NCBI RefSeq assembly: GCF_964212655.1
Contig: NZ_OZ156465.1
Span: 1,426,001-1,490,000, forward strand
Source of the DNA: Candidatus Thiodiazotropha sp. LNASS1
GTDB taxonomy: Bacteria; Pseudomonadota; Gammaproteobacteria; Chromatiales; Chromatiaceae
Direction of reading: 5' to 3'
Length of the DNA: 64,000 nucleotides
Shown here: positions 1 to 64,000 of the stretch, in pieces
Layout of the letters: every line of letters starts with the position of its first letter
Position numbering within the stretch: position 1 is the stretch's first letter
Made by a program: the position numbers and the translations under genes
The notes under the pieces: model-generated
Database searches by the model: none
Seen by the model: only the letters and a program-made list of their open reading frames with translations
Told to the model about the DNA's origin: nothing

Positions 1-24
1 AATCGTTGGAAACCCAGGTAAAAA

Positions 25-864
25 ATGATCGACGAAAACCAGTTTCTGCAAAAGCTCAACGACGCCATCGACCATAACCGCATCACTCTTCCCACACTGC
101 CGGAAGTGGCGCTGAAGGTCAGGGATGCAGTGGAGAGAGAGCAGAGTTCGGCCAACCAGATTGCCGACATCATCGCCTCTGACGCGGCCCTCTCGGCCCG
201 GCTTCTGCAAGTCGCCAACAGCCCCCTTTACCGCGGCCGGGTGACCATCGACAATCTGCAGATGGCGGTTGCGAGGCTGGGGGTGCGCCTGGTACGCAGC
301 CTGGTGATCAGCCTCATCATGCAGCAGATTTTCCAGGCCACCAGCGATCTGCTGGACGCCAAATTCAGACAGGTCTGGGAAGAGAGTGTGGAGATTGCCG
401 CGCTCAGCCGTGTCCTTGCCGCCAATACGGACCACCTGGACAAGGAGCAGGCGATGCTGGCGGGCCTGATCCACAACATCGGCGCCCTGCCGATTCTCGC
501 CTTTGCGGAGAGCCATGATGAGCTGCTTGAGGATGCCGAAGAACTGGATCGGATTATCGATGCCCTGAGCCCCCGGATCGGTCAACGCATACTCGAAATG
601 TGGGACTTCCCCGAATCCCTGATCCGGGTACCGGCGAACTTTCTCAATCTCGATTACACCAGCGAAGGGGAAATGGACTATGTGGATATCGTGCTGGTGG
701 CGCGGCTCGAATCGCAGATGAACGACAACGGCTCCATTGACGCAACGACCCTGTCGCAGATCCCGGCCTTCGTAAAGGTCGGTCTGGAACCCGAGGTCAA
801 TATCATCGAAATCGAGGGCGTTGCAGACGATATCCAGAATATCGAGGTCATGTTCATATCGTAA
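25..864 (+). CDS. HDOD domain signalling protein
   Basis: A 279-residue soluble protein made almost entirely of one HDOD domain, a catalytically dead relative of HD phosphohydrolases usually found in regulatory and chemotaxis-linked proteins. The domain is recognised by the run around residues 50-100 (SDAALSARLLQVANSPLY, then a helix with LGVRLVRSLV) and by the degenerate HD position in LIHNIGALPIL near residue 150, where the metal Asp is Asn. No output domain follows. It stops 24 nt before the ABC transporter ATPase on the same strand, so co-transcription is possible but the functional link is unknown. A second, larger HDOD protein lies at 31465. Confidence 0.85.
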   Translation: MIDENQFLQKLNDAIDHNRITLPTLPEVALKVRDAVEREQSSANQIADIIASDAALSARLLQVANSPLYRGRVTIDNLQMAVARLGVRLVRSLVISLIMQQIFQATSDLLDAKFRQVWEESVEIAALSRVLAANTDHLDKEQAMLAGLIHNIGALPILAFAESHDELLEDAEELDRIIDALSPRIGQRILEMWDFPESLIRVPANFLNLDYTSEGEMDYVDIVLVARLESQMNDNGSIDATTLSQIPAFVKVGLEPEVNIIEIEGVADDIQNIEVMFIS

Positions 865-888
865 CCTCACACCCCACAGGGTCCAAAC

Positions 889-1767
889 ATGATTGAGGCG
901 GAAAACCTCTGCAAGCACTATGCGGGTATCAAAGCGGTGGACGGAGTCAGCTTCTCGATCCCCCGCGGTGTCTGCTTCGGTCTGCTTGGCCCCAATGGTG
1001 CGGGCAAGACCACCACCGTGGAGATGCTCGAGGGGATCAAGACCCCAACATCGGGCCAGATACGATACAAGGGCGAGCCCCTGGGCAAACGTTTCCGTAA
1101 CGAGGCGGGGATCATGTTTCAGCACACCGCCCTACAGGAGTATATCCGTGTGGACGAGGTGCTGAAGATGTTTCAGCAGTTCTATACCAAGACTCGCCCT
1201 ATCGATGAGTTGGTGGAGATCTGCGCTCTGGAAGAGTTCCTGTCGCGGGATACGCGCAAACTCTCAGGTGGTCAGAAGCAGCGGCTGCTGTTGGCCATCG
1301 CGCTGATAAACGATCCGGAAGTGGTATTCCTCGACGAACCCACCACCGGTCTCGATCCGCAGTCGCGGCGTAATCTCTGGCATCAGGTTCGCCGCATCAA
1401 GGCGGAAAACAAAACCCTGGTGCTGACCACACACTATATGGAAGAGGCGTTTGAACTCTGTGATGAGATCATCATCATGGATCATGGTACGATCATCGCC
1501 CAGGGCATTCCGAAAACCCTGCTGGCCAACCACTTCGACAAATCGGTGATCACCCTGCCACTCTCCGCCCTGCCCGAGGATTTTCAAGCCGATGAATGCT
1601 CCACACTCCACCCCCAGGATGGGCAGATGGAGATCCTCTCTAAGGATGTGGATACCACCATACACCACCTGGCAGCCCAGAAGATCTCTTTGCAGCAGTT
1701 ACAGGTGCGTTCGCCGACCCTGGAAGATCTGTTCCTGGAACTGACCGGGCATCATCTGCGCACCTAG
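889..1767 (+). CDS. ABC transporter ATP-binding protein (DrrA/NodI type)
   Basis: ATPase subunit (292 residues) of an ABC-2 exporter. Walker A is GPNGAGKTTT near residue 36, the signature LSGGQKQR near 125, Walker B VVFLDEPTTGLD near 145, and the switch His is in TTHYMEEA. The C-terminal 80 residues form the extra domain common in drug and polysaccharide export ATPases. It is followed after 13 nt by its membrane partner at 1781. Substrate cannot be read from the sequence; because the downstream genes look biosynthetic, export of their product is an attractive but unproven role. Confidence 0.93.
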   Translation: MIEAENLCKHYAGIKAVDGVSFSIPRGVCFGLLGPNGAGKTTTVEMLEGIKTPTSGQIRYKGEPLGKRFRNEAGIMFQHTALQEYIRVDEVLKMFQQFYTKTRPIDELVEICALEEFLSRDTRKLSGGQKQRLLLAIALINDPEVVFLDEPTTGLDPQSRRNLWHQVRRIKAENKTLVLTTHYMEEAFELCDEIIIMDHGTIIAQGIPKTLLANHFDKSVITLPLSALPEDFQADECSTLHPQDGQMEILSKDVDTTIHHLAAQKISLQQLQVRSPTLEDLFLELTGHHLRT

Positions 1768-1780
1768 GATCGCTCTCACT

Positions 1781-2779
1781 ATGTCGCTTCGTCGCTTTCT
1801 GGCTGCCCTGCAAGCACGCAACCTGGAGTTCCTGCGAGACCACACCGCACTCGGCTGGAACCTGATCATGCCGGTATTGATCGTGATGGGTTTCGCCTTT
1901 GCATTCACCACCGGACAGGAGGAACTCTACAAGGTTGGACTGTATGGGGATCCTGAACAGAATCAGAGCGTGGATGATTTCCTGAAGACCCGGTATGTGG
2001 ATTTCATCCCGGTGGATGACCTGAGCAGGATGATCGACAAGGTGGACAGGCACCAGATAGATCTGTTGCTGGACCTGCAAAGCAACCGATATTGGGTCAA
2101 CAGCACCTCGCCCAAGGGTTACCTGCTTGAGCAGCTGTTGTCGCCCTACGGGCTGCAGCGCGAGACGCTCAGCGGGTCGGAGATACGCTATGTGGATTGG
2201 GTCATTCCCGGTGTCCTGGGCATGAACATCATGTTCAGCGCCCTGTTCGGCGTAGGCTACGTCATTGTCAGGTATCGAAAAAATGGCGTCTTGAAACGGT
2301 TGCGGGCAACCCCGCTCAGCGCCTTCGAGTTTATATCGGCACAGATTGCATCGCGCCTGTTGATGATCGTAGCGGTCACCGTGCTGGTCTATGTGGGGAC
2401 TGACCTGGTGGTGGATTTCCGCATGGTCGGTTCCTACTGGCTGCTCTTTCTGATCCTCATTCTCGGTGCGCTCAGCATGATCAGCGTCGGGCTGCTGGTG
2501 GCGGCCCGCATCACCAGCGAAGAAGCGGCAAACGGGCTGCTGAATCTGATGAGCTGGCCCATGATGTTGCTGTCGGGGGTCTGGTTCTCGCTGGAAGGCT
2601 CACATCCGTTTGTGCAGAACCTGGCACTGGCCCTGCCATTGACCCACATGGTGGATGCTGCCCGGGTGGTCATGATCGAGGGTGCAGGATTTATGGATGT
2701 GGCTTCCCAGCTGTTCATCCTCACGCTATTTACCTTATGCTTTGTCATCATAGGTTCAAAAACCTTTCGCTGGGAGTAG
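1781..2779 (+). CDS. ABC-2 type transporter permease
   Basis: Membrane subunit (332 residues) pairing with the ATPase at 889. One hydrophobic helix lies near the N terminus (WNLIMPVLIVMGFAFAF), then a periplasmic domain of about 110 residues, then five more hydrophobic segments from about residue 145 to the end, the ABC2_membrane arrangement. The segment WPMMLLSGVWFSLEG is a typical late-helix signature of this family. The stop lies 5 nt before the deaminase start, so the genes are probably on one transcript. Confidence 0.9.
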   Translation: MSLRRFLAALQARNLEFLRDHTALGWNLIMPVLIVMGFAFAFTTGQEELYKVGLYGDPEQNQSVDDFLKTRYVDFIPVDDLSRMIDKVDRHQIDLLLDLQSNRYWVNSTSPKGYLLEQLLSPYGLQRETLSGSEIRYVDWVIPGVLGMNIMFSALFGVGYVIVRYRKNGVLKRLRATPLSAFEFISAQIASRLLMIVAVTVLVYVGTDLVVDFRMVGSYWLLFLILILGALSMISVGLLVAARITSEEAANGLLNLMSWPMMLLSGVWFSLEGSHPFVQNLALALPLTHMVDAARVVMIEGAGFMDVASQLFILTLFTLCFVIIGSKTFRWE

Positions 2780-2784
2780 ACAGG

Positions 2785-3261
2785 ATGGATCATCAGGACG
2801 AGACATTCATGACCGAGGCGCTGAAGCTTGCGCAACGGGGCATCGAGCAGGGCGATGGCGGTCCCTTCGGCGCGGTGGTGGTCATGGATGGCCGGATTAT
2901 CGGGCGTGGCTGGAATCAGGTAATCAAGCGCAACGATCCCACCGCGCATGCGGAAATAGTGGCGATACGCGAGGCCTGCTCTCATGCTGCGAGCTATCAC
3001 CTGACCGGCAGTGTACTCTATACCACCTGTGAACCCTGCCCGATGTGCCTGAGCGCCGCCTACTGGGCCCATATAGATCGTCTGGTCTATGCCGCTGAGG
3101 CGGATGACGCCGCTGCCATCGGTTTTAACGACAGTTTCATACAGGCTGAATTGCACAAGCCGAGGGATGGAAGAGCCATGGCCACCCAACAACTTCTCAG
3201 GGAACGCAGTCTCGCCCTGTTCAGGCAGTGGCAGACGAGTGACAAGCGTGTCGACTATTGA
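2785..3261 (+). CDS. zinc-dependent nucleoside/guanine deaminase family protein
   Basis: A 158-residue cytidine/deoxycytidylate deaminase-fold enzyme. The zinc site is complete: HAEIVAIREA supplies the His ligand and the catalytic Glu, and EPCPMCLSA supplies the two Cys ligands. Size and the C-terminal segment with FNDSFIQAEL resemble guanine deaminases and related nucleoside deaminases more than TadA, but substrate is not certain. The open frame extends upstream to 2737 inside the permease gene; the ATG at 2785 is chosen because GGAG lies about 8 nt before it. Tight spacing to the ABC permease suggests a shared operon. Confidence 0.85.
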   Translation: MDHQDETFMTEALKLAQRGIEQGDGGPFGAVVVMDGRIIGRGWNQVIKRNDPTAHAEIVAIREACSHAASYHLTGSVLYTTCEPCPMCLSAAYWAHIDRLVYAAEADDAAAIGFNDSFIQAELHKPRDGRAMATQQLLRERSLALFRQWQTSDKRVDY

Positions 3262-3336
3262 GCGGTTCCCCCTTATCGCCCCGATTTTGCAAGGCCAGGA
3301 CTTGGATTAAAACAACATAAAACAGTAACAAATACT

Positions 3337-5271
3337 ATGTGCGGTATTGCAGGCATCTTAAATCTCAAAGACGGCATTCCACCCTCCAGAAGCGAACTCG
3401 AGGGCATGATACACACTGTCCATCACCGCGGCCCAGACGGTTACGGCTACTACTGTCATGACAGAGTGGGGCTGGCCCACGCCCGTCTCAGCATCATCGA
3501 CCTGGCGGGGGGCGACCAGCCGATCCACAATGAGGATCAGTCAGTGCAGGTGGTCTTCAATGGGGAGATCTTCAACTACGTTGAACTGACCGCTCAGCTC
3601 AAGCAGCAGGGACACCGCTTCTACACCCACTCAGACACCGAAGTCATCGTCCACCTCTATGAAGAGTATGCAGAGAAGTTCGTCGACCATCTGAACGGGC
3701 AGTTCGCCATCGCCCTGTGGGACCGCACCAGGCAGAAACTGATACTCGCCAGGGACAGAACGGGGATTCGCCCGCTGTTCACCGTCGAAACCGGAGGCCG
3801 GCTCTATTTCGCCTCGGAGGTAAAGTCCCTGTTCGCTCACCCCGCTATTCCACGCCAGATCAATCTGACCGCTTTGCAGGAAGTGTTTACCTTCTGGACA
3901 ACCCTGCCTCCTCACTCGCTCTTCGAGTCGGTGGAGGTTGTCCCCCCCGGTCACCTGATGGTGATCGAAAATGGCGTTAAGAGCCTCTCCAGATATTGGG
4001 ATTGGACCTATCCCAACGAGCAGATCGATCAGCACAAATCCGTGGCGGAGTGGAGTGAGGAGCTGAAGGCGTTGATGATCGACTCGGTGCGGCTGCAGCT
4101 ACGCTCCGATGTACCGGTGGGTGCCTACCTCAGTGGCGGCCTGGATTCCTCGGTGCTGACTTCCCTGATCAAGAACTTCACCGATACACCGCTCAGGACC
4201 TTCTCCATCGGATTCGAGGATGAAGAGTTCGACGAGAGCGGTTTTCAAAAAGACCTGGTCGACTATCTGGGCACCAATCATACCCATGTACTGTGCAAGC
4301 GCTCGGATATCGGGACCGCCTTTCCAAGGGTCATCTCCCATACCGAGTCTGCGATCGTCAGGACCGCGCCAACTCCGCTGATGCTCCTCTCCGGCGCGGT
4401 TCGCGAGGCCGGGTACAAGGTTGTCCTGACCGGCGAAGGGGCGGATGAGGTATTCGGCGGCTACGATATCTTCAAAGAGGCCAAGGTAAGGCGTTTCTGG
4501 AGCCATGCCCCGGATTCAGAGTGGCGCCCCCTGATCCTGCAGCGCCTCTACCCCTACCTGAAACATTCGCCCACCACCAGCGGGGCCTTTTCCAAACGTT
4601 TCTTTCAACAGGGCATGGAACATCTCGACAAGCCCTATTTTGCCCATATACCGCGTTGGGCCACGACCCAGCGCATCATGCAGTTCTTTTCCGATGAGGC
4701 ACGGGCAGCCGTCAAACCGATAGCTTTTGACGCCATCAATCGCATTCTGCCGGCGGAGATCGACGCCTGGAAATCCCTCAACCGTGATCAGTACATCGAA
4801 GCCAATACCCTGTTATCCGGTTATCTGCTGAGCTCTCAGGGAGACCGAGTGGCGATGGCCAACTCCATCGAAGGCCGATACCCCTTCCTCGACCACCGGG
4901 TGATAGAGTTTGCGGCAACCCTCCCCAGCCGCTACAAGATCATGGGGTTGAATGAAAAATATATGCTCAAGCAGACGATGCAGGGACTGATACCGGAAAG
5001 CATCAGAAACCGCAGCAAACAACCCTATCGCGCACCGGACAGTCAATCCTTCTTCGACGGCGAGACCCCGCTGGAATATGTCGCCTACCTGTTGAGTGAG
5101 GAACGGATCCGGAAAGCGGGATACTATAATCCGAAAACCGTCAATCTGCTGTTGAAAAAATGCGCCCGGGGCAAGGCTCTGGGATTCGCCGACAACATGG
5201 CCTTTGTGGGTATCCTCTCCAGTATGCTGGTGGATGAGCTGTTCATTGAACAAGCGGCAATTGAAACCTGA
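3337..5271 (+). CDS. asnB: asparagine synthase (glutamine-hydrolysing) family amidotransferase
   Basis: A 644-residue AsnB-family enzyme. The N-terminal glutaminase domain begins MCGIAGIL, so Cys2 is the nucleophile and fixes the start codon. The C-terminal ATP-pyrophosphatase domain carries SGGLDSS near residue 266 and GEGADEVFGGYD near 368. The classical reaction is ATP-dependent amidation of aspartate with glutamine nitrogen. Homologues in natural-product, capsule and exosortase loci amidate other carboxylates. Here it is followed by an acyl carrier protein, an acyl-AMP ligase and a NAD-synthase-like protein rather than by amino-acid genes, so a role in modifying a carrier-bound acyl group is possible. 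Enzyme family is certain; substrate is inferred. Confidence 0.9.
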   Translation: MCGIAGILNLKDGIPPSRSELEGMIHTVHHRGPDGYGYYCHDRVGLAHARLSIIDLAGGDQPIHNEDQSVQVVFNGEIFNYVELTAQLKQQGHRFYTHSDTEVIVHLYEEYAEKFVDHLNGQFAIALWDRTRQKLILARDRTGIRPLFTVETGGRLYFASEVKSLFAHPAIPRQINLTALQEVFTFWTTLPPHSLFESVEVVPPGHLMVIENGVKSLSRYWDWTYPNEQIDQHKSVAEWSEELKALMIDSVRLQLRSDVPVGAYLSGGLDSSVLTSLIKNFTDTPLRTFSIGFEDEEFDESGFQKDLVDYLGTNHTHVLCKRSDIGTAFPRVISHTESAIVRTAPTPLMLLSGAVREAGYKVVLTGEGADEVFGGYDIFKEAKVRRFWSHAPDSEWRPLILQRLYPYLKHSPTTSGAFSKRFFQQGMEHLDKPYFAHIPRWATTQRIMQFFSDEARAAVKPIAFDAINRILPAEIDAWKSLNRDQYIEANTLLSGYLLSSQGDRVAMANSIEGRYPFLDHRVIEFAATLPSRYKIMGLNEKYMLKQTMQGLIPESIRNRSKQPYRAPDSQSFFDGETPLEYVAYLLSEERIRKAGYYNPKTVNLLLKKCARGKALGFADNMAFVGILSSMLVDELFIEQAAIET

Positions 5272-5504
5272 CAGGACGGTTAATACTCATTCACATCAAA
5301 CCTGTTGTATAAATATATATCACTGAGGGACACAAAGACCTGACAGGATCTGTGTATAAATATGAGTGAAAAATTACCTGTTTCATTTAAACTGGCCACT
5401 TTACAATACTGACCCTTGGACTAAACAAGTTCACTGATCAGTCGACATACTGAATGGCGAGCATTAGTCTCAGTATCAAACTGTCAGAACATTTGGGAAA
5501 TTTC
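5272..5504 (+). promoter_or_regulatory. A+T-rich leader before the ACP gene with duplicated motifs
   Basis: A 233-nt gap, clearly richer in A+T than the flanking genes. The near-palindrome CCTGACAGGA occurs at 5267-5276, overlapping the asnB stop, and again at 5339-5348. GTATAAATAT occurs at 5307-5316 and 5354-5363. This looks like a promoter/operator region giving the ACP-ligase-NadE-like genes their own transcript, but no start site can be proven. Confidence 0.35.
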
Positions 5505-5750
5505 ATGTCAACAGAAGCAACAATCAGAAACTACATACTTGAAAATTACCTGTTCACCGAGGACCAATCCGCATTAGACAGCGCGGATTCCTTCCTGGAC
5601 AAGGGCATCCTGGATTCAACCGGTATCTTGGAAGTCATCTATTTTCTGGAAGATGAATTCGGGATCAAGGTTGAAGATACCGAAATGGTGCCGGAGAATC
5701 TCGATTCCGTTAAAAACATCGTTGCATTTATCGGAAGAAAAAGGCAGTGA
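5505..5750 (+). CDS. acyl carrier protein (free-standing)
   Basis: An 81-residue phosphopantetheine-carrier protein. The modification site is Ser38 in GILDSTGILEVI, preceded and followed by the acidic helices typical of ACP (FLEDEFGI after the serine). It carries acyl chains as thioesters for a partner enzyme. An upstream in-frame start at 5454 exists, but ATG 5505 has GGGA about 7 nt before it and gives the normal ACP length. The sequence is not the fatty-acid AcpP, which has DSLD at this site. The ligase starts 10 nt after its stop, so the pair very likely works together. Confidence 0.88.
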   Translation: MSTEATIRNYILENYLFTEDQSALDSADSFLDKGILDSTGILEVIYFLEDEFGIKVEDTEMVPENLDSVKNIVAFIGRKRQ

Positions 5751-5760
5751 AGTGACCTCA

Positions 5761-7275
5761 ATGCAGGCTACCCTGGTCAATCGCTTCAGAGAGAGTGTTG
5801 CAAAACATCCTGACTCGCTCGCCGTTGCCGACAGCACACAGCGGGTCTCTTACCAGGTGCTATCCGATCTCGTCGGAAAAGTCAGTCATTACCTGATGTC
5901 GTCGGGCTTGCAGAAGGGTGACCGGGTCGCCATGGTCGTCGCCAACTCGGCGGAATATGCCGCTATCTTCTACGGAATCTGGTCAGCAGGCGGAGTCACC
6001 GTCGCACTCAACACCCAGGCGAAAGCCAAGGATATCATCAACTGGGTAACGCACTCGGATGCCAAGTGGCTGTTCATGGACCTGCAACACCCGGAATACA
6101 AAGATGTATACGAGGCCGGCGGGGAGTTCACACTGATTGATGTGGGCAGCGATGACACCGGAGAGTCAGACAACATCACCGTGGATTGGCAACGGATAGT
6201 CGACTTGGAACCGGCCAATCCGAAAATGTTGCCGGGCCGGTCGGACCTGGCCTCGATCATCTATACCTCGGGCACCACCGGCAATCCCAAGGGCGTCACC
6301 CTCAGCCATGGCAACCTCTGCGCCAACATCGAATCCATCCTGGCCTATCTTGATCTAAGAGCCGAGGACAGCATTCTCAATGTGCTGCCCTTCTACTACT
6401 CCTATGGCAACTCCGTTCTGCACACCCACCTTGCGATTGGAGGGTCAATGATTCTGGAGAACAGCCTGCTCTATCCCCATCGCGTCATGGAGAAGATGTC
6501 AGAGGAGGCAGTGAGCGGTTTTTCCGGCGTACCCTCAACCTTCGCATTGCTGCTCAGCAGGGTCAACATCGGTGATTATGACCTATCAAAACTGCGCTAT
6601 ATCACGCAGGCCGGGGGACCCTTGGCGCCCGCGCTGGCTGACAGACTGAGTACTGCCCTGCCCCATACTGAGCTATTCATCATGTATGGGCTGACCGAGG
6701 CCAGTGCACGTCTCACCTACCTGCCTCCTGGTATGTTGGAGAAAAAGCGGGGCTCGATCGGCATCGCTATCCCAAATACAACTATTGAGGTCAGGAACAA
6801 AACAGGTGAGGTCACAGCGCCCGGTGAGACAGGTGAAATATGCGCCAGCGGTGAAAACATCATGCAGGGATATTGGAAGGACGAGGAGAGGACCGACCAA
6901 GTCCTCAAGGACGGCTGGCTGTATACCGGCGACCTGGCGCATACCGACGCCGACGGCTATCTCTATATCGACGGACGTTCATCCGATATGATCAAGAGCG
7001 GCGCCAACCGTATCAGCCCGAAGGAGATCGAAGAGGTGATCCAGGAGCTGGAGGAGGTGCACGAGGTGGCTGTGATCGGCAGTCCCGATGAGATGCTTGG
7101 GGAGATCATCAAGGCCTATGTCGTGCTGAAAAAGGGCAGCGAATTGAAACAGAGAAACATTCAGCGCCACTGTAAGAACAATCTGGCTATTTATAAAATC
7201 CCAAAGTTCATAGAGTTTATCGAAGAGCTGCCAAAAACGGCTTCAGGCAAGATAAAGAAGTTCCTGCTGAAATAG
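5761..7275 (+). CDS. acyl-AMP ligase / acyl-CoA synthetase (ANL superfamily)
   Basis: A 504-residue AMP-forming adenylating enzyme. Motifs in order: the phosphate loop YTSGTTGNPKG near residue 165, MYGLTEAS near 310, the hinge GWLYTGDLAHTDADGYLYIDGR near 385-405, and the catalytic lysine in PKTASGKIKKF at the extreme C terminus. It activates a carboxylic acid as acyl-AMP and transfers it to CoA or, given the adjoining gene, probably to the ACP encoded 10 nt upstream. The frame is open from 5653, inside the ACP gene, but ATG 5761 gives the standard N terminus. The acid substrate is unknown. Confidence 0.9.
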   Translation: MQATLVNRFRESVAKHPDSLAVADSTQRVSYQVLSDLVGKVSHYLMSSGLQKGDRVAMVVANSAEYAAIFYGIWSAGGVTVALNTQAKAKDIINWVTHSDAKWLFMDLQHPEYKDVYEAGGEFTLIDVGSDDTGESDNITVDWQRIVDLEPANPKMLPGRSDLASIIYTSGTTGNPKGVTLSHGNLCANIESILAYLDLRAEDSILNVLPFYYSYGNSVLHTHLAIGGSMILENSLLYPHRVMEKMSEEAVSGFSGVPSTFALLLSRVNIGDYDLSKLRYITQAGGPLAPALADRLSTALPHTELFIMYGLTEASARLTYLPPGMLEKKRGSIGIAIPNTTIEVRNKTGEVTAPGETGEICASGENIMQGYWKDEERTDQVLKDGWLYTGDLAHTDADGYLYIDGRSSDMIKSGANRISPKEIEEVIQELEEVHEVAVIGSPDEMLGEIIKAYVVLKKGSELKQRNIQRHCKNNLAIYKIPKFIEFIEELPKTASGKIKKFLLK

Positions 7276-7399
7276 ATGTCTTTTTAAAGCTTCGCCTGAT
7301 CATGCCAAAGTGGGATAATATTTTGAATGCAAGTACATCCTAATCGGACGCCGCGAACCATAATTAATAATACCGAGCAGAATCTATCCGGAGAAAATA

Positions 7400-8395
7400 A
7401 TGCCAACATTAGCAGAACGGTACGAAGCTGAAATCCTCGATTTCGACCGGGACAAAGAGGTCGAAAGAATCTGTGAATCCATGCGGGATATCATGCGTAC
7501 CAGGCTGCGCCGTCGCGGCGTTGTGGTCGCGGTATCGGGGGGAATAGACAGTTCTGTCTCAGCGGCCCTGGCGGTCAAGGCCTTTGGCCCGAAAAAGGCC
7601 TTTTTCATTCAATTGCCGGAAATCGATTCGGCCCAGGATACACAATCCCGCGGCAGCCAGTTGATAGCGCACCTGGGCGTGGATCATGCCACCCACAACA
7701 TCGCCGCGACCCTGGAGGCCATCGGTTGTTACCAGGCCCGTGACGAGGCGATTGTGAAAACATTCCCCGAGTATGCCGACGGCTGGAAAAACAAGATCGT
7801 CATTAAGGGGGGTCTGGACGGACAGGTCAACCACTTCTCGCTGGTGGTCCAGGACCCGCAGGGTCAGCAGTTCGAAAAACGCCTCGACCTCAGGGAGTAC
7901 CTGCAGATTGTGGCCGCCACCAACTACAAACAGCGCATTCGAAAGACCATCGAGTACTACCATGCAGACAGGTTGAATTATGCGGTAATCGGCACACCCA
8001 ACCGGCTCGAATACGACCAGGGCTTCTTCGTGAAAAATGGTGATGGTTCCGCTGACCTGAAACCGATCGCCCATCTTTACAAGACCCAGGTCTACGCACT
8101 GGCGGAACACCTCGGCCTGCCCGACTCAATCTGCAATGCGACCCCGACCACCGATACCTACAGCCTGCCCCAGGGACAGGATGAGTTCTACTTCGCCCTT
8201 CCCTATCAGGAGATGGACAAGGCGTTGTGGGCCCACAACATCGGCGCCCCCACCAACGAGTTGGCAGAGATGCTCGGCATCACGGAAGAGCAGGCGAAAT
8301 TCGTTTACCAGGACATCGAAAACAAGCGCAAAACCACCCACTATCTGCATGCGAAGCCCTATTTGATCGAGGCAATGCCCGAGTTGGATTTATAG
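7400..8395 (+). CDS. NAD(+) synthase-like ATP pyrophosphatase
   Basis: A 331-residue member of the NadE family. The P-loop is AVSGGIDSSVSAAL near residue 50; GTPNRLEYDQGFFVKNGDGSAD near 200 and LYKTQVYALAEHLG near 225 match NadE active-site regions. True NadE makes NAD from deamido-NAD with ammonia. This protein is about 55 residues longer than the short ammonia-dependent NadE proteins, with extra sequence between about residues 118 and 175 that contains GGLDGQVNHFSLVV, and it has no glutaminase domain. Its position after AsnB, ACP and the ligase suggests a second amide-forming or adenylating step of the same pathway. Either housekeeping NadE or a repurposed paralogue is possible. Confidence 0.8.
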   Translation: MPTLAERYEAEILDFDRDKEVERICESMRDIMRTRLRRRGVVVAVSGGIDSSVSAALAVKAFGPKKAFFIQLPEIDSAQDTQSRGSQLIAHLGVDHATHNIAATLEAIGCYQARDEAIVKTFPEYADGWKNKIVIKGGLDGQVNHFSLVVQDPQGQQFEKRLDLREYLQIVAATNYKQRIRKTIEYYHADRLNYAVIGTPNRLEYDQGFFVKNGDGSADLKPIAHLYKTQVYALAEHLGLPDSICNATPTTDTYSLPQGQDEFYFALPYQEMDKALWAHNIGAPTNELAEMLGITEEQAKFVYQDIENKRKTTHYLHAKPYLIEAMPELDL

Positions 8396-8614
8396 ATCGC
8401 GAATCGCTGGGCATTGAAAATATGGCTCACAGCCTGCGCATTGTAATTTGAAGTTATATATCTCATAAAGTCTTCATCAATGATAATAGGCGTGGAGAAC
8501 CGAGGTGATTTTCTCAACTTTCAGTATTTATTGTGATTATTAAAGTTGAAATGCTCGGCGTTAATACTGCTGTCCGGATGAATTCCAGACGTTCTAAACT
8601 TGCAATATTTACCG

Positions 8615-9874
8615 TCAAACCATCATATCTTTACTCTTAAGATATTTCTGCGGTGTATAATTAACCAAAAAGCTATGCAGGCTTTGCATGTTCATCGGCT
8701 TGGCGAAAAAAAATCCCTGAAAGAGATCACAGCCATACAATTCCAACAATACAACCTGTTCAAGTTCTTCCACGCCTTCTGCCAAGGTTGGAATATTGAG
8801 GCTTTTACCTATACCGATAATACTTTTGACCAGGGCAATGTCATGACTATCGGTCAGAATGTCATGGATAAAACTCTTGTCTATTTTAACCACGTCAATA
8901 GGCAGCCTTCGCAGTACACTCAATGAAGAGTAACCGGTTCCAAAATCATCGAGTGCAATTGTATAGCCATCATTCCTGATTTGTGTCAGCAGGGCTTGAA
9001 TCTGGTCAAAATCTTCGATAAAGAGGCTTTCAGTAATTTCAACAACCAACCTGGATGGGGAAATGCCATACTCGGCCGACTTGCTATTCAAATAGCTGTG
9101 AAAATCGTTTCGTAGGAGCTGTTTCACTGAAACGTTTACTGAAACCCTTAGCGATTGCCATATTGACTGGATCTCTTTAAATTCTCGAAAAACCGTATCA
9201 ATAACATAGTCCCCAATAGGATTTATCTGCCCGGTTGATTCTGCGACGGAAATAAATTTATGGGGCGGCACTACACCAAGCGTTGGGTGCACCCAGCGAA
9301 TCAGTGCTTCGACACCAATCACATGCCCGCTTTCTGCGTCTATTTGAGGCTGGTATACCATGTACATTTCTTTGTATTCCAGGGCATTTTGCAAAGCTTC
9401 CTCAATCTGCGCACGCTCATTGCTGATCTCCTGTAGCCTGTCTGAATAGAAAACATAGTTTTCATGAGATCGCTTGGCTTCATACATGGCTAAATCGGCT
9501 TTGCGTAAGAGTTCATCCAATACATGGCCACTTTTATCGGAAACCGCTATACCGATGCTCCCATTGAGAGAGAACTCCAATGTATCGACTCTGATTTTCT
9601 TTTTTAACCTGAGAGAAATCGTTTCAACGAATTGGTGAAGTTTTTTTGTATCGAAGTAAGGCATCAGAAATATAAATTCATCCCCTCCCTGACGAATCAT
9701 CATTGCGTCTTGCGGAGTGTAAGATAACAATCTCCTGGCCAGCACATTTAGGATTTTATCGCCTACGCTATGACCATACCGGTCATTTATGATCTTAAAA
9801 TTGTCCAAGTCCAAATATAACACCGAATATCTATCACCTATTTTTTTTTTGCCATGAAGCGAAAAACATCTCAA
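8615..9874 (-). CDS. C-terminal part of frameshifted GGDEF-EAL protein
   Basis: This reading frame holds most of a GGDEF domain (LDLDNFKIINDRYGH, then intact RQGGDEF) followed by a full EAL domain (EALIRW, ESLFIEDFDQ, DDFGTGYSSL). GGDEF makes and EAL breaks cyclic di-GMP. The nominal start lies inside the GGDEF domain of the upstream frame, so this is not an independent gene: it continues the product of 9834-10940 after a one-base shift in the A10 tract. If that tract had nine A, one protein of about 775 residues would result. Both catalytic signatures look intact, suggesting recent or reversible disruption rather than old decay. Confidence 0.85.
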   Translation of the reverse strand: MRCFSLHGKKKIGDRYSVLYLDLDNFKIINDRYGHSVGDKILNVLARRLLSYTPQDAMMIRQGGDEFIFLMPYFDTKKLHQFVETISLRLKKKIRVDTLEFSLNGSIGIAVSDKSGHVLDELLRKADLAMYEAKRSHENYVFYSDRLQEISNERAQIEEALQNALEYKEMYMVYQPQIDAESGHVIGVEALIRWVHPTLGVVPPHKFISVAESTGQINPIGDYVIDTVFREFKEIQSIWQSLRVSVNVSVKQLLRNDFHSYLNSKSAEYGISPSRLVVEITESLFIEDFDQIQALLTQIRNDGYTIALDDFGTGYSSLSVLRRLPIDVVKIDKSFIHDILTDSHDIALVKSIIGIGKSLNIPTLAEGVEELEQVVLLELYGCDLFQGFFFAKPMNMQSLHSFLVNYTPQKYLKSKDMMV

Positions 9875-10940
9875 GATAGTAACGATTCGGCAGCGAGGTC
9901 AGCTGATCGTGACATGCCTGGAATTCCAAAACCTTTTTTGACTCAGCCTGAATCTTGTCGATATATCGAACGATATAATAGAGAACCAGATTAAAAAGAA
10001 AAAACAGAAAGACGTATTTGAGAAATGTTGCTTTGAACTTTTCCACGATCGATAAGTACTTCCTAGAAACGGATGTAAATATTTCGAATTCGTTGTTATA
10101 GGCCGCCGAGTCGATTAACAATTGACCAATTATTGGATCGTAAAATTCGTATTGAACTATCTTCTCGCTCCGCATAAAAGTTTCAATATCCATACCCGAC
10201 TGCCCAATAATATTCCTCTTGATTTCTTTTATCGCCTCTTCGGGATATGCAACATCATATAATTCCTCATTTCCTATAGGATATAGTGATGGATCGGAGT
10301 ACTGTGTATAAAAGCCGTCATCGGAAGTGGCATTTTTCGTCACCACCACATACGTATCATCATCTGGATCCATCATCCTCCAAGGATTGAAATCCCCATC
10401 AATGGTTATTGCAGTTGATATTACACCTACCGGCCTGTCTTGCTTGTCACGAATCGCATAGCGGAGCGGAATAATCCATTCCCTAAGAGGCTGATAGTAA
10501 TATGTCCTGCCAAGCGTCAGGTTGTCTCTTTCCAAGGTGTGCAAAAAGCTGTCCCTGGATTTTGGATTTTCGAGTATGTTGGGAAGATTATCGGGATTGA
10601 GGTTAGAGGAGGTAATGACCAGCTCACCATCCAGGGTGGCCAATCCATATGCGATAAAAACCGGATTATCCTGCAATATCTCATCCATGATCGTTTTGGA
10701 TCTCTTTATATCGTCAAATAGTCCGATATCGATTAACCGGCGGCTGAGTATTTTCAACATTGCCGCCTGCAGGCGTAATTGATCGTGGGCCGATCTTGAA
10801 ATCAACCTATGCAGATAGTTAAGCTCTCTCAGCTCTTCGTTTTTAACGTCTGACCATACGTATTGCCCCATGCTGGAGATAAGCACGACGGAGCAGCAGA
10901 CAAGAAAGAGATAGAGCCGCCATAGCGAGCTTCGAAACAT
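9834..10940 (-). CDS. N-terminal sensor part of frameshifted GGDEF-EAL protein
   Basis: Membrane sensor half of the same gene. From ATG 10940 it begins MFRSSLWRLYLFLVCC, a transmembrane helix, followed by a periplasmic region of about 240 residues that resembles a Cache-type ligand sensor, a second helix (YVFLFFLFNLVLYYIV), and the first residues of GGDEF (HDQLTSLPNRYYLEMFF). It then stops at a TGA created by the A10 tract. The frame is open to a TTG at 10982, but the ATG is preferred because AGGG lies upstream. On its own the truncated product would be a membrane sensor without output. Confidence 0.8.
   Translation of the reverse strand: MFRSSLWRLYLFLVCCSVVLISSMGQYVWSDVKNEELRELNYLHRLISRSAHDQLRLQAAMLKILSRRLIDIGLFDDIKRSKTIMDEILQDNPVFIAYGLATLDGELVITSSNLNPDNLPNILENPKSRDSFLHTLERDNLTLGRTYYYQPLREWIIPLRYAIRDKQDRPVGVISTAITIDGDFNPWRMMDPDDDTYVVVTKNATSDDGFYTQYSDPSLYPIGNEELYDVAYPEEAIKEIKRNIIGQSGMDIETFMRSEKIVQYEFYDPIIGQLLIDSAAYNNEFEIFTSVSRKYLSIVEKFKATFLKYVFLFFLFNLVLYYIVRYIDKIQAESKKVLEFQACHDQLTSLPNRYYLEMFFASWQKKNR
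9841..9850 (-). repeat. A10 homopolymer at the frameshift site
   Basis: Ten T on the plus strand, ten A on the coding strand, exactly where the sensor-GGDEF frame ends and the GGDEF-EAL frame takes over. Nine A would read CAA AAA AAA ATA GGT GAT and join the two frames; ten give a stop three codons later. Such tracts are known hot spots for replication slippage, for RNA polymerase slippage, and for sequencing error. Confidence 0.9.
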
Positions 10941-11083
10941 AATAAAAGACCCTAAATCGGGAATGAGTTTCCCGGCAACCAAAAATATACAAAATAGCTC
11001 AGTTGCTTTTTGATTTAGAATCCTTTTGACTAAATCAAAAGTTCAATCTAGTTCGCTCATCCTGTTATATAGCCGAATACCCA

Positions 11084-11563
11084 TTATTTACAACTTCGGT
11101 TATCCCGTTGGTATTTGTGGTGGTTAATACGCTTTTTACGTCCTTTTTTTTTAATCGGCAATTCATCATAGGAGGGCAGTTCACCCGGATCCTGGTACCA
11201 GACCGCCCGGGAGGTGCAATAGATATTCTGTATCGGCTTGATTTGCGGATCACTGTCAAGAGTCCCTGCCGGCACCACAACTGTCTTCCCGCTTTGCGCC
11301 AGCCAGGGTAGGGAAGAACCGCACTTTTCACAAAAGCATGTGGCGAAGTGCCTGGCCTCCGCCAGTTCGTACCTGCCTACGAACTCCTCACCCTTCAGCC
11401 ATTCAAAGTCATCCGGCGCTACCAAGAGGTTGGACGAAAAAGCGCTGCCTGTGAACTTTCGGCAGCGGGAACAATTGCAGTACTGAAATATCCCCAAATT
11501 GCCCGTGATGGCATAGCTGACCTCACCACATAGACAACTGCCGGTAACTCTGTTTTCTGGCAT
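11084..11563 (-). CDS. GFA/CENP-V family zinc protein
   Basis: A 159-residue protein of the glutathione-dependent formaldehyde-activating (GFA/CENP-V) family. It shows the characteristic cysteine pairs: GSCLCGEV near residue 10, CNCSRCRKFTGS near 32, and CEKCGSSLPW near 75, which bind zinc. Family members are mostly of unproven biochemical function despite the name. GTG 11566 and ATG 11563 are adjacent in-frame starts; GAGGA sits 6 nt before the ATG. The C-terminal tail (KKKGRKKRINHHK) is strongly basic and may be lineage-specific. Confidence 0.88.
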   Translation of the reverse strand: MPENRVTGSCLCGEVSYAITGNLGIFQYCNCSRCRKFTGSAFSSNLLVAPDDFEWLKGEEFVGRYELAEARHFATCFCEKCGSSLPWLAQSGKTVVVPAGTLDSDPQIKPIQNIYCTSRAVWYQDPGELPSYDELPIKKKGRKKRINHHKYQRDNRSCK

Positions 11564-11630
11564 CACATATCCTCATCGGGTTGCGGATCTTTTGTATCTA
11601 TATTAGCTGACAAAGCATAAGCGAAAACCC

Positions 11631-11688
11631 AGGGTGCCGCTTGCCGTACCGACTATTGACAGATATACGGTGCGGCAAGCCGCACCCT
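11631..11688. repeat. pair of REP-like palindromes
   Basis: Two inverted copies of a GC-rich palindrome: AGGGTGCCGCTTGCCGTACC at 11631-11650 and its partner at 11669-11688 reading GGTGCGGCAAGCCGCACCCT. Each can fold alone and they can pair with each other. A further copy is at 63797-63818. Confidence 0.75.
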
Positions 11689-11698
11689 ACAAGTCTGT

Positions 11699-11881
11699 TT
11701 AGGATGGATATTCGCTCTGTAATCGTCGTTTGATGTAGAGGAAGAGTGATTGTGGCGTAAACATGATTGCGCAACTTATCAGGACCGTATAGATGTGTCC
11801 CATCACTTCCTCAATGGAGATTAACTATACCAGCAGACCACCAAGATAGAAGATAAAAGCGAGGCGGCCATGCCATGAAAT
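11699..11881 (-). pseudogene. possible degenerate small membrane protein gene
   Basis: Within a 326-nt gap, one minus-strand frame reads a strongly hydrophobic peptide (HGRLAFIFYLGGLLV), one TAG at 11827-11825, then LISIEEVMGHIYTVLISC and FTPQSLFLYIKRRLQSEYPS to a TAA at 11699. Two transmembrane-like helices with a positively charged end suggest a former or recoded small inner-membrane protein. The shorter piece from ATG 11803 would be 34 residues. It directly follows the acetyltransferase stop. This is a coding impression only; homology was not tested. Confidence 0.3.
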
Positions 11882-11889
11882 CCTTTTTA

Positions 11890-12480
11890 TTACCGGGTAC
11901 TTTCACGCTTTATTTCTTCTCTCTCATTCCATCCGCTCCTGGAAATAGAATACAACACATGCATTGATAGAGGATGGCCAGGCGTCAATGCCGGATGAAT
12001 GAAGTCTCGGTTCGTATTGACCATACCAAGCCGCTTCATCACTTCTCTGGATCGTCTGTTCATCAATGTGGTAAAGGCCACTACCTCATCCAGATTCAAT
12101 TCTTCAAAGGCAAAGCGCAATGCTGTGGTTCCAGCTTCGGTGGCAAAACCCCTGCCCCAATGCCCAAATGAGAGCCGCCATCCGATCTCGATACAGGGCG
12201 AACATGGCAAACGATGTTGTGGTTCGTTGAGACCGACAATGCCGATAAAGTCACTACGCCCTTTTAACTCGACAGCCCAAAAACCCCAGCCTCTCCGAGC
12301 GATCAAATCACGACATCTCCTTGCCAGATCATCGCTCTCAACCCGCGATAGGGGCTGAGGAAAGAATTCCATTACCCGGGGGTCCGCATTGATCCGTGCG
12401 AACGGCAGATAATCTTCATCTCGCCACTGGCGGAGCATCAGTCTGTCCGTTTCCAATACCGAGCTCTTCTCTGTGTTCAT
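11890..12480 (-). CDS. GNAT family N-acetyltransferase (RimJ/RimL type)
   Basis: A 196-residue acetyltransferase of the Acetyltransf_3 group, which acetylates protein N termini or small amines with acetyl-CoA. It begins with the usual LETDRLMLRQWRDEDYLPF, has the central strand WAVELKGRSDFIGIVGL, and the acetyl-CoA loop region GWRLSFGHWGRGFATEAGTTAL near residue 100, followed by NRRSREVMKRLGM. The substrate is unknown. It is transcribed away from the deacetylase-like gene with a gap of about 70 nt. Confidence 0.9.
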   Translation of the reverse strand: MNTEKSSVLETDRLMLRQWRDEDYLPFARINADPRVMEFFPQPLSRVESDDLARRCRDLIARRGWGFWAVELKGRSDFIGIVGLNEPQHRLPCSPCIEIGWRLSFGHWGRGFATEAGTTALRFAFEELNLDEVVAFTTLMNRRSREVMKRLGMVNTNRDFIHPALTPGHPLSMHVLYSISRSGWNEREEIKRESTR

Positions 12481-12552
12481 TAAGGTAGTTTATTTGATGG
12501 ATAGAACTACCGTTGTGACAGGATTAGTAGATCAAAATCAATCCGAATGGAT

Positions 12553-13446
12553 CTACCCTTCTGCAGATCCCTTCAACTCCACGCTCTGAGTTGCATAATA
12601 TATGTCGCCACTCTGTTCCTGCGCCCACCCCACCTGGTGTATTGGCAGCAGGGGCAAATCCTTTTCCTCGATCAGTTGCCCCAGGGGTTGAATACCCCCC
12701 TGCATGCCTTTCCACATCACAATCAGTTTCTCCATCAACGGCAAATGGGACATACCCTCCATCTCCGCGTCACAGGCGTAGACATGACCATGGGGCAGGA
12801 TATGTTGGCTCTCTGCATAGAGGTACTCATGCACATTCAGATTTGTGATTTCACCACCCTGGCCCAGCAACTCGCTCAGGGTCGGCAGTGTCGTTGATAT
12901 CTGGGGACAGTTCGATTCCACACCCTGCAGGCGGGGATAGAAGATGGTCCTGCCCCTGACATCGCTCGCAAATCTAAAGCCCTTGTTCTGCTGTAGCGCC
13001 AGCAGGTGGGGATTGATCTGCCACCCCGCGGCTGCCATGCATGTCGGTTTTTCACCGAACACGTCTGTGTAGGCGTCGATTGCCCTGTCCAGTTCCTGCC
13101 GGGTCCAGGTTTCGTCCGCATGGGCGATCTCATCCAGCCAACGGGAGCGGTCATGACAGAGGATGCCTGTCTCATGGCCGGCCGCCAGCGTGGCGCGCAT
13201 GACCTCCGCCGCCCTTCGGTGAATAACCGGTGGCGGCAGCGCTATGCCGTAGAGTCGTGAGGCGATATCGAGATCGCGATACCAGGGTTGCAGGATGCGA
13301 CCGATGCGACGACCGCTTTTATCCGCGCCGGTGGCGAAAAAGAAACTGGCGCGAATCTTATATTCATCGAACAGCCTCAGCAGCGCGGGCATTCCCAACA
13401 GGGCGCCTTGCAGGGTGTTGACGCATACTCGAAGACCTACCCTCAT
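12553..13446 (-). CDS. ArnD-like polysaccharide deacetylase family protein lacking metal ligands
   Basis: A 297-residue protein whose layout follows ArnD, the deformylase that acts on undecaprenyl-phosphate formamido-arabinose in lipid A modification: MRVGLRVCVNT at the start, SFFFATGADKSGRR near 35, AAGWQINPHLL near 138, SDVRGRTIFYP near 160 and VHEYLYAESQ near 200. Compared from memory with E. coli ArnD (GLRIDVDT and HAWDH), the catalytic and metal aspartates are Cys8 and Asn10, and the two metal histidines fall in ILCHDRSRW with no HxxxH. It may be a pseudoenzyme or a divergent subfamily. No arn operon is nearby. It sits 15 nt after trhP on the same strand. Confidence 0.75.
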   Translation of the reverse strand: MRVGLRVCVNTLQGALLGMPALLRLFDEYKIRASFFFATGADKSGRRIGRILQPWYRDLDIASRLYGIALPPPVIHRRAAEVMRATLAAGHETGILCHDRSRWLDEIAHADETWTRQELDRAIDAYTDVFGEKPTCMAAAGWQINPHLLALQQNKGFRFASDVRGRTIFYPRLQGVESNCPQISTTLPTLSELLGQGGEITNLNVHEYLYAESQHILPHGHVYACDAEMEGMSHLPLMEKLIVMWKGMQGGIQPLGQLIEEKDLPLLPIHQVGWAQEQSGDIYYATQSVELKGSAEG

Positions 13447-13461
13447 AAATGGAATTTGTCG

Positions 13462-14766
13462 CTATACAGGATCAAGATAACGACACAACAAGGCGTTTTC
13501 CACCTTACGGGTAGGCAGTTCCACACGAACCCGATAACCACCGCCAGGCGCTTCCTGCATGGCATTGCCGTTTTGATCCTCCATACGCTCTAATACAAAA
13601 CTGTGGTTTCCTCCAGGCGTCATCAGTTCCAGTCTGTCCCCCACGCGGATCTTGTTCTTCACATCCAGATCGATCAGGCCGGAGCCGTTGTCGACACCGG
13701 TCACTTCACCCACGAACTGCTGTCTTTCAGTCTGTGAACTGCCGTAGCGGTAGTTCTGCAGCTCCTGGGATTCATGACGCTGATAGAACCCATCGGTATA
13801 ACCCCGGTTGGCCAGGCTCTCCAGGTCGGCCATCAGTTCGACCTGAAACGGGCGTCCGGCAACAGCATCGTCGATCGCCTTCCGGTAGACCTGGGTGGTG
13901 CGGGCGGTATAGTAGTGCGACTTGGTTCGGCCCTCGATTTTCAGGCAATCCACCCCGATACCCACCAAACGCGCCACATGCTCAACTGCGCGCAGGTCTC
14001 TTGAGTTCATGATGTAGGTGCCGTGCTCATCCTCGAACATCGGCATCGGTTCACCGGGCCTGCCTCTCTCCTCGATGTAGTAGACCTGGTCGGCCTCGCT
14101 GTGCCGGGCAACTCCCGCAGGGCCTGTGCCGGTGGTTGGCGGCTCCACCGCTTGTGACATCTTGTAATCCCAGCGGCAGCTGTTTGTACAGGTACCCTGA
14201 TTGGCATCCCGATGGTTGAAGTAGCCCGACAGCAGACAACGGCCAGAGTAGGCAATACAGAGCGCACCGTGGATAAACACCTCCAGCTCCATATCGGGGA
14301 CGGTCTGCCTGATCTCCTCCACCTCCTCCAGGGAAAGCTCCCGGGAGAGGATCACACGGCTCAGTCCCTGCCGCTGCCAGAATCGTACCGCTTCCGCGTT
14401 CACCGTGTTGGCCTGCACCGAAAGGTGGACCGGCATCTCCGGCCAGGCCTCCCTGACCATCAGGATCAATCCCGGATCGGACATGATCAGGGCATCCGGT
14501 CCCATGGCTATCACCGGTTCCAGATCCTTGATGAAGGTCTTCAGCTTGGCGTTGTGGGGCATCACGTTGCAGGCCAGGTAGAAATGGCGTCCCAGGCCGT
14601 GTGCATCGGCGATGCCGATCGCCAGATTGTCCTGCAGGAAGTCATTGTTCCTGACCCGCAGACTATAACGGGGCAAACCGGCATATACGGCATCGGCGCC
14701 ATAGGCAAAGGCATAGCGGGCATTCTTCAGTGTGCCCGCGGGTGAAAGGAGTTCGGGTCGTTTCAT
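13462..14766 (-). CDS. trhP: tRNA 5-hydroxyuridine modification protein TrhP (peptidase U32 family)
   Basis: A 434-residue U32-family protein resembling E. coli YegQ/TrhP, which hydroxylates uridine 34 of certain tRNAs in an oxygen-independent, prephenate-linked route. Recognised by the start KRPELLSPAGTLKNARYAFAYGADAVYAG, the U32 signature EVFIHGALCIAYSGRCLLS near residue 165, and the paired cysteines in GTCTNSCRWDY near 192, which belong to the iron-sulfur cluster set. ubiU and ubiV elsewhere in this window are members of the same family. Length is close to the E. coli protein. Confidence 0.9.
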   Translation of the reverse strand: MKRPELLSPAGTLKNARYAFAYGADAVYAGLPRYSLRVRNNDFLQDNLAIGIADAHGLGRHFYLACNVMPHNAKLKTFIKDLEPVIAMGPDALIMSDPGLILMVREAWPEMPVHLSVQANTVNAEAVRFWQRQGLSRVILSRELSLEEVEEIRQTVPDMELEVFIHGALCIAYSGRCLLSGYFNHRDANQGTCTNSCRWDYKMSQAVEPPTTGTGPAGVARHSEADQVYYIEERGRPGEPMPMFEDEHGTYIMNSRDLRAVEHVARLVGIGVDCLKIEGRTKSHYYTARTTQVYRKAIDDAVAGRPFQVELMADLESLANRGYTDGFYQRHESQELQNYRYGSSQTERQQFVGEVTGVDNGSGLIDLDVKNKIRVGDRLELMTPGGNHSFVLERMEDQNGNAMQEAPGGGYRVRVELPTRKVENALLCRYLDPV

Positions 14767-14782
14767 ATCTCAACTATAGAGC

Positions 14783-15898
14783 TCAACGCAGGGTAACCTG
14801 CATGGTCTCCACAATGGTACCAAGAAGCAGCCGCTCTCTCTCCACTTCCAACTCGACCTTTTCCCCAACCTCTCTATCCATCAGGGCGATACGGATATCG
14901 GTATAGCTCTTGATCGGCTGTCCATCGATGGATATTAACCGATCCAATTTCTCCACACCCGCTTCCCTGGCACCACTGCCCTCGATAAAATCCTTAATAC
15001 TGGGGGGTGAACTTGTGGTATCGAGCAGAACACCGAGCTTTCCGGTAGGCGGCAGGGAGCGTCTCTCGGCCACAATCAAGTAGTCCGCTAACGCCTGATC
15101 CAACTCCGTGGCTGTATCGACATTAAGAATGGTTGCCTGGCTGGCGTCGATACGGCGCAACAACCGCTTGGGAATACCGTCGCCATACATCAGATGACCA
15201 ACCCCCGCCAGAATAACCAGGTGGGATTCGGGATTCCGTTGCATCCACTCCGCCGCCCGTTGCGCCATTCCCTCGTCCCACAGCAGCTGAACCTCAAGGA
15301 AGTTTTCAAAACGCCTCCCCTCTTTATGGGGATGCGCATCGAAGACCGACTGCAATCGTTTGTGGTAATCCTCGTTATCCCTGTCTATCTCGGCGGGTAA
15401 TCTCAGTTTCAATTCCTCGGGTAAACTCTCGATTCCTTCCCTTCCCACCTGCCGGGTGATCTCACTCTCCAGATTGAGGGCGATCAACGGGATGCCATGC
15501 TCCCTGGCATATTGGAAAATAGGCCGGTAGAGTCGATAATCGAAACGCCAGCGATCGAAGTACTCCGACTCCCGAATCAGGTCGGCTTCATCGATCTCCC
15601 CGGCGATATAGCGGTCGAGGACATCCTGGTAGGGCTGAAAAAAGAACTCCAGTCCGATTCCCAGGTCTGAGTGCTTTGCATGCAGCCCCTTGATGATCGC
15701 CAACTGATTCAGATGGTGTTGATACTGATCATGGGACTCGCCGACAAAGACCACACGTCGGTCCGCGACCTTCTCTATCAGGCTCGAAACATCGATCACT
15801 GCGGAGAGATCGATCACTGGGTCAGGCGGGGGTTCATGAGCCCGGGCACCTGTCATTGCACAGGCCAGGATAAAAAACAGCAAACGAAAATAGAGCAC
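14783..15898 (-). CDS. ChaN family protein with C-terminal PDZ domain
   Basis: A 371-residue exported protein. A signal peptide (LLFFILACAMTGARA) precedes a ChaN/haem-binding-uptake domain: VVFVGESHDQYQHH near residue 48, LGIGLEFFFQPYQDVLDRY near 80, and HLVILAGVGHLMYGDGIP near 225. ChaN in Campylobacter is a haem-binding lipoprotein linked to iron uptake. The last 90 residues form a PDZ-like domain (GSGAREAGVEKLDRLISIDGQ), which suggests peptide or membrane-protein binding. No lipobox is evident. Start is GTG 15898, with GGGAG 6 nt upstream. It is divergent from the M1 peptidase at 15925, so the 26 nt between must hold overlapping promoters. Confidence 0.82.
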   Translation of the reverse strand: MLYFRLLFFILACAMTGARAHEPPPDPVIDLSAVIDVSSLIEKVADRRVVFVGESHDQYQHHLNQLAIIKGLHAKHSDLGIGLEFFFQPYQDVLDRYIAGEIDEADLIRESEYFDRWRFDYRLYRPIFQYAREHGIPLIALNLESEITRQVGREGIESLPEELKLRLPAEIDRDNEDYHKRLQSVFDAHPHKEGRRFENFLEVQLLWDEGMAQRAAEWMQRNPESHLVILAGVGHLMYGDGIPKRLLRRIDASQATILNVDTATELDQALADYLIVAERRSLPPTGKLGVLLDTTSSPPSIKDFIEGSGAREAGVEKLDRLISIDGQPIKSYTDIRIALMDREVGEKVELEVERERLLLGTIVETMQVTLR

Positions 15899-15924
15899 TA
15901 CATTCTCCCATTACGATTGACTCA

Positions 15925-18108
15925 ATGCGCCTTATGACCAATAAATCCACGATCCGTTACATCCTGCTGTGGCTGACGCTATTTTGCAAACCGGCTATCG
16001 CCGCCGCAACGATTCACCATCAGCTGCAGGTTTCCCTCACCCCGAACAGCCAGCAGCTGCAGGTGACAGATCGAATCTCTCTCGCCTCCCCGCAGGATGG
16101 TGGCGTTACGCAGCCTACCCTAGCCCATCAGGGCCGATTGAGATTCCTGCTTCATCGCGGTCTCAGCCCACGCAGCATGACGGCGGAAGTGGCCCTGAAA
16201 GAGATCGGACCGATCTCTGATAGCGCTCCTTTGATCGCATACCAGCTCAGCATGCCTGAAGATCAACGCCATTTCACCCTGGAGTATGGCGGGAAGATCG
16301 CACACCGGCTGACCACACAGAGAGAGAGCCCGGGACGGGCCAGCGAACGCCTGCGCGGCACCATATCGGAACAGGGTGTCTATCTGGATGCGGCTACCGG
16401 CTGGTACCCCTACTTTGCCGATACACTTCATACCTTCGAGCTACAGGTGGATCTCCCCCCATCCTGGCTGGCAGTGAGCCAGGGCAAGGGACCCGAGATA
16501 GGCGGAGAGGGGCAGAGACGCTTGATCCGCTGGCATGAAAACTCTCCCCAGGATGATATCTATCTGGTCGCCGCACCCTACCGGCTCTACCGCAAATCCT
16601 CGGACGGTATCGAAGCACAGGTCTATCTGCGCCAGCGGGATCCGGAGATTGCGGAGCGCTACATGCAGGCCACTGCGCGTTATCTGCGTCTCTATCAATC
16701 CCTGATCGGTCCCTATCCCTACGCCAAGTTCGCGCTGGTGGAGAACTTCTGGGAGAGCGGATACGGGATGCCCTCCTTCACCCTGTTGGGACCGCGCGTA
16801 CTGCGCCTCCCCTTTATCCTGCACACCTCCTATCCCCATGAGATCCTTCACAACTGGTGGGGAAACAGCGTCTACATCGAATACCAAAGTGGTAACTGGG
16901 CAGAGGGATTGACCAGCTATCTGGCCGACCATCTGCTGGCCGAACAGCGGGGACGGGGTGCCAACCATCGGCGAACGGCACTGAAACGCTATAGCGATTT
17001 CGTGCGTAACGAGAATGACTTTCCGCTGACGGCGTTCAAGGCCCGCCATACAACCGCCAGTCAGGCGGTAGGCTATGACAAGAGCCTGATGTTGTTTCAT
17101 ATGCTGCGACGCCATCTTGGCGATCAGGCCTTCATCGAGGGTCTGCAGATCTTCTTCCGGGAGAACCGTTTTAAAACTGCCGGCTATACCGATCTGAAAC
17201 AGGCCTTCGAAGAGGCCGTCGGGCACTCTCTGGATACTTTTTTCCAACAATGGACCGGGAGAAGCGGCGCCCCCCGGCTTGCGGTCAGTGATCTCGCTGT
17301 GGAGCGGGTGGCGGATGGTTTCCGCATCCACGGTACTTTGCAGCAGACCCAAGCCTCCGCCCCGTTTCCCCTGGAGATTCCCATGCTCACAGGCCTAACG
17401 GATGGAAGTGTTTTACAGACCAAGCTCTCCACCCATGAACGGGAGACTCCCTTCGTAATCGAACTGACTGGTGAACCGCAACAGCTAAAGATCGATCCCT
17501 GGTTCGACCTTTTCAGACAACTCGATCCCGCGGAAACCCCGGCGACCCTGAGTCGTCTGTTTGGCAGCGAACGGGTATTGATCATACTCCCGGCCAGTGC
17601 GGACAAGCGGATGCTGCAGGCCTATCGAGCATTGGCCCAACAGTGGAGCGACGGCTATGATGAGGCGGATATACGTCTCGACAGTGAGCTGCAGCAGCTG
17701 CCTCGGGATCGTCCCGTTTGGCTGCTCGGTCGGGAAAACCTGTTTCACCATGAGTTTGTAAAACAGCTCTCCAACCTGCCCTTTTCCCTGAATTCTGAGA
17801 ATATCAAACTTGCTGATACCGAATATTCTACCGGCAATCACAGTTTTGTCCTTAGCCGGCGCAATCCGGGGAACGGCCAGACCCTGGCGTGGGTCGCCGG
17901 CAACTCTGACACGGCGGTCATGCGACTGGCGAGAAAACTGCCTCACTATGGAAAGTACAGCTATCTCGTATTCAAAGGAGATCAGGCACAGATAGCGTTC
18001 AAGGGGGAGTGGCCCATCACCCAATCACCGCTGCACTTCAACTTTGCCAAGGATGGGAGGATAGTCGAAATGGATGAACCCGGACCGCTTATTTCAATGC
18101 CGGAATGA
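15925..18108 (+). CDS. exported M1-family metallopeptidase
   Basis: A 727-residue gluzincin aminopeptidase-like protein with a signal peptide (YILLWLTLFCKPAIAA). The zinc motif is HEILH at residues 305-309 followed by NWWGN, with the third ligand Glu327 in NWAEG; the spacing is 17 residues, one shorter than in E. coli PepN. A beta-sandwich N-terminal domain fits the M1 fold. The usual exopeptidase GxMEN motif appears as YGMPSF near residue 287, so substrate trimming may differ from classical aminopeptidases. Probably periplasmic or outer-membrane associated. Role unknown. Confidence 0.85.
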   Translation: MRLMTNKSTIRYILLWLTLFCKPAIAAATIHHQLQVSLTPNSQQLQVTDRISLASPQDGGVTQPTLAHQGRLRFLLHRGLSPRSMTAEVALKEIGPISDSAPLIAYQLSMPEDQRHFTLEYGGKIAHRLTTQRESPGRASERLRGTISEQGVYLDAATGWYPYFADTLHTFELQVDLPPSWLAVSQGKGPEIGGEGQRRLIRWHENSPQDDIYLVAAPYRLYRKSSDGIEAQVYLRQRDPEIAERYMQATARYLRLYQSLIGPYPYAKFALVENFWESGYGMPSFTLLGPRVLRLPFILHTSYPHEILHNWWGNSVYIEYQSGNWAEGLTSYLADHLLAEQRGRGANHRRTALKRYSDFVRNENDFPLTAFKARHTTASQAVGYDKSLMLFHMLRRHLGDQAFIEGLQIFFRENRFKTAGYTDLKQAFEEAVGHSLDTFFQQWTGRSGAPRLAVSDLAVERVADGFRIHGTLQQTQASAPFPLEIPMLTGLTDGSVLQTKLSTHERETPFVIELTGEPQQLKIDPWFDLFRQLDPAETPATLSRLFGSERVLIILPASADKRMLQAYRALAQQWSDGYDEADIRLDSELQQLPRDRPVWLLGRENLFHHEFVKQLSNLPFSLNSENIKLADTEYSTGNHSFVLSRRNPGNGQTLAWVAGNSDTAVMRLARKLPHYGKYSYLVFKGDQAQIAFKGEWPITQSPLHFNFAKDGRIVEMDEPGPLISMPE

Positions 18109-18477
18109 TTATGGGGCGTTGCTGTAGAGTCATTATCCGCCATTGCTGCCCAAGTATCGATTGCAGCCGGAGAACAGTTGTCCGGAAGCCGGCAGCTACC
18201 AAGTGACCCATGCCTCAGCCCGACCGGGCCATTCACTCCGTTCTTAACTCTGCGGATAAGGTATCATCCACAAGAGTTGACTCTTCCGAGATCGGGAGAG
18301 GGTTTCTTTCGATTGCAGTTATTTGGGAAATAAAACAATCCAACCGCCAGTGAACGCCAATCCCTTAATCTGAATCACGCGATCTTATCGAAGTCGATAC
18401 GCTCAAGTTTGTTTACATCCACTGACTGGTCCATATCTTCAACGGCTGAGGCCGCATGTAAGAGTGCCAGGCGGCAG
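18109..18477. other. intergenic region between convergent genes
   Basis: 369 nt between the M1 peptidase and the glycosyltransferase, which converge here. No RNA gene or convincing terminator was seen. One minus-strand frame (about 18521-18375, ending LERIDFDKIA) reads like a protein C terminus but has no start codon and overlaps the glycosyltransferase 3' end; it may be a gene remnant. Confidence 0.4.
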
Positions 18478-19416
18478 CTAATCTTCGTAGCAGAGTCCGC
18501 CGCCCAATAAGCCTACACCCATCCCTTTCGTCGCAGCCCAAAGCTTGCTCATCTTCGACTCTTCGAACAGCAGGATACGAAACAGGTCATGCAGACTGGC
18601 GAGAAAATCGTAGAGGACAAAGCCGGGAAAGGCGAACAGGTTTTCGCGCCAGATGCGGGTGCGGTTGCGATAGATGGTATAACGACGGGTGGCGGAGTGA
18701 TTCCACGCCAGGAAGCGCCGGCCCAGGAAGCGGTGTTCCGACTGTGCCCCCAATTGATGGTAGAGCACCGCATCGGCCACCGCCACGATCCGGTAACCAC
18801 CACGCAGGGCGCGCAGGCAGAAATCCACATCGAGATAATCGATGTCGAAGGATTCACGGATAAGGCCTATCTCACGAAACAGTGATGCCCTGATCAGACT
18901 ACCGGAGCTGATCGCAATATACAGATGTTGGAGTATCGATTTGTTCGAGAAATCCTGAATGGTAAAGCGGGGACTACCGTAGGCGCCCCGTGGTGCGGTG
19001 ACATAGCGTGCTTCCCTGGAGACCCCCTGCTCATCATATCGTGGCGCCAGAATTGCGACTTCCGGCGCTTGTCGCTGTGCCGTCTGCAATAAGGTCGATA
19101 CCATGTCGGGTGCAGCATGGCTGTCATCATCCATCATCAGCAACCAGGTCGCACCCGCATCCAGGGCGGTACGGATTCCGATATTCTGCGCCATGCCAAG
19201 CCCAAGGTTTTGACCGTTTTGTATCAGTGTCACCCGATCGCCTGCCGACCTGACAATGGCCTGCAACAATTCCCTGGCGTCTGCATCGCTGCTGTTATCG
19301 ACAATGATGACCTGCGATACCTGATCCAGATAGCTCCGCAGGGCGTTATCAAATTCGCCGCCGACATTGTAGGTGACAGTGACGGCAACAATATTTTCGG
19401 TATGGGTTAAAGACAT
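18478..19416 (-). CDS. family 2 glycosyltransferase (rhamnosyltransferase-like)
   Basis: A GT-A fold glycosyltransferase of about 312 residues. It begins with IVAVTVTYNVGGEFDNALRS and IIVDNSSD, has LLMMDDDSHAAPD near residue 85 as the nucleotide-sugar/metal DxD site, and DIDYLDVDFCLRALRGGY near 195 as the acceptor region, the pattern of rhamnosyltransferases that build surface polysaccharides. ATG 19416 is preferred because it starts just before the first strand; a GTG at 19452 would add 12 residues. It stands alone with no other polysaccharide genes nearby. Sugar and acceptor are unknown. Confidence 0.88.
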   Translation of the reverse strand: MSLTHTENIVAVTVTYNVGGEFDNALRSYLDQVSQVIIVDNSSDADARELLQAIVRSAGDRVTLIQNGQNLGLGMAQNIGIRTALDAGATWLLMMDDDSHAAPDMVSTLLQTAQRQAPEVAILAPRYDEQGVSREARYVTAPRGAYGSPRFTIQDFSNKSILQHLYIAISSGSLIRASLFREIGLIRESFDIDYLDVDFCLRALRGGYRIVAVADAVLYHQLGAQSEHRFLGRRFLAWNHSATRRYTIYRNRTRIWRENLFAFPGFVLYDFLASLHDLFRILLFEESKMSKLWAATKGMGVGLLGGGLCYED

Positions 19417-19574
19417 GAGTCCATTCTCGCCGATCCGACCCCCACTCGTCACATATCATTTCATACTGTCTCAATCAATCCCCCGACCCTGCGGGTCCGG
19501 TTATTAAAACACCCGGTATCGCGGTGACGACAACTGGCTTACGTCTAATGCTGGAGCATCAATGGATTTCACTT

Positions 19575-19580
19575 TATAAT
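19575..19580 (+). promoter_or_regulatory. candidate -10 box of the ferredoxin reductase gene
   Basis: A perfect TATAAT lies 66 nt upstream of the start at 19647. The -35 region is weak, so the assignment is tentative. A hairpin, GACCC-TGC-GGGTC, lies further upstream near 19485. Confidence 0.35.
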
Positions 19581-19646
19581 GCAACGATGCTGCACTGAAC
19601 AAACACTATAACTAGTTGTAATTAATAGTTTTTATGGGAATTTACC

Positions 19647-20513
19647 ATGTCTGATAGCGCTGACGAGATCCACCTTGAGAGCAGTTGTGTCGCGACGCTC
19701 AAATCAACCACACGCATCACTCCCGAAACGACGGATGAGGTTCGCCAACTCGTTCTGAAGATCGACGAACCGTCATTCCGTTATACGGCCGGTCAGTCGA
19801 TTGGCGTTTTGGTGCCCGGTCCGCACCAGTTCGGCAACGAGTTTCACCATCGCCGTTACTCGATAGCCAATCCGGTGGAGAGCGGCAACAGCCAGAGTAT
19901 CGAACTGGAACTGCTGGTCAGACGCTGTTTCTATCTGGATGAGATCTCAGGGGAGCAGTACCCGGGGATCGCATCAAACTATCTCTGTGACGCTCGGGTC
20001 GGCGATAAGATCAAGATCACCGGCCCCTATCGCAGCCCGTTCAAGATACCCGCCGATACCTCGAGCAATCTGTTGATGATCGGAACCGGCACCGGTGTCG
20101 CCCCGTTTCGCGCCTTCGTGCGTCAGATCTACGCTCAACATGGGAGCTGGCAAGGCGATGTCAGGCTCTTCTACGGTGATCGTGGGGGCATGAATCTACT
20201 CTACATGAATGACCAGCAGAAAGACCTGACTCAGTTTTATGACGAACAGAGCTTCAAGGCATTCAGCGTTTTGACAGACCGTCCGCTCTCCGGCGCGGAA
20301 GAGGGTCTTCAGGACAGCCTTAAGAACAACGTCGAGGAGTGTGTTCGCTTACTCCGTGAACCCAATACCTATCTCTATCTTGCCGGGCAGGAGAAAGCTG
20401 CCCAGGTATTCGACAAAGTCATGGTGGACGCATTCGGTTCGGAAGAGGCCTGGAACAAAGAGAAATCCACTCTGGTGGAACAGGAGCGCTGGGCGGAGTT
20501 GCTCTATCACTGA
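19647..20513 (+). CDS. ferredoxin--NADP(+) reductase, plant-type
   Basis: A 288-residue FAD/NADP oxidoreductase. The FAD-binding barrel contains HHRRYSIANP near residue 70 (RxYS motif), and the NADP domain begins LLMIGTGTGVAPFRAFVR near 145 with FYGDRGGMNLLYMND near 178; the C terminus ends with a short aromatic tail (WAELLYH). Plant-type FNRs move electrons between ferredoxin or flavodoxin and NADP(H), which in an autotroph or diazotroph could feed reductant to ferredoxin-dependent enzymes. The gene is monocistronic. Partner protein is not encoded nearby. Confidence 0.88.
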   Translation: MSDSADEIHLESSCVATLKSTTRITPETTDEVRQLVLKIDEPSFRYTAGQSIGVLVPGPHQFGNEFHHRRYSIANPVESGNSQSIELELLVRRCFYLDEISGEQYPGIASNYLCDARVGDKIKITGPYRSPFKIPADTSSNLLMIGTGTGVAPFRAFVRQIYAQHGSWQGDVRLFYGDRGGMNLLYMNDQQKDLTQFYDEQSFKAFSVLTDRPLSGAEEGLQDSLKNNVEECVRLLREPNTYLYLAGQEKAAQVFDKVMVDAFGSEEAWNKEKSTLVEQERWAELLYH

Positions 20514-20542
20514 TAATAGGGTTGTATAAACCGGATCGATCT

Positions 20543-21349
20543 TCAAAGGTTCACCACGCCAAATAGCGTATCCGCATTCAGTTCAACAGTACCGTTGTTG
20601 GCAGAGTTGTGAATCTCTTTAAGATGATCCGCTTTAAATCGCTCAAGTTGCCGCTCGTCCAGTTGATCCAGAAGTGATTTGAAGCCTGCACTGTTAAGCA
20701 ATGACCACCAATCGGCAATGCTGATCGGGTAACGAATCGGCTCATATATCACGTCAACAGCGTGATACTTTCTTGTGGCTGCCAACGCCTCGATCTGTTG
20801 CTTTGTCTTGAGTCTCTCTCTCAATCGCGAAGGTGGTTGCACTTTGTAATCGCGCTCAATTCGTTTGAGAAAGAGCTCGGCATGGGGATTGAAAGCCTCT
20901 TCTGTAAAGGATGAAAATATAAACATTCCACCAGGTTTTATCGTATTGCAGATCACCTGATAAGTCGCTTCCATATCGGGATAGAAAAACAGACCATACC
21001 CACAGGTGACGATATCGAAACTATCACTGCCATATGCGATAGTATCTGCATCGCATTGTCTGAAGGCGATATTGGTAATACCTTTATCTCTTGCCTTTGA
21101 CTTGGCTATCTCCAGCATCCCCTGTGACAAGTCGATAGCCTCGATGCTTGCACTGCGGTGTTTGAGGGCAGTCTCGATTGCCACGGCACCTGTACCTGTG
21201 GAAAGGTCGAGAATATTCAATCGATCGGAAGCCGGAACCAAGCCAGCCATTTTCGACGCGGAAATGGCAAAGAATCTATTTTCATCATAGCGCTGCGCAA
21301 CATCATTGAACGTTGCTTCAAGACTCTTCTTGTATTCGTCTCTATCCAT
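20543..21349 (-). CDS. class I SAM-dependent methyltransferase (UbiE-like)
   Basis: A 268-residue methyltransferase. Motif I is LNILDLSTGTGAVAIETAL near residue 45, the acidic residue after strand 2 is in IEAIDLSQGMLEIA, and motif II/III lies in FDIVTCGYGLFFYPDME. The fold suggests a small-molecule substrate; the C-terminal half is not typical of UbiE, so the acceptor is unknown. ATG 21349 is chosen over GTG 21370 because GGAG lies 8 nt before it. It converges on the ferredoxin reductase gene with 29 nt between stops. Confidence 0.85.
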   Translation of the reverse strand: MDRDEYKKSLEATFNDVAQRYDENRFFAISASKMAGLVPASDRLNILDLSTGTGAVAIETALKHRSASIEAIDLSQGMLEIAKSKARDKGITNIAFRQCDADTIAYGSDSFDIVTCGYGLFFYPDMEATYQVICNTIKPGGMFIFSSFTEEAFNPHAELFLKRIERDYKVQPPSRLRERLKTKQQIEALAATRKYHAVDVIYEPIRYPISIADWWSLLNSAGFKSLLDQLDERQLERFKADHLKEIHNSANNGTVELNADTLFGVVNL

Positions 21350-21412
21350 AGCTGATGCTCCGTGTCTCACTGTCCATTTCAGTGACCAGCGCCTGTTAAC
21401 CTTTCAGCGCAG

Positions 21413-22093
21413 TCACTTTGCATTGAGGTAGACGGTGGGATCGTCGATATCGGCATCCACAAAGCCCTTTGCGCGCAACCGGCAGGAGTCGCATACCCCA
21501 CAGGCCATACCGGCCTCGGTAGCCTGATAACAGGATACCGTCAGGCTGTAGTCGACACCCAAATCCACACCCCGACGGATGATCTCCGCCTTGGAAAGAT
21601 CGATCAACGGTGTGTGTATACGATAGCTGGCGCCCTCAACAGCCGCCTTGGTGGCCAGATTGGCGAGCCTTTGGAAGGCCTCGATGAATTGCGGTCGGCA
21701 GTCCGGATAACCGGAATAGTCAACCGCATTGACACCGATAAAGATATCCTGGGCCTCCAGCACCTCCGCCCACCCCAGGGCGAGGGAAAGAAACACGGTA
21801 TTTCTCGCCGGCACATAGGTGACCGGAATACCGGTACCCATCTCCTCCGGCACCTGTATGGATTGGTCGGTCAGGGCGGAACCGCCGATGTCATCAAGAC
21901 CGATATGCACAACTTTGTGATCTTCCGCTTCGAGAGACGCGGCAACCCGTGACGCGGCCACCAACTCTGCAGCATGGCGCTGACCATAAGCCATGCTGAG
22001 CGCATAGCAGGCATACCCGCGGCTACGGGCAATCGCCAGCACGGTTGCCGAATCCAATCCTCCGGAAAGCAGTACCACTGCGCGTCTACTCAT
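21413..22093 (-). CDS. queC: 7-cyano-7-deazaguanine synthase QueC
   Basis: ATP-dependent enzyme that turns carboxy-deazaguanine into preQ0 in the queuosine pathway. The PP-loop [13 protein letters not shown] is near the N terminus, [18 protein letters not shown] near residue 110, and the zinc cysteines are in [21 protein letters not shown] near 190-210. ATG 22093 is chosen because GGAAG sits 6 nt upstream; the frame is open to 22120. It begins 2 nt after the queE stop, so the two enzymes, consecutive in the pathway, are translationally linked. Confidence 0.95.
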
Positions 22094-22095
22094 GG

Positions 22096-22737
22096 TCATC
22101 TTCCAGGCTGATCGCCCCACAATAATTTATGCAACTGCAGCTGCAGTCGAGCCTGTACCCGATCTTCAATCATCCAATCGGCCAGCTGCGTGGGGTTCAT
22201 CCGGTCCTGGACGGGAGAGAAGAGCACTTCGCACCTGTCCGTAATGCGGAACCGCTTCAGCTGTTCGCAACTCCACTCGTAGTCAGCCCTGTCGGTGATC
22301 ACAAACTTGACCTGGTCATCCGCCCGCAAAAAGTCGATATTGGACATCCTGTTTCGCTGCATCTCCCCCGAGCCTGGCGTCTTGAGATCCATCACCCTGG
22401 CGACCCGCTCATCCACACTACCGATATCAAGTGCGCCACTGGTCTCGAGGGAGACCCGAAAACCGGCATCACAAAGGGCCCTGAGAAGAGAGAGGCACTC
22501 CGGTTGCGCCAGCGGTTCCCCACCGGTCACGCAGACATGCTCCACATCATAACCGGCAACCTGCTGCAGGATCTCATCGAGGGTGTACTTCTCACCGCCG
22601 CTGAAGGCATAGGGAGTATCACAGTAGTGACAACGCAACGGACAGCCGGTCAAACGTACGAAAACGGTGGGATAACCTGCACCCCTCCCCTCCCCCTGCA
22701 GGGAGAGGAAGATTTCGGTAATACGGAGTTGAGACAT
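22096..22737 (-). CDS. queE: 7-carboxy-7-deazaguanine synthase QueE
   Basis: Radical-SAM enzyme (213 residues) that converts carboxy-tetrahydropterin to carboxy-deazaguanine, the step before QueC. The N-terminal substrate strand is [12 protein letters not shown]; the cluster cysteines are in [16 protein letters not shown] near residue 30-37, and the SAM-binding GGEPLAQP is near 73. It lies 33 nt after cpoB and just before queC, the usual gammaproteobacterial tol-pal-que order. Confidence 0.95.
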
Positions 22738-22770
22738 ACTCTCAGGTATAGGGAGGGTCGAAATCCTCCC

Positions 22771-23610
22771 TCAATGCCCCTCTTTGGTCAGCCTTTGCAG
22801 GCGCTTTTGCGCCAGGCGCGATTCGGTGGTAGCAGGAAAATTGTCCATCAGCTGTTTCAGAATATTTCTGGTGCCGGCCCAGTTCTTCTTCTCGTATTGA
22901 ATGTACCCTATCTTCAACATCGCACCTGGAACCTTGGGGCTGTCAGGATAATTTTCCATTATCTTCGTGAATTCACCCAGGGCGGTATCGAAGTCACGAT
23001 TGACATAGCTGGCCTCCGCCAGCCAATACTGGGCATTGTCCTCGTATTCACCCCCGGGGAAGTCCCTGAGAAAACCGGAGAAGGCGGTGATCGATTCCCC
23101 ATAGCGACCCTGCTTCAGCAGATTGAAGGCGGCCTGGTAGGCTTCCGACTCCTTTTTCGGATCGGGAGGGGTCACTCCGCCGATCGCTGCGTTCGCCGGT
23201 GTCTCAGGGGGCGGTTGCGGGGATACGGTGGCCGTTTGGCCGACAGCAACCGATGCCGGGGGCGGCGTCACCGGCGTGGTTACGGGCTGTGGTGTGGGTG
23301 ACATGGCGCCCCCGGACTGGATTCGCGAGAGTCGCTGATCAATGTCCACATAGAGATCACGCTGGCGCCGACTCATGCCGTCCATATTGTATTTTTGTTC
23401 CTCAAGATCCCCACGAAGCTGCCGCACCTCCTGCCGCAACTGCTGCACCTGCAGTACCAGATCCGCGAGACTCTGGTTCTGCAGTATGCGCTCGATACGT
23501 TGCAGGCGTTGCTCCATCGTCAGCTTGGCCCCATTTACTGCAAATGCCGGACCTACGGAAAACAGCCCCATCAAGATGCAGAGCAAGACTCGTTTGATGA
23601 TCAGCCTCAT
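22771..23610 (-). CDS. cpoB: Tol-Pal system coordinator CpoB (YbgF)
   Basis: Periplasmic protein of about 279 residues that links Tol-Pal with peptidoglycan synthesis during constriction. It has a signal peptide (VLLCILMGLFSVGPAFA), a trimerising coiled coil (residues 30-85, rich in Leu/Gln/Arg), a Pro/Thr/Ala linker of about 60 residues, and C-terminal tetratricopeptide repeats (SEAYQAAFNLLKQGRYGES, DNAQYWLAEASY, KVPGAMLKIGYIQYE). GTG 23613 and ATG 23610 are adjacent; GGAGG lies just upstream. It is last of the tol-pal genes. Confidence 0.94.
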   Translation of the reverse strand: MRLIIKRVLLCILMGLFSVGPAFAVNGAKLTMEQRLQRIERILQNQSLADLVLQVQQLRQEVRQLRGDLEEQKYNMDGMSRRQRDLYVDIDQRLSRIQSGGAMSPTPQPVTTPVTPPPASVAVGQTATVSPQPPPETPANAAIGGVTPPDPKKESEAYQAAFNLLKQGRYGESITAFSGFLRDFPGGEYEDNAQYWLAEASYVNRDFDTALGEFTKIMENYPDSPKVPGAMLKIGYIQYEKKNWAGTRNILKQLMDNFPATTESRLAQKRLQRLTKEGH

Positions 23611-23624
23611 CACGCCCTCCCGTA

Positions 23625-24170
23625 TCAGTAGATCAGTTCGACACGCCGGTTGAGTGCCCAGGACTCTTCATTGTGCTCGAAGGCCGCGGGCCTCTCTTCG
23701 CCGTAGCTCACCACAACCAACTGATTGTCCGATACACCTTGTGCCAACATCAGGCTACGCACTGAATTTGCACGATTTTCGCCCAGACCCAAATTGTACT
23801 CGCGTGTTCCTTTCTCATCCGCATGACCCTCCAGGCGGACAACAGCCTGTGGATTGGCCGCCAAATAGTCGGCGTGGGCCTGGATCACATCCAGGTATTC
23901 GGAACGCACTGTACTCTGATCAAAATCAAAATAGATCACCCGGGTGGCCAGCAGACTGTTGGGATTCTCCAAGGGATCCCCCTGCCATTCTCCTCCCTGG
24001 CTGGCGGCCGATGTTGAGGCTCCGCCACTATCATCGCCACTGCCATCGGCGCCTGTGGACTGCTCAGTGACTTCAGCACCGTCGCCTTCGCCGGTCGGCG
24101 TGGATGAACAGCCGGCTACCAGTAGCAGCGACAGCAAAATCGGAATCCAGAGGATTTGTACTTTCTTCAT
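23625..24170 (-). CDS. pal: peptidoglycan-associated lipoprotein Pal
   Basis: Outer-membrane lipoprotein (181 residues). The signal sequence ends in the lipobox LVAGC, so Cys21 is lipidated. A Ser/Gly/Asp-rich linker leads to an OmpA-like domain with RLEGHADEKGTREYNLGLGENRA near residue 120, which binds peptidoglycan. A strong AAGGAG lies 7 nt before the start. The linker is longer than in E. coli Pal (173 residues). Confidence 0.96.
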   Translation of the reverse strand: MKKVQILWIPILLSLLLVAGCSSTPTGEGDGAEVTEQSTGADGSGDDSGGASTSAASQGGEWQGDPLENPNSLLATRVIYFDFDQSTVRSEYLDVIQAHADYLAANPQAVVRLEGHADEKGTREYNLGLGENRANSVRSLMLAQGVSDNQLVVVSYGEERPAAFEHNEESWALNRRVELIY

Positions 24171-24196
24171 TTAATATCTCCTTAGCAGCGGTGCAA

Positions 24197-25498
24197 TTAA
24201 TTATTAAAAGGTGACCAGACCGGTTCACGCACATCGCCCTCCTGCAGGGCGAGGCGTTGTCGTACACGGCCATCGACCGAGACTGCTGCCAAAACACCAC
24301 GATGACCCGCCTTGGATGCGTAAATTACCATGCTCCCATTGGGTGCGAAACTAGGCGATTCGTCCAGGCTCCCCTGACTGAGTACCTGCATCACACCGGA
24401 CTCGAGATCCTGGACCGCAATACGATACTTACCCTCTTCACGGGTAACCAGGGTTAACAGCTTTCCGTCGGGTGAGAAGGAGGCACGGGCATTGTAGCTG
24501 TTTTGGAATGTCACCCGCTGGGCCTTGCCGCCATGCGCGGAGACCCGGTAGATCTGCGGTCTGCCTCCACGATCCGAGGTAAAGACGATACTGCGTCCGT
24601 CCGGCGACCAGGCAGGCTCGGTATCGATGGCGTAGTGGTTGGTGATGGTCTTGAGCTTGCGTGTGGTCAAATCGTAAACGTAAATATCGGGATTACCGCC
24701 TTTCGACAGGGTCATGGCCAGTTTACGCCCATCCGGCGACCAGGCGGGCGCTCCATTGATGCCCTTGAATGAGGTGATCTTCTTCCGCGTGCCGGTATAG
24801 ACCCCCTGCACATAGATAGCGGACTGTCCCTCCTCAAAAGAGACGTAGGCGATCTTCCGACCGTCAGGGGACCAGGCGGGCGACATCAATGGTTCGGTGG
24901 AAGTAACGATGGTTTCTGAATTGAATCCATCCGCATCGGCGATATTCAGTTTGATTCGTGCCCCGCCATCGGTCTGCTTGGTTGAGGTTATGTAGGCCAC
25001 CCGGGTGGCAAAGGCACCGGGCACACCGAGTAGCTTTTCATAGATCAGGTCAGCAATCCGGTGGGCGGTACTGCGCAGGTTCGGCGCCGTGGTGGGTATG
25101 CTGTAACCGGTGAGTTGCTCCCCCCGGAAGACGTCAAGTAGCTGAAACTGTATCTGGTAACCACCGGCACCGTGGGCCTGTACCTGGCCTATCACCAGAT
25201 TTTCGATATCCAGGGCTCGCCAGTCCTTGAATTCCACTGCATCCACCGAGGCGGGTCTTGCCAGCATATCCTCCCGGGGCAGGGTCTTGAAACGACCGCT
25301 GCGTTGCAGGTCTGCGTTGATCACAGCGGCGATATCCTCAGGGGGCGCTCCTTTACCCTGCCAACTGAAAGGGACCACGGCGATCGGCAACGCCCCCTCG
25401 ACACCTTCGGTAATTTCAATGGTCAGCTCGGCATAGAGCGCCGGCTGCCAACACAGTATCAAAATCAGGATAAGTAGATTTTTTTTCATCATAACCAT
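24197..25498 (-). CDS. tolB: Tol-Pal system beta-propeller protein TolB
   Basis: Periplasmic protein of 433 residues. A signal peptide ([16 protein letters not shown]) precedes an alpha/beta domain (residues 30-165) and a six-bladed propeller whose blades repeat the PAWSPDGR signature ([45 protein letters not shown]). TolB binds Pal and colicin/OmpF partners and shuttles between TolA and Pal. MKK at 25489 is an alternative start within the same frame. It starts 3 nt after tolA. Confidence 0.96.
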
Positions 25499-25501
25499 TA
25501 G

Positions 25502-26383
25502 CTAGCTACTAGGTTTAAATTTCAATCTTAAAGTGCGGAAGGACTCGAACAAGGGTCCGCTCGGCACCTGCAGCGGCGCTGCTTTATAGACTGCGGTCTC
25601 CACGGAACGATCGAAGGCCGGGTTGCCGCTGCTGCTGACAATACTCACACCACCAGGCACCACATCCCCACCCGGTATCAGGCGCACCTGGACGATACAC
25701 GAGAGCTCTTTTCCCGCCTGCCCCGGCTTCAGCCAGTTTCGTTCGATCTGCTGTTTGATCACGGCCACATAGCGATCGATCTCACGGCTATTCTGCTCTG
25801 CCGCCAGTTGCTCTTGCAAGGCGCGTTCACGCTCGGCCTGTGCTGCGGCTTCCGCTTTTCGCTTTGCCTCTGCCTTACGCCTGGCTTCCAACTCCGCTTT
25901 GCGTTTTTTTTCCAGCTCCGCCTTGCGCTTGGCTTCCGCCTCTGCCTTCCGTTTCGCCTCTGCCTTGCGCTTGGCCTCAACTACCGCCAAACGTTTTTCT
26001 TCCGCCTTGCGTTTGGCCTCTTTCGCCTCGCGTTCCTTCTTCAACTGTGCCTGACGTTTGCGTTCCGCCTCCTGCTTCTGCTGCTCCGCCTTTTGCTTGG
26101 CAATGCGTTTCTGCTCGAGTTGCTGGCGCTTCTTCTCTTCCGCCTGCTTGCGCTTCAGCGCCTCTTTGCGCTGTTTCTCCCGCTCTATCGCCTTCTCTTT
26201 CTCCTTGGCTTGATCGAGTTGCTTGGCATCGACGGTATGTGCCTGCACCACATTCGCATTGGGTGTCGCGGGTTTATGAATTTTCGACCAGTCGAAGCCG
26301 AACACCAGAAAGACCACGATCAGCACATGCAGCAGGACTGCCAGCATGACTGAAACGGGATTTCTTTTTATAACTGAGAACAA
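25502..26383 (-). CDS. tolA: cell envelope integrity protein TolA
   Basis: Inner-membrane protein of 293 residues: one N-terminal transmembrane helix (LAVLLHVLIVVFLVFGF), a long alanine/lysine/glutamate-rich coil of about 130 residues (KRKAEA-type repeats) that spans the periplasm, and a C-terminal domain (RNWLKPGQAGKELSCIVQVRLIPGG) that contacts TolB and Pal. The start is the unusual codon TTG at 26383, with GGAG 8 nt upstream inside the end of tolR. The coil is shorter than in E. coli TolA (421 residues). Confidence 0.94.
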   Translation of the reverse strand: MFSVIKRNPVSVMLAVLLHVLIVVFLVFGFDWSKIHKPATPNANVVQAHTVDAKQLDQAKEKEKAIEREKQRKEALKRKQAEEKKRQQLEQKRIAKQKAEQQKQEAERKRQAQLKKEREAKEAKRKAEEKRLAVVEAKRKAEAKRKAEAEAKRKAELEKKRKAELEARRKAEAKRKAEAAAQAERERALQEQLAAEQNSREIDRYVAVIKQQIERNWLKPGQAGKELSCIVQVRLIPGGDVVPGGVSIVSSSGNPAFDRSVETAVYKAAPLQVPSGPLFESFRTLRLKFKPSS

Positions 26384-26385
26384 GG

Positions 26386-26811
26386 CTATGACTCCGGCGG
26401 CTCCGTGATTAAGCCGACACTGGGCGCCCCGCCGGCCTGTAACAGCACCATTGCCTCCACCACTCGTCCATAGGCCACTCCGGCATCACCGCGTACCATG
26501 ATCGGGGTCTTCGGTTTGTGTTTGAGAACAACCTGCACCCTTTTGACCAGGTCGTCCGAATCAATCGGGCTATCCTTGTCCTGGCCGATATCGATAAACA
26601 TCTCGCCTTCTCGATTGACCGTCACCACCAGCGGCTCATCCGCCTCATTCGGCAACGGTTCCGCATCGGCCTGGGGCAGCTCCACCTTGACGCCTTGGGT
26701 CAATAGCGGTGCGGTAATCATGAATATCACCAGCAGCACCAGCATGACGTCAATATAGGGGACTACATTGATCTCGGACATTGGGCGACGGCGATTTTTT
26801 TGACGACTCAT
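26386..26811 (-). CDS. tolR: Tol-Pal system protein TolR
   Basis: Inner-membrane proton-channel subunit (141 residues) of the TolQR motor, homologous to ExbD and MotB. The single helix follows MSEINVVPYIDVMLVLLVIF, with the proton-path aspartate in YIDVML (about residue 22). The periplasmic part has VRGDAGVAYGRVVEAMVLLQ near 105, the dimerisation region. It lies 14 nt after tolQ and 2 nt before tolA. Confidence 0.96.
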   Translation of the reverse strand: MSRQKNRRRPMSEINVVPYIDVMLVLLVIFMITAPLLTQGVKVELPQADAEPLPNEADEPLVVTVNREGEMFIDIGQDKDSPIDSDDLVKRVQVVLKHKPKTPIMVRGDAGVAYGRVVEAMVLLQAGGAPSVGLITEPPES

Positions 26812-26825
26812 TGCGATATGCCGGC

Positions 26826-27500
26826 TTAGGCAACAGCCTGGCGTTGAAGGATGGTGGCAAACTCTTCTACAAAGTCATCATAACGGTTATTCAGACGCTC
26901 CACATCGTTGGAATAGCGGTTGTAGGCAACAACCGCGGGTATCGCGGCAAACAGGCCAATAGCGGTTGCGATCAATGCTTCGGCAATGCCGGGGGCAACC
27001 AGCGCAAGGGTCGCCTGCTTGACGTTACCCAGTGCAGTGAACGAATTCATAATGCCCCAGACAGTCCCGAACAGTCCCACATAAGGGCTGGTGGAACCGA
27101 TCGTGGCCAGAGTAGACAGATGATTTTCCAGGCGATCGACCTCACGGTTCAGAGAAACCCGCATGGAGCGTTGCGCACCATGTACCATAGCCATCGGGTC
27201 CTTGTGGCCCTTGGTGCGTAACCGCGCAAATTCACGAAACCCGGCACGGAAGATGGATGCCATGCCGGACTCTTCGTCGGTCTCCCTTTCGATCTGGCGA
27301 TAGAGTTCCGCCAGGTCGCCTCCGGACCAGAAACGCCCCTCGAATTCATCGGCTGCGCGTACCGCACTCTTCAGGACACGCATGCGGTCGAAAATCATGC
27401 TCCACGAGCTGACGGATGCGAATACCAACAGGGCAATCACAAACTGAACCACCGGACTGGCATTGAGTATCAGATGGGTAATGGTCAGGTCAGTCGACAT
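26826..27500 (-). CDS. tolQ: Tol-Pal system protein TolQ
   Basis: Inner-membrane stator subunit (224 residues), ExbB/MotA family. Three helices are visible: one near residues 15-35 (VVQFVIALLVFASVSSWSMIF), and two in the C-terminal half (STSPYVGLFGTVWGIMNSF and EALIATAIGLFAAIPAVVAYN), the conserved pore region. With TolR it uses the proton gradient to energise TolA. Its start overlaps the end of ybgC by 11 nt. Confidence 0.97.
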   Translation of the reverse strand: MSTDLTITHLILNASPVVQFVIALLVFASVSSWSMIFDRMRVLKSAVRAADEFEGRFWSGGDLAELYRQIERETDEESGMASIFRAGFREFARLRTKGHKDPMAMVHGAQRSMRVSLNREVDRLENHLSTLATIGSTSPYVGLFGTVWGIMNSFTALGNVKQATLALVAPGIAEALIATAIGLFAAIPAVVAYNRYSNDVERLNNRYDDFVEEFATILQRQAVA

Positions 27501-27912
27501 CCGGTATCTCCATCAGTAATTTCTTGGGTATGGGGGTGGGGCGCATTGTTTCCATATTCACACAAGCAATCTTTATGGTACCCCGGCACAACAGTTGTGA
27601 ATCCGATGGTCGCACCACCTCTTGATAGAAGGTGAGACTGGCACGTCCCTTCTGAGACAATCTGGCAATGACCTCGAGGTTATCGTTAAAACGGGCTGGA
27701 GCATGGTAACCCAGTTCCACCTGTCGAACTGCGAAGATGATCCCGTCCTGTTGTAGCAACAGATCCTGCTCGAAACCGAGTGAACGCAACCACTCGGTGC
27801 GTGCCCGCTCCATGAATTTCAGATAATTGGCATAATAGACAACGCCACCGGTGTCAGTATCTTCGTAGTAGACCCTGATGGGCCAGACAAAAACCGGCGA
27901 CTCGTCGTTCAT
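27490..27912 (-). CDS. ybgC: acyl-CoA thioesterase YbgC
   Basis: Hot-dog fold thioesterase (140 residues), normally the first gene of the tol-pal operon. The active-site region is VYYEDTDTGGVVYYANYLKFMERARTEWLR near residues 13-43, with the catalytic Asp in EDTDTGG. It hydrolyses acyl-CoA or acyl-ACP thioesters and is associated with phospholipid metabolism. The 11-nt overlap with tolQ suggests translational coupling. Confidence 0.95.
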   Translation of the reverse strand: MNDESPVFVWPIRVYYEDTDTGGVVYYANYLKFMERARTEWLRSLGFEQDLLLQQDGIIFAVRQVELGYHAPARFNDNLEVIARLSQKGRASLTFYQEVVRPSDSQLLCRGTIKIACVNMETMRPTPIPKKLLMEIPDVD

Positions 27913-28202
27913 ACCTCTTTCCAGACCCGAATCACTGTTGCGCCAGCTTCATCTGGTGCAATTCATTTAAACGGTTAATCATACTTAGCTTCGTAAACCG
28001 ATGGTAGTGAAATTAGTTAAACCCCTGCATGAATCCCAATCTATGAGTATGTGATTTGCAAGGAGTTCCCGTCATGCCGGGTTGAATCCGTCGGGCTTCG
28101 AGATCGATGGCGGCAAAGATCCTAACTCAATCACGATTTCACATTCTGTGCTGGCAGATTGCAGTTCACCGGATAAGCCTTATTCGGATGGGGCCTCGCC
28201 GA

Positions 28203-29249
28203 CTACTTTTCGCGGAACAGATCGTCCTCGGTGGGTACATGTTCACCGGGTTTCGGCGACAATCCAAAGTGCAGATAGGCGGCCTGGGTCGCCACTCTGC
28301 CTCTTGGTGTGCGCATCAGAAACCCCTGCTGTATCAGATAGGGCTCAAGGACATCCTCGATGGTACCCTTCTCCTCACCAATCGCCGCGGCCAGATTGTC
28401 GACCCCGACAGGCCCGCCCTCAAACTTCTCGATGACTGCCAACAGTAAGCGCCGGTCCATGTTGTCAAAACCGTTGCCATCGACCTTGAGCATGCCCAGG
28501 GCGCTGTCGGCCACCGTTCTGTTGATATGGCCATCCTGTTTGACCTGGGCATAGTCGCGCACCCTTCTCAACAAACGGTTGGCAATCCTCGGTGTACCCC
28601 GGGAACGACGAGCGATCTCTCCAGCCCCGTCCGCATCCATACCGATATTTAGAATGTCGGCTGAACGGGTGACGATATGGGCCAGGTCGCTGCTGCTGTA
28701 GAACTCCAGCCGCTGAACGATGCCGAACCTGTCCCGCAAGGGGGAGGTCAGCAGACCGGCCCGGGTAGTGGCACCAACCAGGGTAAAGGGCGGCAGATCG
28801 AGCTTGATCGAGCGTGCGGCCGGCCCCTCGCCGATCATGATATCGAGTTGAAAATCCTCCATTGCCGGATAGAGTACCTCTTCAACCACCGGGCTGAGGC
28901 GATGGATCTCATCGACGAACAACACGTCATGGGGTTCAAGGTTGGTCAACAACGCCGCCAGATCTCCCGGCTTTTCGAGCACCGGGCCGGAGGTTTGTCG
29001 CAGATTGACCCCCATCTCATTGGCGATGATATGCGCCAGAGTGGTCTTGCCCAATCCGGGAGGACCGAAAATCAGGACATGATCCAATGCCTCGCCCCGC
29101 GCCTTTGCGGCGGGTATGAAGATCTCCATCTGCTCGCAGACTGCGGGCTGACCCACATAGTCGCATAAACGTTTGGGCCGGATGGCCCGGTCCAGGGCGG
29201 CGTCTTCGCCCGTGGCATCGCCGTTGATCAATCTGGGTTCACTAATCAC
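28203..29249 (-). CDS. ruvB: Holliday junction branch migration helicase RuvB
   Basis: AAA+ motor (348 residues) that drives branch migration with RuvA. Walker A is [12 protein letters not shown] near residue 65, Walker B is [12 protein letters not shown] near 110, sensor 1 is [18 protein letters not shown] near 160, and the C-terminal winged helix includes [24 protein letters not shown]. Start is GTG 29249. It follows ruvA after 60 nt that contain a half copy of a dispersed repeat. Confidence 0.97.
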
Positions 29250-29269
29250 TTATCTATCCGGTTCGGTCT

Positions 29270-29305
29270 TAGGACCTGTTAACACTAATACCAATACTCA
29301 AGCGC
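29270..29305. repeat. solitary half copy of the 25-bp dispersed repeat
   Basis: TAGGACCTGTTAACACTAAT followed by CCAATAC closely matches one arm of the inverted repeat at 36631-36728. It lies between ruvA and ruvB. Other diverged arms are near 36872, 49878 and 53813. Confidence 0.6.
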
Positions 29306-29309
29306 CCCA

Positions 29310-29918
29310 CTATTTCTGCACCGCACTCTGCAGCGCAGCCCGTATCAAACCCTCGCTGTCCATCTCATCCTCCGCCACCGCCTTTACCATGCGGCCGGCC
29401 TCCTGCGGTTTATAGCCCAAGGCAACAAGTGCGGCCACGGCATCGGTTGTGGCACTGCCGCGATTTGCGGCCAAGCCACCCTGTGATGAACTGATGGCTG
29501 GCGTCAGATCGCCCAGTTTAGCCAATCTGTCACGCATCTCCACAATCAGCCGCTGTGCTGTCTTACGGCCGATTCCCGGCAACCGTACCAGGGACGCCAC
29601 ATCCTCCTCCTCCACGCAGCGGCCGAACTCATCAGCACTCATACCGGAGAGTATCGCCAATGCCATCTTGGCGCCGATACCGCTCACCTTCAGCAGACTG
29701 CGAAACAGGGTTCGTTCCGATTCCGTAGCAAACGCATACAGGACATGGGCATCCTCACGCACTGCCAGGTGGGTGAAGAGAGTGACCGCCTGGCCGGCTT
29801 CCGGCAGGGTGAAAAAGGTGGAGAGCGGAGCTTCAAGTTCATAGCCCACGCCATTGACATCGATCAGCATGTGGGGGGCCTGTTTGTGGACAAGCTCCCC
29901 TCTTAAACGGCCTATCAT
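29310..29918 (-). CDS. ruvA: Holliday junction DNA-binding protein RuvA
   Basis: 202-residue tetrameric junction-binding protein. Domain I starts MIGRLRGELVHKQAPHMLIDVNGVGYEL; helix-hairpin-helix motifs are in LLKVSGIGAKMALAILSG near residue 72 and LVRLPGIGRKTAQRLIVEM near 107; the C-terminal RuvB-contact domain includes DAVAALVALGYKPQEAGRM near 155. Placed in the usual ruvC-ruvA-ruvB order. Confidence 0.97.
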   Translation of the reverse strand: MIGRLRGELVHKQAPHMLIDVNGVGYELEAPLSTFFTLPEAGQAVTLFTHLAVREDAHVLYAFATESERTLFRSLLKVSGIGAKMALAILSGMSADEFGRCVEEEDVASLVRLPGIGRKTAQRLIVEMRDRLAKLGDLTPAISSSQGGLAANRGSATTDAVAALVALGYKPQEAGRMVKAVAEDEMDSEGLIRAALQSAVQK

Positions 29919-29982
29919 CCTGGGTTGTTATCCGGTTGACGATTCAAGCTGTGATTATGGCACGGATGGGACACGGGTATCC

Positions 29983-30480
29983 TCACTTTCCGCGGCCGGA
30001 CTGGCGCATCAGTGTGGTATGGGTATGGGCATGGCTCAGGGCCACCGCCAGGGCGTCCGCGGCATCCGCCTGGGGTTTTTGCCGCAAACCCAGGATCATC
30101 TGCACCATATGCTGAATCTGCGCCTTGTCCGCGCGCCCCGTTCCCACTACCGCCTGTTTGATGCGGGTGGGCGTATACTCCGCCACACTCAGTCCGCAAT
30201 ACACCGCAGCGCAGATGGCAGCTCCCCTCGCCTGCCCCAGCTTGAGGGCTGAAGAGGGATTCTTGGCCACGAAAACCTGCTCGATGGCCATCACATCCGG
30301 TTGATGCTCCCGGATCAAGCCGCTGATTGTCGCAAATATCTCCCCAAGTCTGGGGGGAAGCGGTTCACCACTCAGTTTTATGACCCCATGGGACAAATAG
30401 ACAGAATGCATGCCATCGGTATCGATCAGGCCGTAACCTGTCATGCGGGAGCCGGGATCGATGCCGATAATACGTAACAT
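29983..30480 (-). CDS. ruvC: Holliday junction endonuclease RuvC
   Basis: 165-residue resolvase of the RNase H fold. Catalytic acidic residues are seen in IIGIDPGSRMTGYG (Asp near residue 7), AIEQVFVAKNPSSALKLGQARG (Glu near 66) and DAADALAVALSHAH (Asp near 138 and 141). Its ATG directly follows the TGA of yebC, so the two are translationally coupled. Confidence 0.97.
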   Translation of the reverse strand: MLRIIGIDPGSRMTGYGLIDTDGMHSVYLSHGVIKLSGEPLPPRLGEIFATISGLIREHQPDVMAIEQVFVAKNPSSALKLGQARGAAICAAVYCGLSVAEYTPTRIKQAVVGTGRADKAQIQHMVQMILGLRQKPQADAADALAVALSHAHTHTTLMRQSGRGK

Positions 30481-31227
30481 TCAGTTGATTGCATCCAAAA
30501 TCTCATCCGAGATCTCGGCATTGGTATAGACATTCTGTACGTCGTCCAGGTCCTCCAGCATGTCAACCATGCGCAACAGTTTCTCGGCATCGTCCTGATC
30601 CAGGACTGCGCTGGTCGAGGCATTATAGGTGACCTCGTCAGTATCCGGGTTAAGGCCAGCGGTAACCAGGGTATCCTTGATCTGGGAGAACTCCTCTGGT
30701 GTGGAGATGACATCGACCGAGCCATCGTCGTTGGTGACCACATCTTCGGCACCTGCCTCCAAGGCCGCCTCCATGATGGCATCCTCGTCCACTCCCGGAT
30801 TGTAACTGAGCATTCCCTGCTTGCTGAACAGATATGATACAGACCCATCGGTGCCCAGGTTGCCACCCAGCTTGCTGAAAGCGTGACGAACCTCGGATGC
30901 GGTACGGTTTCGGTTGTCTGTCATACAGTCGACCATGACCGCCGTACCCCCCGGCCCATAGCCTTCATAGCGGATCTCGTCATAGTTATCGCCGTCGGTG
31001 CCTCCCGCGCCACGCTTGATGGCGCGCTCAATGGTGTCCTTGGGCATATTCGCACCGAGACCCTTGTCAACGGCCAGCCGCAGACGCGGATTGGCATTGA
31101 TTTCCCCCCCTCCCATGCGGGCAGCCACGGTAATCTCTCGTATCAGCTTGGTCCAAATCTTACCGCGTTTCTTGTCATTGGCGGCTTTCTTATGCTTGAT
31201 ATTGGCCCACTTACTGTGTCCTGCCAT
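30481..31227 (-). CDS. yebC: YebC/PmpR family protein
   Basis: A 248-residue YebC-family protein, known as a DNA-binding regulator in some bacteria and, more recently, linked to translation of proline-rich stretches. It begins [25 protein letters not shown], the family hallmark, and has [27 protein letters not shown] near residue 105. It leads the conserved yebC-ruvCAB cluster; aspS, often upstream in relatives, is absent here. Confidence 0.95.
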
Positions 31228-31464
31228 ACAAACCTCTCAAAACTCTGCATTCAAATATGGCATTTTATCATCCACCCGATCTCGCAGAAACCGAGGAATG
31301 CAGACGGCTTAAGATTCACTGTGAATTGCCGATCTGTTAAGTACAATTTGAGGGCATAACAATCGAGCTCCATTCACCCATCCGGCTCGGCAACCGCCAC
31401 CTTTGGGTGATCCATACAGGTAAAATCATTTGGCGCTAAAAACCGTTTCAAAGAGCAATCCCCA

Positions 31465-32952
31465 ATGACCCAAACAGTCCAAGAATGGACCCGTGCACTT
31501 TCTTCAGAGCCGCTCCTTGTAATGCAAAGGACACTGACTCAGGTCAGGGATCTGCTGCGAAAATCGAGTGTCAACCACGGCAGACTATCCGAAGTCATCT
31601 CCCGCGATCCCGGTTTCAGCCTGTATGTAATGCGGCAGATCAACAGCCTGCCGAACCCGCCGAAAGAACCCATCACCAAGATTTCCCTCGCCATACCCTT
31701 ATTAGGTATGGATGCGATCGAACAGGCAAGCCGGACCCTGCCTTCTCTTGAGGAAAAACTCAAAGGTCCGCCAAGACGCGGATTGATCGATTGCTACAGC
31801 CGCGCAGTCCACGCAGCAATCTATGCCAGCAATATCGCTGAAATGCAGAGATGGCAGGAAGTCGATTCACTCTATACCGCCGCATTGCTCCACGACATTG
31901 GAGAGATGGCATTGTGGGCCATAGCACCGGATGATATGCGCACCGTGCAAAGGAAAATCATCCAGCGAACACCACGCGAGAGAGCCGCCCAGGAGATCCT
32001 GGGTGTTACCCTGGAAGAGTTAAACGTTCAGTTGGGTCTGAAGTGGCAACTGCCTGAGCTGGTACACGAATCACAGGGGTTATCCAACAGCCACCTGCCA
32101 AAACCGCTTTCCGTGATGCTGGCTTCGATACTTGCCAGAGAGAGCAGTCTGGGCTGGCAGCATGAGAAATTGGATAATGACATCGAGTTGTTGGCGGAGT
32201 TTCTTGAGATATCACACGAGGAAGCGATTGCCTATCTGCACCGTCTGGCAGCGGAAGCAGCTCGCGATTTGCACAGGCTCACCCTGCCGTTGCCGGCGTT
32301 CCATCTCATTTCTGGTGGTCTGGCAGCCCACGAAACCGAGACAGCGAATGCTGCCGTTTCACCCGTGACAACCCGGCAGGCACCGGTTAACGCACCCGAA
32401 TCCAGCTCCGATGCGAAATCGGCCCCACAACCGCAACACGCAACCAGCCCTGAACCCCCTCCCAGCGATGAGAAGAAAGCTGCCTCTCAACCTGCAACAA
32501 AGAAACGTGTCAATCCACTGCAGGCGCTACTCAATGACGCCTTGCAACAGATGCATGAGGAGCTCGGATTGAGCAGAACCATGTTTGCCATGCTCAGCCC
32601 GGACAAAAGCGCCCTCAGGGCCCGATTCGTGGTGGAGTCGGAACAGCAGCTCTCTCTGAAAGGCTTTGCATTGAATATGACAAAACCAAATTTATTCAAG
32701 GCCTTAATGAATAAACCACAAGCAATTTCACTAAACAGGGACAATGCTGAACAGTACCTGCCAATGATTCCCCAATCAGCCTTGGAGCAGATTAACAACA
32801 GTGGATTCGTCTCAATGTCGGTCTTTATTCAGGGCAAACCGGTGGGGCTCTTTTATGCCGACAACGGCATAAGCGGTCCTGGTGTGACACGCCGGCAATA
32901 CGACAATTTCAAGGTTATTTGCCAGAAAACCGTGCAATCGATCAGTTCGTGA
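31465..32952 (+). CDS. HDOD domain protein with C-terminal GAF-like domain
   Basis: A 495-residue soluble regulatory protein. The HDOD domain covers about residues 10-210 (SEVISRDPGFSLYVMRQINS near 45, and ALLHDIGEMALW near 138, where the HD pair is retained but the other metal ligands are not). A Pro/Ala/Ser/Gln-rich linker spans about 290-350. The last 140 residues resemble a small-ligand GAF domain (VFIQGKPVGLFYADN near the end). The combination suggests a signal-sensing regulator, perhaps of motility or c-di-GMP output. It is monocistronic. Confidence 0.8.
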   Translation: MTQTVQEWTRALSSEPLLVMQRTLTQVRDLLRKSSVNHGRLSEVISRDPGFSLYVMRQINSLPNPPKEPITKISLAIPLLGMDAIEQASRTLPSLEEKLKGPPRRGLIDCYSRAVHAAIYASNIAEMQRWQEVDSLYTAALLHDIGEMALWAIAPDDMRTVQRKIIQRTPRERAAQEILGVTLEELNVQLGLKWQLPELVHESQGLSNSHLPKPLSVMLASILARESSLGWQHEKLDNDIELLAEFLEISHEEAIAYLHRLAAEAARDLHRLTLPLPAFHLISGGLAAHETETANAAVSPVTTRQAPVNAPESSSDAKSAPQPQHATSPEPPPSDEKKAASQPATKKRVNPLQALLNDALQQMHEELGLSRTMFAMLSPDKSALRARFVVESEQQLSLKGFALNMTKPNLFKALMNKPQAISLNRDNAEQYLPMIPQSALEQINNSGFVSMSVFIQGKPVGLFYADNGISGPGVTRRQYDNFKVICQKTVQSISS

Positions 32953-33070
32953 CGGGATCGAATCTAGACCCATCCCCGGGCACGCATCCTCAGATGTCAA
33001 AAAAAGATTCTGTGATTGCCGACCACACCTTCCATTAACTATTCATATCCGATACCCCAACCCGATTGCT

Positions 33071-33084
33071 TTGATCAAAGTCAT
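33071..33084 (+). promoter_or_regulatory. candidate FNR/Anr-type box
   Basis: TTGAT-CAAA-GTCAT, 59 nt before the first gene of the radical SAM-ubiUV operon. The left half matches the FNR consensus TTGAT exactly; the right half matches three of five positions of ATCAA. Anaerobic control would suit ubiU and ubiV. No other candidate site was seen in the 190-nt gap. Confidence 0.4.
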
Positions 33085-33142
33085 TGTTTCGGCCAATGCA
33101 AACGCTAGGATGACACTTCCTATTTCCAGACCAGAGTAGAAA

Positions 33143-33742
33143 GTGCAACAACAGATAAGTTATCAAATTGGAAACAACCTCTATCTCAGCATTACGGATC
33201 GCTGCACATTGGAGTGTGCGTTTTGTCCAAAAACCCATGGCGACATGATGGTCAAAGGTTATGATCTTACCTTCGATCACCGCCCAACAGCAGAAGAGAT
33301 TATTACCTCGATCGTTGATCCGGCAGGCTACGATGAGGTGGTCTTTTGCGGCTATGGCGAACCAACACTGAGATTGAACCTGCTGCTTGAAGTGGCCAGA
33401 CATATCAAACAGCATGGTGGTCGGGTGCGCGTAAATACTGATGGTTTATGCAATTTGATACACAAGCATGACACATTGCCGGAGCTCGGAGATTGTGTGG
33501 ACGCAATCTCAATCTCACTAAATGCCCAGAACAGTGAGATCTATGACATTCACTGTAGACCGAACCTGCCTGGTTCCTATGAGGCAATGCTTGAATTCCT
33601 GCGTCGGGCTCCCGAATATATCGCCGATGTGACGGCAACCGCGATCGATGGGCTGGAGGGGGTCGACATTGCCGCGTGTGAAGAGATCGCAAAAGCAATG
33701 AATATAAAGTTTCGTACTCGCTTCCTGAACGAGGTCGGCTAG
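33143..33742 (+). CDS. TatD-associated type radical SAM protein
   Basis: A 199-residue compact radical-SAM protein. The iron-sulfur cysteines are in TDRCTLECAFCPKTHG near residue 20-27, and the GGE-like glycine motif is VFCGYGEPTLRLNLL near 70. It resembles the small radical SAM proteins that are often encoded with TatD nucleases; no tatD lies here. Start is GTG 33143. It is 14 nt from the next radical SAM gene and heads a four-gene run that ends in ubiV. Reaction unknown. Confidence 0.8.
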   Translation: MQQQISYQIGNNLYLSITDRCTLECAFCPKTHGDMMVKGYDLTFDHRPTAEEIITSIVDPAGYDEVVFCGYGEPTLRLNLLLEVARHIKQHGGRVRVNTDGLCNLIHKHDTLPELGDCVDAISISLNAQNSEIYDIHCRPNLPGSYEAMLEFLRRAPEYIADVTATAIDGLEGVDIAACEEIAKAMNIKFRTRFLNEVG

Positions 33743-33756
33743 CCCGGGTGTATGCG

Positions 33757-34674
33757 ATGACAACTCTTTCGGAGCAAGCATCCACATTCGGACAATACCT
33801 GTTGCAGCGCTATGGCGAACGTGTACACAAAATTGCTCTTGACGCTGCATTTACATGTCCCAACAGGGACGGCAGCAAGGGTAGCGGTGGATGCACCTTT
33901 TGCAATAATGTCTCGTTCAGTCCCAATGGGCGCCAGCCCAGGCCTATCAGTGAGCAACTGGCATCGGGCCGGCGCGTGATATTAAAACGAACCGGTGCCC
34001 GCAAGTATCTGGCCTATTTTCAGGCCTATACCAATACCTATGCTGAAATCGAAAAACTGACCGCACTTTATGACGCGGCTTTGGCGGATGAAGATGTCAT
34101 CGGCCTCTCCATCGGTACCCGACCGGACTGCCTGCCTGATACGGTTATCGATCTGCTTGCCGGTTATCAGGACCAGGGAAAAGAGGTATGGCTGGAACTC
34201 GGTCTGCAGTCGGCATTTGACGAAACGCTCGCCAGGGTTAACCGTGGACACGGTTTTGCCGAGTATCAAGAAAGCGTATTACGCGCGCGAAACCGAGGTC
34301 TCAAAGTCTGCACCCACATGATCGCGGGACTGCCCGGAGAGACGGCCTACCATGCTACGGAAACATTGCAAAGGGTGCTGGAGCTGGGTACAGACGGCCT
34401 GAAACTCCACCCTTTGCATGTAGTAAAGGGGACTCAGCTGGCCAATGCCTGGCGTCGGGGTGAATATCGACCGCTCACCCTGGAGGCCTATGTTGATATT
34501 GCGGCCGATCTGGTGCAACAGACACCCTCGAATGTGGTCTGGCACCGTCTTACCGGCACCGCTTCGGAGACAATTCTGCTGGCTCCTCTCTGGTGTGCCA
34601 GAAAATGGCTTGTGCTGAACGCTATCACGACTGAACTGCAACGGCGACGCACGACGTGTCGACAGGTTGCCTGA
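33757..34674 (+). CDS. yhcC: YhcC-type radical SAM protein (TIGR01212 family)
   Basis: About 305 residues. The TIGR01212 signature is CPNRDGSKGSGGCTFCNN near residue 35, where the three cluster cysteines are spread as Cx14-15CxxC, followed by RPISEQLASGRR. Further conserved segments include GTRPDCLPDTVIDLL near 125 and HMIAGLPGETAYH near 190. Function is unknown in E. coli too. GTG 33748 is an alternative start 3 codons upstream. It is encoded between another radical SAM gene and ubiU, so it may supply or use an anaerobic modification. Confidence 0.88.
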   Translation: MTTLSEQASTFGQYLLQRYGERVHKIALDAAFTCPNRDGSKGSGGCTFCNNVSFSPNGRQPRPISEQLASGRRVILKRTGARKYLAYFQAYTNTYAEIEKLTALYDAALADEDVIGLSIGTRPDCLPDTVIDLLAGYQDQGKEVWLELGLQSAFDETLARVNRGHGFAEYQESVLRARNRGLKVCTHMIAGLPGETAYHATETLQRVLELGTDGLKLHPLHVVKGTQLANAWRRGEYRPLTLEAYVDIAADLVQQTPSNVVWHRLTGTASETILLAPLWCARKWLVLNAITTELQRRRTTCRQVA

Positions 34675-34690
34675 ACGAGTATGCACGATT

Positions 34691-35686
34691 ATGGAACTTG
34701 TCTGTCCCGCAGGTAATCTGCCATCGCTTAAGGCTGCCGTTGACAATGGCGCTGACGCAGTCTACTTCGGACTGCGCAATGACACCAATGCGCGCCATTT
34801 TCCCGGATTGAATTTCAATGAAAAGCGCGCCCGGGAAGGTATTGCTTATGCAAAAGACCGTGGCAAACGCGTCTTCATGGCAATCAACACCTATCCACGC
34901 CCGGATGGCTGGGAGCGTTGGCGTCAAGCCGTGGACAGCGCCGCTTCGCTTTCGGTTGACGCCCTTATCTGCGCCGATATAGGTGTACTCGACTACGCCA
35001 GCCGGCAATGGCCGGAGCTCAATCTGCATCTCTCTGTTCAGGCTTCGAGCACCAACTATGAGGCGCTCGCCTTTTATCACGAATCATTTGGGATCAAACG
35101 CGCGGTGCTGCCCCGCGTTTTGTCACTCAGCCAGGTCAGGCAGGTGGTGGAAAACACTCCGGTCGAGATAGAAATATTTGGCTTCGGCAGTCTCTGTGTA
35201 ATGGTGGAAGGACGCTGTATCCTCTCCTCCTATGTCACCGGTGAATCCCCGAATACCCACGGCGCCTGCTCACCCGCCCAGTTCGTTGAATACCGGGAAA
35301 CCCCCCAGGGACTGGAATCGCGCTTGGGCGGCCTGTTGACAGATCGTTACGGGAAACATGAAACAGCCGGCTACCCAACGATCTGCAAGGGGCGGTTTGC
35401 GGTGGGCGACAATACCTTCTACGCCATCGAAGAACCTACCTCATTGAATACATTGGCACTGCTTCCAGAGCTGTATCGAGCCGGCATCAAGGCAATCAAG
35501 ATCGAAGGCCGTCAACGCACTCCCGCGTATGTGGGCCAGGTCACCAAGGTTTGGCGCGAGGCGATAGACAACTGCCTGCACAATCCCGACAAGTTCCAAG
35601 CGACCTCAGATTGGAACAGTATTCTGGATCAGGTCTCAGAGGGGACCAGCACCACATTGGGCCCTTACTACCGACCTTGGCAATAA
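34691..35686 (+). CDS. ubiU: oxygen-independent ubiquinone hydroxylase subunit UbiU
   Basis: A 331-residue U32-family iron-sulfur protein, the same length as E. coli UbiU. With UbiV it hydroxylates ubiquinone precursors without oxygen, using prephenate as donor. Recognised by MELVCPAGNLPSLKAAVDNGADAVYFG at the start, FGFGSLCVMVEGRCILSSYV near 165-185 and GACSPAQFVEYR near 195, which carry the cluster cysteines. An open frame runs from TTG 34667, but ATG 34691 gives the family N terminus. Its stop overlaps ubiV by one base. Confidence 0.93.
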   Translation: MELVCPAGNLPSLKAAVDNGADAVYFGLRNDTNARHFPGLNFNEKRAREGIAYAKDRGKRVFMAINTYPRPDGWERWRQAVDSAASLSVDALICADIGVLDYASRQWPELNLHLSVQASSTNYEALAFYHESFGIKRAVLPRVLSLSQVRQVVENTPVEIEIFGFGSLCVMVEGRCILSSYVTGESPNTHGACSPAQFVEYRETPQGLESRLGGLLTDRYGKHETAGYPTICKGRFAVGDNTFYAIEEPTSLNTLALLPELYRAGIKAIKIEGRQRTPAYVGQVTKVWREAIDNCLHNPDKFQATSDWNSILDQVSEGTSTTLGPYYRPWQ

Positions 35687-36588
35687 TGATGAATACAGTA
35701 CCTAAACTCTCTCTCGGCCCGGTACTTTACTATTGGTCACGGGATAAACTATTTGATTTCTATGCTCAAGCGGCAGATATGCCTGTGGATATCATCTATC
35801 TGGGTGAGACTGTCTGCTCTAAAAGACGCAGTCTTCGTACCAGTGACTGGCTTGATCTGGCCGCTAACCTGAGCCGGCAATGCAACAAGGAGATCGTGCT
35901 CTCATCGCTTGCCTTGATTGAGGCTGAATCAGAACTCAAGACGCTCAGGCGATTATGTGACAACGGAAGCTTCGTGATTGAGGCCAACGATATCGGCGCT
36001 ATCCATATCATGAGTAAAAAGGGACTTCCCTTTGTGACCGGCCCCAGTGTCAATATATATAATTCGGCAACACTCAGTCTGTTGGCATCGAAAGGGCTGA
36101 AACGCTGGGTTCTTCCGATAGAACTCTCAAATCAGACACTGCAACAGATTCAAGCGAAACGACCGGATGGAATCGAAACTGAGGTCTTCTCCTATGGACG
36201 CATGCCATTGACCCTTTCGGCCAGATGTTTCACCGCACGCTCCCACAATCTTCCCAAAGATGACTGTCAATACAAATGTATCGATTATCCTGATGGGCGG
36301 TTGCTTTCCACCCAGGAAAAAGAACCTTTTCTGGCCCTCAACGGCATCCAGACCGTATCCGCGAAAACCTGTAATCTGCTTGACGAGATACCCTTACTCA
36401 AACAATTGCGGGTCGATGTATTAAGAATCAGCCCTCAATCCACATTTACAGCCAACATCGTGGATGCTTTCCATAAAGCCCTGCACCATGAAGAGGTGAT
36501 GGATCTCAGTAGATTTATACCGCTTGGTGCATGTAACGGTTATTGGCATGGAACAAGCGGACAAAAAGAATTTAATTCCCCTGATTGA
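35686..36588 (+). CDS. ubiV: oxygen-independent ubiquinone hydroxylase subunit UbiV
   Basis: A 300-residue U32-family partner of UbiU. It starts MMNTVPKLSLGPVLYYW, has VDIIYLGETVCSKRRSL near residue 32, and keeps the cluster cysteines in RCFTARSHNLPKDDCQYKC near 180-200. The gene overlaps the ubiU stop by one base, and two consecutive ATG codons (35686 and 35689) are both possible starts. ubiT, the third member, is 7.6 kb away at 44202. Together they allow ubiquinone to be made under anoxia, for example during denitrification. Confidence 0.92.
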   Translation: MMNTVPKLSLGPVLYYWSRDKLFDFYAQAADMPVDIIYLGETVCSKRRSLRTSDWLDLAANLSRQCNKEIVLSSLALIEAESELKTLRRLCDNGSFVIEANDIGAIHIMSKKGLPFVTGPSVNIYNSATLSLLASKGLKRWVLPIELSNQTLQQIQAKRPDGIETEVFSYGRMPLTLSARCFTARSHNLPKDDCQYKCIDYPDGRLLSTQEKEPFLALNGIQTVSAKTCNLLDEIPLLKQLRVDVLRISPQSTFTANIVDAFHKALHHEEVMDLSRFIPLGACNGYWHGTSGQKEFNSPD

Positions 36589-36630
36589 ATCTGGCGTTCT
36601 TTCCTGCCGCCCACCGTACGAATACCTACC

Positions 36631-36728
36631 TAGGGCCTGTTAACACTAATCCAATGCGCCCTGTTGTGCCTTGCTGGGCACAAAAACAGCCCCAGCAGGT
36701 TGTATTGGATTAGTGTTAACAGGCCCTA
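36631..36728. repeat. 98-bp element with 25-bp perfect inverted repeats
   Basis: The first 25 bases, 36631-36655 (beginning TAGGGCCTGTTAACACTAAT), are the exact reverse complement of 36704-36728. The 48-bp centre contains its own hairpin (TTGTGCC-TTGCTG-GGCACAA). It lies 42 nt after ubiV. It could be a miniature transposable element or a transcript-end structure. No flanking target duplication was identified. Confidence 0.85.
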
Positions 36729-37031
36729 GAATATCAATACCCTGAAAGCGGATATCCGGAATCCATATCCTACATCCGCACACGCCATGTATTGAGATAT
36801 AACCCTAAGTCGTGTGTGGTGTATCATATTCAATGTTGACCATTGATTGCCGCCATTGCACAACCTGCACCAGGGCCTGTGAACACTCATCCGATTGGCT
36901 CTGCACCTGAAAAGGCGCCAATCAATGCATGGGGAGAGAGATTTGGCAACTCCATATGAAAGACGAGCTAAGTGAATGACTCACACAATCTCTTAATTGC
37001 TATGAAACCTCATACAGTACAGGGTTTGCAC
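36729..37031. other. gene-free stretch before the TonB receptor
   Basis: The rest of the gap between ubiV and the receptor. A diverged half copy of the dispersed repeat (GGGCCTGTGAACACTCATCC) lies at about 36872-36892, followed by a hairpin of GATTGG and CCAATC near 36893-36923. No other RNA gene or coding sequence was seen. The promoter of the receptor operon must lie here. Confidence 0.5.
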
Positions 37032-39230
37032 ATGCGCCACTATAGATACCATATGAATCGACACATCCTGGCTGGGTTGTTACTAGTCGTATTTTCCAAC
37101 CCTTCCGATAGCAATGACGACACCCTGGCTTTCACAGAAAGCTATTTTTATGATGATCTGCCGATCGTGCTTTCTGCATCGAGGCTTTCCCAGGCACAAT
37201 CCGATACACCCACGGCCATGACAGTCATTGACAAAAAAATGATCCAAGCCAGCGCCGCGTTGAACCTGCCGGATCTTCTCAGACTGGTACCTGGTTTCAC
37301 AGTTGGCTTCTTTTCCGGCACCAGTGCCACGGTTACCTATCATGGTCATGCGGATGAATATGCCAGAGACATGCAGGTCCTGATAGACGGAAGGTCGATA
37401 TATGATCCATTGTTCGGAGGTATTCCATGGACAGAAATCTATCTGAGCCTGGATGAAATATTGCGCATCGAAGTGATTCGCGGGCCGAATGCCGCCGCAT
37501 ATGGATCCAACTCTTATGCCGGTGTGATTAATATTGTAACGGAGCACCCGGCTGATCTTCCCGGTACCATGCTTTCGGCAACAACCGGTTATGAAAGAAC
37601 CCGTTATGTCGAAGCGGCCTTTGCCGACAGTGTCGGTAAACTGGATTACCGGATATCGACAAGCTACAAAGAGGGGGAAGGATTCGACAACCGCGACGAC
37701 TCATCACGGGCAAAATGGCTGAAATTCGACAGTGACTATAACATCGATATCGATAACTCTATTCGTACCACTGTAGGCGTAGCATACGGTAATTACGATG
37801 AAGGGTTGCCAAGCCTGCTACAGCAGGAAAGGGAACTCGATAACCAGTATAACTATCAGTTTATCGAATGGAGTCGGGTATTATCTGAAAAAAACAAAAT
37901 CAGCCTGCAATTTTATCACAACTACTACTCTGTCGATGACCTGAAAGCGACACCATCCCTGTCCGAACAAATAGAATCCCTCGATGATCTGCAGGGGTTT
38001 GACGAATCTGTAAGAGCGGATCTCTTTGCGGCCACGTTATCTGGCGGCCTGTATGATTTCGATGCCTTTTTGAACGCTTTGAACCTGACCGACTCGCCAA
38101 TGCTGTTTTCATATATCGGTCTGAAATCTCACCGCTATGATCTGGAATTTGAGCATACTTCCGAACCGGTAAAGGATCTGCGCATTGCCTGGGGAATTGG
38201 TGCCAGACACGATCGTGGTGAAAGCTTTTGGCTGCTTCAGGAGGACGATCCTATCTCCAGAGACCTCTATAGGCTGTTCCTCAATGCTGAATGGTATGCC
38301 ACCCCAACCACGGTTATCAATGCCGGAGCAATGCTCGAGAAGTTTGAGGGTAAAGATCATGTTTTTTCTCCAAGACTCGGGGTTAACTATCACCTGTCGA
38401 ATTCAAGTACTATAAGAATAAGTGGCTCTAGGGCGTTCCGTATGCCGACTATCTATGAGGACAATGCCCACCTATCTTTGTATCTTGGTTCACGAGAGGA
38501 TGAGTTCAATACCTGGATAATAAGCACGGAAAAACTTGATCCTCAACAGATAGAACGTGTTGAAGTCGGGTATTTCGGAAACTTTACAGATTATGGCATC
38601 AACTTTGACGTATGCCTGTTCCATGAAAAGTATTCCAGTATCATCGACCAATACATTCACTTTGACATCACCGATCCCGACCGGGGCATTACAGACCCAA
38701 TCGCACTCGAGGTGCTGAATCAACTGAACAGATTGTATCAGCGGGGCGCATTTACCTATACCAACTTCGGGGAAGTGGAAATCAACGGAATCGAATTTGA
38801 AATCGACTTCCGCCCCACAAACAGGGATCTGATCTTCATGGGATTCAGTTATCTCGACATCAGCGGAAACGAACTGAAACGGATCAAAGACGGTATTGCA
38901 AGTTTTCGTGAAAATGCCGAGGAAAAGATCCCCAAAAGAACATTCAGCCTGATTGCCAGCCACAGTTTTGATGATGGTTTCACTGCAAGCGGCGCCTACT
39001 ACTTTACTGACGAAATGGAGTGGCCTGGCGAGGGGGACGCTGTACCCAATTTCAGCCGTCTTGATCTGAAGCTGAACAAGCATTTCAACATTTCAGGACA
39101 CAGCATCGACGTCTCTCTGATCCTGCAGAACCTGCATAATGAAAATTTGGACTTTTATCATAATGACCGTATCGATGCTGATAACGTATGGGAAAGACGC
39201 ATCTACCTACAAGGAAAGGCTTCTTTCTAG
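37032..39230 (+). CDS. TonB-dependent outer-membrane receptor
   Basis: About 732 residues. An N-terminal signal segment (HILAGLLLVVFS) precedes a plug domain with LPDLLRLVPGFTV, VLIDGRSIYDP, and the conserved IEVIRGPNAAAYGSNSYAGVINIVT near residue 160, then a 22-strand barrel ending in an aromatic residue (GKASF). Such receptors import iron chelates, haem, cobalamin or carbohydrates. ATG 37032 has AGGG 7 nt upstream; the frame is open from 36972. The gene is followed by a periplasmic binding protein and a sensor kinase, suggesting a sensed substrate, but the ligand is unknown. Confidence 0.88.
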   Translation: MRHYRYHMNRHILAGLLLVVFSNPSDSNDDTLAFTESYFYDDLPIVLSASRLSQAQSDTPTAMTVIDKKMIQASAALNLPDLLRLVPGFTVGFFSGTSATVTYHGHADEYARDMQVLIDGRSIYDPLFGGIPWTEIYLSLDEILRIEVIRGPNAAAYGSNSYAGVINIVTEHPADLPGTMLSATTGYERTRYVEAAFADSVGKLDYRISTSYKEGEGFDNRDDSSRAKWLKFDSDYNIDIDNSIRTTVGVAYGNYDEGLPSLLQQERELDNQYNYQFIEWSRVLSEKNKISLQFYHNYYSVDDLKATPSLSEQIESLDDLQGFDESVRADLFAATLSGGLYDFDAFLNALNLTDSPMLFSYIGLKSHRYDLEFEHTSEPVKDLRIAWGIGARHDRGESFWLLQEDDPISRDLYRLFLNAEWYATPTTVINAGAMLEKFEGKDHVFSPRLGVNYHLSNSSTIRISGSRAFRMPTIYEDNAHLSLYLGSREDEFNTWIISTEKLDPQQIERVEVGYFGNFTDYGINFDVCLFHEKYSSIIDQYIHFDITDPDRGITDPIALEVLNQLNRLYQRGAFTYTNFGEVEINGIEFEIDFRPTNRDLIFMGFSYLDISGNELKRIKDGIASFRENAEEKIPKRTFSLIASHSFDDGFTASGAYYFTDEMEWPGEGDAVPNFSRLDLKLNKHFNISGHSIDVSLILQNLHNENLDFYHNDRIDADNVWERRIYLQGKASF

Positions 39231-39242
39231 CTTACTACTGAA

Positions 39243-40307
39243 ATGCCACTACCTGACAGCAATAAATCAGCTGTTTACCCCTCACTAGGTGATACCATCC
39301 GTAGTGGCGCACCTGCTCCGGAAAGTGATTCCGTGCATTGCGCGGTCTGTATCAAAGAGTATTCCTATCTTATCCTCATCCTGGTTATCACCATGTTCGC
39401 AATGGCTGTTACCGCGCATGAAAAAGAGAGTAATATTCTGATCCTGCTGAGCGGTAACGATGATGTTTACCTTGATGTGGCTACAACAATCACCAATTCC
39501 ACGATAAAGCTGTGCAGGAACCGGCAGCTTATGTGCCAGGATGCAAATTTTGAAATAAGCCAGATTTCCACTCTTGACAACAAGCTTGATCATAACGACA
39601 GGGTGATAGTAACTCTGGGACTCAAAGCTGCTGCTTACGCCAGGCAACACCTTAATGAACATATCGTATTTTCCGCGCTAATTCCGAAAGACAGTAAAAT
39701 TCATTCTGACGATGGCAGTGACACTCCTGATCATTACTACTTATATCTGGATCAACCGCAGCACAGAAGCATGCTTTTAATCAATGCTCTGTCCGATGGC
39801 TTTAGAAACGTAGGGGTTGTAATCAGCAGTAATGATGAAACTGCAGAAAAAGCACTTATTCGGTCTGCATCGGAACTGGGACTGAATCTCAGTCTGGAGA
39901 AGATAGATGATGCCAATCAAATCGGTACTTCTCTCAACCGTTTGCTTTACAATGTCGACATCCTGCTGGCTGTCCCTGACACAAAAATACATAACAAATC
40001 CACTGTCTCCAACATTCTGATTTCCGCCTATAGAAAGCGTATTCCATTAATTGGGTTTTCATCTGCCTATGTCAAGGCCGGTGCGTTGGCTGCAGTCTAT
40101 TCTTCACCTGAGGATGTCGCCTTTCATGTCAGGGACAATATCGCAAAAATATATTTGGGAGAAAAAATCAATAATCGGGAACAGTACGCAGAGTATTTTT
40201 CCATACTTTTTAATTCTGAAGTGGCAAGATCATTGGATTTTCCAACAAAATCTGTCAATGAACTTGAAGAGACAATGATCAATAGATTAATTGACTATCA
40301 TGATTAA
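39243..40307 (+). CDS. ABC-transporter substrate-binding-like periplasmic protein
   Basis: A 354-residue protein with a membrane-spanning signal segment near residues 40-58 ([17 protein letters not shown]) and a periplasmic-binding fold after it: [48 protein letters not shown] and [12 protein letters not shown], the alternating strands of a PF04392-like ABC substrate-binding protein. No permease or ATPase is encoded beside it. It ends 8 nt inside the kinase gene, so it probably delivers a ligand signal to the kinase rather than feeding a transporter. The long N-terminal leader may reflect a wrong start. Confidence 0.75.
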
Positions 40308-43041
40308 GATAAAATCACTCCGATTTCAGGCACTGATGATCAGCTTATTGCCAGCCTTCATCCTCGCCTTTATTTTGACAGTCTACTTGATCAGCACTCA
40401 GCTCGATAGGCTGGATGAATCATTCAACGAAAGGGGCGTGTCAATAGCCAACCAATCCGCATCCATAAGCGTTTACGGTATATTCACCCGTGATAAGTCT
40501 ATATTGGAAATGAGCCTAAGACCTGTCTTCCTGCAAACAGATGTCTACAGTATCGATGTCTATGATGCTTCCGACACACTCCTGTCCAGCATGACAAAGC
40601 AATATAATGAGGACCCGAGTAATCTTGCCGAATTCTCCGCACCTGCGATCTACGTAATTGAAGACATCGATATTGTTGATTACCCTGACCAGGGCTTGAA
40701 CAGCAGAGAGAACATCAATCGCAGTATGGGCAAGGTGGTTCTCTCCCTCAGCAAAACACGACTTATCGACAACAGAATAATCATTATACGCAACTCGATC
40801 ATAATGCTGGTGATTGGTTTGATAATCACAGCATTCTTTTCATTGGCATTGAGCAGGTCTGTTATCAAGCCTATAGGCAGGTTGACCCAGGCTGTCTCTC
40901 GCATGAGGGATGGTGAACTGACTGCCCGCGTTCCTGAGGTATCGAAGGGTGAGATACGAAGCCTGGAAGAGGGCTTTAACGCCATGACCAGCCAGATACA
41001 AAGGTCACATGAAACGATGCAACAACAGATTGACCAGGCAACCTCGGAACTCACTGAAACCATGGAAGCACTGGAGATTCAAAATGTAGAACTCGATCTG
41101 GCAAAGAAGCGGGCATTGTCGGCCAGCAAGGCCAAATCTGAATTCCTTGCCAATATGAGCCATGAGATTCGAACTCCAATGAATGGTGTTCTTGGATTTA
41201 CCAATTTACTGCTTAAGACAGATCTTTCAAGGCAGCAGCGCGACCTTGTCAATACAATCTCCAAGTCAGCCAGCAATCTCCTGGATATTATTAATGAGAT
41301 ACTCGATTACTCTAAACTTGAATATGGAAAACTCGAACCTGAAACCACACCATTTCAAGTACATGAGTGCTTTGAGGAGCCTACTGTATTACTATCACCA
41401 TCCGCCCATGACAAAGGGCTTGAGCTGATTTTGCTCGTCTACTCTGATGTCCCCAACACACTCATTGGCGATGAGACGCGGATCCGACAAATATTAGTGA
41501 ATTTGATAAGCAACGCCATCAAGTTTACCCATCAGGGAGATGTCATTATACGGGTGATGATCGATGATGAGTCCGAAAACAAATGCATACTGAAGTTCTC
41601 CGTTACTGATACCGGTATCGGGATAGAGAAGAAAACCCAGGAGACTCTGTTCGAATCATTTCAGCAGGCTGATTCATCGACCAGCAGAGTTTACGGAGGA
41701 ACCGGCCTTGGATTAAGTATATGCAAAAAACTCGCACAATCGATGAACGGTGATATCGAGCTTATCAGCAATCCTGGGAAGGGCTCCAACTTTGTCGTAA
41801 CCATACCTCTTGAAAAACCCATACTGAGTCAAGTACAGCCACATACTCACTTCATCAGCGGTAAACAGGCGCTGATATGCGATAACCACAAATTGTCATT
41901 CTTAGCCATAAAACACATCCTGGAGTCTTTTGATATTACAACCACAGTGGGTGAGTTTCCCGTGGTGCCAGACGACCGATACGACGTGATAGTAATGGGT
42001 TTCGAGAACAGTGAAATCCAATCCGGATATGCCGAAAGTGAAATTCGCCGGTTGCGCGCCATCTGCAGCAACCCGTTTCTGGTACTTTTGAGTGCATCCG
42101 AAAGAGTCATTATCGAGAAATTTCAGTCGATCAGCGATGACTTCTATCTGTCCAAGCCTTTCAGTATTGGAAAACTGGCAGACACCCTGGACAGGATCAT
42201 TTCCGGTTCTCTACGCAGTACAAAATCTGTCGCAGAACAGAATATCCACCTATCCAATCCGAGTCTGGAGAATTACAATATACTTGTCGTCGATGATAAT
42301 GATATCAATCTCAAACTTATCAGCACCCTCATGCGCAACAATGGCGCCAATGTCACGGAAGCCAGCGATGGTTTAAGCGCGATTTCAGAGACTCTGCTCA
42401 GGAACTTCGACCTGATTTTGATGGATATTCATATGCCGAAAATGAAGGGCACGAAAGCCGCAGAAGTTATTCGACATAATGAAGCAGACACTAGACATAC
42501 ACCGATCATTGCATTGACAGCTGATGTCGTTCCTGCCACCAGAAATCAAATAAAGGAATCCGGGATGGATGGCTATCTGCTAAAACCAATCGATGAACGA
42601 CAGATGTGGTCTGTAATTAAGAATATTTTCAATCAAAACAAACAACATGAATATTATGAATCACAGACTGACAATGAGAATATTGCGTTTGACGAAAACG
42701 AGCTTGTTGTCATAGACAAGAGGAAAATTCTCGATATCACAGGCGGCGACCAGGCTCTGGCAAAGGAAATGTTCAGTCAGCTCTGCAGTGAATTGCCGCA
42801 ACAACTTGAAGACATAGAAAAATATATCCACAAGCAGGACTGGACAAATTTGAAGGAGATTACCCATAAGATGCGCGGCTCAACATCGTCATGCGGTGTA
42901 CCTGCGCTCGACTTTTCAGTACAAAAACTTGAACATGCAACCGCATCAAAGCAGGCAGCGCAGTTAATGGAAGAGTACAGATCAGTGGAATATGAGGTAA
43001 ATCGACTGCTGCAAGCTCGGGAAACCAATGATGTCGTCTAG
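40300..43041 (+). CDS. BarA-type hybrid histidine kinase with HPt domain
   Basis: About 913 residues. Order: helix ([19 protein letters not shown]), periplasmic domain of about 130 residues, second helix, HAMP with a coiled coil, HisKA with His288 in [11 protein letters not shown], HATPase ([23 protein letters not shown]), a degenerate receiver near residues 520-640 lacking the phosphate Asp, a complete receiver with Asp709 in [11 protein letters not shown], and a C-terminal HPt with His856 in [10 protein letters not shown]. It passes phosphate to an unlinked response regulator. ATG 40300 overlaps the binding-protein gene and its end overlaps murI by 14 nt. It is visibly richer in A+T than the housekeeping regions. 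Confidence 0.88.
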
Positions 43042-43831
43042 CCTGCCTATCGGTATTTTTGACTCCGGCATTGGTGGGCTCTCGGTGTTGCAGCACATAC
43101 GCGACCTGTTGCCGAGTGAAGATCTCATCTATGTGTCAGACAGGGATAATCTCCCCTATGGCAGCAAGGAAAGTCGATTCATACTCGAACGCAGCAAGTA
43201 CATCGTAGAGTTTCTGATTGAGCAAAAAGTTAAGGCGATCGTCATTGCCTGCAATACCGCTACTGCCGTTGCCGTTTCGCATTTACGAAACAGCTATCCA
43301 CTCCCAATCATAGGCATGGAACCAGGAGTCAAGCCAGCGACAGCAAACAGCCAGAACGGTGTGATCGGTGTACTCGCTACAGAGGGAACACTGGTGAGTG
43401 GCAAATTTCAGAGCCTTGTCCAGCGGCATGCGAATGGTACCGATATATTCTATTGTCCCTGCCATGGATGGGTAGAGGCAATAGAAAATAACGGTGCAAC
43501 TCACGGCAAAACCGTCGATCTTGTAGAACAGTCACTGATACCTGTCCTCGAAAAAGGTGTCGATACCCTGGTGTTAGGCTGCACACACTACCCCTTCGTG
43601 AAAGACACCATTGAAAAGGTGGCGGGTTCCTCGGTCACTATTATCGATACCGGCCGTGCGGTTGCTCGGCAGTTGCAACGCAGGTTGTCTGATGAAGAGA
43701 TCCTCTCATCCAATCCGGATACGGGCCAACAGCGTTATTGGTGCAGCGGCTCACCTGAGAAGACCCAGAAGCTGATTGCAACACTCCAAGGCCAGCCCTG
43801 TATCGTCAATCGCTTGCCCCTGCCGGACTGA
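43028..43831 (+). CDS. murI: glutamate racemase MurI
   Basis: A 267-residue enzyme that makes D-glutamate for peptidoglycan. The start [17 protein letters not shown] is the family signature, and the two catalytic cysteines are Cys75 in ACNTATAVA and that in LGCTHYPFV near residue 185. LPYG replaces the common FPYG. It begins inside the last codons of the hybrid kinase gene, so an essential cell-wall enzyme is tied to a sensory operon. Confidence 0.93.
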
Positions 43832-43940
43832 GTATACAGCTGGCAGCTACACTGTCGAATCGTTCGAAGTAAAAAATCACCTGATACCCACAGTATACAG
43901 CCACTGAATCGGTGACTTGATGGTATTGAGATGTATAAGA

Positions 43941-44126
43941 AAGCCGCGAATACCCGCGAATGCTTTTTTATCTCCGCAAATGAACGCGATAAACGCAATT
44001 ACAATTATATTTACTGTACAACATAGTGTAACACAAACCCTAACCTACCGCTCCAAACAGGACAGTTAAAACGCTAAAAATAGCTTTCATTTGCGGTTTA
44101 TTATCATTTGCGTCCATTTGCGGCTT
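43941..44126. repeat. long imperfect inverted repeat, copy A
   Basis: Left arm begins AAGCCGCGAATACCCGCGAA; right arm ends with the reverse complement of AAGCCGCAAATGGACGCAAA. The centre is A+T-rich and non-coding. The arms match three other elements in the window (copies B, C, D). It fills most of the 370-nt gap between murI and ubiT. Confidence 0.7.
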
Positions 44127-44201
44127 GCCTTCATAACACCCACCGTGAGGGAGATGTAGGGCGAGAGCGGATAGTTGAGAATGCTGGATAACCGGGAAAA
44201 A

Positions 44202-44696
44202 TTATGAGCGGGCAGACATATAGGGCAGATTCTCGTAAACCCGGATAAATCGTTCTATATAGGGACGGATATCGGCTGGCAACGGTAACTGCTCGAGTTC
44301 AATGGCTGACAGCATGTTCTTCAAATGAACACCCAGTCCTGTGTCGCCATCCATGACGAGATGCCTTTGGAAAAACAGGGTATCCGGATCCTCTTTGCCA
44401 CTGATCAACAACAGATAATCGTATACGGACCCGGTTATGCTCAGATCCGCACTCCTACCGCCGGCTTCCGAAATCACGCCATTGGTCAACGTCAGATTGT
44501 AAGCAAGACCAAGATCACTCACCTTGATCTGCACAACCCGCCCCAGCAGAAAATCCAACTCCCCTTCCAGAAGCTCGTTACGAAACAGTCTGTTCAAAAC
44601 TGAGCTCAGAATAACACCATGGGCCTTTTTGGGTATCAGCCGCAGCGGCAAGGATAGCGGCTTGGGCATTTTAGGGCGTTGCTTGACTGCATGCAT
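44202..44696 (-). CDS. ubiT: ubiquinone biosynthesis accessory factor UbiT
   Basis: About 164 residues with an SCP2 lipid-binding fold. It matches E. coli UbiT in the segment DPDTLFFQRHLVMDGDTGLGVHLKNMLSAIELEQLP near residues 105-140. UbiT carries hydrophobic ubiquinone intermediates for the UbiU/UbiV hydroxylase. ATG 44696 is chosen with GAGG upstream; ATG 44669 is possible, and the frame is open to TTG 44711. In E. coli ubiT is divergent from ubiUV; here the genes are separated by the receptor-kinase operon. Confidence 0.9.
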   Translation of the reverse strand: MHAVKQRPKMPKPLSLPLRLIPKKAHGVILSSVLNRLFRNELLEGELDFLLGRVVQIKVSDLGLAYNLTLTNGVISEAGGRSADLSITGSVYDYLLLISGKEDPDTLFFQRHLVMDGDTGLGVHLKNMLSAIELEQLPLPADIRPYIERFIRVYENLPYMSARS

Positions 44697-44837
44697 GATT
44701 GTGCGCCTCAAAGATTAACTTTCCTGAACCCCTGTCTTCGGATGCTTAGCCGTTAAAAAACGCTAGTTTTTCCAGCCGGCTTAGGACCAATAATAATATC
44801 ATACCAACACTCAACAAAATCTGCGAAAATTGCTGGT

Positions 44838-45719
44838 ATGTCCAAACACAATCCATCACCATTCCTGCCCGACAACCACAATGCCTATGCGATCTGGCGG
44901 GATGCAAAGCTCGACAGTTACCCTGAAACAGTGGGAGAACTGATCGTCGAAATCCACGATCCGCGCCGGCTCTCAACAACCGAGCACGATAAAATCCTCT
45001 CCCTTTGCCGAAAGACCAATATGGCTATCTGGGCAGGCCTCTCGGGGCATGATTCGGATAAACACATTATCAGCGAACTTGGCCTGGCATTCGGTCTCAG
45101 CCATCTGGACCACAATATGTGCGCAGATGATGACGCCATCTCCTCGCTGACCGTACAATCGGATGCCTTACGAAACGGCTATATCCCCTATTCCGACCGT
45201 CCCATCGCCTGGCACACTGATGGCTATTACAACCTTCCTGAGCAACAGATCCATGCACTGCTGCTGCATTGCGTCAATCCCGCTGAACAAGGCGGTGAGA
45301 ATGACCTGCTCGATCATGAGATCCTGTTTATTCAGATAATGGAGCGGAATCCCGACTATATCCGTGCCTTGATGAACCCTCAGGCCATGACCATCCCGGC
45401 CAATATCGTCGACGGCGAAGAACTCAGGCCTGCGCGTACGGGCCCGGTTTTTGCCGTTTACCCGGATGGCCATTTACATATGCGTTATACCGACAGAAGC
45501 CGCAGTATCGAGTGGCTGGACGATCCCTTGCTCAAAGAGGCGGTGGAATACATGAAATCACTGCTGCATAGCCCCTCGCCCTGGCAATTTCATGCGAAAC
45601 TGCAGGCCGGGCAGGGTTTGATCTCTAATAACGTATTACATACCCGGAGCGGTTTCACTGATGGGGAACAGGCCCGCCTGCTCTACCGGGCGCGCTACTT
45701 CGACCGCATCCGGCAGTAA
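44838..45719 (+). CDS. TauD/TfdA family iron(II)/2-oxoglutarate dioxygenase
   Basis: A 293-residue non-haem iron oxygenase. The iron triad is visible as HTD in PIAWHTDGYYN (near residue 125) and the distal His in VLHTRSGFTDG near 268, followed by LLYRARYFDR with the oxoglutarate arginine. Such enzymes hydroxylate taurine, carnitine precursors, clavaminate-like molecules or other small acids. It is divergent from ubiT (141 nt between starts) and converges tightly on purF. Substrate unknown. Confidence 0.87.
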   Translation: MSKHNPSPFLPDNHNAYAIWRDAKLDSYPETVGELIVEIHDPRRLSTTEHDKILSLCRKTNMAIWAGLSGHDSDKHIISELGLAFGLSHLDHNMCADDDAISSLTVQSDALRNGYIPYSDRPIAWHTDGYYNLPEQQIHALLLHCVNPAEQGGENDLLDHEILFIQIMERNPDYIRALMNPQAMTIPANIVDGEELRPARTGPVFAVYPDGHLHMRYTDRSRSIEWLDDPLLKEAVEYMKSLLHSPSPWQFHAKLQAGQGLISNNVLHTRSGFTDGEQARLLYRARYFDRIRQ

Positions 45720-45725
45720 TCCGCC

Positions 45726-47240
45726 TTACACATCGTTGTGAAGATCAAGGATACTCTTCTCAGCCGTCTCGTCCTTGCTCTTGGCGCCATCGTTGCGCAA
45801 TAGCTCCAGCTGTTCCAGATAGGTTTCGCTGACATCACCGGTGACATAATCGCCATTGAAAACACTGGTGTCGAAGCGTTCGATATCGGTCTTGCCCTTT
45901 TTCTGTACCGCATCGATCAGGTCCTCGATATCCTGATAGATCATGCGGTCCGCACCGATAATACTCCTCACCTCTTCCACACTGCGATTGTGCGCCACCA
46001 ACTCACTGGCGGCGGGCATGTCGATACCATAGACATTGGGATAGATCACCGGTGGTGCGGCTGAAGCAAAATAGACCTTTTTGGCGCCCGATTCCCGCGC
46101 CATCTGCACGATCTGCTGAGAGGTGGTCCCTCTGACCACGGAATCGTCGACCAGCAGGACATTCTTGTTCTTGAACTCGAGATCGATGGCATTGAGCTTT
46201 TGCCTGACAGATTTCTTGCGCACTGTCTGACCGGGCATGATGAAGGTACGCCCAATGTATCGGTTTTTGATAAAACCCTCTGTGTAACGAAGTTTCAGCT
46301 CGTTGGCCAGGGTCAGCGCCGCTGTCCGACTGGTATCCGGTATCGGAATCACCACATCGATATCATGATCCGGCCACTCCCTCATGATCTTTCTCGCCAG
46401 CTTCTTACCCATACGCGAGCGGGCTTTGTGAACGAACACATTGTCGATGATGGAGTCGGGGCGGGCGAAGTAGACAAACTCAAAGATACAGGGGGATTTT
46501 ACCGTGTGGGCGGCACACATCTGGGAATGCAACTGCCCCTCTTTACTGATGAAAATAGCCTCGCCAGGTTCCAGGTCGCGAACCCGCTCAAATCCCAGGG
46601 TGTCGAAAGCGACACTCTCCGAGGCGATCATGTATTCCGTCCCCAGGTCGGTCTCCCGCTTGCCATAGACGATGGGGCGTATGGCGTGAGGATCACGAAA
46701 TCCAAGCAACCCAACCCCCGGAATCATGGCTACTGCCGCATAGGCGCCCCGACAGCGGCGATGCACCCCTGCTACAGCCTTGAAGATGTCCTCCGGAGCG
46801 ATCCGCAGCTTATTCTGCATCTGCAACTCATGGGCAAATACATTGAGTAATATCTCTGAATCGGATGAGGTATTGATATGACGCAGGTCTTCGACGAAGA
46901 GATCCCTGGTCAACTCAGTCGTGTTGGTCAGATTACCGTTGTGCGCCAGGGTAATGCCGTAGGGTGAATTGACATAGAACGGTTGAGCCTCCGCGGATGA
47001 AGAGCAGCCGGCTGTGGGATATCTGGCATGGCCGATGCCCATATTACCCTTCAAGCGCAGCATATGGCGCGTATGAAAAACATCTCTGGCAAGGCCGTTG
47101 GCCTTGCGCAAATAGAGTTTGCCCTTTTCACAGGTAACGATGCCGGCCGCATCCTGCCCACGATGCTGAAGCACCAAGAGCGCATCATAGAGTGACTGGT
47201 TAACGGGTGTCTTACCCACAATTCCCACAATACCGCACAT
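45726..47240 (-). CDS. purF: amidophosphoribosyltransferase PurF
   Basis: 504-residue first enzyme of purine synthesis: glutamine plus PRPP to phosphoribosylamine. Cys2 is the glutaminase nucleophile ([10 protein letters not shown]), [12 protein letters not shown] lies near residue 70, and the PRPP loop is [18 protein letters not shown] near 365. It follows cvpA after 16 nt, the usual pair. Confidence 0.97.
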
Positions 47241-47256
47241 GCTTCAGTTCTCCGGA

Positions 47257-47745
47257 TCAGTAGTGGAAGTTTGCAGCAATATCACTAGGCAGATAGCTCT
47301 GCAGCCAAAGAGCTATATCCTTAAAATAGGGGATCAATTGTGATGACTGCCACCAGTTGTCATTCGGGAACGGGGTCAACCCTGCAAGCAGAATCAGCAC
47401 GGCAACCACTACAGCGCCCCGTGCGACACCAAAGAATATCCCTATAAGACGGTCGGTACCTGTCAACCCCGTGGTACTCACCAAAACCTTCAAGAAATGG
47501 TTCGCCACCGCCCCGACTATCAGCACCAATATCAAAATTATACCGTAGGCCACGCCCAGTCTGATGGACTGCACGTCGATCCAGGGTTCCAGCTCCAGCG
47601 CCAGCGGACGGAAGAACAGCCAGGCAAGCGTAAATGCGGCGATCCAGGTGGCTAGAGAGATGGCTTCCTGTACAAAACCGCGGATCAGACTGATGATTGC
47701 CGAAAGCGCGATGATCGCGATGATCAGAATATCGATCCAGAGCAT
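47257..47745 (-). CDS. cvpA: CvpA family membrane protein
   Basis: A 162-residue inner-membrane protein with four hydrophobic helices (DILIIAIIALSAIISLIRGF, LATWIAAFTLAWLFF, LGVAYGIILILVLIVGAV, GAVVVAVLILLAGL), related to the colicin V production protein. It is usually upstream of purF and affects envelope homeostasis. The open frame extends to 47883 through the tRNA-Ala gene, which is impossible for translation start; ATG 47745 is used. Confidence 0.93.
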   Translation of the reverse strand: MLWIDILIIAIIALSAIISLIRGFVQEAISLATWIAAFTLAWLFFRPLALELEPWIDVQSIRLGVAYGIILILVLIVGAVANHFLKVLVSTTGLTGTDRLIGIFFGVARGAVVVAVLILLAGLTPFPNDNWWQSSQLIPYFKDIALWLQSYLPSDIAANFHY

Positions 47746-47844
47746 ATAGCCAGCCTGTCGAGTGATCGCGTTGAGGAGGGTTCCATGGATATAAAGGGTG
47801 TGGATACCCAGGTCTGTTGAATCGGAGCCTGCTGTGCAAGAAAT

Positions 47845-47920
47845 TGGTGGAGCCAGGCGGGATCGAACCGCCGACCTCAACACTGCCAGTGTTGCGCTCT
47901 CCCAGCTGAGCTATGGCCCC
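47845..47920 (-). tRNA. tRNA-Ala (anticodon GGC)
   Basis: 76 nt including an encoded CCA. The acceptor GGGGCCA pairs with TGGCTCC through the alanine-identity G3-U70 pair; D arm GCTC/GAGC, anticodon stem CAACA/TGTTG with loop CTGGCAG (GGC), and T arm GGCGG-TTCGATC-CCGCC are all complete. It sits 100 nt before cvpA on the same strand. Confidence 0.95.
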
Positions 47921-48017
47921 GGAAAGCCGCGAATATTAGGGGATTATGACACTTTTGTCCACTGCTTTTTTGTTGTCCCAGTGATCCTTAGACCGTATCA
48001 GGTAAAGAGATTATATA

Positions 48018-48133
48018 GCCGCGAATGGACGCTAATCACCGCGAATTGACGCAACTAACTTACAAAGTGTGTGTACCCTGTAAATTAGCTTGATTTTTGC
48101 GTTTATTTGCGGTGATTGGCGTCCATTTGCGGC
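48018..48133. repeat. long inverted repeat, copy B
   Basis: Left arm GCCGCGAATGGACGCTAATC then ACCGCGAATTGACGC; right arm is the reverse complement of GCCGCAAATGGACGCCAATC then ACCGCAAATAAACGC. Arms of about 38 bp enclose about 40 bp. The element lies at the 3' side of glnS and could act as a transcript terminator. Confidence 0.8.
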
Positions 48134-48151
48134 ATGAATCCTGACACCCCC

Positions 48152-49846
48152 TCACTCACCCGGCTTGTCGATCTTCGCCCAGGAGTCGCGCAGGGTGATG
48201 ATGCGGTTGAAGACCGGCTCTTCTCTGGCGGCCTCTCGGCTGTCGAGTATGAAATAGCCTTCACGCTCAAATTGATACTGTTCGCCCGCGATCGCTGACC
48301 CCAATGCCGGTTCGAAATAACAGTCAGTCAGGGTGCGCAGGGAGTCGGGATTGAGATTATCCGTGAAACGGCCGCCTTCATCGACCCGTCCCGCGTCTGC
48401 CTTGCCGAACAGACGATCATAGAGTCTGACTTCACCCTTTATGCCATGCCTGGCGGATACCCAGTGGATAACACCCCTGACCTTCCGGCCTTCAGGATTT
48501 TTTCCCAAGGTTTCAGGATCGTAGCTACAGCGTAACTCAATGATTTCGCCCTGGTTATTCTTCACAACCTCTTCACATTTGATGACATAGGCATTGCGTA
48601 GACGCACCTCGCCCCCAGTCACCAGGCGCTTATATTTTTTATTCGCCTGCTCTCGAAAATCAGCCCGGTCGATGTAGACCTCTCGACAGAATTCGATTTC
48701 ACGTACCCCCATGGTCTCATCCTTGGGGTGATTGGATGCCGTCAATGTCTCGCTCTTCTCATCTGGGAAGTTTTCGATCACTACCTTGAGCGGATGCAGC
48801 ACCGCCATGCGTCGAGGCGCATGGGCATCGAGATCCTCGCGAATACAGTTTTCCAGCATGCCCATCTCAACCAGGCCGTCCGATTTGGTGATACCGATCC
48901 GCTGACAGAATTCCCGTATCGATACCGCGCTGTAGCCGCGACGCCGCATCCCGGCAATCGTCGGCATGCGCGGATCATCCCATCCCTCGACAAATCCCTC
49001 CTCCACCAATTGCGTGAGCATGCGTTTACTCAAAACTGTGTATTCCAGATTGAGGCGGGAGAATTCGATCTGTTGTGGATGGCTGGGAATGGAGATGTTG
49101 TCGAGCACCCAGTCATAGAGTGGCCGGTGATCCTCGAATTCCAGGGTACAGAGTGAGTGGGTGATTCCCTCCAGGGCATCCGAGACCGGATGAGTATAGT
49201 CGTACATCGGATAGATGCACCAGGCCTCACCGGTCTGATGATGGATCACACCATGGCGGATTCGATACAGGGTTGGATCACGCATGTTCATATTCGGTGA
49301 AGCCATATCGATCTTGGCCCGCAGTACACGTTCCCCATCGGCGAAGTCACCCGCCTTCATGCGGGCGAACAGATCCAGGTTCTCCTCCACGGAACGGGTG
49401 CGATAGGGGCTCTCCCGGCCAGGTTCAGTCAGGGTGCCGCGATAGGCTCGCATCTGCTCGCTGTCGAGATCGCAGACGAAGGCCTTGCCGGCCTGGATGA
49501 GCTCAACGGCAAAGTCGTAGAGCTGTTGAAAGTAGTCCGAGGCGTAGAAGAGACGATCATCCCAGTCATAACCGAGCCAACGGACGTCCGCCTGAATACT
49601 GTCGACGAACTCGATATTCTCCTTATGGGGATTAGTGTCGTCGAAACGCAGATTGCACAATCCCTGATAATCCCGGGCGATACCGAAATTAAGTACGATC
49701 GACTTGGCATGGCCGATATGCAGATAGCCGTTGGGCTCGGGGGGAAACCGGGTATGCACCCGCCCACCGTGTTTACCCGACTGCAGATCCTGATCGATGA
49801 TCTGGCGGATGAAGTTGGTCGTTGTGCTGGGTTCCGATTTACTCAT
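48152..49846 (-). CDS. glnS: glutaminyl-tRNA synthetase
   Basis: A 564-residue class I synthetase that charges tRNA-Gln. The HIGH motif is in [14 protein letters not shown] near residue 40, the KMSKS counterpart is YTVLSKRML near 272, and the C-terminal beta-barrel anticodon domain (residues 340-560) is complete. It follows gltX on the same strand, so direct glutaminylation and glutamylation genes sit together. Confidence 0.97.
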
Positions 49847-49896
49847 GTTGTTCGCTTCTTGACTTAGTTGTGACCCTGGGGTCTGTTAACACCGAC

Positions 49897-51309
49897 TCAA
49901 CCGGCATTGGCTTCACGTTGAACGATATATTCAAGGGCCTTGTCGATGCGCTTTAAACTGGCCTCTTTCCCCACCAGATAGAGGGTCACATCGATCCCCG
50001 GAGAGGCAGCGCGCCCCACCAGGGCCACACGCAAGGGCTGGGCCACCTTGCCCATCTTCACATCCAGTTCGGCAGAGACTTGATCCACCACGCTATGCAG
50101 TGTCTCCGCTGTCCAGTCACCCAGGCTGGCCAATACATCGCGCATGCGTTGCAGGGGTTCCCTGGCAGCGAGACGCAGGTGCTTTTTGGCTGCCTTCTCC
50201 TCATAGCTCTCGAAATCCCGGTAACAGAAGGCACTCATCTCAGCCATCTCAACCAGGGTATTCGCGCGCTCCTGATGGGCTTCGGCCACGGCCACCAGAT
50301 CGGGCCCTTGCGAGGGATCGATCTCGAGATCCCCCATATGCGGACTCAACAGGTGGGCGATACGCTTCGGGTTCTCCTGCTTGATATAGTGCTGATTCAA
50401 CCATAACAGCTTGTCTGTGTTGAAGCTGGAGGCCGCCTTGTTCACCGCATCAATATCAAACAGTTCGATCATCTCATCGACACTGAAGATCTCCTGATCC
50501 CCATGGGACCAGCCCAGGCGCACCAGGTAGTTGAGCAGCGCCTCTGGCAGAAAACCCGCTTCACGGTACTGCATCACGCTCACTGCGCCGTGCCGCTTCG
50601 ACAATCTCGAACCATCATCGCCGAGGATCATCGGCACATGGCCATACTGGGGCGGATCCGCATCCAGAGCCCGCAATATGTTGATCTGCCTCGGTGTATT
50701 GTTGAGATGATCGTCACCACGTATGACATGGGTGATGCTCATATCGAGATCATCGACCACCACGGTCAGATTGTAGGTGGGTGATCCATCGGTGCGTCGG
50801 ATGATCAGGTCATCCAGCTCCTCATTGTTAAAAGTAACCCTTCCCCTGATCAGGTCGTCCACCACGACGATACCCGATTCCGGATTTCGAAAGCGGATCA
50901 CATGGGGCTCGTCCGGGCTCACATCACGGTGCCTGCAGTGGCCGTCGTAACGGGGTTTAAGCTTGTTCTGCATCGCCTCGTCCCGCAGCCGGTCGAGACG
51001 CTCATGACTGCAGTCACAACGATAGGCCAATCCACGCGCCAGCAGATCTTGAATCACCTCATCATAACGGTCGAAACGCTTGGTCTGGTAGAAGGGTCCT
51101 TCATCGTACTCCAGGCCGAGCCAGGTCATACCCTCGAGAATGGCATTTACCGACTCCATGGTCGAACGCTCCAGATCGGTATCTTCGATTCGCAACACGA
51201 ACTTTCCACCGTGCTTGCGGGCATAGAGCCAGGAAAAAAGGGCGGTTCGGGCACCACCCACGTGGAGATAGCCGGTCGGGCTGGGAGCGAATCGGGTACG
51301 AACAGTCAT
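49897..51309 (-). CDS. gltX: glutamyl-tRNA synthetase
   Basis: A 470-residue class I synthetase. The HIGH-like motif is [18 protein letters not shown] near residue 7-24, the zinc-site region is [31 protein letters not shown] near 98-128, and KMSKS is replaced by [13 protein letters not shown] near 238. Anticodon-binding helices fill the C terminus. The gap to glnS (50 nt) holds a diverged half copy of the 25-bp repeat. Confidence 0.97.
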
Positions 51310-51373
51310 GGTCAGGCAGGCAATCCGGTTACTGGCAAAACCGCGATTCTATCAGACCCGGAGTGATTCGGAA

Positions 51374-51472
51374 GCCGCAAATGGACGCAAATCACCGTGA
51401 GTTCACACAAATCCATGCCGGCATGGCAGAACCTGTTTGCGTTCATTTGCTGTGATTTGCGTTATTGGCGGC
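51374..51472. repeat. long inverted repeat, copy C
   Basis: Left arm GCCGCAAATGGACGCAAATC then ACCGTG; right arm is the reverse complement of GCCGCCAATAACGCAAATCA then CAGCAAATGAACGC. Arms of about 38 bp. It lies between the divergent gltX and tRNA-Val genes. Confidence 0.78.
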
Positions 51473-51555
51473 TATTCCTTAACTACCGGGCTTTGCGAGG
51501 ACACTCGATTGACCCACTTCGAATAGCTCTTTAGAATGCCCCTCTCACTGTTTTC

Positions 51556-51631
51556 GGGCGCATAGCTCAGCTGGGAGAGCGCTGCAGTCACATTGCAGAG
51601 GTCACAGGTTCGATCCCTGTTGCGCCCACCA
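51556..51631 (+). tRNA. tRNA-Val (anticodon CAC)
   Basis: 76 nt with encoded CCA. Acceptor GGGCGCA/TGCGCCC, D arm GCTC/GAGC, anticodon stem CTGCA/TGCAG with loop GTCACAT (CAC), and T arm ACAGG-TTCGATC-CCTGT form a full cloverleaf. Confidence 0.93.
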
Positions 51632-51659
51632 TCTTCTCACGTCTCAATCCCCACCAGGG

Positions 51660-52406
51660 TCACTCCGTTGCAGCACCGTCTGTGGTTTGGACCTGATTCG
51701 ACCTGTCGAACAGACCATGTTGCAGGAAATGCGACACCTGACGGATTACCTCATCATCATCCATGATGAAGGTATGTCCCACATTCACCAACAGAAAATC
51801 CCTCATTTCCGGCAGCTTGGTACGTTCCACCGCGACCTTGCCATCATCATCTCCGGGGATCTCGGGAAGAAACCAGGGTTCCCCCGCTTTGATGCCGGCA
51901 ATGATACCTATCTCTCCGGCGATAGGTTTCAGGCTGTTTGGCAGGCTCTTCTCGTCCGTGCCCAACGCCTGACCCGCCGGTCCCATGATGTTCCGGTAGA
52001 AAAAACCATCCTTCATCTGATCGGCGACTTCACTGCCCCGATTGGGTGGCGCCAGCATCACAATCCGGCCGAGATTCTCTATATGATGATCCTGCAGATA
52101 GTATCTGACGAGGATCCCCCCCAGGGAGTGAGTGACAAAGTGGACCCTTTCCACTTGTTTTCCTTCACAATAGGCCAATCCTGCATCAATCGCCGGCGCG
52201 GACAACTCCTCAACGCTTTGAGTCAAACTGGGATAACTCTCATTCCATACATGGTAGTGTCGACTCAGCAACGACTCTTCAATGGCGCTGAGCGAAGATG
52301 AAGTACGTCCCATACCATGCAATAAAACAACGCACTCAGTCTGAACCGCCAGGGATTGCGATGATACGATCAACAACAACACTGTAAGTGGAAACGCATG
52401 CTTCAT
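51660..52406 (-). CDS. exported alpha/beta hydrolase, lipase-like
   Basis: A 248-residue protein with a signal peptide (FPLTVLLLIVSSQSLA). VVLLHGMGRTSSSL supplies the oxyanion region; the nucleophile serine is in FVTHSLGGILVRYYL near residue 93; acidic and His candidates are in GDDDGKVAVERT near 187 and VNVGHTFIMDD near 207. The lipase/PGAP1-like segment RIVMLAPPNRGSEVAD is characteristic. It probably cleaves a lipid or ester in the periplasm. The gene ends 29 nt from tRNA-Val. Confidence 0.85.
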   Translation of the reverse strand: MKHAFPLTVLLLIVSSQSLAVQTECVVLLHGMGRTSSSLSAIEESLLSRHYHVWNESYPSLTQSVEELSAPAIDAGLAYCEGKQVERVHFVTHSLGGILVRYYLQDHHIENLGRIVMLAPPNRGSEVADQMKDGFFYRNIMGPAGQALGTDEKSLPNSLKPIAGEIGIIAGIKAGEPWFLPEIPGDDDGKVAVERTKLPEMRDFLLVNVGHTFIMDDDEVIRQVSHFLQHGLFDRSNQVQTTDGAATE

Positions 52407-52426
52407 GAGGTCTCAGATCTGTTTTT

Positions 52427-53800
52427 TCAGTGATGAGAGAGGCGGTTGGCGATACGAACCATTCGGGCTAATTCCTGCTCCAACTCCTGACGCTTGTACT
52501 GCAGGTATGCCTTGAGATCCCGTCGGCGCAGGAAGAGCAGGAACACTCTGACATTTTCCCTTATTCGGCGCATCTCTCCTCTCACCATCAGGGCCACTAC
52601 GCTGCTGACAACGAGGCTTAGAATATATGCGATCATCCATATCAAACCGAAATTATGGTAAACCAGATAACTCTGTATCAACCAGAAAAGCGTGAAAAAA
52701 ACCAATCCTAACACCATTTTGGTCGTATCAGCCTGATTGGGTCCCTTGGCAAAACGGAGCGATAGGTGTTCGGTCAGTTTATAAGGGAGGTAGCTGTTGA
52801 TGACGCCCCACATGACCACCGGCAAGACAATCAACAACATCCAGATCACGCGCAGCAGATAAAGCACAATCAACGTTGGTCTGTATTCGATATTCAGTTG
52901 GTAATCCTTCACTCCACAGTAACGGCAGACTTTTTCAAACTGCTTCAATTGGCTTATCAATGCCCTCACCCGATCGGGCTCGTATTTTCTCAACAAGCGT
53001 TGCGCATCTATCAGGCGTTGCTGGGCACGCAGACGTTGCTGCAGGTTGCGTTGCCGATATTTACCGTGACGAAAGGCGAAAAATCGCTCCAGTCTGGTGA
53101 TCAGGTTGACCTCGTCCCAACTCTCGGCATTCAATGTTATGGCTTCCAATCCATTGCGAATGCGATCGGTCAATTCGATAACGCGTTGTTCATCCGTCTT
53201 CTGCTCCGAGAGTGTCAAGTCAATCGGTTTACCGAACTGGACCAGAACTGAACTGCGAAACTGGCCTTTTTCGGGAAATGTCAGACCGACGGGAATAACC
53301 GCCGGCTCACTGCCTGTAACCTGGATCGTTTCCAACGCCATACGCGCGGCCCCGGTCTTCAATGCCATCAACCGGGGCACGTCATGACTCTGGCCCTCCG
53401 GAAATATGATAAGGGTCTCCCCATTCGCCAATAGTTCATAACAGCGTCTGAATGTAGCGCTATTGTCACTGACGTCGACCCCCGGATCACCACGCCGGTA
53501 GATAGGGACGGCACCGATCAAGCCCAGGATAGGTTTGAGTATTGGATTATCAAACAGACCGCTTCGCGCCAGTGGCCGAATGGCTCTGGTTGTCGCTGCC
53601 TGCAGTACCACGGCATCCGCCAGGGCATTAACATGATTGGCACATAAGATAGCACCCTGTCCCGTTGGTAGATTTTCGCTGCCGACAACTTCAAATCGAC
53701 GATAAAACACCCGAACCACAAGACGACAGAATGCCTGCCAGGTTTTTTCAAACCATGTCAGTTGAGCTGTGACAGGGGGTGATGTTGGCGCCATATCCAT
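52427..53800 (-). CDS. glycerolipid acyltransferase (PlsC-like) with C-terminal membrane helices
   Basis: A 457-residue acyltransferase. The catalytic block is CANHVNALADAVVLQ near residue 55 (His and Asp five residues apart, as in a subfamily of PlsC-like proteins), and the glycerol-phosphate block is FPEGQSHDVPRLMALKTG near 135. Hydrophobic helices at about 310-410 (MLLIVLPVVMWGVINSYL, VLGLVFFTLFWLIQSYLV, GLIWMIAYILSLVVSSVVAL) anchor it in the inner membrane. It acylates a phospholipid or similar acceptor; substrate is not certain. Confidence 0.85.
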   Translation of the reverse strand: MDMAPTSPPVTAQLTWFEKTWQAFCRLVVRVFYRRFEVVGSENLPTGQGAILCANHVNALADAVVLQAATTRAIRPLARSGLFDNPILKPILGLIGAVPIYRRGDPGVDVSDNSATFRRCYELLANGETLIIFPEGQSHDVPRLMALKTGAARMALETIQVTGSEPAVIPVGLTFPEKGQFRSSVLVQFGKPIDLTLSEQKTDEQRVIELTDRIRNGLEAITLNAESWDEVNLITRLERFFAFRHGKYRQRNLQQRLRAQQRLIDAQRLLRKYEPDRVRALISQLKQFEKVCRYCGVKDYQLNIEYRPTLIVLYLLRVIWMLLIVLPVVMWGVINSYLPYKLTEHLSLRFAKGPNQADTTKMVLGLVFFTLFWLIQSYLVYHNFGLIWMIAYILSLVVSSVVALMVRGEMRRIRENVRVFLLFLRRRDLKAYLQYKRQELEQELARMVRIANRLSHH

Positions 53801-53990
53801 ATACTAGGCCATGTTAAAACTAATCTTAAGTGACTACGAAATACGAGTCATAACTATGCCTTTCAACAGCCTTATTGTGTGGCGACACCTGTATAGTGTG
53901 GTAGCCACCCTTGCTATGACTTAATGTGGTCGTATAAAGCCCCGGGCAGTATAAATCAGCATTCACGAAACGAGCTGTTTGCTTTCGGGG

Positions 53991-54854
53991 CTATCGCTGG
54001 AGATTGATTTCGACCCGTCGGTTGGCTGCCCTGGCGCGCGCTGTCCGCTTTGCTATTTTAGGCCGGGACTCTCCGTAGTGTTGCTGGATCATCATCCCTT
54101 CTTTGACGCCTTTGCCGGAAAGGTAATTGTAGACGTTTGCCGCCCGCCTTGCCGAAAGACGCTTGTTGTATCGCGTCGATCCCTGGTCGTCCGCATGACC
54201 CTCGATAATGATGCGGTTGATCTTCTCATCGGCCAGAACATAAGCGGCCAACCGAGCGAGTTGTTGTTCTCCACGATTGTCGATGGCGTCGACATCCAGT
54301 GCGAAATGAACCGTCGAGTTCTTTAACTCAGTAAATCCCCCGCTATTCGGCAGTTGGCGAAGACAGCGCTTGAACTCACGATAGGGCTTTTGGAATTTGA
54401 CCGGTGACAATTGCACCCTGACCTGTCTGCGGTTGTCGTCCCAATCAGGAAAGGAGAAACTGCCGATCTGACCCTTGGTCAATGAGGTCAGCAACCACCC
54501 GGCCTGCTTCCGTTTTAAGGCCATCGGCCGCATCCCTGTCTGTATCGCAACTGAAAGTTGCAGGGTGTCCGGTGGAGTATGCTCCCAAGCCGGCGAGAGC
54601 TCTCTGACAACCCCGTCAACCGGCTCTGGCACCGGTTGAAAGCTAGTGATGAAAAAGTGCAGATTCTCACCTGCAATTCGCCTGAATCGGGCCACACCGA
54701 ACTGCGGCACCTCATGTTTTAGCTCACAGCTGTAATCCGACCCGGAAAACTCCCAGACAGACTCATGTATACCCGCCATGTAGAGCTGATCTTCCAGATC
54801 AGCGGCATTCAGACAACGAGGTATGACTAGAACCAGCAGTACCAGAAACCTCAT
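53991..54854 (-). CDS. MotY-like protein with OmpA domain
   Basis: About 287 residues. From ATG 54854 a signal peptide (RFLVLLVLVIPRCLNA) is followed by a domain of about 140 residues with WEFSGSDYSCELKHEVPQFGVARF and WLLTSLTKGQIGSFSFPDWDD, which resembles the MotY N-terminal domain, and an OmpA/peptidoglycan-binding domain with IIEGHADDQGSTRYNKRLSARRA near 215. MotY forms the T ring that lets stator units bind around polar flagella. No flagellar gene lies beside it. The frame is open to ATG 54902, but that N terminus lacks signal character. Confidence 0.78.
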   Translation of the reverse strand: MRFLVLLVLVIPRCLNAADLEDQLYMAGIHESVWEFSGSDYSCELKHEVPQFGVARFRRIAGENLHFFITSFQPVPEPVDGVVRELSPAWEHTPPDTLQLSVAIQTGMRPMALKRKQAGWLLTSLTKGQIGSFSFPDWDDNRRQVRVQLSPVKFQKPYREFKRCLRQLPNSGGFTELKNSTVHFALDVDAIDNRGEQQLARLAAYVLADEKINRIIIEGHADDQGSTRYNKRLSARRAANVYNYLSGKGVKEGMMIQQHYGESRPKIAKRTARARAANRRVEINLQR

Positions 54855-55060
54855 GGGAATAATGGACAGGGAGGTGTATTGCCTGTAATCCGAAAACATC
54901 ATAACTGAATCTAAATTTAACCACTCTTGAGAGCTTATCGGCCAGGCTATACCTATCCTTAGCCTACCCTGCCTGTCATTGCATTAGACCCTCAGGCTGG
55001 GGCCAGCAAGCGTATATATGATGTTTTATATAGATGTTGAGAGTAGTTGTGAATCAGATG

Positions 55061-55618
55061 CTATTCGTCTTCGTGCGCCTTCAGATAGTCGATGAGACTA
55101 CGGAATCGATTGAAGTCTTGGCGGTGAAACAGGGGATCCTCGCCATGTGAAATCTGACCCTCGAGTTTTTGCCACTCCTTGTCGCTGAGGGCGTTCTCCA
55201 CCAGAGGAAAGACCTCTTGTTCTTCAAGGTCGATATGCTGCCGCTGCAGGGCGACGAATTCCCTGCCCCTCGTCTCCACCTCCTCTCTCAACAGCACCTC
55301 ACCCTGCATGGCCCCTTCCAGGGTTTTTCTGTATGTTCGAGCCAGCCCAATCAGGTCGCCATGCTCCTTGCATATTCGATCGTAGAGCGCCTTGTGCGCC
55401 TGCATCGATTTCTTGCGGAAGGCTATTTTATTGATCTGATCTTCGGTGGGGTGATGCGATTGTTCGGCGTAGTGCTCGATGTAATCCAGCATTTCGATCT
55501 TGAGATCGAAGTTCGCTTCACGACCGGCACTCAGTGCATCCAGTTCTCTGCTCAACAAATCGAGCAGACGAGCCAGATTGATATGGTCTTTGTGGAGTTT
55601 TTCCAGTAGTGGTCTCAT
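55061..55618 (-). CDS. hemerythrin (HHE) domain protein
   Basis: A 185-residue di-iron binding four-helix bundle. Ligands are seen in LEKLHKDHINLARLL near residue 10, AEQSHHPTEDQIN near 55, and ALQRQHIDLEEQEVFPL near 130. Such proteins bind oxygen or respond to oxygen and nitric oxide. ATG 55618 overlaps the potassium-channel stop by 4 nt (ATGA), so the two are translationally coupled. The open frame to 55654 inside the channel gene is ignored. Confidence 0.88.
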   Translation of the reverse strand: MRPLLEKLHKDHINLARLLDLLSRELDALSAGREANFDLKIEMLDYIEHYAEQSHHPTEDQINKIAFRKKSMQAHKALYDRICKEHGDLIGLARTYRKTLEGAMQGEVLLREEVETRGREFVALQRQHIDLEEQEVFPLVENALSDKEWQKLEGQISHGEDPLFHRQDFNRFRSLIDYLKAHEDE

Positions 55619-57318
55619 ATCACCTCTCTTTTTCTTAATCGACGCCAAACCCACCCCTCCGGCCTGGACTCACCCGTTAGAATATAGTTCAAGGCATTCT
55701 CATTTTGCAGGGTCCAGAGCATGCGGTTTTTGGCATAGTAAGATCCACAGAAGAGCAAATGATCGTCTTTTTGCACCTTGAGGTCCATTTCAGGCAGTAA
55801 AAAATAGTCATTGTGGCGATAGAGCATCAGCGGAATACAGGAAAGTTTACTGTTTCTATCCCGGGGATCCGTCATCAGATCCCCCAGAGTCAGCTGATTC
55901 CCGCGTTTGACGAAAGCACACACAGCATGTGAATCGCGCTCGGAAAATGCCACTTCCCACACCTCCGGCGCGTGATGCGTCACCAGGGCGGATATCCTGC
56001 TGATCAGCTGACAGGCCCACTCATCATCCTGATGTAACACAAGTTTAACGAACTGATGCTGCATCGGAGCGCCTAACAATACCCGAATACGGTTGGCAAT
56101 AATATCGCTGGGCAGCATCACCATATCCGCCCCGACAGCCTCTATCACTGCATCATTGTGCTTGATATTCTGACGCAAGATGACGAACAAATCCCGGTTC
56201 AACTCCCTTGCGGTCATGATGATGGAGAGATTGTTGGCATCATTGTCGGTTCCCGCCACCAGGCCGACCGCCCGCTCGATCTCCGCTTGTTGAAGGGTGT
56301 CCGCCTCAGTGCCCCTGCCTTCAATGTAGGGTGAGGACGGAGTCCCCGTCATCTGGGGTTCCGCTTCCACAACGACAACCTCCAACCCCTCGCGCACAAG
56401 CTTTTCATAGACCGCCTTGCCAAAGCGGCCATAGCCGCAAATCACCCAGAGTCCTTTCGAGGGGGGATAGACAGGATCGTTGAGCATATCCCGTTGTCCC
56501 AATGAGAGCCAATCCTGCAACAGACTGAGGCACGGTGCCTGAATAGCGGTCGCCAAATGCAGCGCGAAAGCATCGAAAGGATCGATGATGAAATCGGTGC
56601 CGAAGGAGGCCATGTTTTTTTCCACATCATGGGAGTCGGCCCGACAGATCACCCCGATTTCGGGATGCAGCAGTTTCGCTGTTATGGCGATCATCAAATT
56701 GACTTCATTGGCGTTGGTCAGCGCCACCACCCCTTCACACAGCGGATGCTTAAGGCCGGCTTCCAGAAGATGGTCCGGCAGACTGGCATCGCCACACAGG
56801 CCAGGAACATACTCACGCAGATTCTCCAGCTTAAGCATATTGACACGGTCTTCGAGTATATCGATCACAACCGCGTGCTGGTTTCTGTCAGTCAATGCCT
56901 TGACCAATGCCTCACCGGTTTGACCATATCCACAAATCAGATAAAAAGACTCTCGCATTCTATTGATTTGCTTTGTAAATCTCCGCTCAGTTAAAGCGTT
57001 TTGAAAGGTTTCGTCCTTGAGCAGGGCCAATACAGTACCGATGGAGTAGAGCCACACCACCACGGTAAAGAAGATGGAAAAGCTGACCCATAGACGCTGT
57101 CCCGCAGTGAAGGCGTAGGGTATTTCGCCGAAACCGATGGTGCTGGACATGAAACTGACGAAGTAGAAGGCATGGAAGAAATCCATATACACAACATTAC
57201 CGTCGGCATCCTTGCCCGGAATCAGCACCAGACCCAGCATGGCGATCGAATAGGTCATCACCAGGGTCAACAGCGGCGCCCGCATGCGCCTGAAGATAAG
57301 AAAAAAGATATTGTTCAT
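55615..57318 (-). CDS. potassium channel with two TrkA-N/RCK modules
   Basis: A 567-residue ion channel. Two N-terminal membrane helices flank a pore loop with the filter-like SSTIGFGEIP near residue 58-67 (TVGYG in classical channels). Two Rossmann-type TrkA-N domains follow: LICGYGQTGEALVKAL near 127 and WVICGYGRFGKAVYEKL near 295, with acidic ribose-binding residues (VVIDILED, VVVEAEPQ). Nucleotide binding gates potassium flow. It is co-encoded with a small membrane protein upstream and a hemerythrin protein downstream. Confidence 0.88.
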   Translation of the reverse strand: MNNIFFLIFRRMRAPLLTLVMTYSIAMLGLVLIPGKDADGNVVYMDFFHAFYFVSFMSSTIGFGEIPYAFTAGQRLWVSFSIFFTVVVWLYSIGTVLALLKDETFQNALTERRFTKQINRMRESFYLICGYGQTGEALVKALTDRNQHAVVIDILEDRVNMLKLENLREYVPGLCGDASLPDHLLEAGLKHPLCEGVVALTNANEVNLMIAITAKLLHPEIGVICRADSHDVEKNMASFGTDFIIDPFDAFALHLATAIQAPCLSLLQDWLSLGQRDMLNDPVYPPSKGLWVICGYGRFGKAVYEKLVREGLEVVVVEAEPQMTGTPSSPYIEGRGTEADTLQQAEIERAVGLVAGTDNDANNLSIIMTARELNRDLFVILRQNIKHNDAVIEAVGADMVMLPSDIIANRIRVLLGAPMQHQFVKLVLHQDDEWACQLISRISALVTHHAPEVWEVAFSERDSHAVCAFVKRGNQLTLGDLMTDPRDRNSKLSCIPLMLYRHNDYFLLPEMDLKVQKDDHLLFCGSYYAKNRMLWTLQNENALNYILTGESRPEGWVWRRLRKREVI

Positions 57319-57346
57319 GGGGTGAAACGACCGCGCCTGGATCTGT

Positions 57347-57730
57347 TTAACGGCGCAGCATGACAGTCTCGATGATCAACAATACAACGGAAACCACATT
57401 CGCCAACATTGCACCGCCGGAGAGTGAGACGATACTGGCCGTGGTGACCGTGGTAAGACCGCTCTCGGTGACGTGCACCGCCACCGTCCATACAAGGGCG
57501 GCGGCAAACAGCTGCAGTAAGGCAACCAGACTGGTTGCCAGTAGTACCGCCCCCATCTGGGTCCGATCACCGAACTTGAGTACAGTGGCGATCAGATTGA
57601 CCACGATGACCGCGAACAGCTCGTAGACATGGTGATGATCCGGGTTGTCCAGTTCACCGACAAAAAAACCAAAATTCAGTGTCAGGGCAAGTACAATGAA
57701 AAAACCAAAAACCACCTTCTCCGGATTCAC
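57347..57730 (-). CDS. small four-helix membrane protein, channel-associated
   Basis: A 127-residue hydrophobic protein with about four transmembrane helices (VFGFFIVLALTLNFGFFVGEL, YELFAVIVVNLIATVL, GAVLLATSLVALLQLFAAALV, GGAMLANVVSVVLLIIETVML). It resembles the DUF6394 type, which I recall beside potassium-channel genes, though I am not certain. Start is GTG 57730 with GGAG 8 nt upstream. It ends 28 nt before the channel gene. Confidence 0.75.
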   Translation of the reverse strand: MNPEKVVFGFFIVLALTLNFGFFVGELDNPDHHHVYELFAVIVVNLIATVLKFGDRTQMGAVLLATSLVALLQLFAAALVWTVAVHVTESGLTTVTTASIVSLSGGAMLANVVSVVLLIIETVMLRR

Positions 57731-58048
57731 ACCGATTCTCCTCTATTTACCCATCAAATGACTTATGATTCAGATCTTGGTGTAAAAGCTACTTTTTTTC
57801 CAGTCATTTAGACATACCCCACGAATTCAGCCGTGATCAATACAGCCAGCCATCATGGGTGTGGCATCCCCAATCTCCCTGATTTCGATGACACCTGTGC
57901 AACGGCTATGTTCTGCACCTATACAGGCCTCACCAGCTAAAGCTTTCTGATACCTGACCGCTACAAAATGCATGAGGAACAGAGCTTCAGCATTATCAAG
58001 TTCCGCTCCGACCACAGAAAACGCCCTCTATTTTAGAGTAACAGGACC
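57731..58048. other. divergent intergenic region
   Basis: 318 nt between the channel operon and cheV, both transcribed outward. Promoters for both must lie here. A minus-strand frame (58015-57827, 62 codons from GTG) reads with fairly even composition but no family was recognised. ACAGGA before 58049 is the cheV ribosome site. Confidence 0.4.
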
Positions 58049-59017
58049 ATGTCAAATTTTATTAAATCTGTAGATGACCGCACGCGTCTGGCTGGCACCA
58101 ACCGACTGGAGGTCCTTCTTTTCAGCCTGGGTAAAGATCTCAGAACCGGCCGCGAAGAGACCTACGGCGTCAATGTCTTCAAGGTTCGTGAAGTGATGCT
58201 GGTACCGGAAATCACCCATGCACCGGATATGCCCCCATCGGTGGAGGGCATGGTGAGTCTGCGGGGAAATATGATACCTGTGATCAATCTGCCTGATTTT
58301 TGCGGTATTCAGACAGAAGAGAGGCCGGGTATTCTAATCGTCACGGAATACAATAAAAATGTGCAGGGATTCCTGGTACATGCGGTGGATACCATCGAGC
58401 GCCTGGCCTGGGAAGACGTCAAGGTGCCGCCGACCATGATGGCGCAGCAGCATGGCGGACTGGTGACCGCAGTCACAGAGCTGAAGGATAAGCGATTGGT
58501 CATGATCATGGACGTGGAGATGGTCCTCAGCCAGACATCGGGATTTGGACAGAATTCCGAAATCTTCGAGGGCATTCAGGATATCGGCGATAGTGATATC
58601 ACTCTGCTGTTCGCCGATGATTCTGCCGTTGCCCGCGACCAAATTATCCGCACCATGGAGCATATGGGCATCAAATATATCGGCACCACCAATGGCGCAG
58701 AAGCCTGGAGCAAGCTCAAAGAGATTGCCGAACGGGCATCCGCCACCGGTCATAAACCCAGTGATTTCATACAGATCATACTGACTGATGTTGAAATGCC
58801 GGAAATGGACGGTTATGTGCTTACCAAGAAGATCAAGGAGGATGCTCGCTTCAGCAATATTCCCATCATTATGCACTCTTCTCTTTCGGCAGATGCCAAC
58901 ATGGCATTGGGCAAGGGCGTAGGCGCCGATGCCTATGTCCCAAAATTTGAGCCCACCGAGCTTTCAGCCAAATTGCATGAAATGATCGAAAATATTCACG
59001 CCCAGAAAACCTCTTGA
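58049..59017 (+). CDS. cheV: chemotaxis protein CheV
   Basis: A 322-residue CheW-receiver fusion. The CheW domain (residues 1-165) has EVLLFSLGKDLRTGREETYGVNVFKVREVM and PPSVEGMVSLRGNMIPVINL; the receiver domain has DITLLFADDSAVARDQI near 190 and the phosphate-acceptor Asp in IQIILTDVEMPEMDG near 250. CheV couples chemoreceptors to CheA and is tuned by phosphorylation. No other che gene is beside it, so its array is encoded elsewhere. Confidence 0.94.
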   Translation: MSNFIKSVDDRTRLAGTNRLEVLLFSLGKDLRTGREETYGVNVFKVREVMLVPEITHAPDMPPSVEGMVSLRGNMIPVINLPDFCGIQTEERPGILIVTEYNKNVQGFLVHAVDTIERLAWEDVKVPPTMMAQQHGGLVTAVTELKDKRLVMIMDVEMVLSQTSGFGQNSEIFEGIQDIGDSDITLLFADDSAVARDQIIRTMEHMGIKYIGTTNGAEAWSKLKEIAERASATGHKPSDFIQIILTDVEMPEMDGYVLTKKIKEDARFSNIPIIMHSSLSADANMALGKGVGADAYVPKFEPTELSAKLHEMIENIHAQKTS

Positions 59018-59049
59018 CGGTCTCTATCGCCCGATACGGCTAGACCCTG

Positions 59050-59074
59050 GCAGCCAGCGACTGAAGCTGGCTGC
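59050..59074 (+). terminator. hairpin after cheV, probable terminator
   Basis: A perfect 9-bp stem GCAGCCAGC and GCTGGCTGC with a 7-nt loop, followed by TTTCCC. It lies 33 nt after the cheV stop. The T run is short, so termination may be partial. Confidence 0.55.
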
Positions 59075-59090
59075 TTTCCCTGCCGGGGGG

Positions 59091-59109
59091 TTGTTACCTA
59101 AGGTAACAA
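59091..59109 (+). promoter_or_regulatory. 19-bp palindrome before the cbrX-like gene
   Basis: TTGTTACCTAAGGTAACAA is a perfect inverted repeat around a central base and ends 16 nt before the start at 59126. It could be an operator or an mRNA hairpin that hides the ribosome site. The regulator is unknown. Confidence 0.5.
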
Positions 59110-59125
59110 CTGCTAGGCTCTGGGA

Positions 59126-59320
59126 ATGCGAGAACAACCGCCACCCGACCGACTGATAGACCGCACCGTAGCCCTGGGTCTGCTGATCCTGTTGCTGTTT
59201 TCAACGCCCATTATGATCTGGTGGACTTCTCCGGGAAGTCCATGGTACCTCCCCTATATCATCTGGATGGCGGTTATCTGCTTCATTGCATGGATCAACC
59301 AGCGACACCATGAGCCATGA
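59126..59320 (+). CDS. CbrX-like small membrane protein
   Basis: A 64-residue protein with two hydrophobic helices (AVALGLLILLLFSTPIMIWW and YLPYIIWMAVICFIAWI). In Pseudomonas a small protein, CbrX, precedes cbrA and is translationally coupled to it; position, size and helices agree here. Its stop lies 11 nt inside the kinase gene. Small partners of this kind also accompany sodium symporters, so either regulation of, or assembly with, the transporter part of the kinase is possible. Confidence 0.75.
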   Translation: MREQPPPDRLIDRTVALGLLILLLFSTPIMIWWTSPGSPWYLPYIIWMAVICFIAWINQRHHEP

Positions 59321-62270
59321 TCTCTGGTTACTCTTCGGCATAGGCTTTCTCTACCTGGGATTGCTGTTTGTCATCGCCCATGCGGGAGACAGCGGTCGAA
59401 TTCCCGAACGTCTGATACGCCACCCTTTGACCTATGTTCTCTCTCTCGGCGTCTACGCCACGACCTGGACCTTCTATGGCAGCGTCGGCTTCGCGAAGAC
59501 CCAGGGCTATCTCTTTTTGACCATCTATCTGGGAGTGACACTGGCATTCGCCCTGACGCCAATCCTGTTTCAACCACTGCTTCGCCTTACCCGCGAATAC
59601 CAGCTGACATCCCTGGCCGACCTGTTCGCTTTCCGCTATCGCAGTCAACTGGCGGGCATTCTGGTCACCCTGTTCATGCTGGTGGGCACCTTGCCCTATA
59701 TCGCACTGCAGATCCGCGCAGTCACCGACTCCCTGCAGATGATCAGCCATACTGTGGCACCACGTATCCTGGCCTTGATCTTTTGTTCCACACTGGTGGT
59801 GTTCGCTATTCTGTTCGGCGCCAGGCACAGCACCAGTCGCGAAAAACACCGAGGCCTGGTGTTGGCGATTGCATTTGAATCGATAGTCAAGCTGGTGGCC
59901 TTACTCGTCATTGGCCTGGTAACGCTGTTTGGTGTATTCGATGGGTTTTCAGGTCTCGACAAATGGCTTGCCGCACATCCTGAGATGCTCGATCGCCTCT
60001 ATCAGCCAGTCAGAGAGGGTCCCTGGTCGACCCTGTTGCTACTGGCCTTCGCAGCCGCCTTTCTGTTACCACGGCAATTTCATATGTTGTTCGCGGAGAA
60101 CCTGGAACCCAAGGCATTGAAGACCGCCACCTGGGGCTTCCCTCTTTTTCTCCTGCTGATCAATCTACCGATCCCCCTGATTCTTTGGGGAGGAGAGGCT
60201 CTCGGTCTCAGCATGCCTCCCGACTATTTCGCCCTCGGCATCACCCTCGATCAAGGCCCCTCCTGGTTACCGTTTCTCGCCTTTATCGGCGGTATTTCGT
60301 CAGCCAGCGCGATGATGATCATCACCACGCTGGCGCTGTCGTCGATGACATTGAACCACATCCTGCTCCCCACCAATTTTCCCGATCCGCAGGTCAATCT
60401 CTATCGCTGGCTGCTGTTGGGCCGCAGACTGTTGATCGCCCTGATCATCATGGCAGGGTACGGATTCTATATTTTGCTGGAAAAGCATCAGGGACTGGTC
60501 CAGCTAGGCCTGATCTCCTTCGTCGCGGTCGCTCAGTTCCTTCCCGGCATCATCGGACTACTCTATTGGCGTCGCGCCACCCGTCTCGGTTTCATCCTGG
60601 GCCTGCTGGCCGGTATAGGAGTCTGGACGGGAACACTGTTGATCCCTCTGTTGGAGAGTTCAGGTTTGGTGCGGACCGAATTCGATATACCGGCCCTGCT
60701 GGCTACGTCCGGCATGGACAAGTGGGAATTCGCGACTTTCTGGACACTCACCGCCAACACCCTGTTGTTTATTTTAGGGTCTCTGCTGAGTAAGCAGAGT
60801 CTAGGCGAAAGAGAGGCTGCGCAGGCCTGTTGCAGCGAGTCATTGGTGCCTCTGGGGGGCATGGTCAACGCCGTTTCAACCGCCCAGTTCACCAAACAAT
60901 TGTCGCAGATGCTGGGTAGCGAAGCCGCTCAACGGGAGGTGGAACAGGCGCTCAGAGATCTCAGCCTGCCGGTCAACGAGACACGTCCGGCGCAACTGCG
61001 TCGACTGCGTGAACGTATTGAGCGAAATCTGTCCGGTCTGCTGGGTCCGCAGCTGGCGCACATGATCATCAACCGAAGGCTGCAACTGGATATCCACACC
61101 CAGTCCGCGCTGGCTGATTCCATGCGTTTTATCGAAGATCAGCTGGAGCACTCACGTACGCGGCTGCGCGGACTCAGTGCCGATCTCGACAATCTGCGTC
61201 GTTATCACCGGCAGGTCCTGCTCGATCTGCCGCTGGGTGTCTGCACCATCGACCGGCTACGCACAGTGACCATTTGGAATCTGGCCATGGAAGTGATGAC
61301 CGGCGTGCCCGCTCGGGATGCCATCGGCGTTTCGATTCACAGACTGCCTCCCCCATGGGGACATCTGCTGACAGGCTTCGCCTCCGCATCGGATGAGCAC
61401 ATTCACCATCTGGAAGTCACTCATCAAGGGAAGAGTCGCTGGTTCAATCTGCACAAGGCCGCCATTCCGGCGCCGCTGCCGGTGGATCACCCCGTGGAAG
61501 AGGCGCGCACCAGCCAGGTTATGCTGATGGAGGACCTTACCGACTTGGAGACACTGGAGGCTGAATTGGCCCACAGCGAACGTTTGGCCTCGATCGGCCG
61601 GCTGGCGGCGGGGGTGGCGCACGAGATTGGAAATCCGGTGACCGGCATTGCATCCCTGGCGCAAAACCTGCGTCACGAGGATGATCCGGAATTGGTGCGG
61701 GAAAGTATCGAAGAGATAATCAACCAGACCCAACGCATCACCACAATCGTAAAGACACTGATGAACTTCAGCCGCAGTGGCGGTATCGGCGGCGATATAT
61801 GCGTCTTCTCAATACGGGAGGTGGCGGACGAAGCGATGCGTCTGGTGAAATTAACCCGTCACGGACGTCAGATCCATTGTGAAAACCTGTGCCCACCCGA
61901 CCTGACGATCACTGCGGATCGCCAGGGCATCTCGCAGATCCTGGTCAACATCCTCACCAATGCCTGCGATGCCTCGCCACCCGACAGTCGAGTGGAACTG
62001 AGCGCCGATGAAATCGATGATCTGGTGAGAATCCAGGTGCAGGACCAGGGCGAAGGCATCGAGGAGCAGGATTTAGGTTATATATTCGAACCGTTTTTCA
62101 CCACAAAGGCTCCAGGCGACGGCACCGGGCTCGGACTCGCCATCGCCTATAAAATTGTTTCGGACCACAAGGGCGCCATCAGCATCGACTCTGAAAAAGA
62201 CAAGGGCACCCGGGTTATTATCGATCTTCCAAAGGCAGGCCTGAACGCCATCATCGCAGAGACATCATGA
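59310..62270 (+). CDS. CbrA-like histidine kinase with SLC5 transporter domain
   Basis: About 986 residues. The first 500 form a 12-13 helix sodium/solute symporter-like (SLC5) domain, followed by a coiled linker, a PAS domain (LGVCTIDRLRTVTIWNLAMEVMTG near 640), HisKA with His771 in AAGVAHEIGNPVTG, and HATPase (ILVNILTNACDASPP and DGTGLGLAIAYKIV). Pseudomonas CbrA has the same layout and controls carbon/nitrogen balance with CbrB. ATG 59310 is used; the frame is open from 59286. It overlaps its response regulator by 4 nt. Confidence 0.88.
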   Translation: MSHDLWLLFGIGFLYLGLLFVIAHAGDSGRIPERLIRHPLTYVLSLGVYATTWTFYGSVGFAKTQGYLFLTIYLGVTLAFALTPILFQPLLRLTREYQLTSLADLFAFRYRSQLAGILVTLFMLVGTLPYIALQIRAVTDSLQMISHTVAPRILALIFCSTLVVFAILFGARHSTSREKHRGLVLAIAFESIVKLVALLVIGLVTLFGVFDGFSGLDKWLAAHPEMLDRLYQPVREGPWSTLLLLAFAAAFLLPRQFHMLFAENLEPKALKTATWGFPLFLLLINLPIPLILWGGEALGLSMPPDYFALGITLDQGPSWLPFLAFIGGISSASAMMIITTLALSSMTLNHILLPTNFPDPQVNLYRWLLLGRRLLIALIIMAGYGFYILLEKHQGLVQLGLISFVAVAQFLPGIIGLLYWRRATRLGFILGLLAGIGVWTGTLLIPLLESSGLVRTEFDIPALLATSGMDKWEFATFWTLTANTLLFILGSLLSKQSLGEREAAQACCSESLVPLGGMVNAVSTAQFTKQLSQMLGSEAAQREVEQALRDLSLPVNETRPAQLRRLRERIERNLSGLLGPQLAHMIINRRLQLDIHTQSALADSMRFIEDQLEHSRTRLRGLSADLDNLRRYHRQVLLDLPLGVCTIDRLRTVTIWNLAMEVMTGVPARDAIGVSIHRLPPPWGHLLTGFASASDEHIHHLEVTHQGKSRWFNLHKAAIPAPLPVDHPVEEARTSQVMLMEDLTDLETLEAELAHSERLASIGRLAAGVAHEIGNPVTGIASLAQNLRHEDDPELVRESIEEIINQTQRITTIVKTLMNFSRSGGIGGDICVFSIREVADEAMRLVKLTRHGRQIHCENLCPPDLTITADRQGISQILVNILTNACDASPPDSRVELSADEIDDLVRIQVQDQGEGIEEQDLGYIFEPFFTTKAPGDGTGLGLAIAYKIVSDHKGAISIDSEKDKGTRVIIDLPKAGLNAIIAETS

Positions 62271-63604
62271 ATCAGATACTCATCATCGAAGACGAGGAGG
62301 TCATCCGCCGAGCAGTCAAGCGTCTGCTCGAGCGCAACGGCTATCAAATCACGGAAGCGGGTTCGGTAGAAGAGGCGCAATCCAGCCCCCTCGCCTCCTT
62401 CGACCTGATCATCAGTGATGTCAGGTTGCCCGGCGCGCCCGGGACCCAAATCATCGAGGCCGCGGCACCGGTACCGGTTCTGATCATGACCAGCTATGCC
62501 AGTATCCGTTCTGCGGTGGATGCGATGAAACTGGGGGCCATCGATTATATCGCCAAACCCTTCGACCACGATGAGTTATTGATTGTGGTGGAGCGAATCA
62601 TCAAACAAGATCGCCAGCTCCGTCAGCAGGAGTTTCTTAAATCGGAGGTGGATAAAAGCTATCCGGTACGGGGCATGGTCGGCGACTGCCCGGCAATGAT
62701 CGATGTCTTTAAACGTATCGATAAGGTTGCACCCACTGATGCCACGGTATTGATTCTCGGGGAGTCGGGCACGGGAAAGGAACTGGTCGCACGTGCACTG
62801 CATGAAAAGAGCCAGCGCAGCCAATCACCCTTTATCGTTTTCAACTGTGCCGCTGTACCGGAGAACCAGGTGGAGATCGAGTTGTTCGGCCACCAGAATG
62901 AAGGCGAGACCCGGCGTGGCGGACTGCTTGCGAAGGCTCATGGCGGTACCCTGTTTATGGATGAGGTCGGCGAACTCTCCATGGCTGCGCAGGCTCGGCT
63001 GCTACGTGTATTGCAGGGTGATGACTATAGCGCTCAGCAGGAGACGTCGAACAGTGGCCCCAATATCCGGATTATTGCCGCCACCCACAGGGATATTCGT
63101 AAATTGGTCCAACAGCAGACTTTCAGAAGCGACCTCTATTTCCGCCTGCGTGTGGTTGAAATGACCCTGCCTCCGCTTCGGGAGCGGGGCAGCGATATCA
63201 AATCGCTGGCGAAATTTCTCCTGACCAAATACTGTCGCCAGCTCAACCGTCCATCATTGAGCCTCAGCAGGAGCGCCCTCGAAGCCATCAGGCGCTACCA
63301 TTGGCCCGGCAATATCAGAGAACTGGCAAATACAATCGAGCGTGCGGTTATCCTCTGCGAGGGTGACCATATCACACCGCAGTTGCTGGCCATCGACCAC
63401 CATATCACCACCAAACGCATGGACAGTAACAATCCCGCCGATAATCTATCCCTTGAAGAGTATTTTCGCCATTTTGTACTCGACAACCAGGATCATATGA
63501 CCGAAACGGAGCTTGCCAAACAGCTGGGAATCAGCCGCAAAGCGCTATGGGAACGTCGACAGCGTTTCGGCATTCCCAGGGAGAAGAAGGGCAAGAAAAC
63601 TTGA
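62267..63604 (+). CDS. CbrB/NtrC-type response regulator lacking GAFTGA
   Basis: A 445-residue regulator: receiver with Asp51 in LIISDVRLPG, AAA+ domain with Walker A ILGESGTGKELVARAL near 163 and Walker B GGTLFMDEVGELS near 225, and a Fis-type helix-turn-helix (TETELAKQLGISRKALWERRQRFG) at the end. Between ELFGHQ and AHGGTLF, where sigma-54 activators carry GAFTGA, the sequence is NEGETRRGGLLAK, shorter and without the motif. Therefore it should not open sigma-54 promoters in the usual way and may act on sigma-70 promoters, as do NtrC and HupR of Rhodobacter capsulatus. ATGA overlap couples it to the kinase gene. Confidence 0.88.
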   Translation: MNQILIIEDEEVIRRAVKRLLERNGYQITEAGSVEEAQSSPLASFDLIISDVRLPGAPGTQIIEAAAPVPVLIMTSYASIRSAVDAMKLGAIDYIAKPFDHDELLIVVERIIKQDRQLRQQEFLKSEVDKSYPVRGMVGDCPAMIDVFKRIDKVAPTDATVLILGESGTGKELVARALHEKSQRSQSPFIVFNCAAVPENQVEIELFGHQNEGETRRGGLLAKAHGGTLFMDEVGELSMAAQARLLRVLQGDDYSAQQETSNSGPNIRIIAATHRDIRKLVQQQTFRSDLYFRLRVVEMTLPPLRERGSDIKSLAKFLLTKYCRQLNRPSLSLSRSALEAIRRYHWPGNIRELANTIERAVILCEGDHITPQLLAIDHHITTKRMDSNNPADNLSLEEYFRHFVLDNQDHMTETELAKQLGISRKALWERRQRFGIPREKKGKKT

Positions 63605-63617
63605 GGGATTTTAGCAA

Positions 63618-63782
63618 GCTGCAAATTTACGCAAATCACCGCTAACCTTCGCAAGTGGTATGTCAGGGCTGTGTCTATGGGAGACATCCTGCTGAGTTAT
63701 GAACGCTTAGCGTAGGGGAGTTACGATTTCATTCTACAGATAAATTGCGATTATTTGCGGTGTTTGGCGTTCATTTGCGGCT
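63618..63782. repeat. long inverted repeat, copy D
   Basis: Left arm GCTGCAAATTTACGCAAATC then ACCGC; right arm is the reverse complement of GCCGCAAATGAACGCCAAAC then ACCGCAAATAATCGC. The centre of about 85 bp is non-coding. It directly follows the CbrB-like gene. Confidence 0.72.
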
Positions 63783-63796
63783 AAACCAAGTGCCGT

Positions 63797-63818
63797 AGGG
63801 TGCGGCAAGCCGCACCCT
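63797..63818. repeat. REP-like palindrome
   Basis: A 22-bp palindrome (GGGTGCGGC-AA-GCCGCACCC core) matching the pair at 11631-11688. It sits just beyond repeat copy D in the same gene-free stretch of nearly 380 nt. Confidence 0.75.
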
Positions 63819-63981
63819 TGTATCTCTTCTGATGAATTGTTTAGCTAGCAATTCATCACACGGTGATAAGACCTGCACCGCACCCTGAGACCACGAGTCT
63901 GTTTTGTAGATACAGGCTATCACCGATTCTCTATAAACTGAATGGTATCGGAGTCCCTCCGGCATTACGGAGAGAGGCTGC

Positions 63982-64000
63982 ATGAACAAGGTGAGTGAAG
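63982..64000 (+). CDS. start of a gene cut by the window end
   Basis: ATG at 63982 with a purine-rich GGAGAGAGG 5-13 nt upstream, reading MNKVSE before the window ends. Only six codons are visible; identity cannot be given. Confidence 0.35.

Follow-up and report, generated by a model that had tools for sequence, protein, structure and literature searches.

A conserved unit of AsnB, carrier protein, ligase and NAD-synthase-like genes in a lucinid clam symbiont, and its association with exopolysaccharide loci

Candidatus Thiodiazotropha comprises sulfur-oxidising symbionts of lucinid clams, and the complete 4.75 Mb chromosome of strain LNASS1 carries a row of genes that raises a simple question: do they constitute a single pathway that loads an acid on a carrier, amidates it and exports the product, as was proposed from the sequence alone? 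The row lies within the stretch of 64,000 nucleotides that was analysed (the window; C1:1426001-1490000). The sequence-only reading had described seven same-strand genes with gaps of 75, 233 and 124 nt, and all seven open reading frames were confirmed on the + strand; the gaps proved correct and the family assignments agree with the profile matches. The genes encode an ABC ATPase (889-1767; ABC_tran), an ABC-2 permease (1781-2779; ABC2_membrane), a TadA/guanine-deaminase-like deaminase (2785-3261; PF00383, dCMP_cyt_deam_1), an AsnB-type glutamine amidotransferase/ATP-pyrophosphatase of 644 aa (3337-5271; GATase_7 and Asn_synthase, with an N-terminal Cys2 and the motif SGGLDS), a free type-II acyl/peptidyl carrier protein of 81 aa (ACP; 5505-5750, with the phosphopantetheine serine in DSTG), an acyl-AMP ligase of 504 aa (5761-7275; PF00501 and PF13193) and a NadE-like ATP-pyrophosphatase of 331 aa (7400-8395; NAD_synthase, subfamily NF002048/PRK00876). 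In a promoter/terminator scan promoter-like sites were rarer than in shuffles and terminators occurred at chance level, and the first 12 kb contained no Rfam match. The comparison with other genomes showed that the seven genes are two unrelated neighbourhoods: the first three are local, and the last four (3337-8395) form a strongly conserved unit.

The linkage of these four genes was analysed in two samples. A search of the genome collection with an alignment of the NadE-like protein gave at least 588 pattern matches, at least 509 of them encoding relatives, and the best 80 were kept. Among these best 80 relatives, the AsnB, ACP and ligase genes were all located within 6.5 kb of the NadE-like gene in 58 of the 73 loci from outside the genus, and at least two of the three partners in 67. 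To avoid ranking by similarity, the second sample consisted of genomes taken evenly across the class and across the phylum; the NadE-like subfamily (E <= 1e-60) was present in 18 of 369 class-drawn and 15 of 398 phylum-drawn genomes, with the window's own genome in each count. The three partners lay within 6.5 kb in 22 of the 27 drawn neighbourhoods (at least two partners in 25, fewer than two in 2), against 0 of 20 for the neighbourhoods of the canonical NadE in such genomes (Fisher p 9e-9), where several of the drawn genomes come from one family and the draws are not fully independent. Moreover, the divergence of the NadE-like protein is correlated with that of AsnB when the divergence of canonical NadE is controlled for (partial r 0.73, reached by 0 of 1000 permutations). 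The corresponding values were 0.48 for the ACP and 0.28 for the ligase, and at most 1 in 1000 permutations reached the observed value in any of the three pairings. Judged from this sequence divergence, the four proteins co-evolve beyond the relatedness of the species. The claim that the four genes belong together is thus borne out by the linkage, and the neighbourhood search, which might have found them scattered, found them conserved together. We consider it practically certain that the four-gene module is real.

Some observations fall outside this pattern. At three distant loci, of a Planctomycete, a Fibrobacter and a Latescibacterota member (L109, L112 and L113), the NadE-like gene occurs without a recognisable AsnB, ACP or ligase gene, and it may have a different or older role there. 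Apparent fusions of the NadE-like protein with the ACP or other partners (L112, L196, L080 and others) were dismissed as read-through open frames in GC-rich DNA; no true fusion with a partner was found among the apparent long frames.

The exporter and the deaminase had been counted as members of the pathway, and in this respect the proposal did not hold. Among the compared module loci, the ABC ATPase, the permease and the deaminase accompany the module only in Candidatus Thiodiazotropha. Of 56 relatives, 33 have the permease gene, 19 the NadE-like gene and 20 the ligase gene. One of these genomes (G018) has the permease without ligase and NadE-like genes, another (G014) is devoid of all three, and a third, of the same genus (G011), has kept the permease, has a ligase gene interrupted by an internal TAG (G011:C5:30747-32135) and has lost the NadE-like gene, a case of module decay. 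In sister species, genes of the xanthine-dehydrogenase type separate the deaminase from AsnB, so that the deaminase fits a purine neighbourhood; its score for the tRNA adenosine deaminase TadA (NF008113) was 107.5 bits, under the cut-off of 150. The two exporter proteins scored 236 and 68 bits, under the DrrA and DrrB cut-offs of 312 and 223. DrrA/DrrB-like exporters often serve natural products, and in this genus the exporter adjoins the module on the same strand. These two points favour the view that the product is a natural product, a small diffusible acyl amide that the neighbouring ABC-2 proteins export. Against this view, module loci of other genera are without the exporter, many relatives have it without the module, and the gene order from exporter to AsnB is broken by the xanthine-dehydrogenase-type genes. 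We therefore rejected the exporter as a part of the module and regard the diffusible product as quite improbable. The product is unlikely to leave through the neighbouring exporter, given also that a matching exopolysaccharide (EPS) locus is found elsewhere on the chromosome.

The NadE-like protein of the module passes the 'NAD(+) synthase' model NF002048 (PRK00876) with 479.9 bits against a cut-off of 313; an archaeal member of this family in Methanosarcina acetivorans, a control genome, also scores over the cut-off. The AlphaFold2 model (pLDDT 89.4, pTM 0.88) has the NAD-synthetase fold, with the short NAD synthetase 2e18 as best PDB match (E 4.6e-18), and contains a three-stranded beta insert at residues 130-162. 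The ATP-pyrophosphatase motifs were kept over 105 NadE-like relatives, in which many positions that are conserved in long-type canonical NAD synthases have changed. Compared with the short NAD synthetases, which are the closer relatives, the P2-loop PSAxLW is replaced by PTTDTYS. This pattern suggests that the adenylating site has been retained and that the acceptor or substrate region is new.

The membership of both pyrophosphatases in the NAD-synthase/asparagine-synthetase superfamilies leaves room for a housekeeping role, in which the NadE-like protein makes NAD, AsnB makes asparagine and their clustering is incidental. The genome, however, encodes a separate long-type NAD synthase of 543 aa (at C1:2271903), and a separate canonical NadE was found in 27 of 29 module-bearing genomes tested. 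It also has two other AsnB-type genes, one for the N-acetylglutaminylglutamine (NAGGN) amidotransferase, which has 967 bits for TIGR03104, and the other in the EPS locus. Each of the two proteins thus has further superfamily members beside it in the genome. The sequence-only reading had named the opposite outcome, a sole NAD synthase and a sole asparagine synthetase, as speaking against a pathway, and a role as sole housekeeping enzyme was rejected for both. Because the other two AsnB-type genes encode the NAGGN enzyme and an EPS-locus protein, a point in favour of the housekeeping role, the AsnB of the window could make a minor contribution to asparagine synthesis. Nevertheless, the linkage in 22 of 27 neighbourhoods as compared with 0 of 20, the joint absence of NadE-like and ligase genes in G014 and G018, and the decay in G011 make the housekeeping explanation as a whole barely credible.

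AsnB passes TIGR01536 (512.2 bits, cut-off 267); since the NAGGN and EPS-locus enzymes pass it as well, this match is no proof that aspartate is the substrate. The score for the XrtA amidotransferase TIGR03108 was 447.1 bits, under the cut-off of 816.9, that for TIGR03104 was likewise under its cut-off, and the best PDB relatives are TsnB9 (7ylz) and E. coli AsnB (1ct9). The ligase reached 376 bits for the XrtA-associated acyl ligase TIGR03098, which has a cut-off of 592. The ACP had no Pfam match; it was matched by NCBIfam ACP models and by carrier proteins in the PDB, and it has the D-S signature of carrier proteins within the DSTG motif that is kept in 104 module ACPs. The closest named model is that of the ACP of OlsHI ornithine-lipid synthesis, at 57 bits against a cut-off of 130.

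The neighbourhood of the module in other species provides the main functional clue. Modules elsewhere are flanked by an XrtA-type chain-length determinant (TIGR03007), a sugar transferase (TIGR03013) and a deacetylase (TIGR03006), all above cut-off, by an XrtA tyrosine-kinase-like protein below cut-off (TIGR03018) and by glycosyltransferases. At least one EPS gene was located within 10.5 kb of the module in 16 of the 27 drawn neighbourhoods and in 42 of the 73 loci from outside the genus among the best 80 relatives, as compared with 0 of 20 controls; some 40% of the neighbourhoods are without an EPS gene by the profiles used. The sequence-only reading had set the exosortase link aside. It was right that the stretch 889-8395 contains no exosortase or EPS assembly gene beside the module, but the link turned out to be the main clue, as the modules of relatives often lie inside such loci. 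Moreover, the genome has an exosortase gene of its own (C1:4013428), adjoining an EPS locus at 4.01-4.03 Mb. This locus encodes an XrtA-type FemAB protein (TIGR03019, 314 bits, above cut-off), an aminotransferase, Wzy, glycosyltransferases, an ATP-grasp protein, a deacetylase, the AsnB-type protein mentioned above and a glyoxalase-like protein, and several of its genes have relatives among the neighbours of the module in other species. Most simply, the module of this lineage has become detached from its EPS locus and would act on it in trans. Directly after the NadE-like gene, a GNAT gene is found in two more divergent Thiodiazotropha (L047 and L048) and in many loci of the Xanthomonadales type; a search of the own genome, run without a positive control, did not find this companion. 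The PEP-CTERM paper (Haft 2006, PMC1569441) mentions neither a ligase nor an amidotransferase nor an acyl carrier protein.

Two further genes of the window were observed on the - strand. One (12553-13446) encodes an ArnD-like deformylase/polysaccharide deacetylase (NF011923, 160 bits, below the cut-off of 382) and is syntenic in the genus. The other (8615-10982) is a diguanylate cyclase/phosphodiesterase-like gene that is split into two overlapping frames where ten A follow one another (about 9841-9850), which could reflect a sequencing error, a decayed gene, or slippage or phase variation.

A clue to the nature of the product came from the ligases. In the adenylation domains of non-ribosomal peptide synthetases, an Asp in the A4 motif holds the amino group of the substrate. 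This residue is Asp (LPLAFDYG) in 25 of the module ligases, and it is another residue in 77; relatives of the Asp class score 426-442 bits for TIGR03098. A PrmC-like gene is present near the module in 23 of the 25 Asp-class cases and in none of the 77 others. Parsimony on the ligase tree, some nodes of which are weakly supported, gave about four changes for each trait. PrmC is a methyltransferase that acts on the glutamine side-chain amide. The motif NPPY was found in 20 of the 23 module copies, with none in the other three by a simple motif search, and the tested genomes with such a copy also have a separate, higher-scoring housekeeping PrmC. As the PrmC-like gene follows the Asp of the ligase and PrmC methylates amides, the covariation speaks for a product of the Asp class in which an amino acid bears an amide; for these modules, the prediction is an amino acid that is bound to the ACP and N-methylated at its side-chain amide. 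The clue concerns that class, and the window's ligase belongs to the non-Asp class (A4 motif LPFYYSYGNS): it has Ser at the position of Asp and is without a PrmC-like gene, so that its acid probably lacks an amino group and is predicted to be a non-amino acid.

An acid-loading and amidation pathway, as was originally suggested, remains the most economical reading of the four genes. The ligase would adenylate a small carboxylic acid and load it on the free ACP. AsnB would free ammonia from glutamine to form a carboxamide, and the NadE-like protein, with its ATP site kept and its substrate region remodelled, would catalyse a second carboxylate-activating or amide-forming step on the acyl group, either ACP-bound or released, so that the two pyrophosphatases would cooperate. 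An acyl or aminoacyl transferase would then move the group to an amino sugar of the EPS; candidates are the GNAT protein in sister species and the XrtA-type FemAB protein from the EPS locus of this genome. In lineages with an amino-acid ligase, the PrmC-like enzyme would N-methylate the amide. EPS tailoring is the probable role of the module and an amide product is slightly favoured, while the exact order of loading, AsnB, NadE-like and transfer steps, read from the protein families, is doubtful. As a whole, the best explanation, a mobile, co-evolving module that tailors an XrtA/PEP-CTERM-type exopolysaccharide by these steps, seems to us evenly balanced between right and wrong.

The association with EPS loci and the ability of both pyrophosphatase families to form amides would also suit a scheme in which AsnB and the NadE-like protein amidate sugar carboxylates of the polysaccharide directly, yielding uronamides, and a separate acyl substituent comes from the ACP and the ligase. 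The fact that one conserved unit includes both ACP and ligase, the correlated divergence and the way in which the presence of PrmC tracks the ligase motif favour a single pathway instead, and we consider direct amidation unlikely. Synthesis of an aminoacyl or acyl lipid, comparable to ornithine lipids, would explain the similarity of the ACP to its OlsHI counterpart and the KASIII-like gene near the module in a few loci, but EPS assembly genes are the prevailing neighbours and make a lipid product very improbable. The KASIII-like genes (L063, L064, L095, L105, L116, L122 and L126), some with another GNAT gene, suggest an extension of the ACP-bound group in some lineages.

Within the preferred reading, tailoring of the EPS, it is possible, though we would not yet count on it, that the 'NAD synthase' family is a carrier-protein-dependent amide synthetase. 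The NAD-synthase fold, with a new beta insert, would have been recruited to build an amide-bearing acyl or aminoacyl donor for EPS decoration, and the module would change its acid with the type of its ligase and gain an amide N-methyltransferase where the acid is an amino acid. If true, hundreds of genomes carry the wrong database name, NAD synthase, for this family, whose presence would mark a polysaccharide modification not yet described. The bacteria concerned are many and include sulfur-oxidising symbionts of clams as well as soil bacteria and groups from activated sludge. Little of the carbohydrate modification of floc- and biofilm-forming EPS has been mapped, and the module offers genes to assign to it in a compact, testable set of one ligase, one ACP and two amide-forming enzymes. 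In the open-licence full texts searched we found neither a description of this four-gene set nor a paper linking NAD synthase to exosortase or EPS. Since AsnB and the ligase score below the curated cut-offs of their XrtA namesakes, we regard the unit as a variant on a known theme, a probable module for EPS tailoring in which a carrier protein is combined with an enzyme derived from NadE.

Four known systems can be compared with the module. The short ammonia-dependent NadE enzymes (2e18, 1xng, 3fiu) share with the NadE-like protein the fold and the ATP-site motifs SGGxDS, NxxxRxR and GTxNxxE, whereas the NadE-like protein has the beta insert with a conserved WKNKIVI, the PTTDTYS P2-loop, constant ACP, ligase and AsnB partners, and a separate canonical NadE in the genome. 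The module copy of PrmC/HemK, the glutamine-amide N-methyltransferase, shows the family match and the NPPY motif in Asp-class modules, but it is a distinct paralog that lies beside the module, scores near the TIGR03534 cut-off or below it, and is absent from the window. The hydroxyamidotransferase TsnB9 (7ylz) and the sorbamide synthetase SoaC, an AsnB-type enzyme that amidates sorbic acid (PMC13284220), are examples of the AsnB architecture acting on acids besides aspartate; they belong to different pathways, and no ACP and NadE-like partner pair was found reported for them. Finally, the XrtA/PEP-CTERM amidotransferase TIGR03108 and ligase TIGR03098 are of the same superfamilies as the module enzymes, whose relatives often lie inside XrtA-type EPS loci, but the module proteins score far under both cut-offs and have the NadE-like protein as a constant fourth member.
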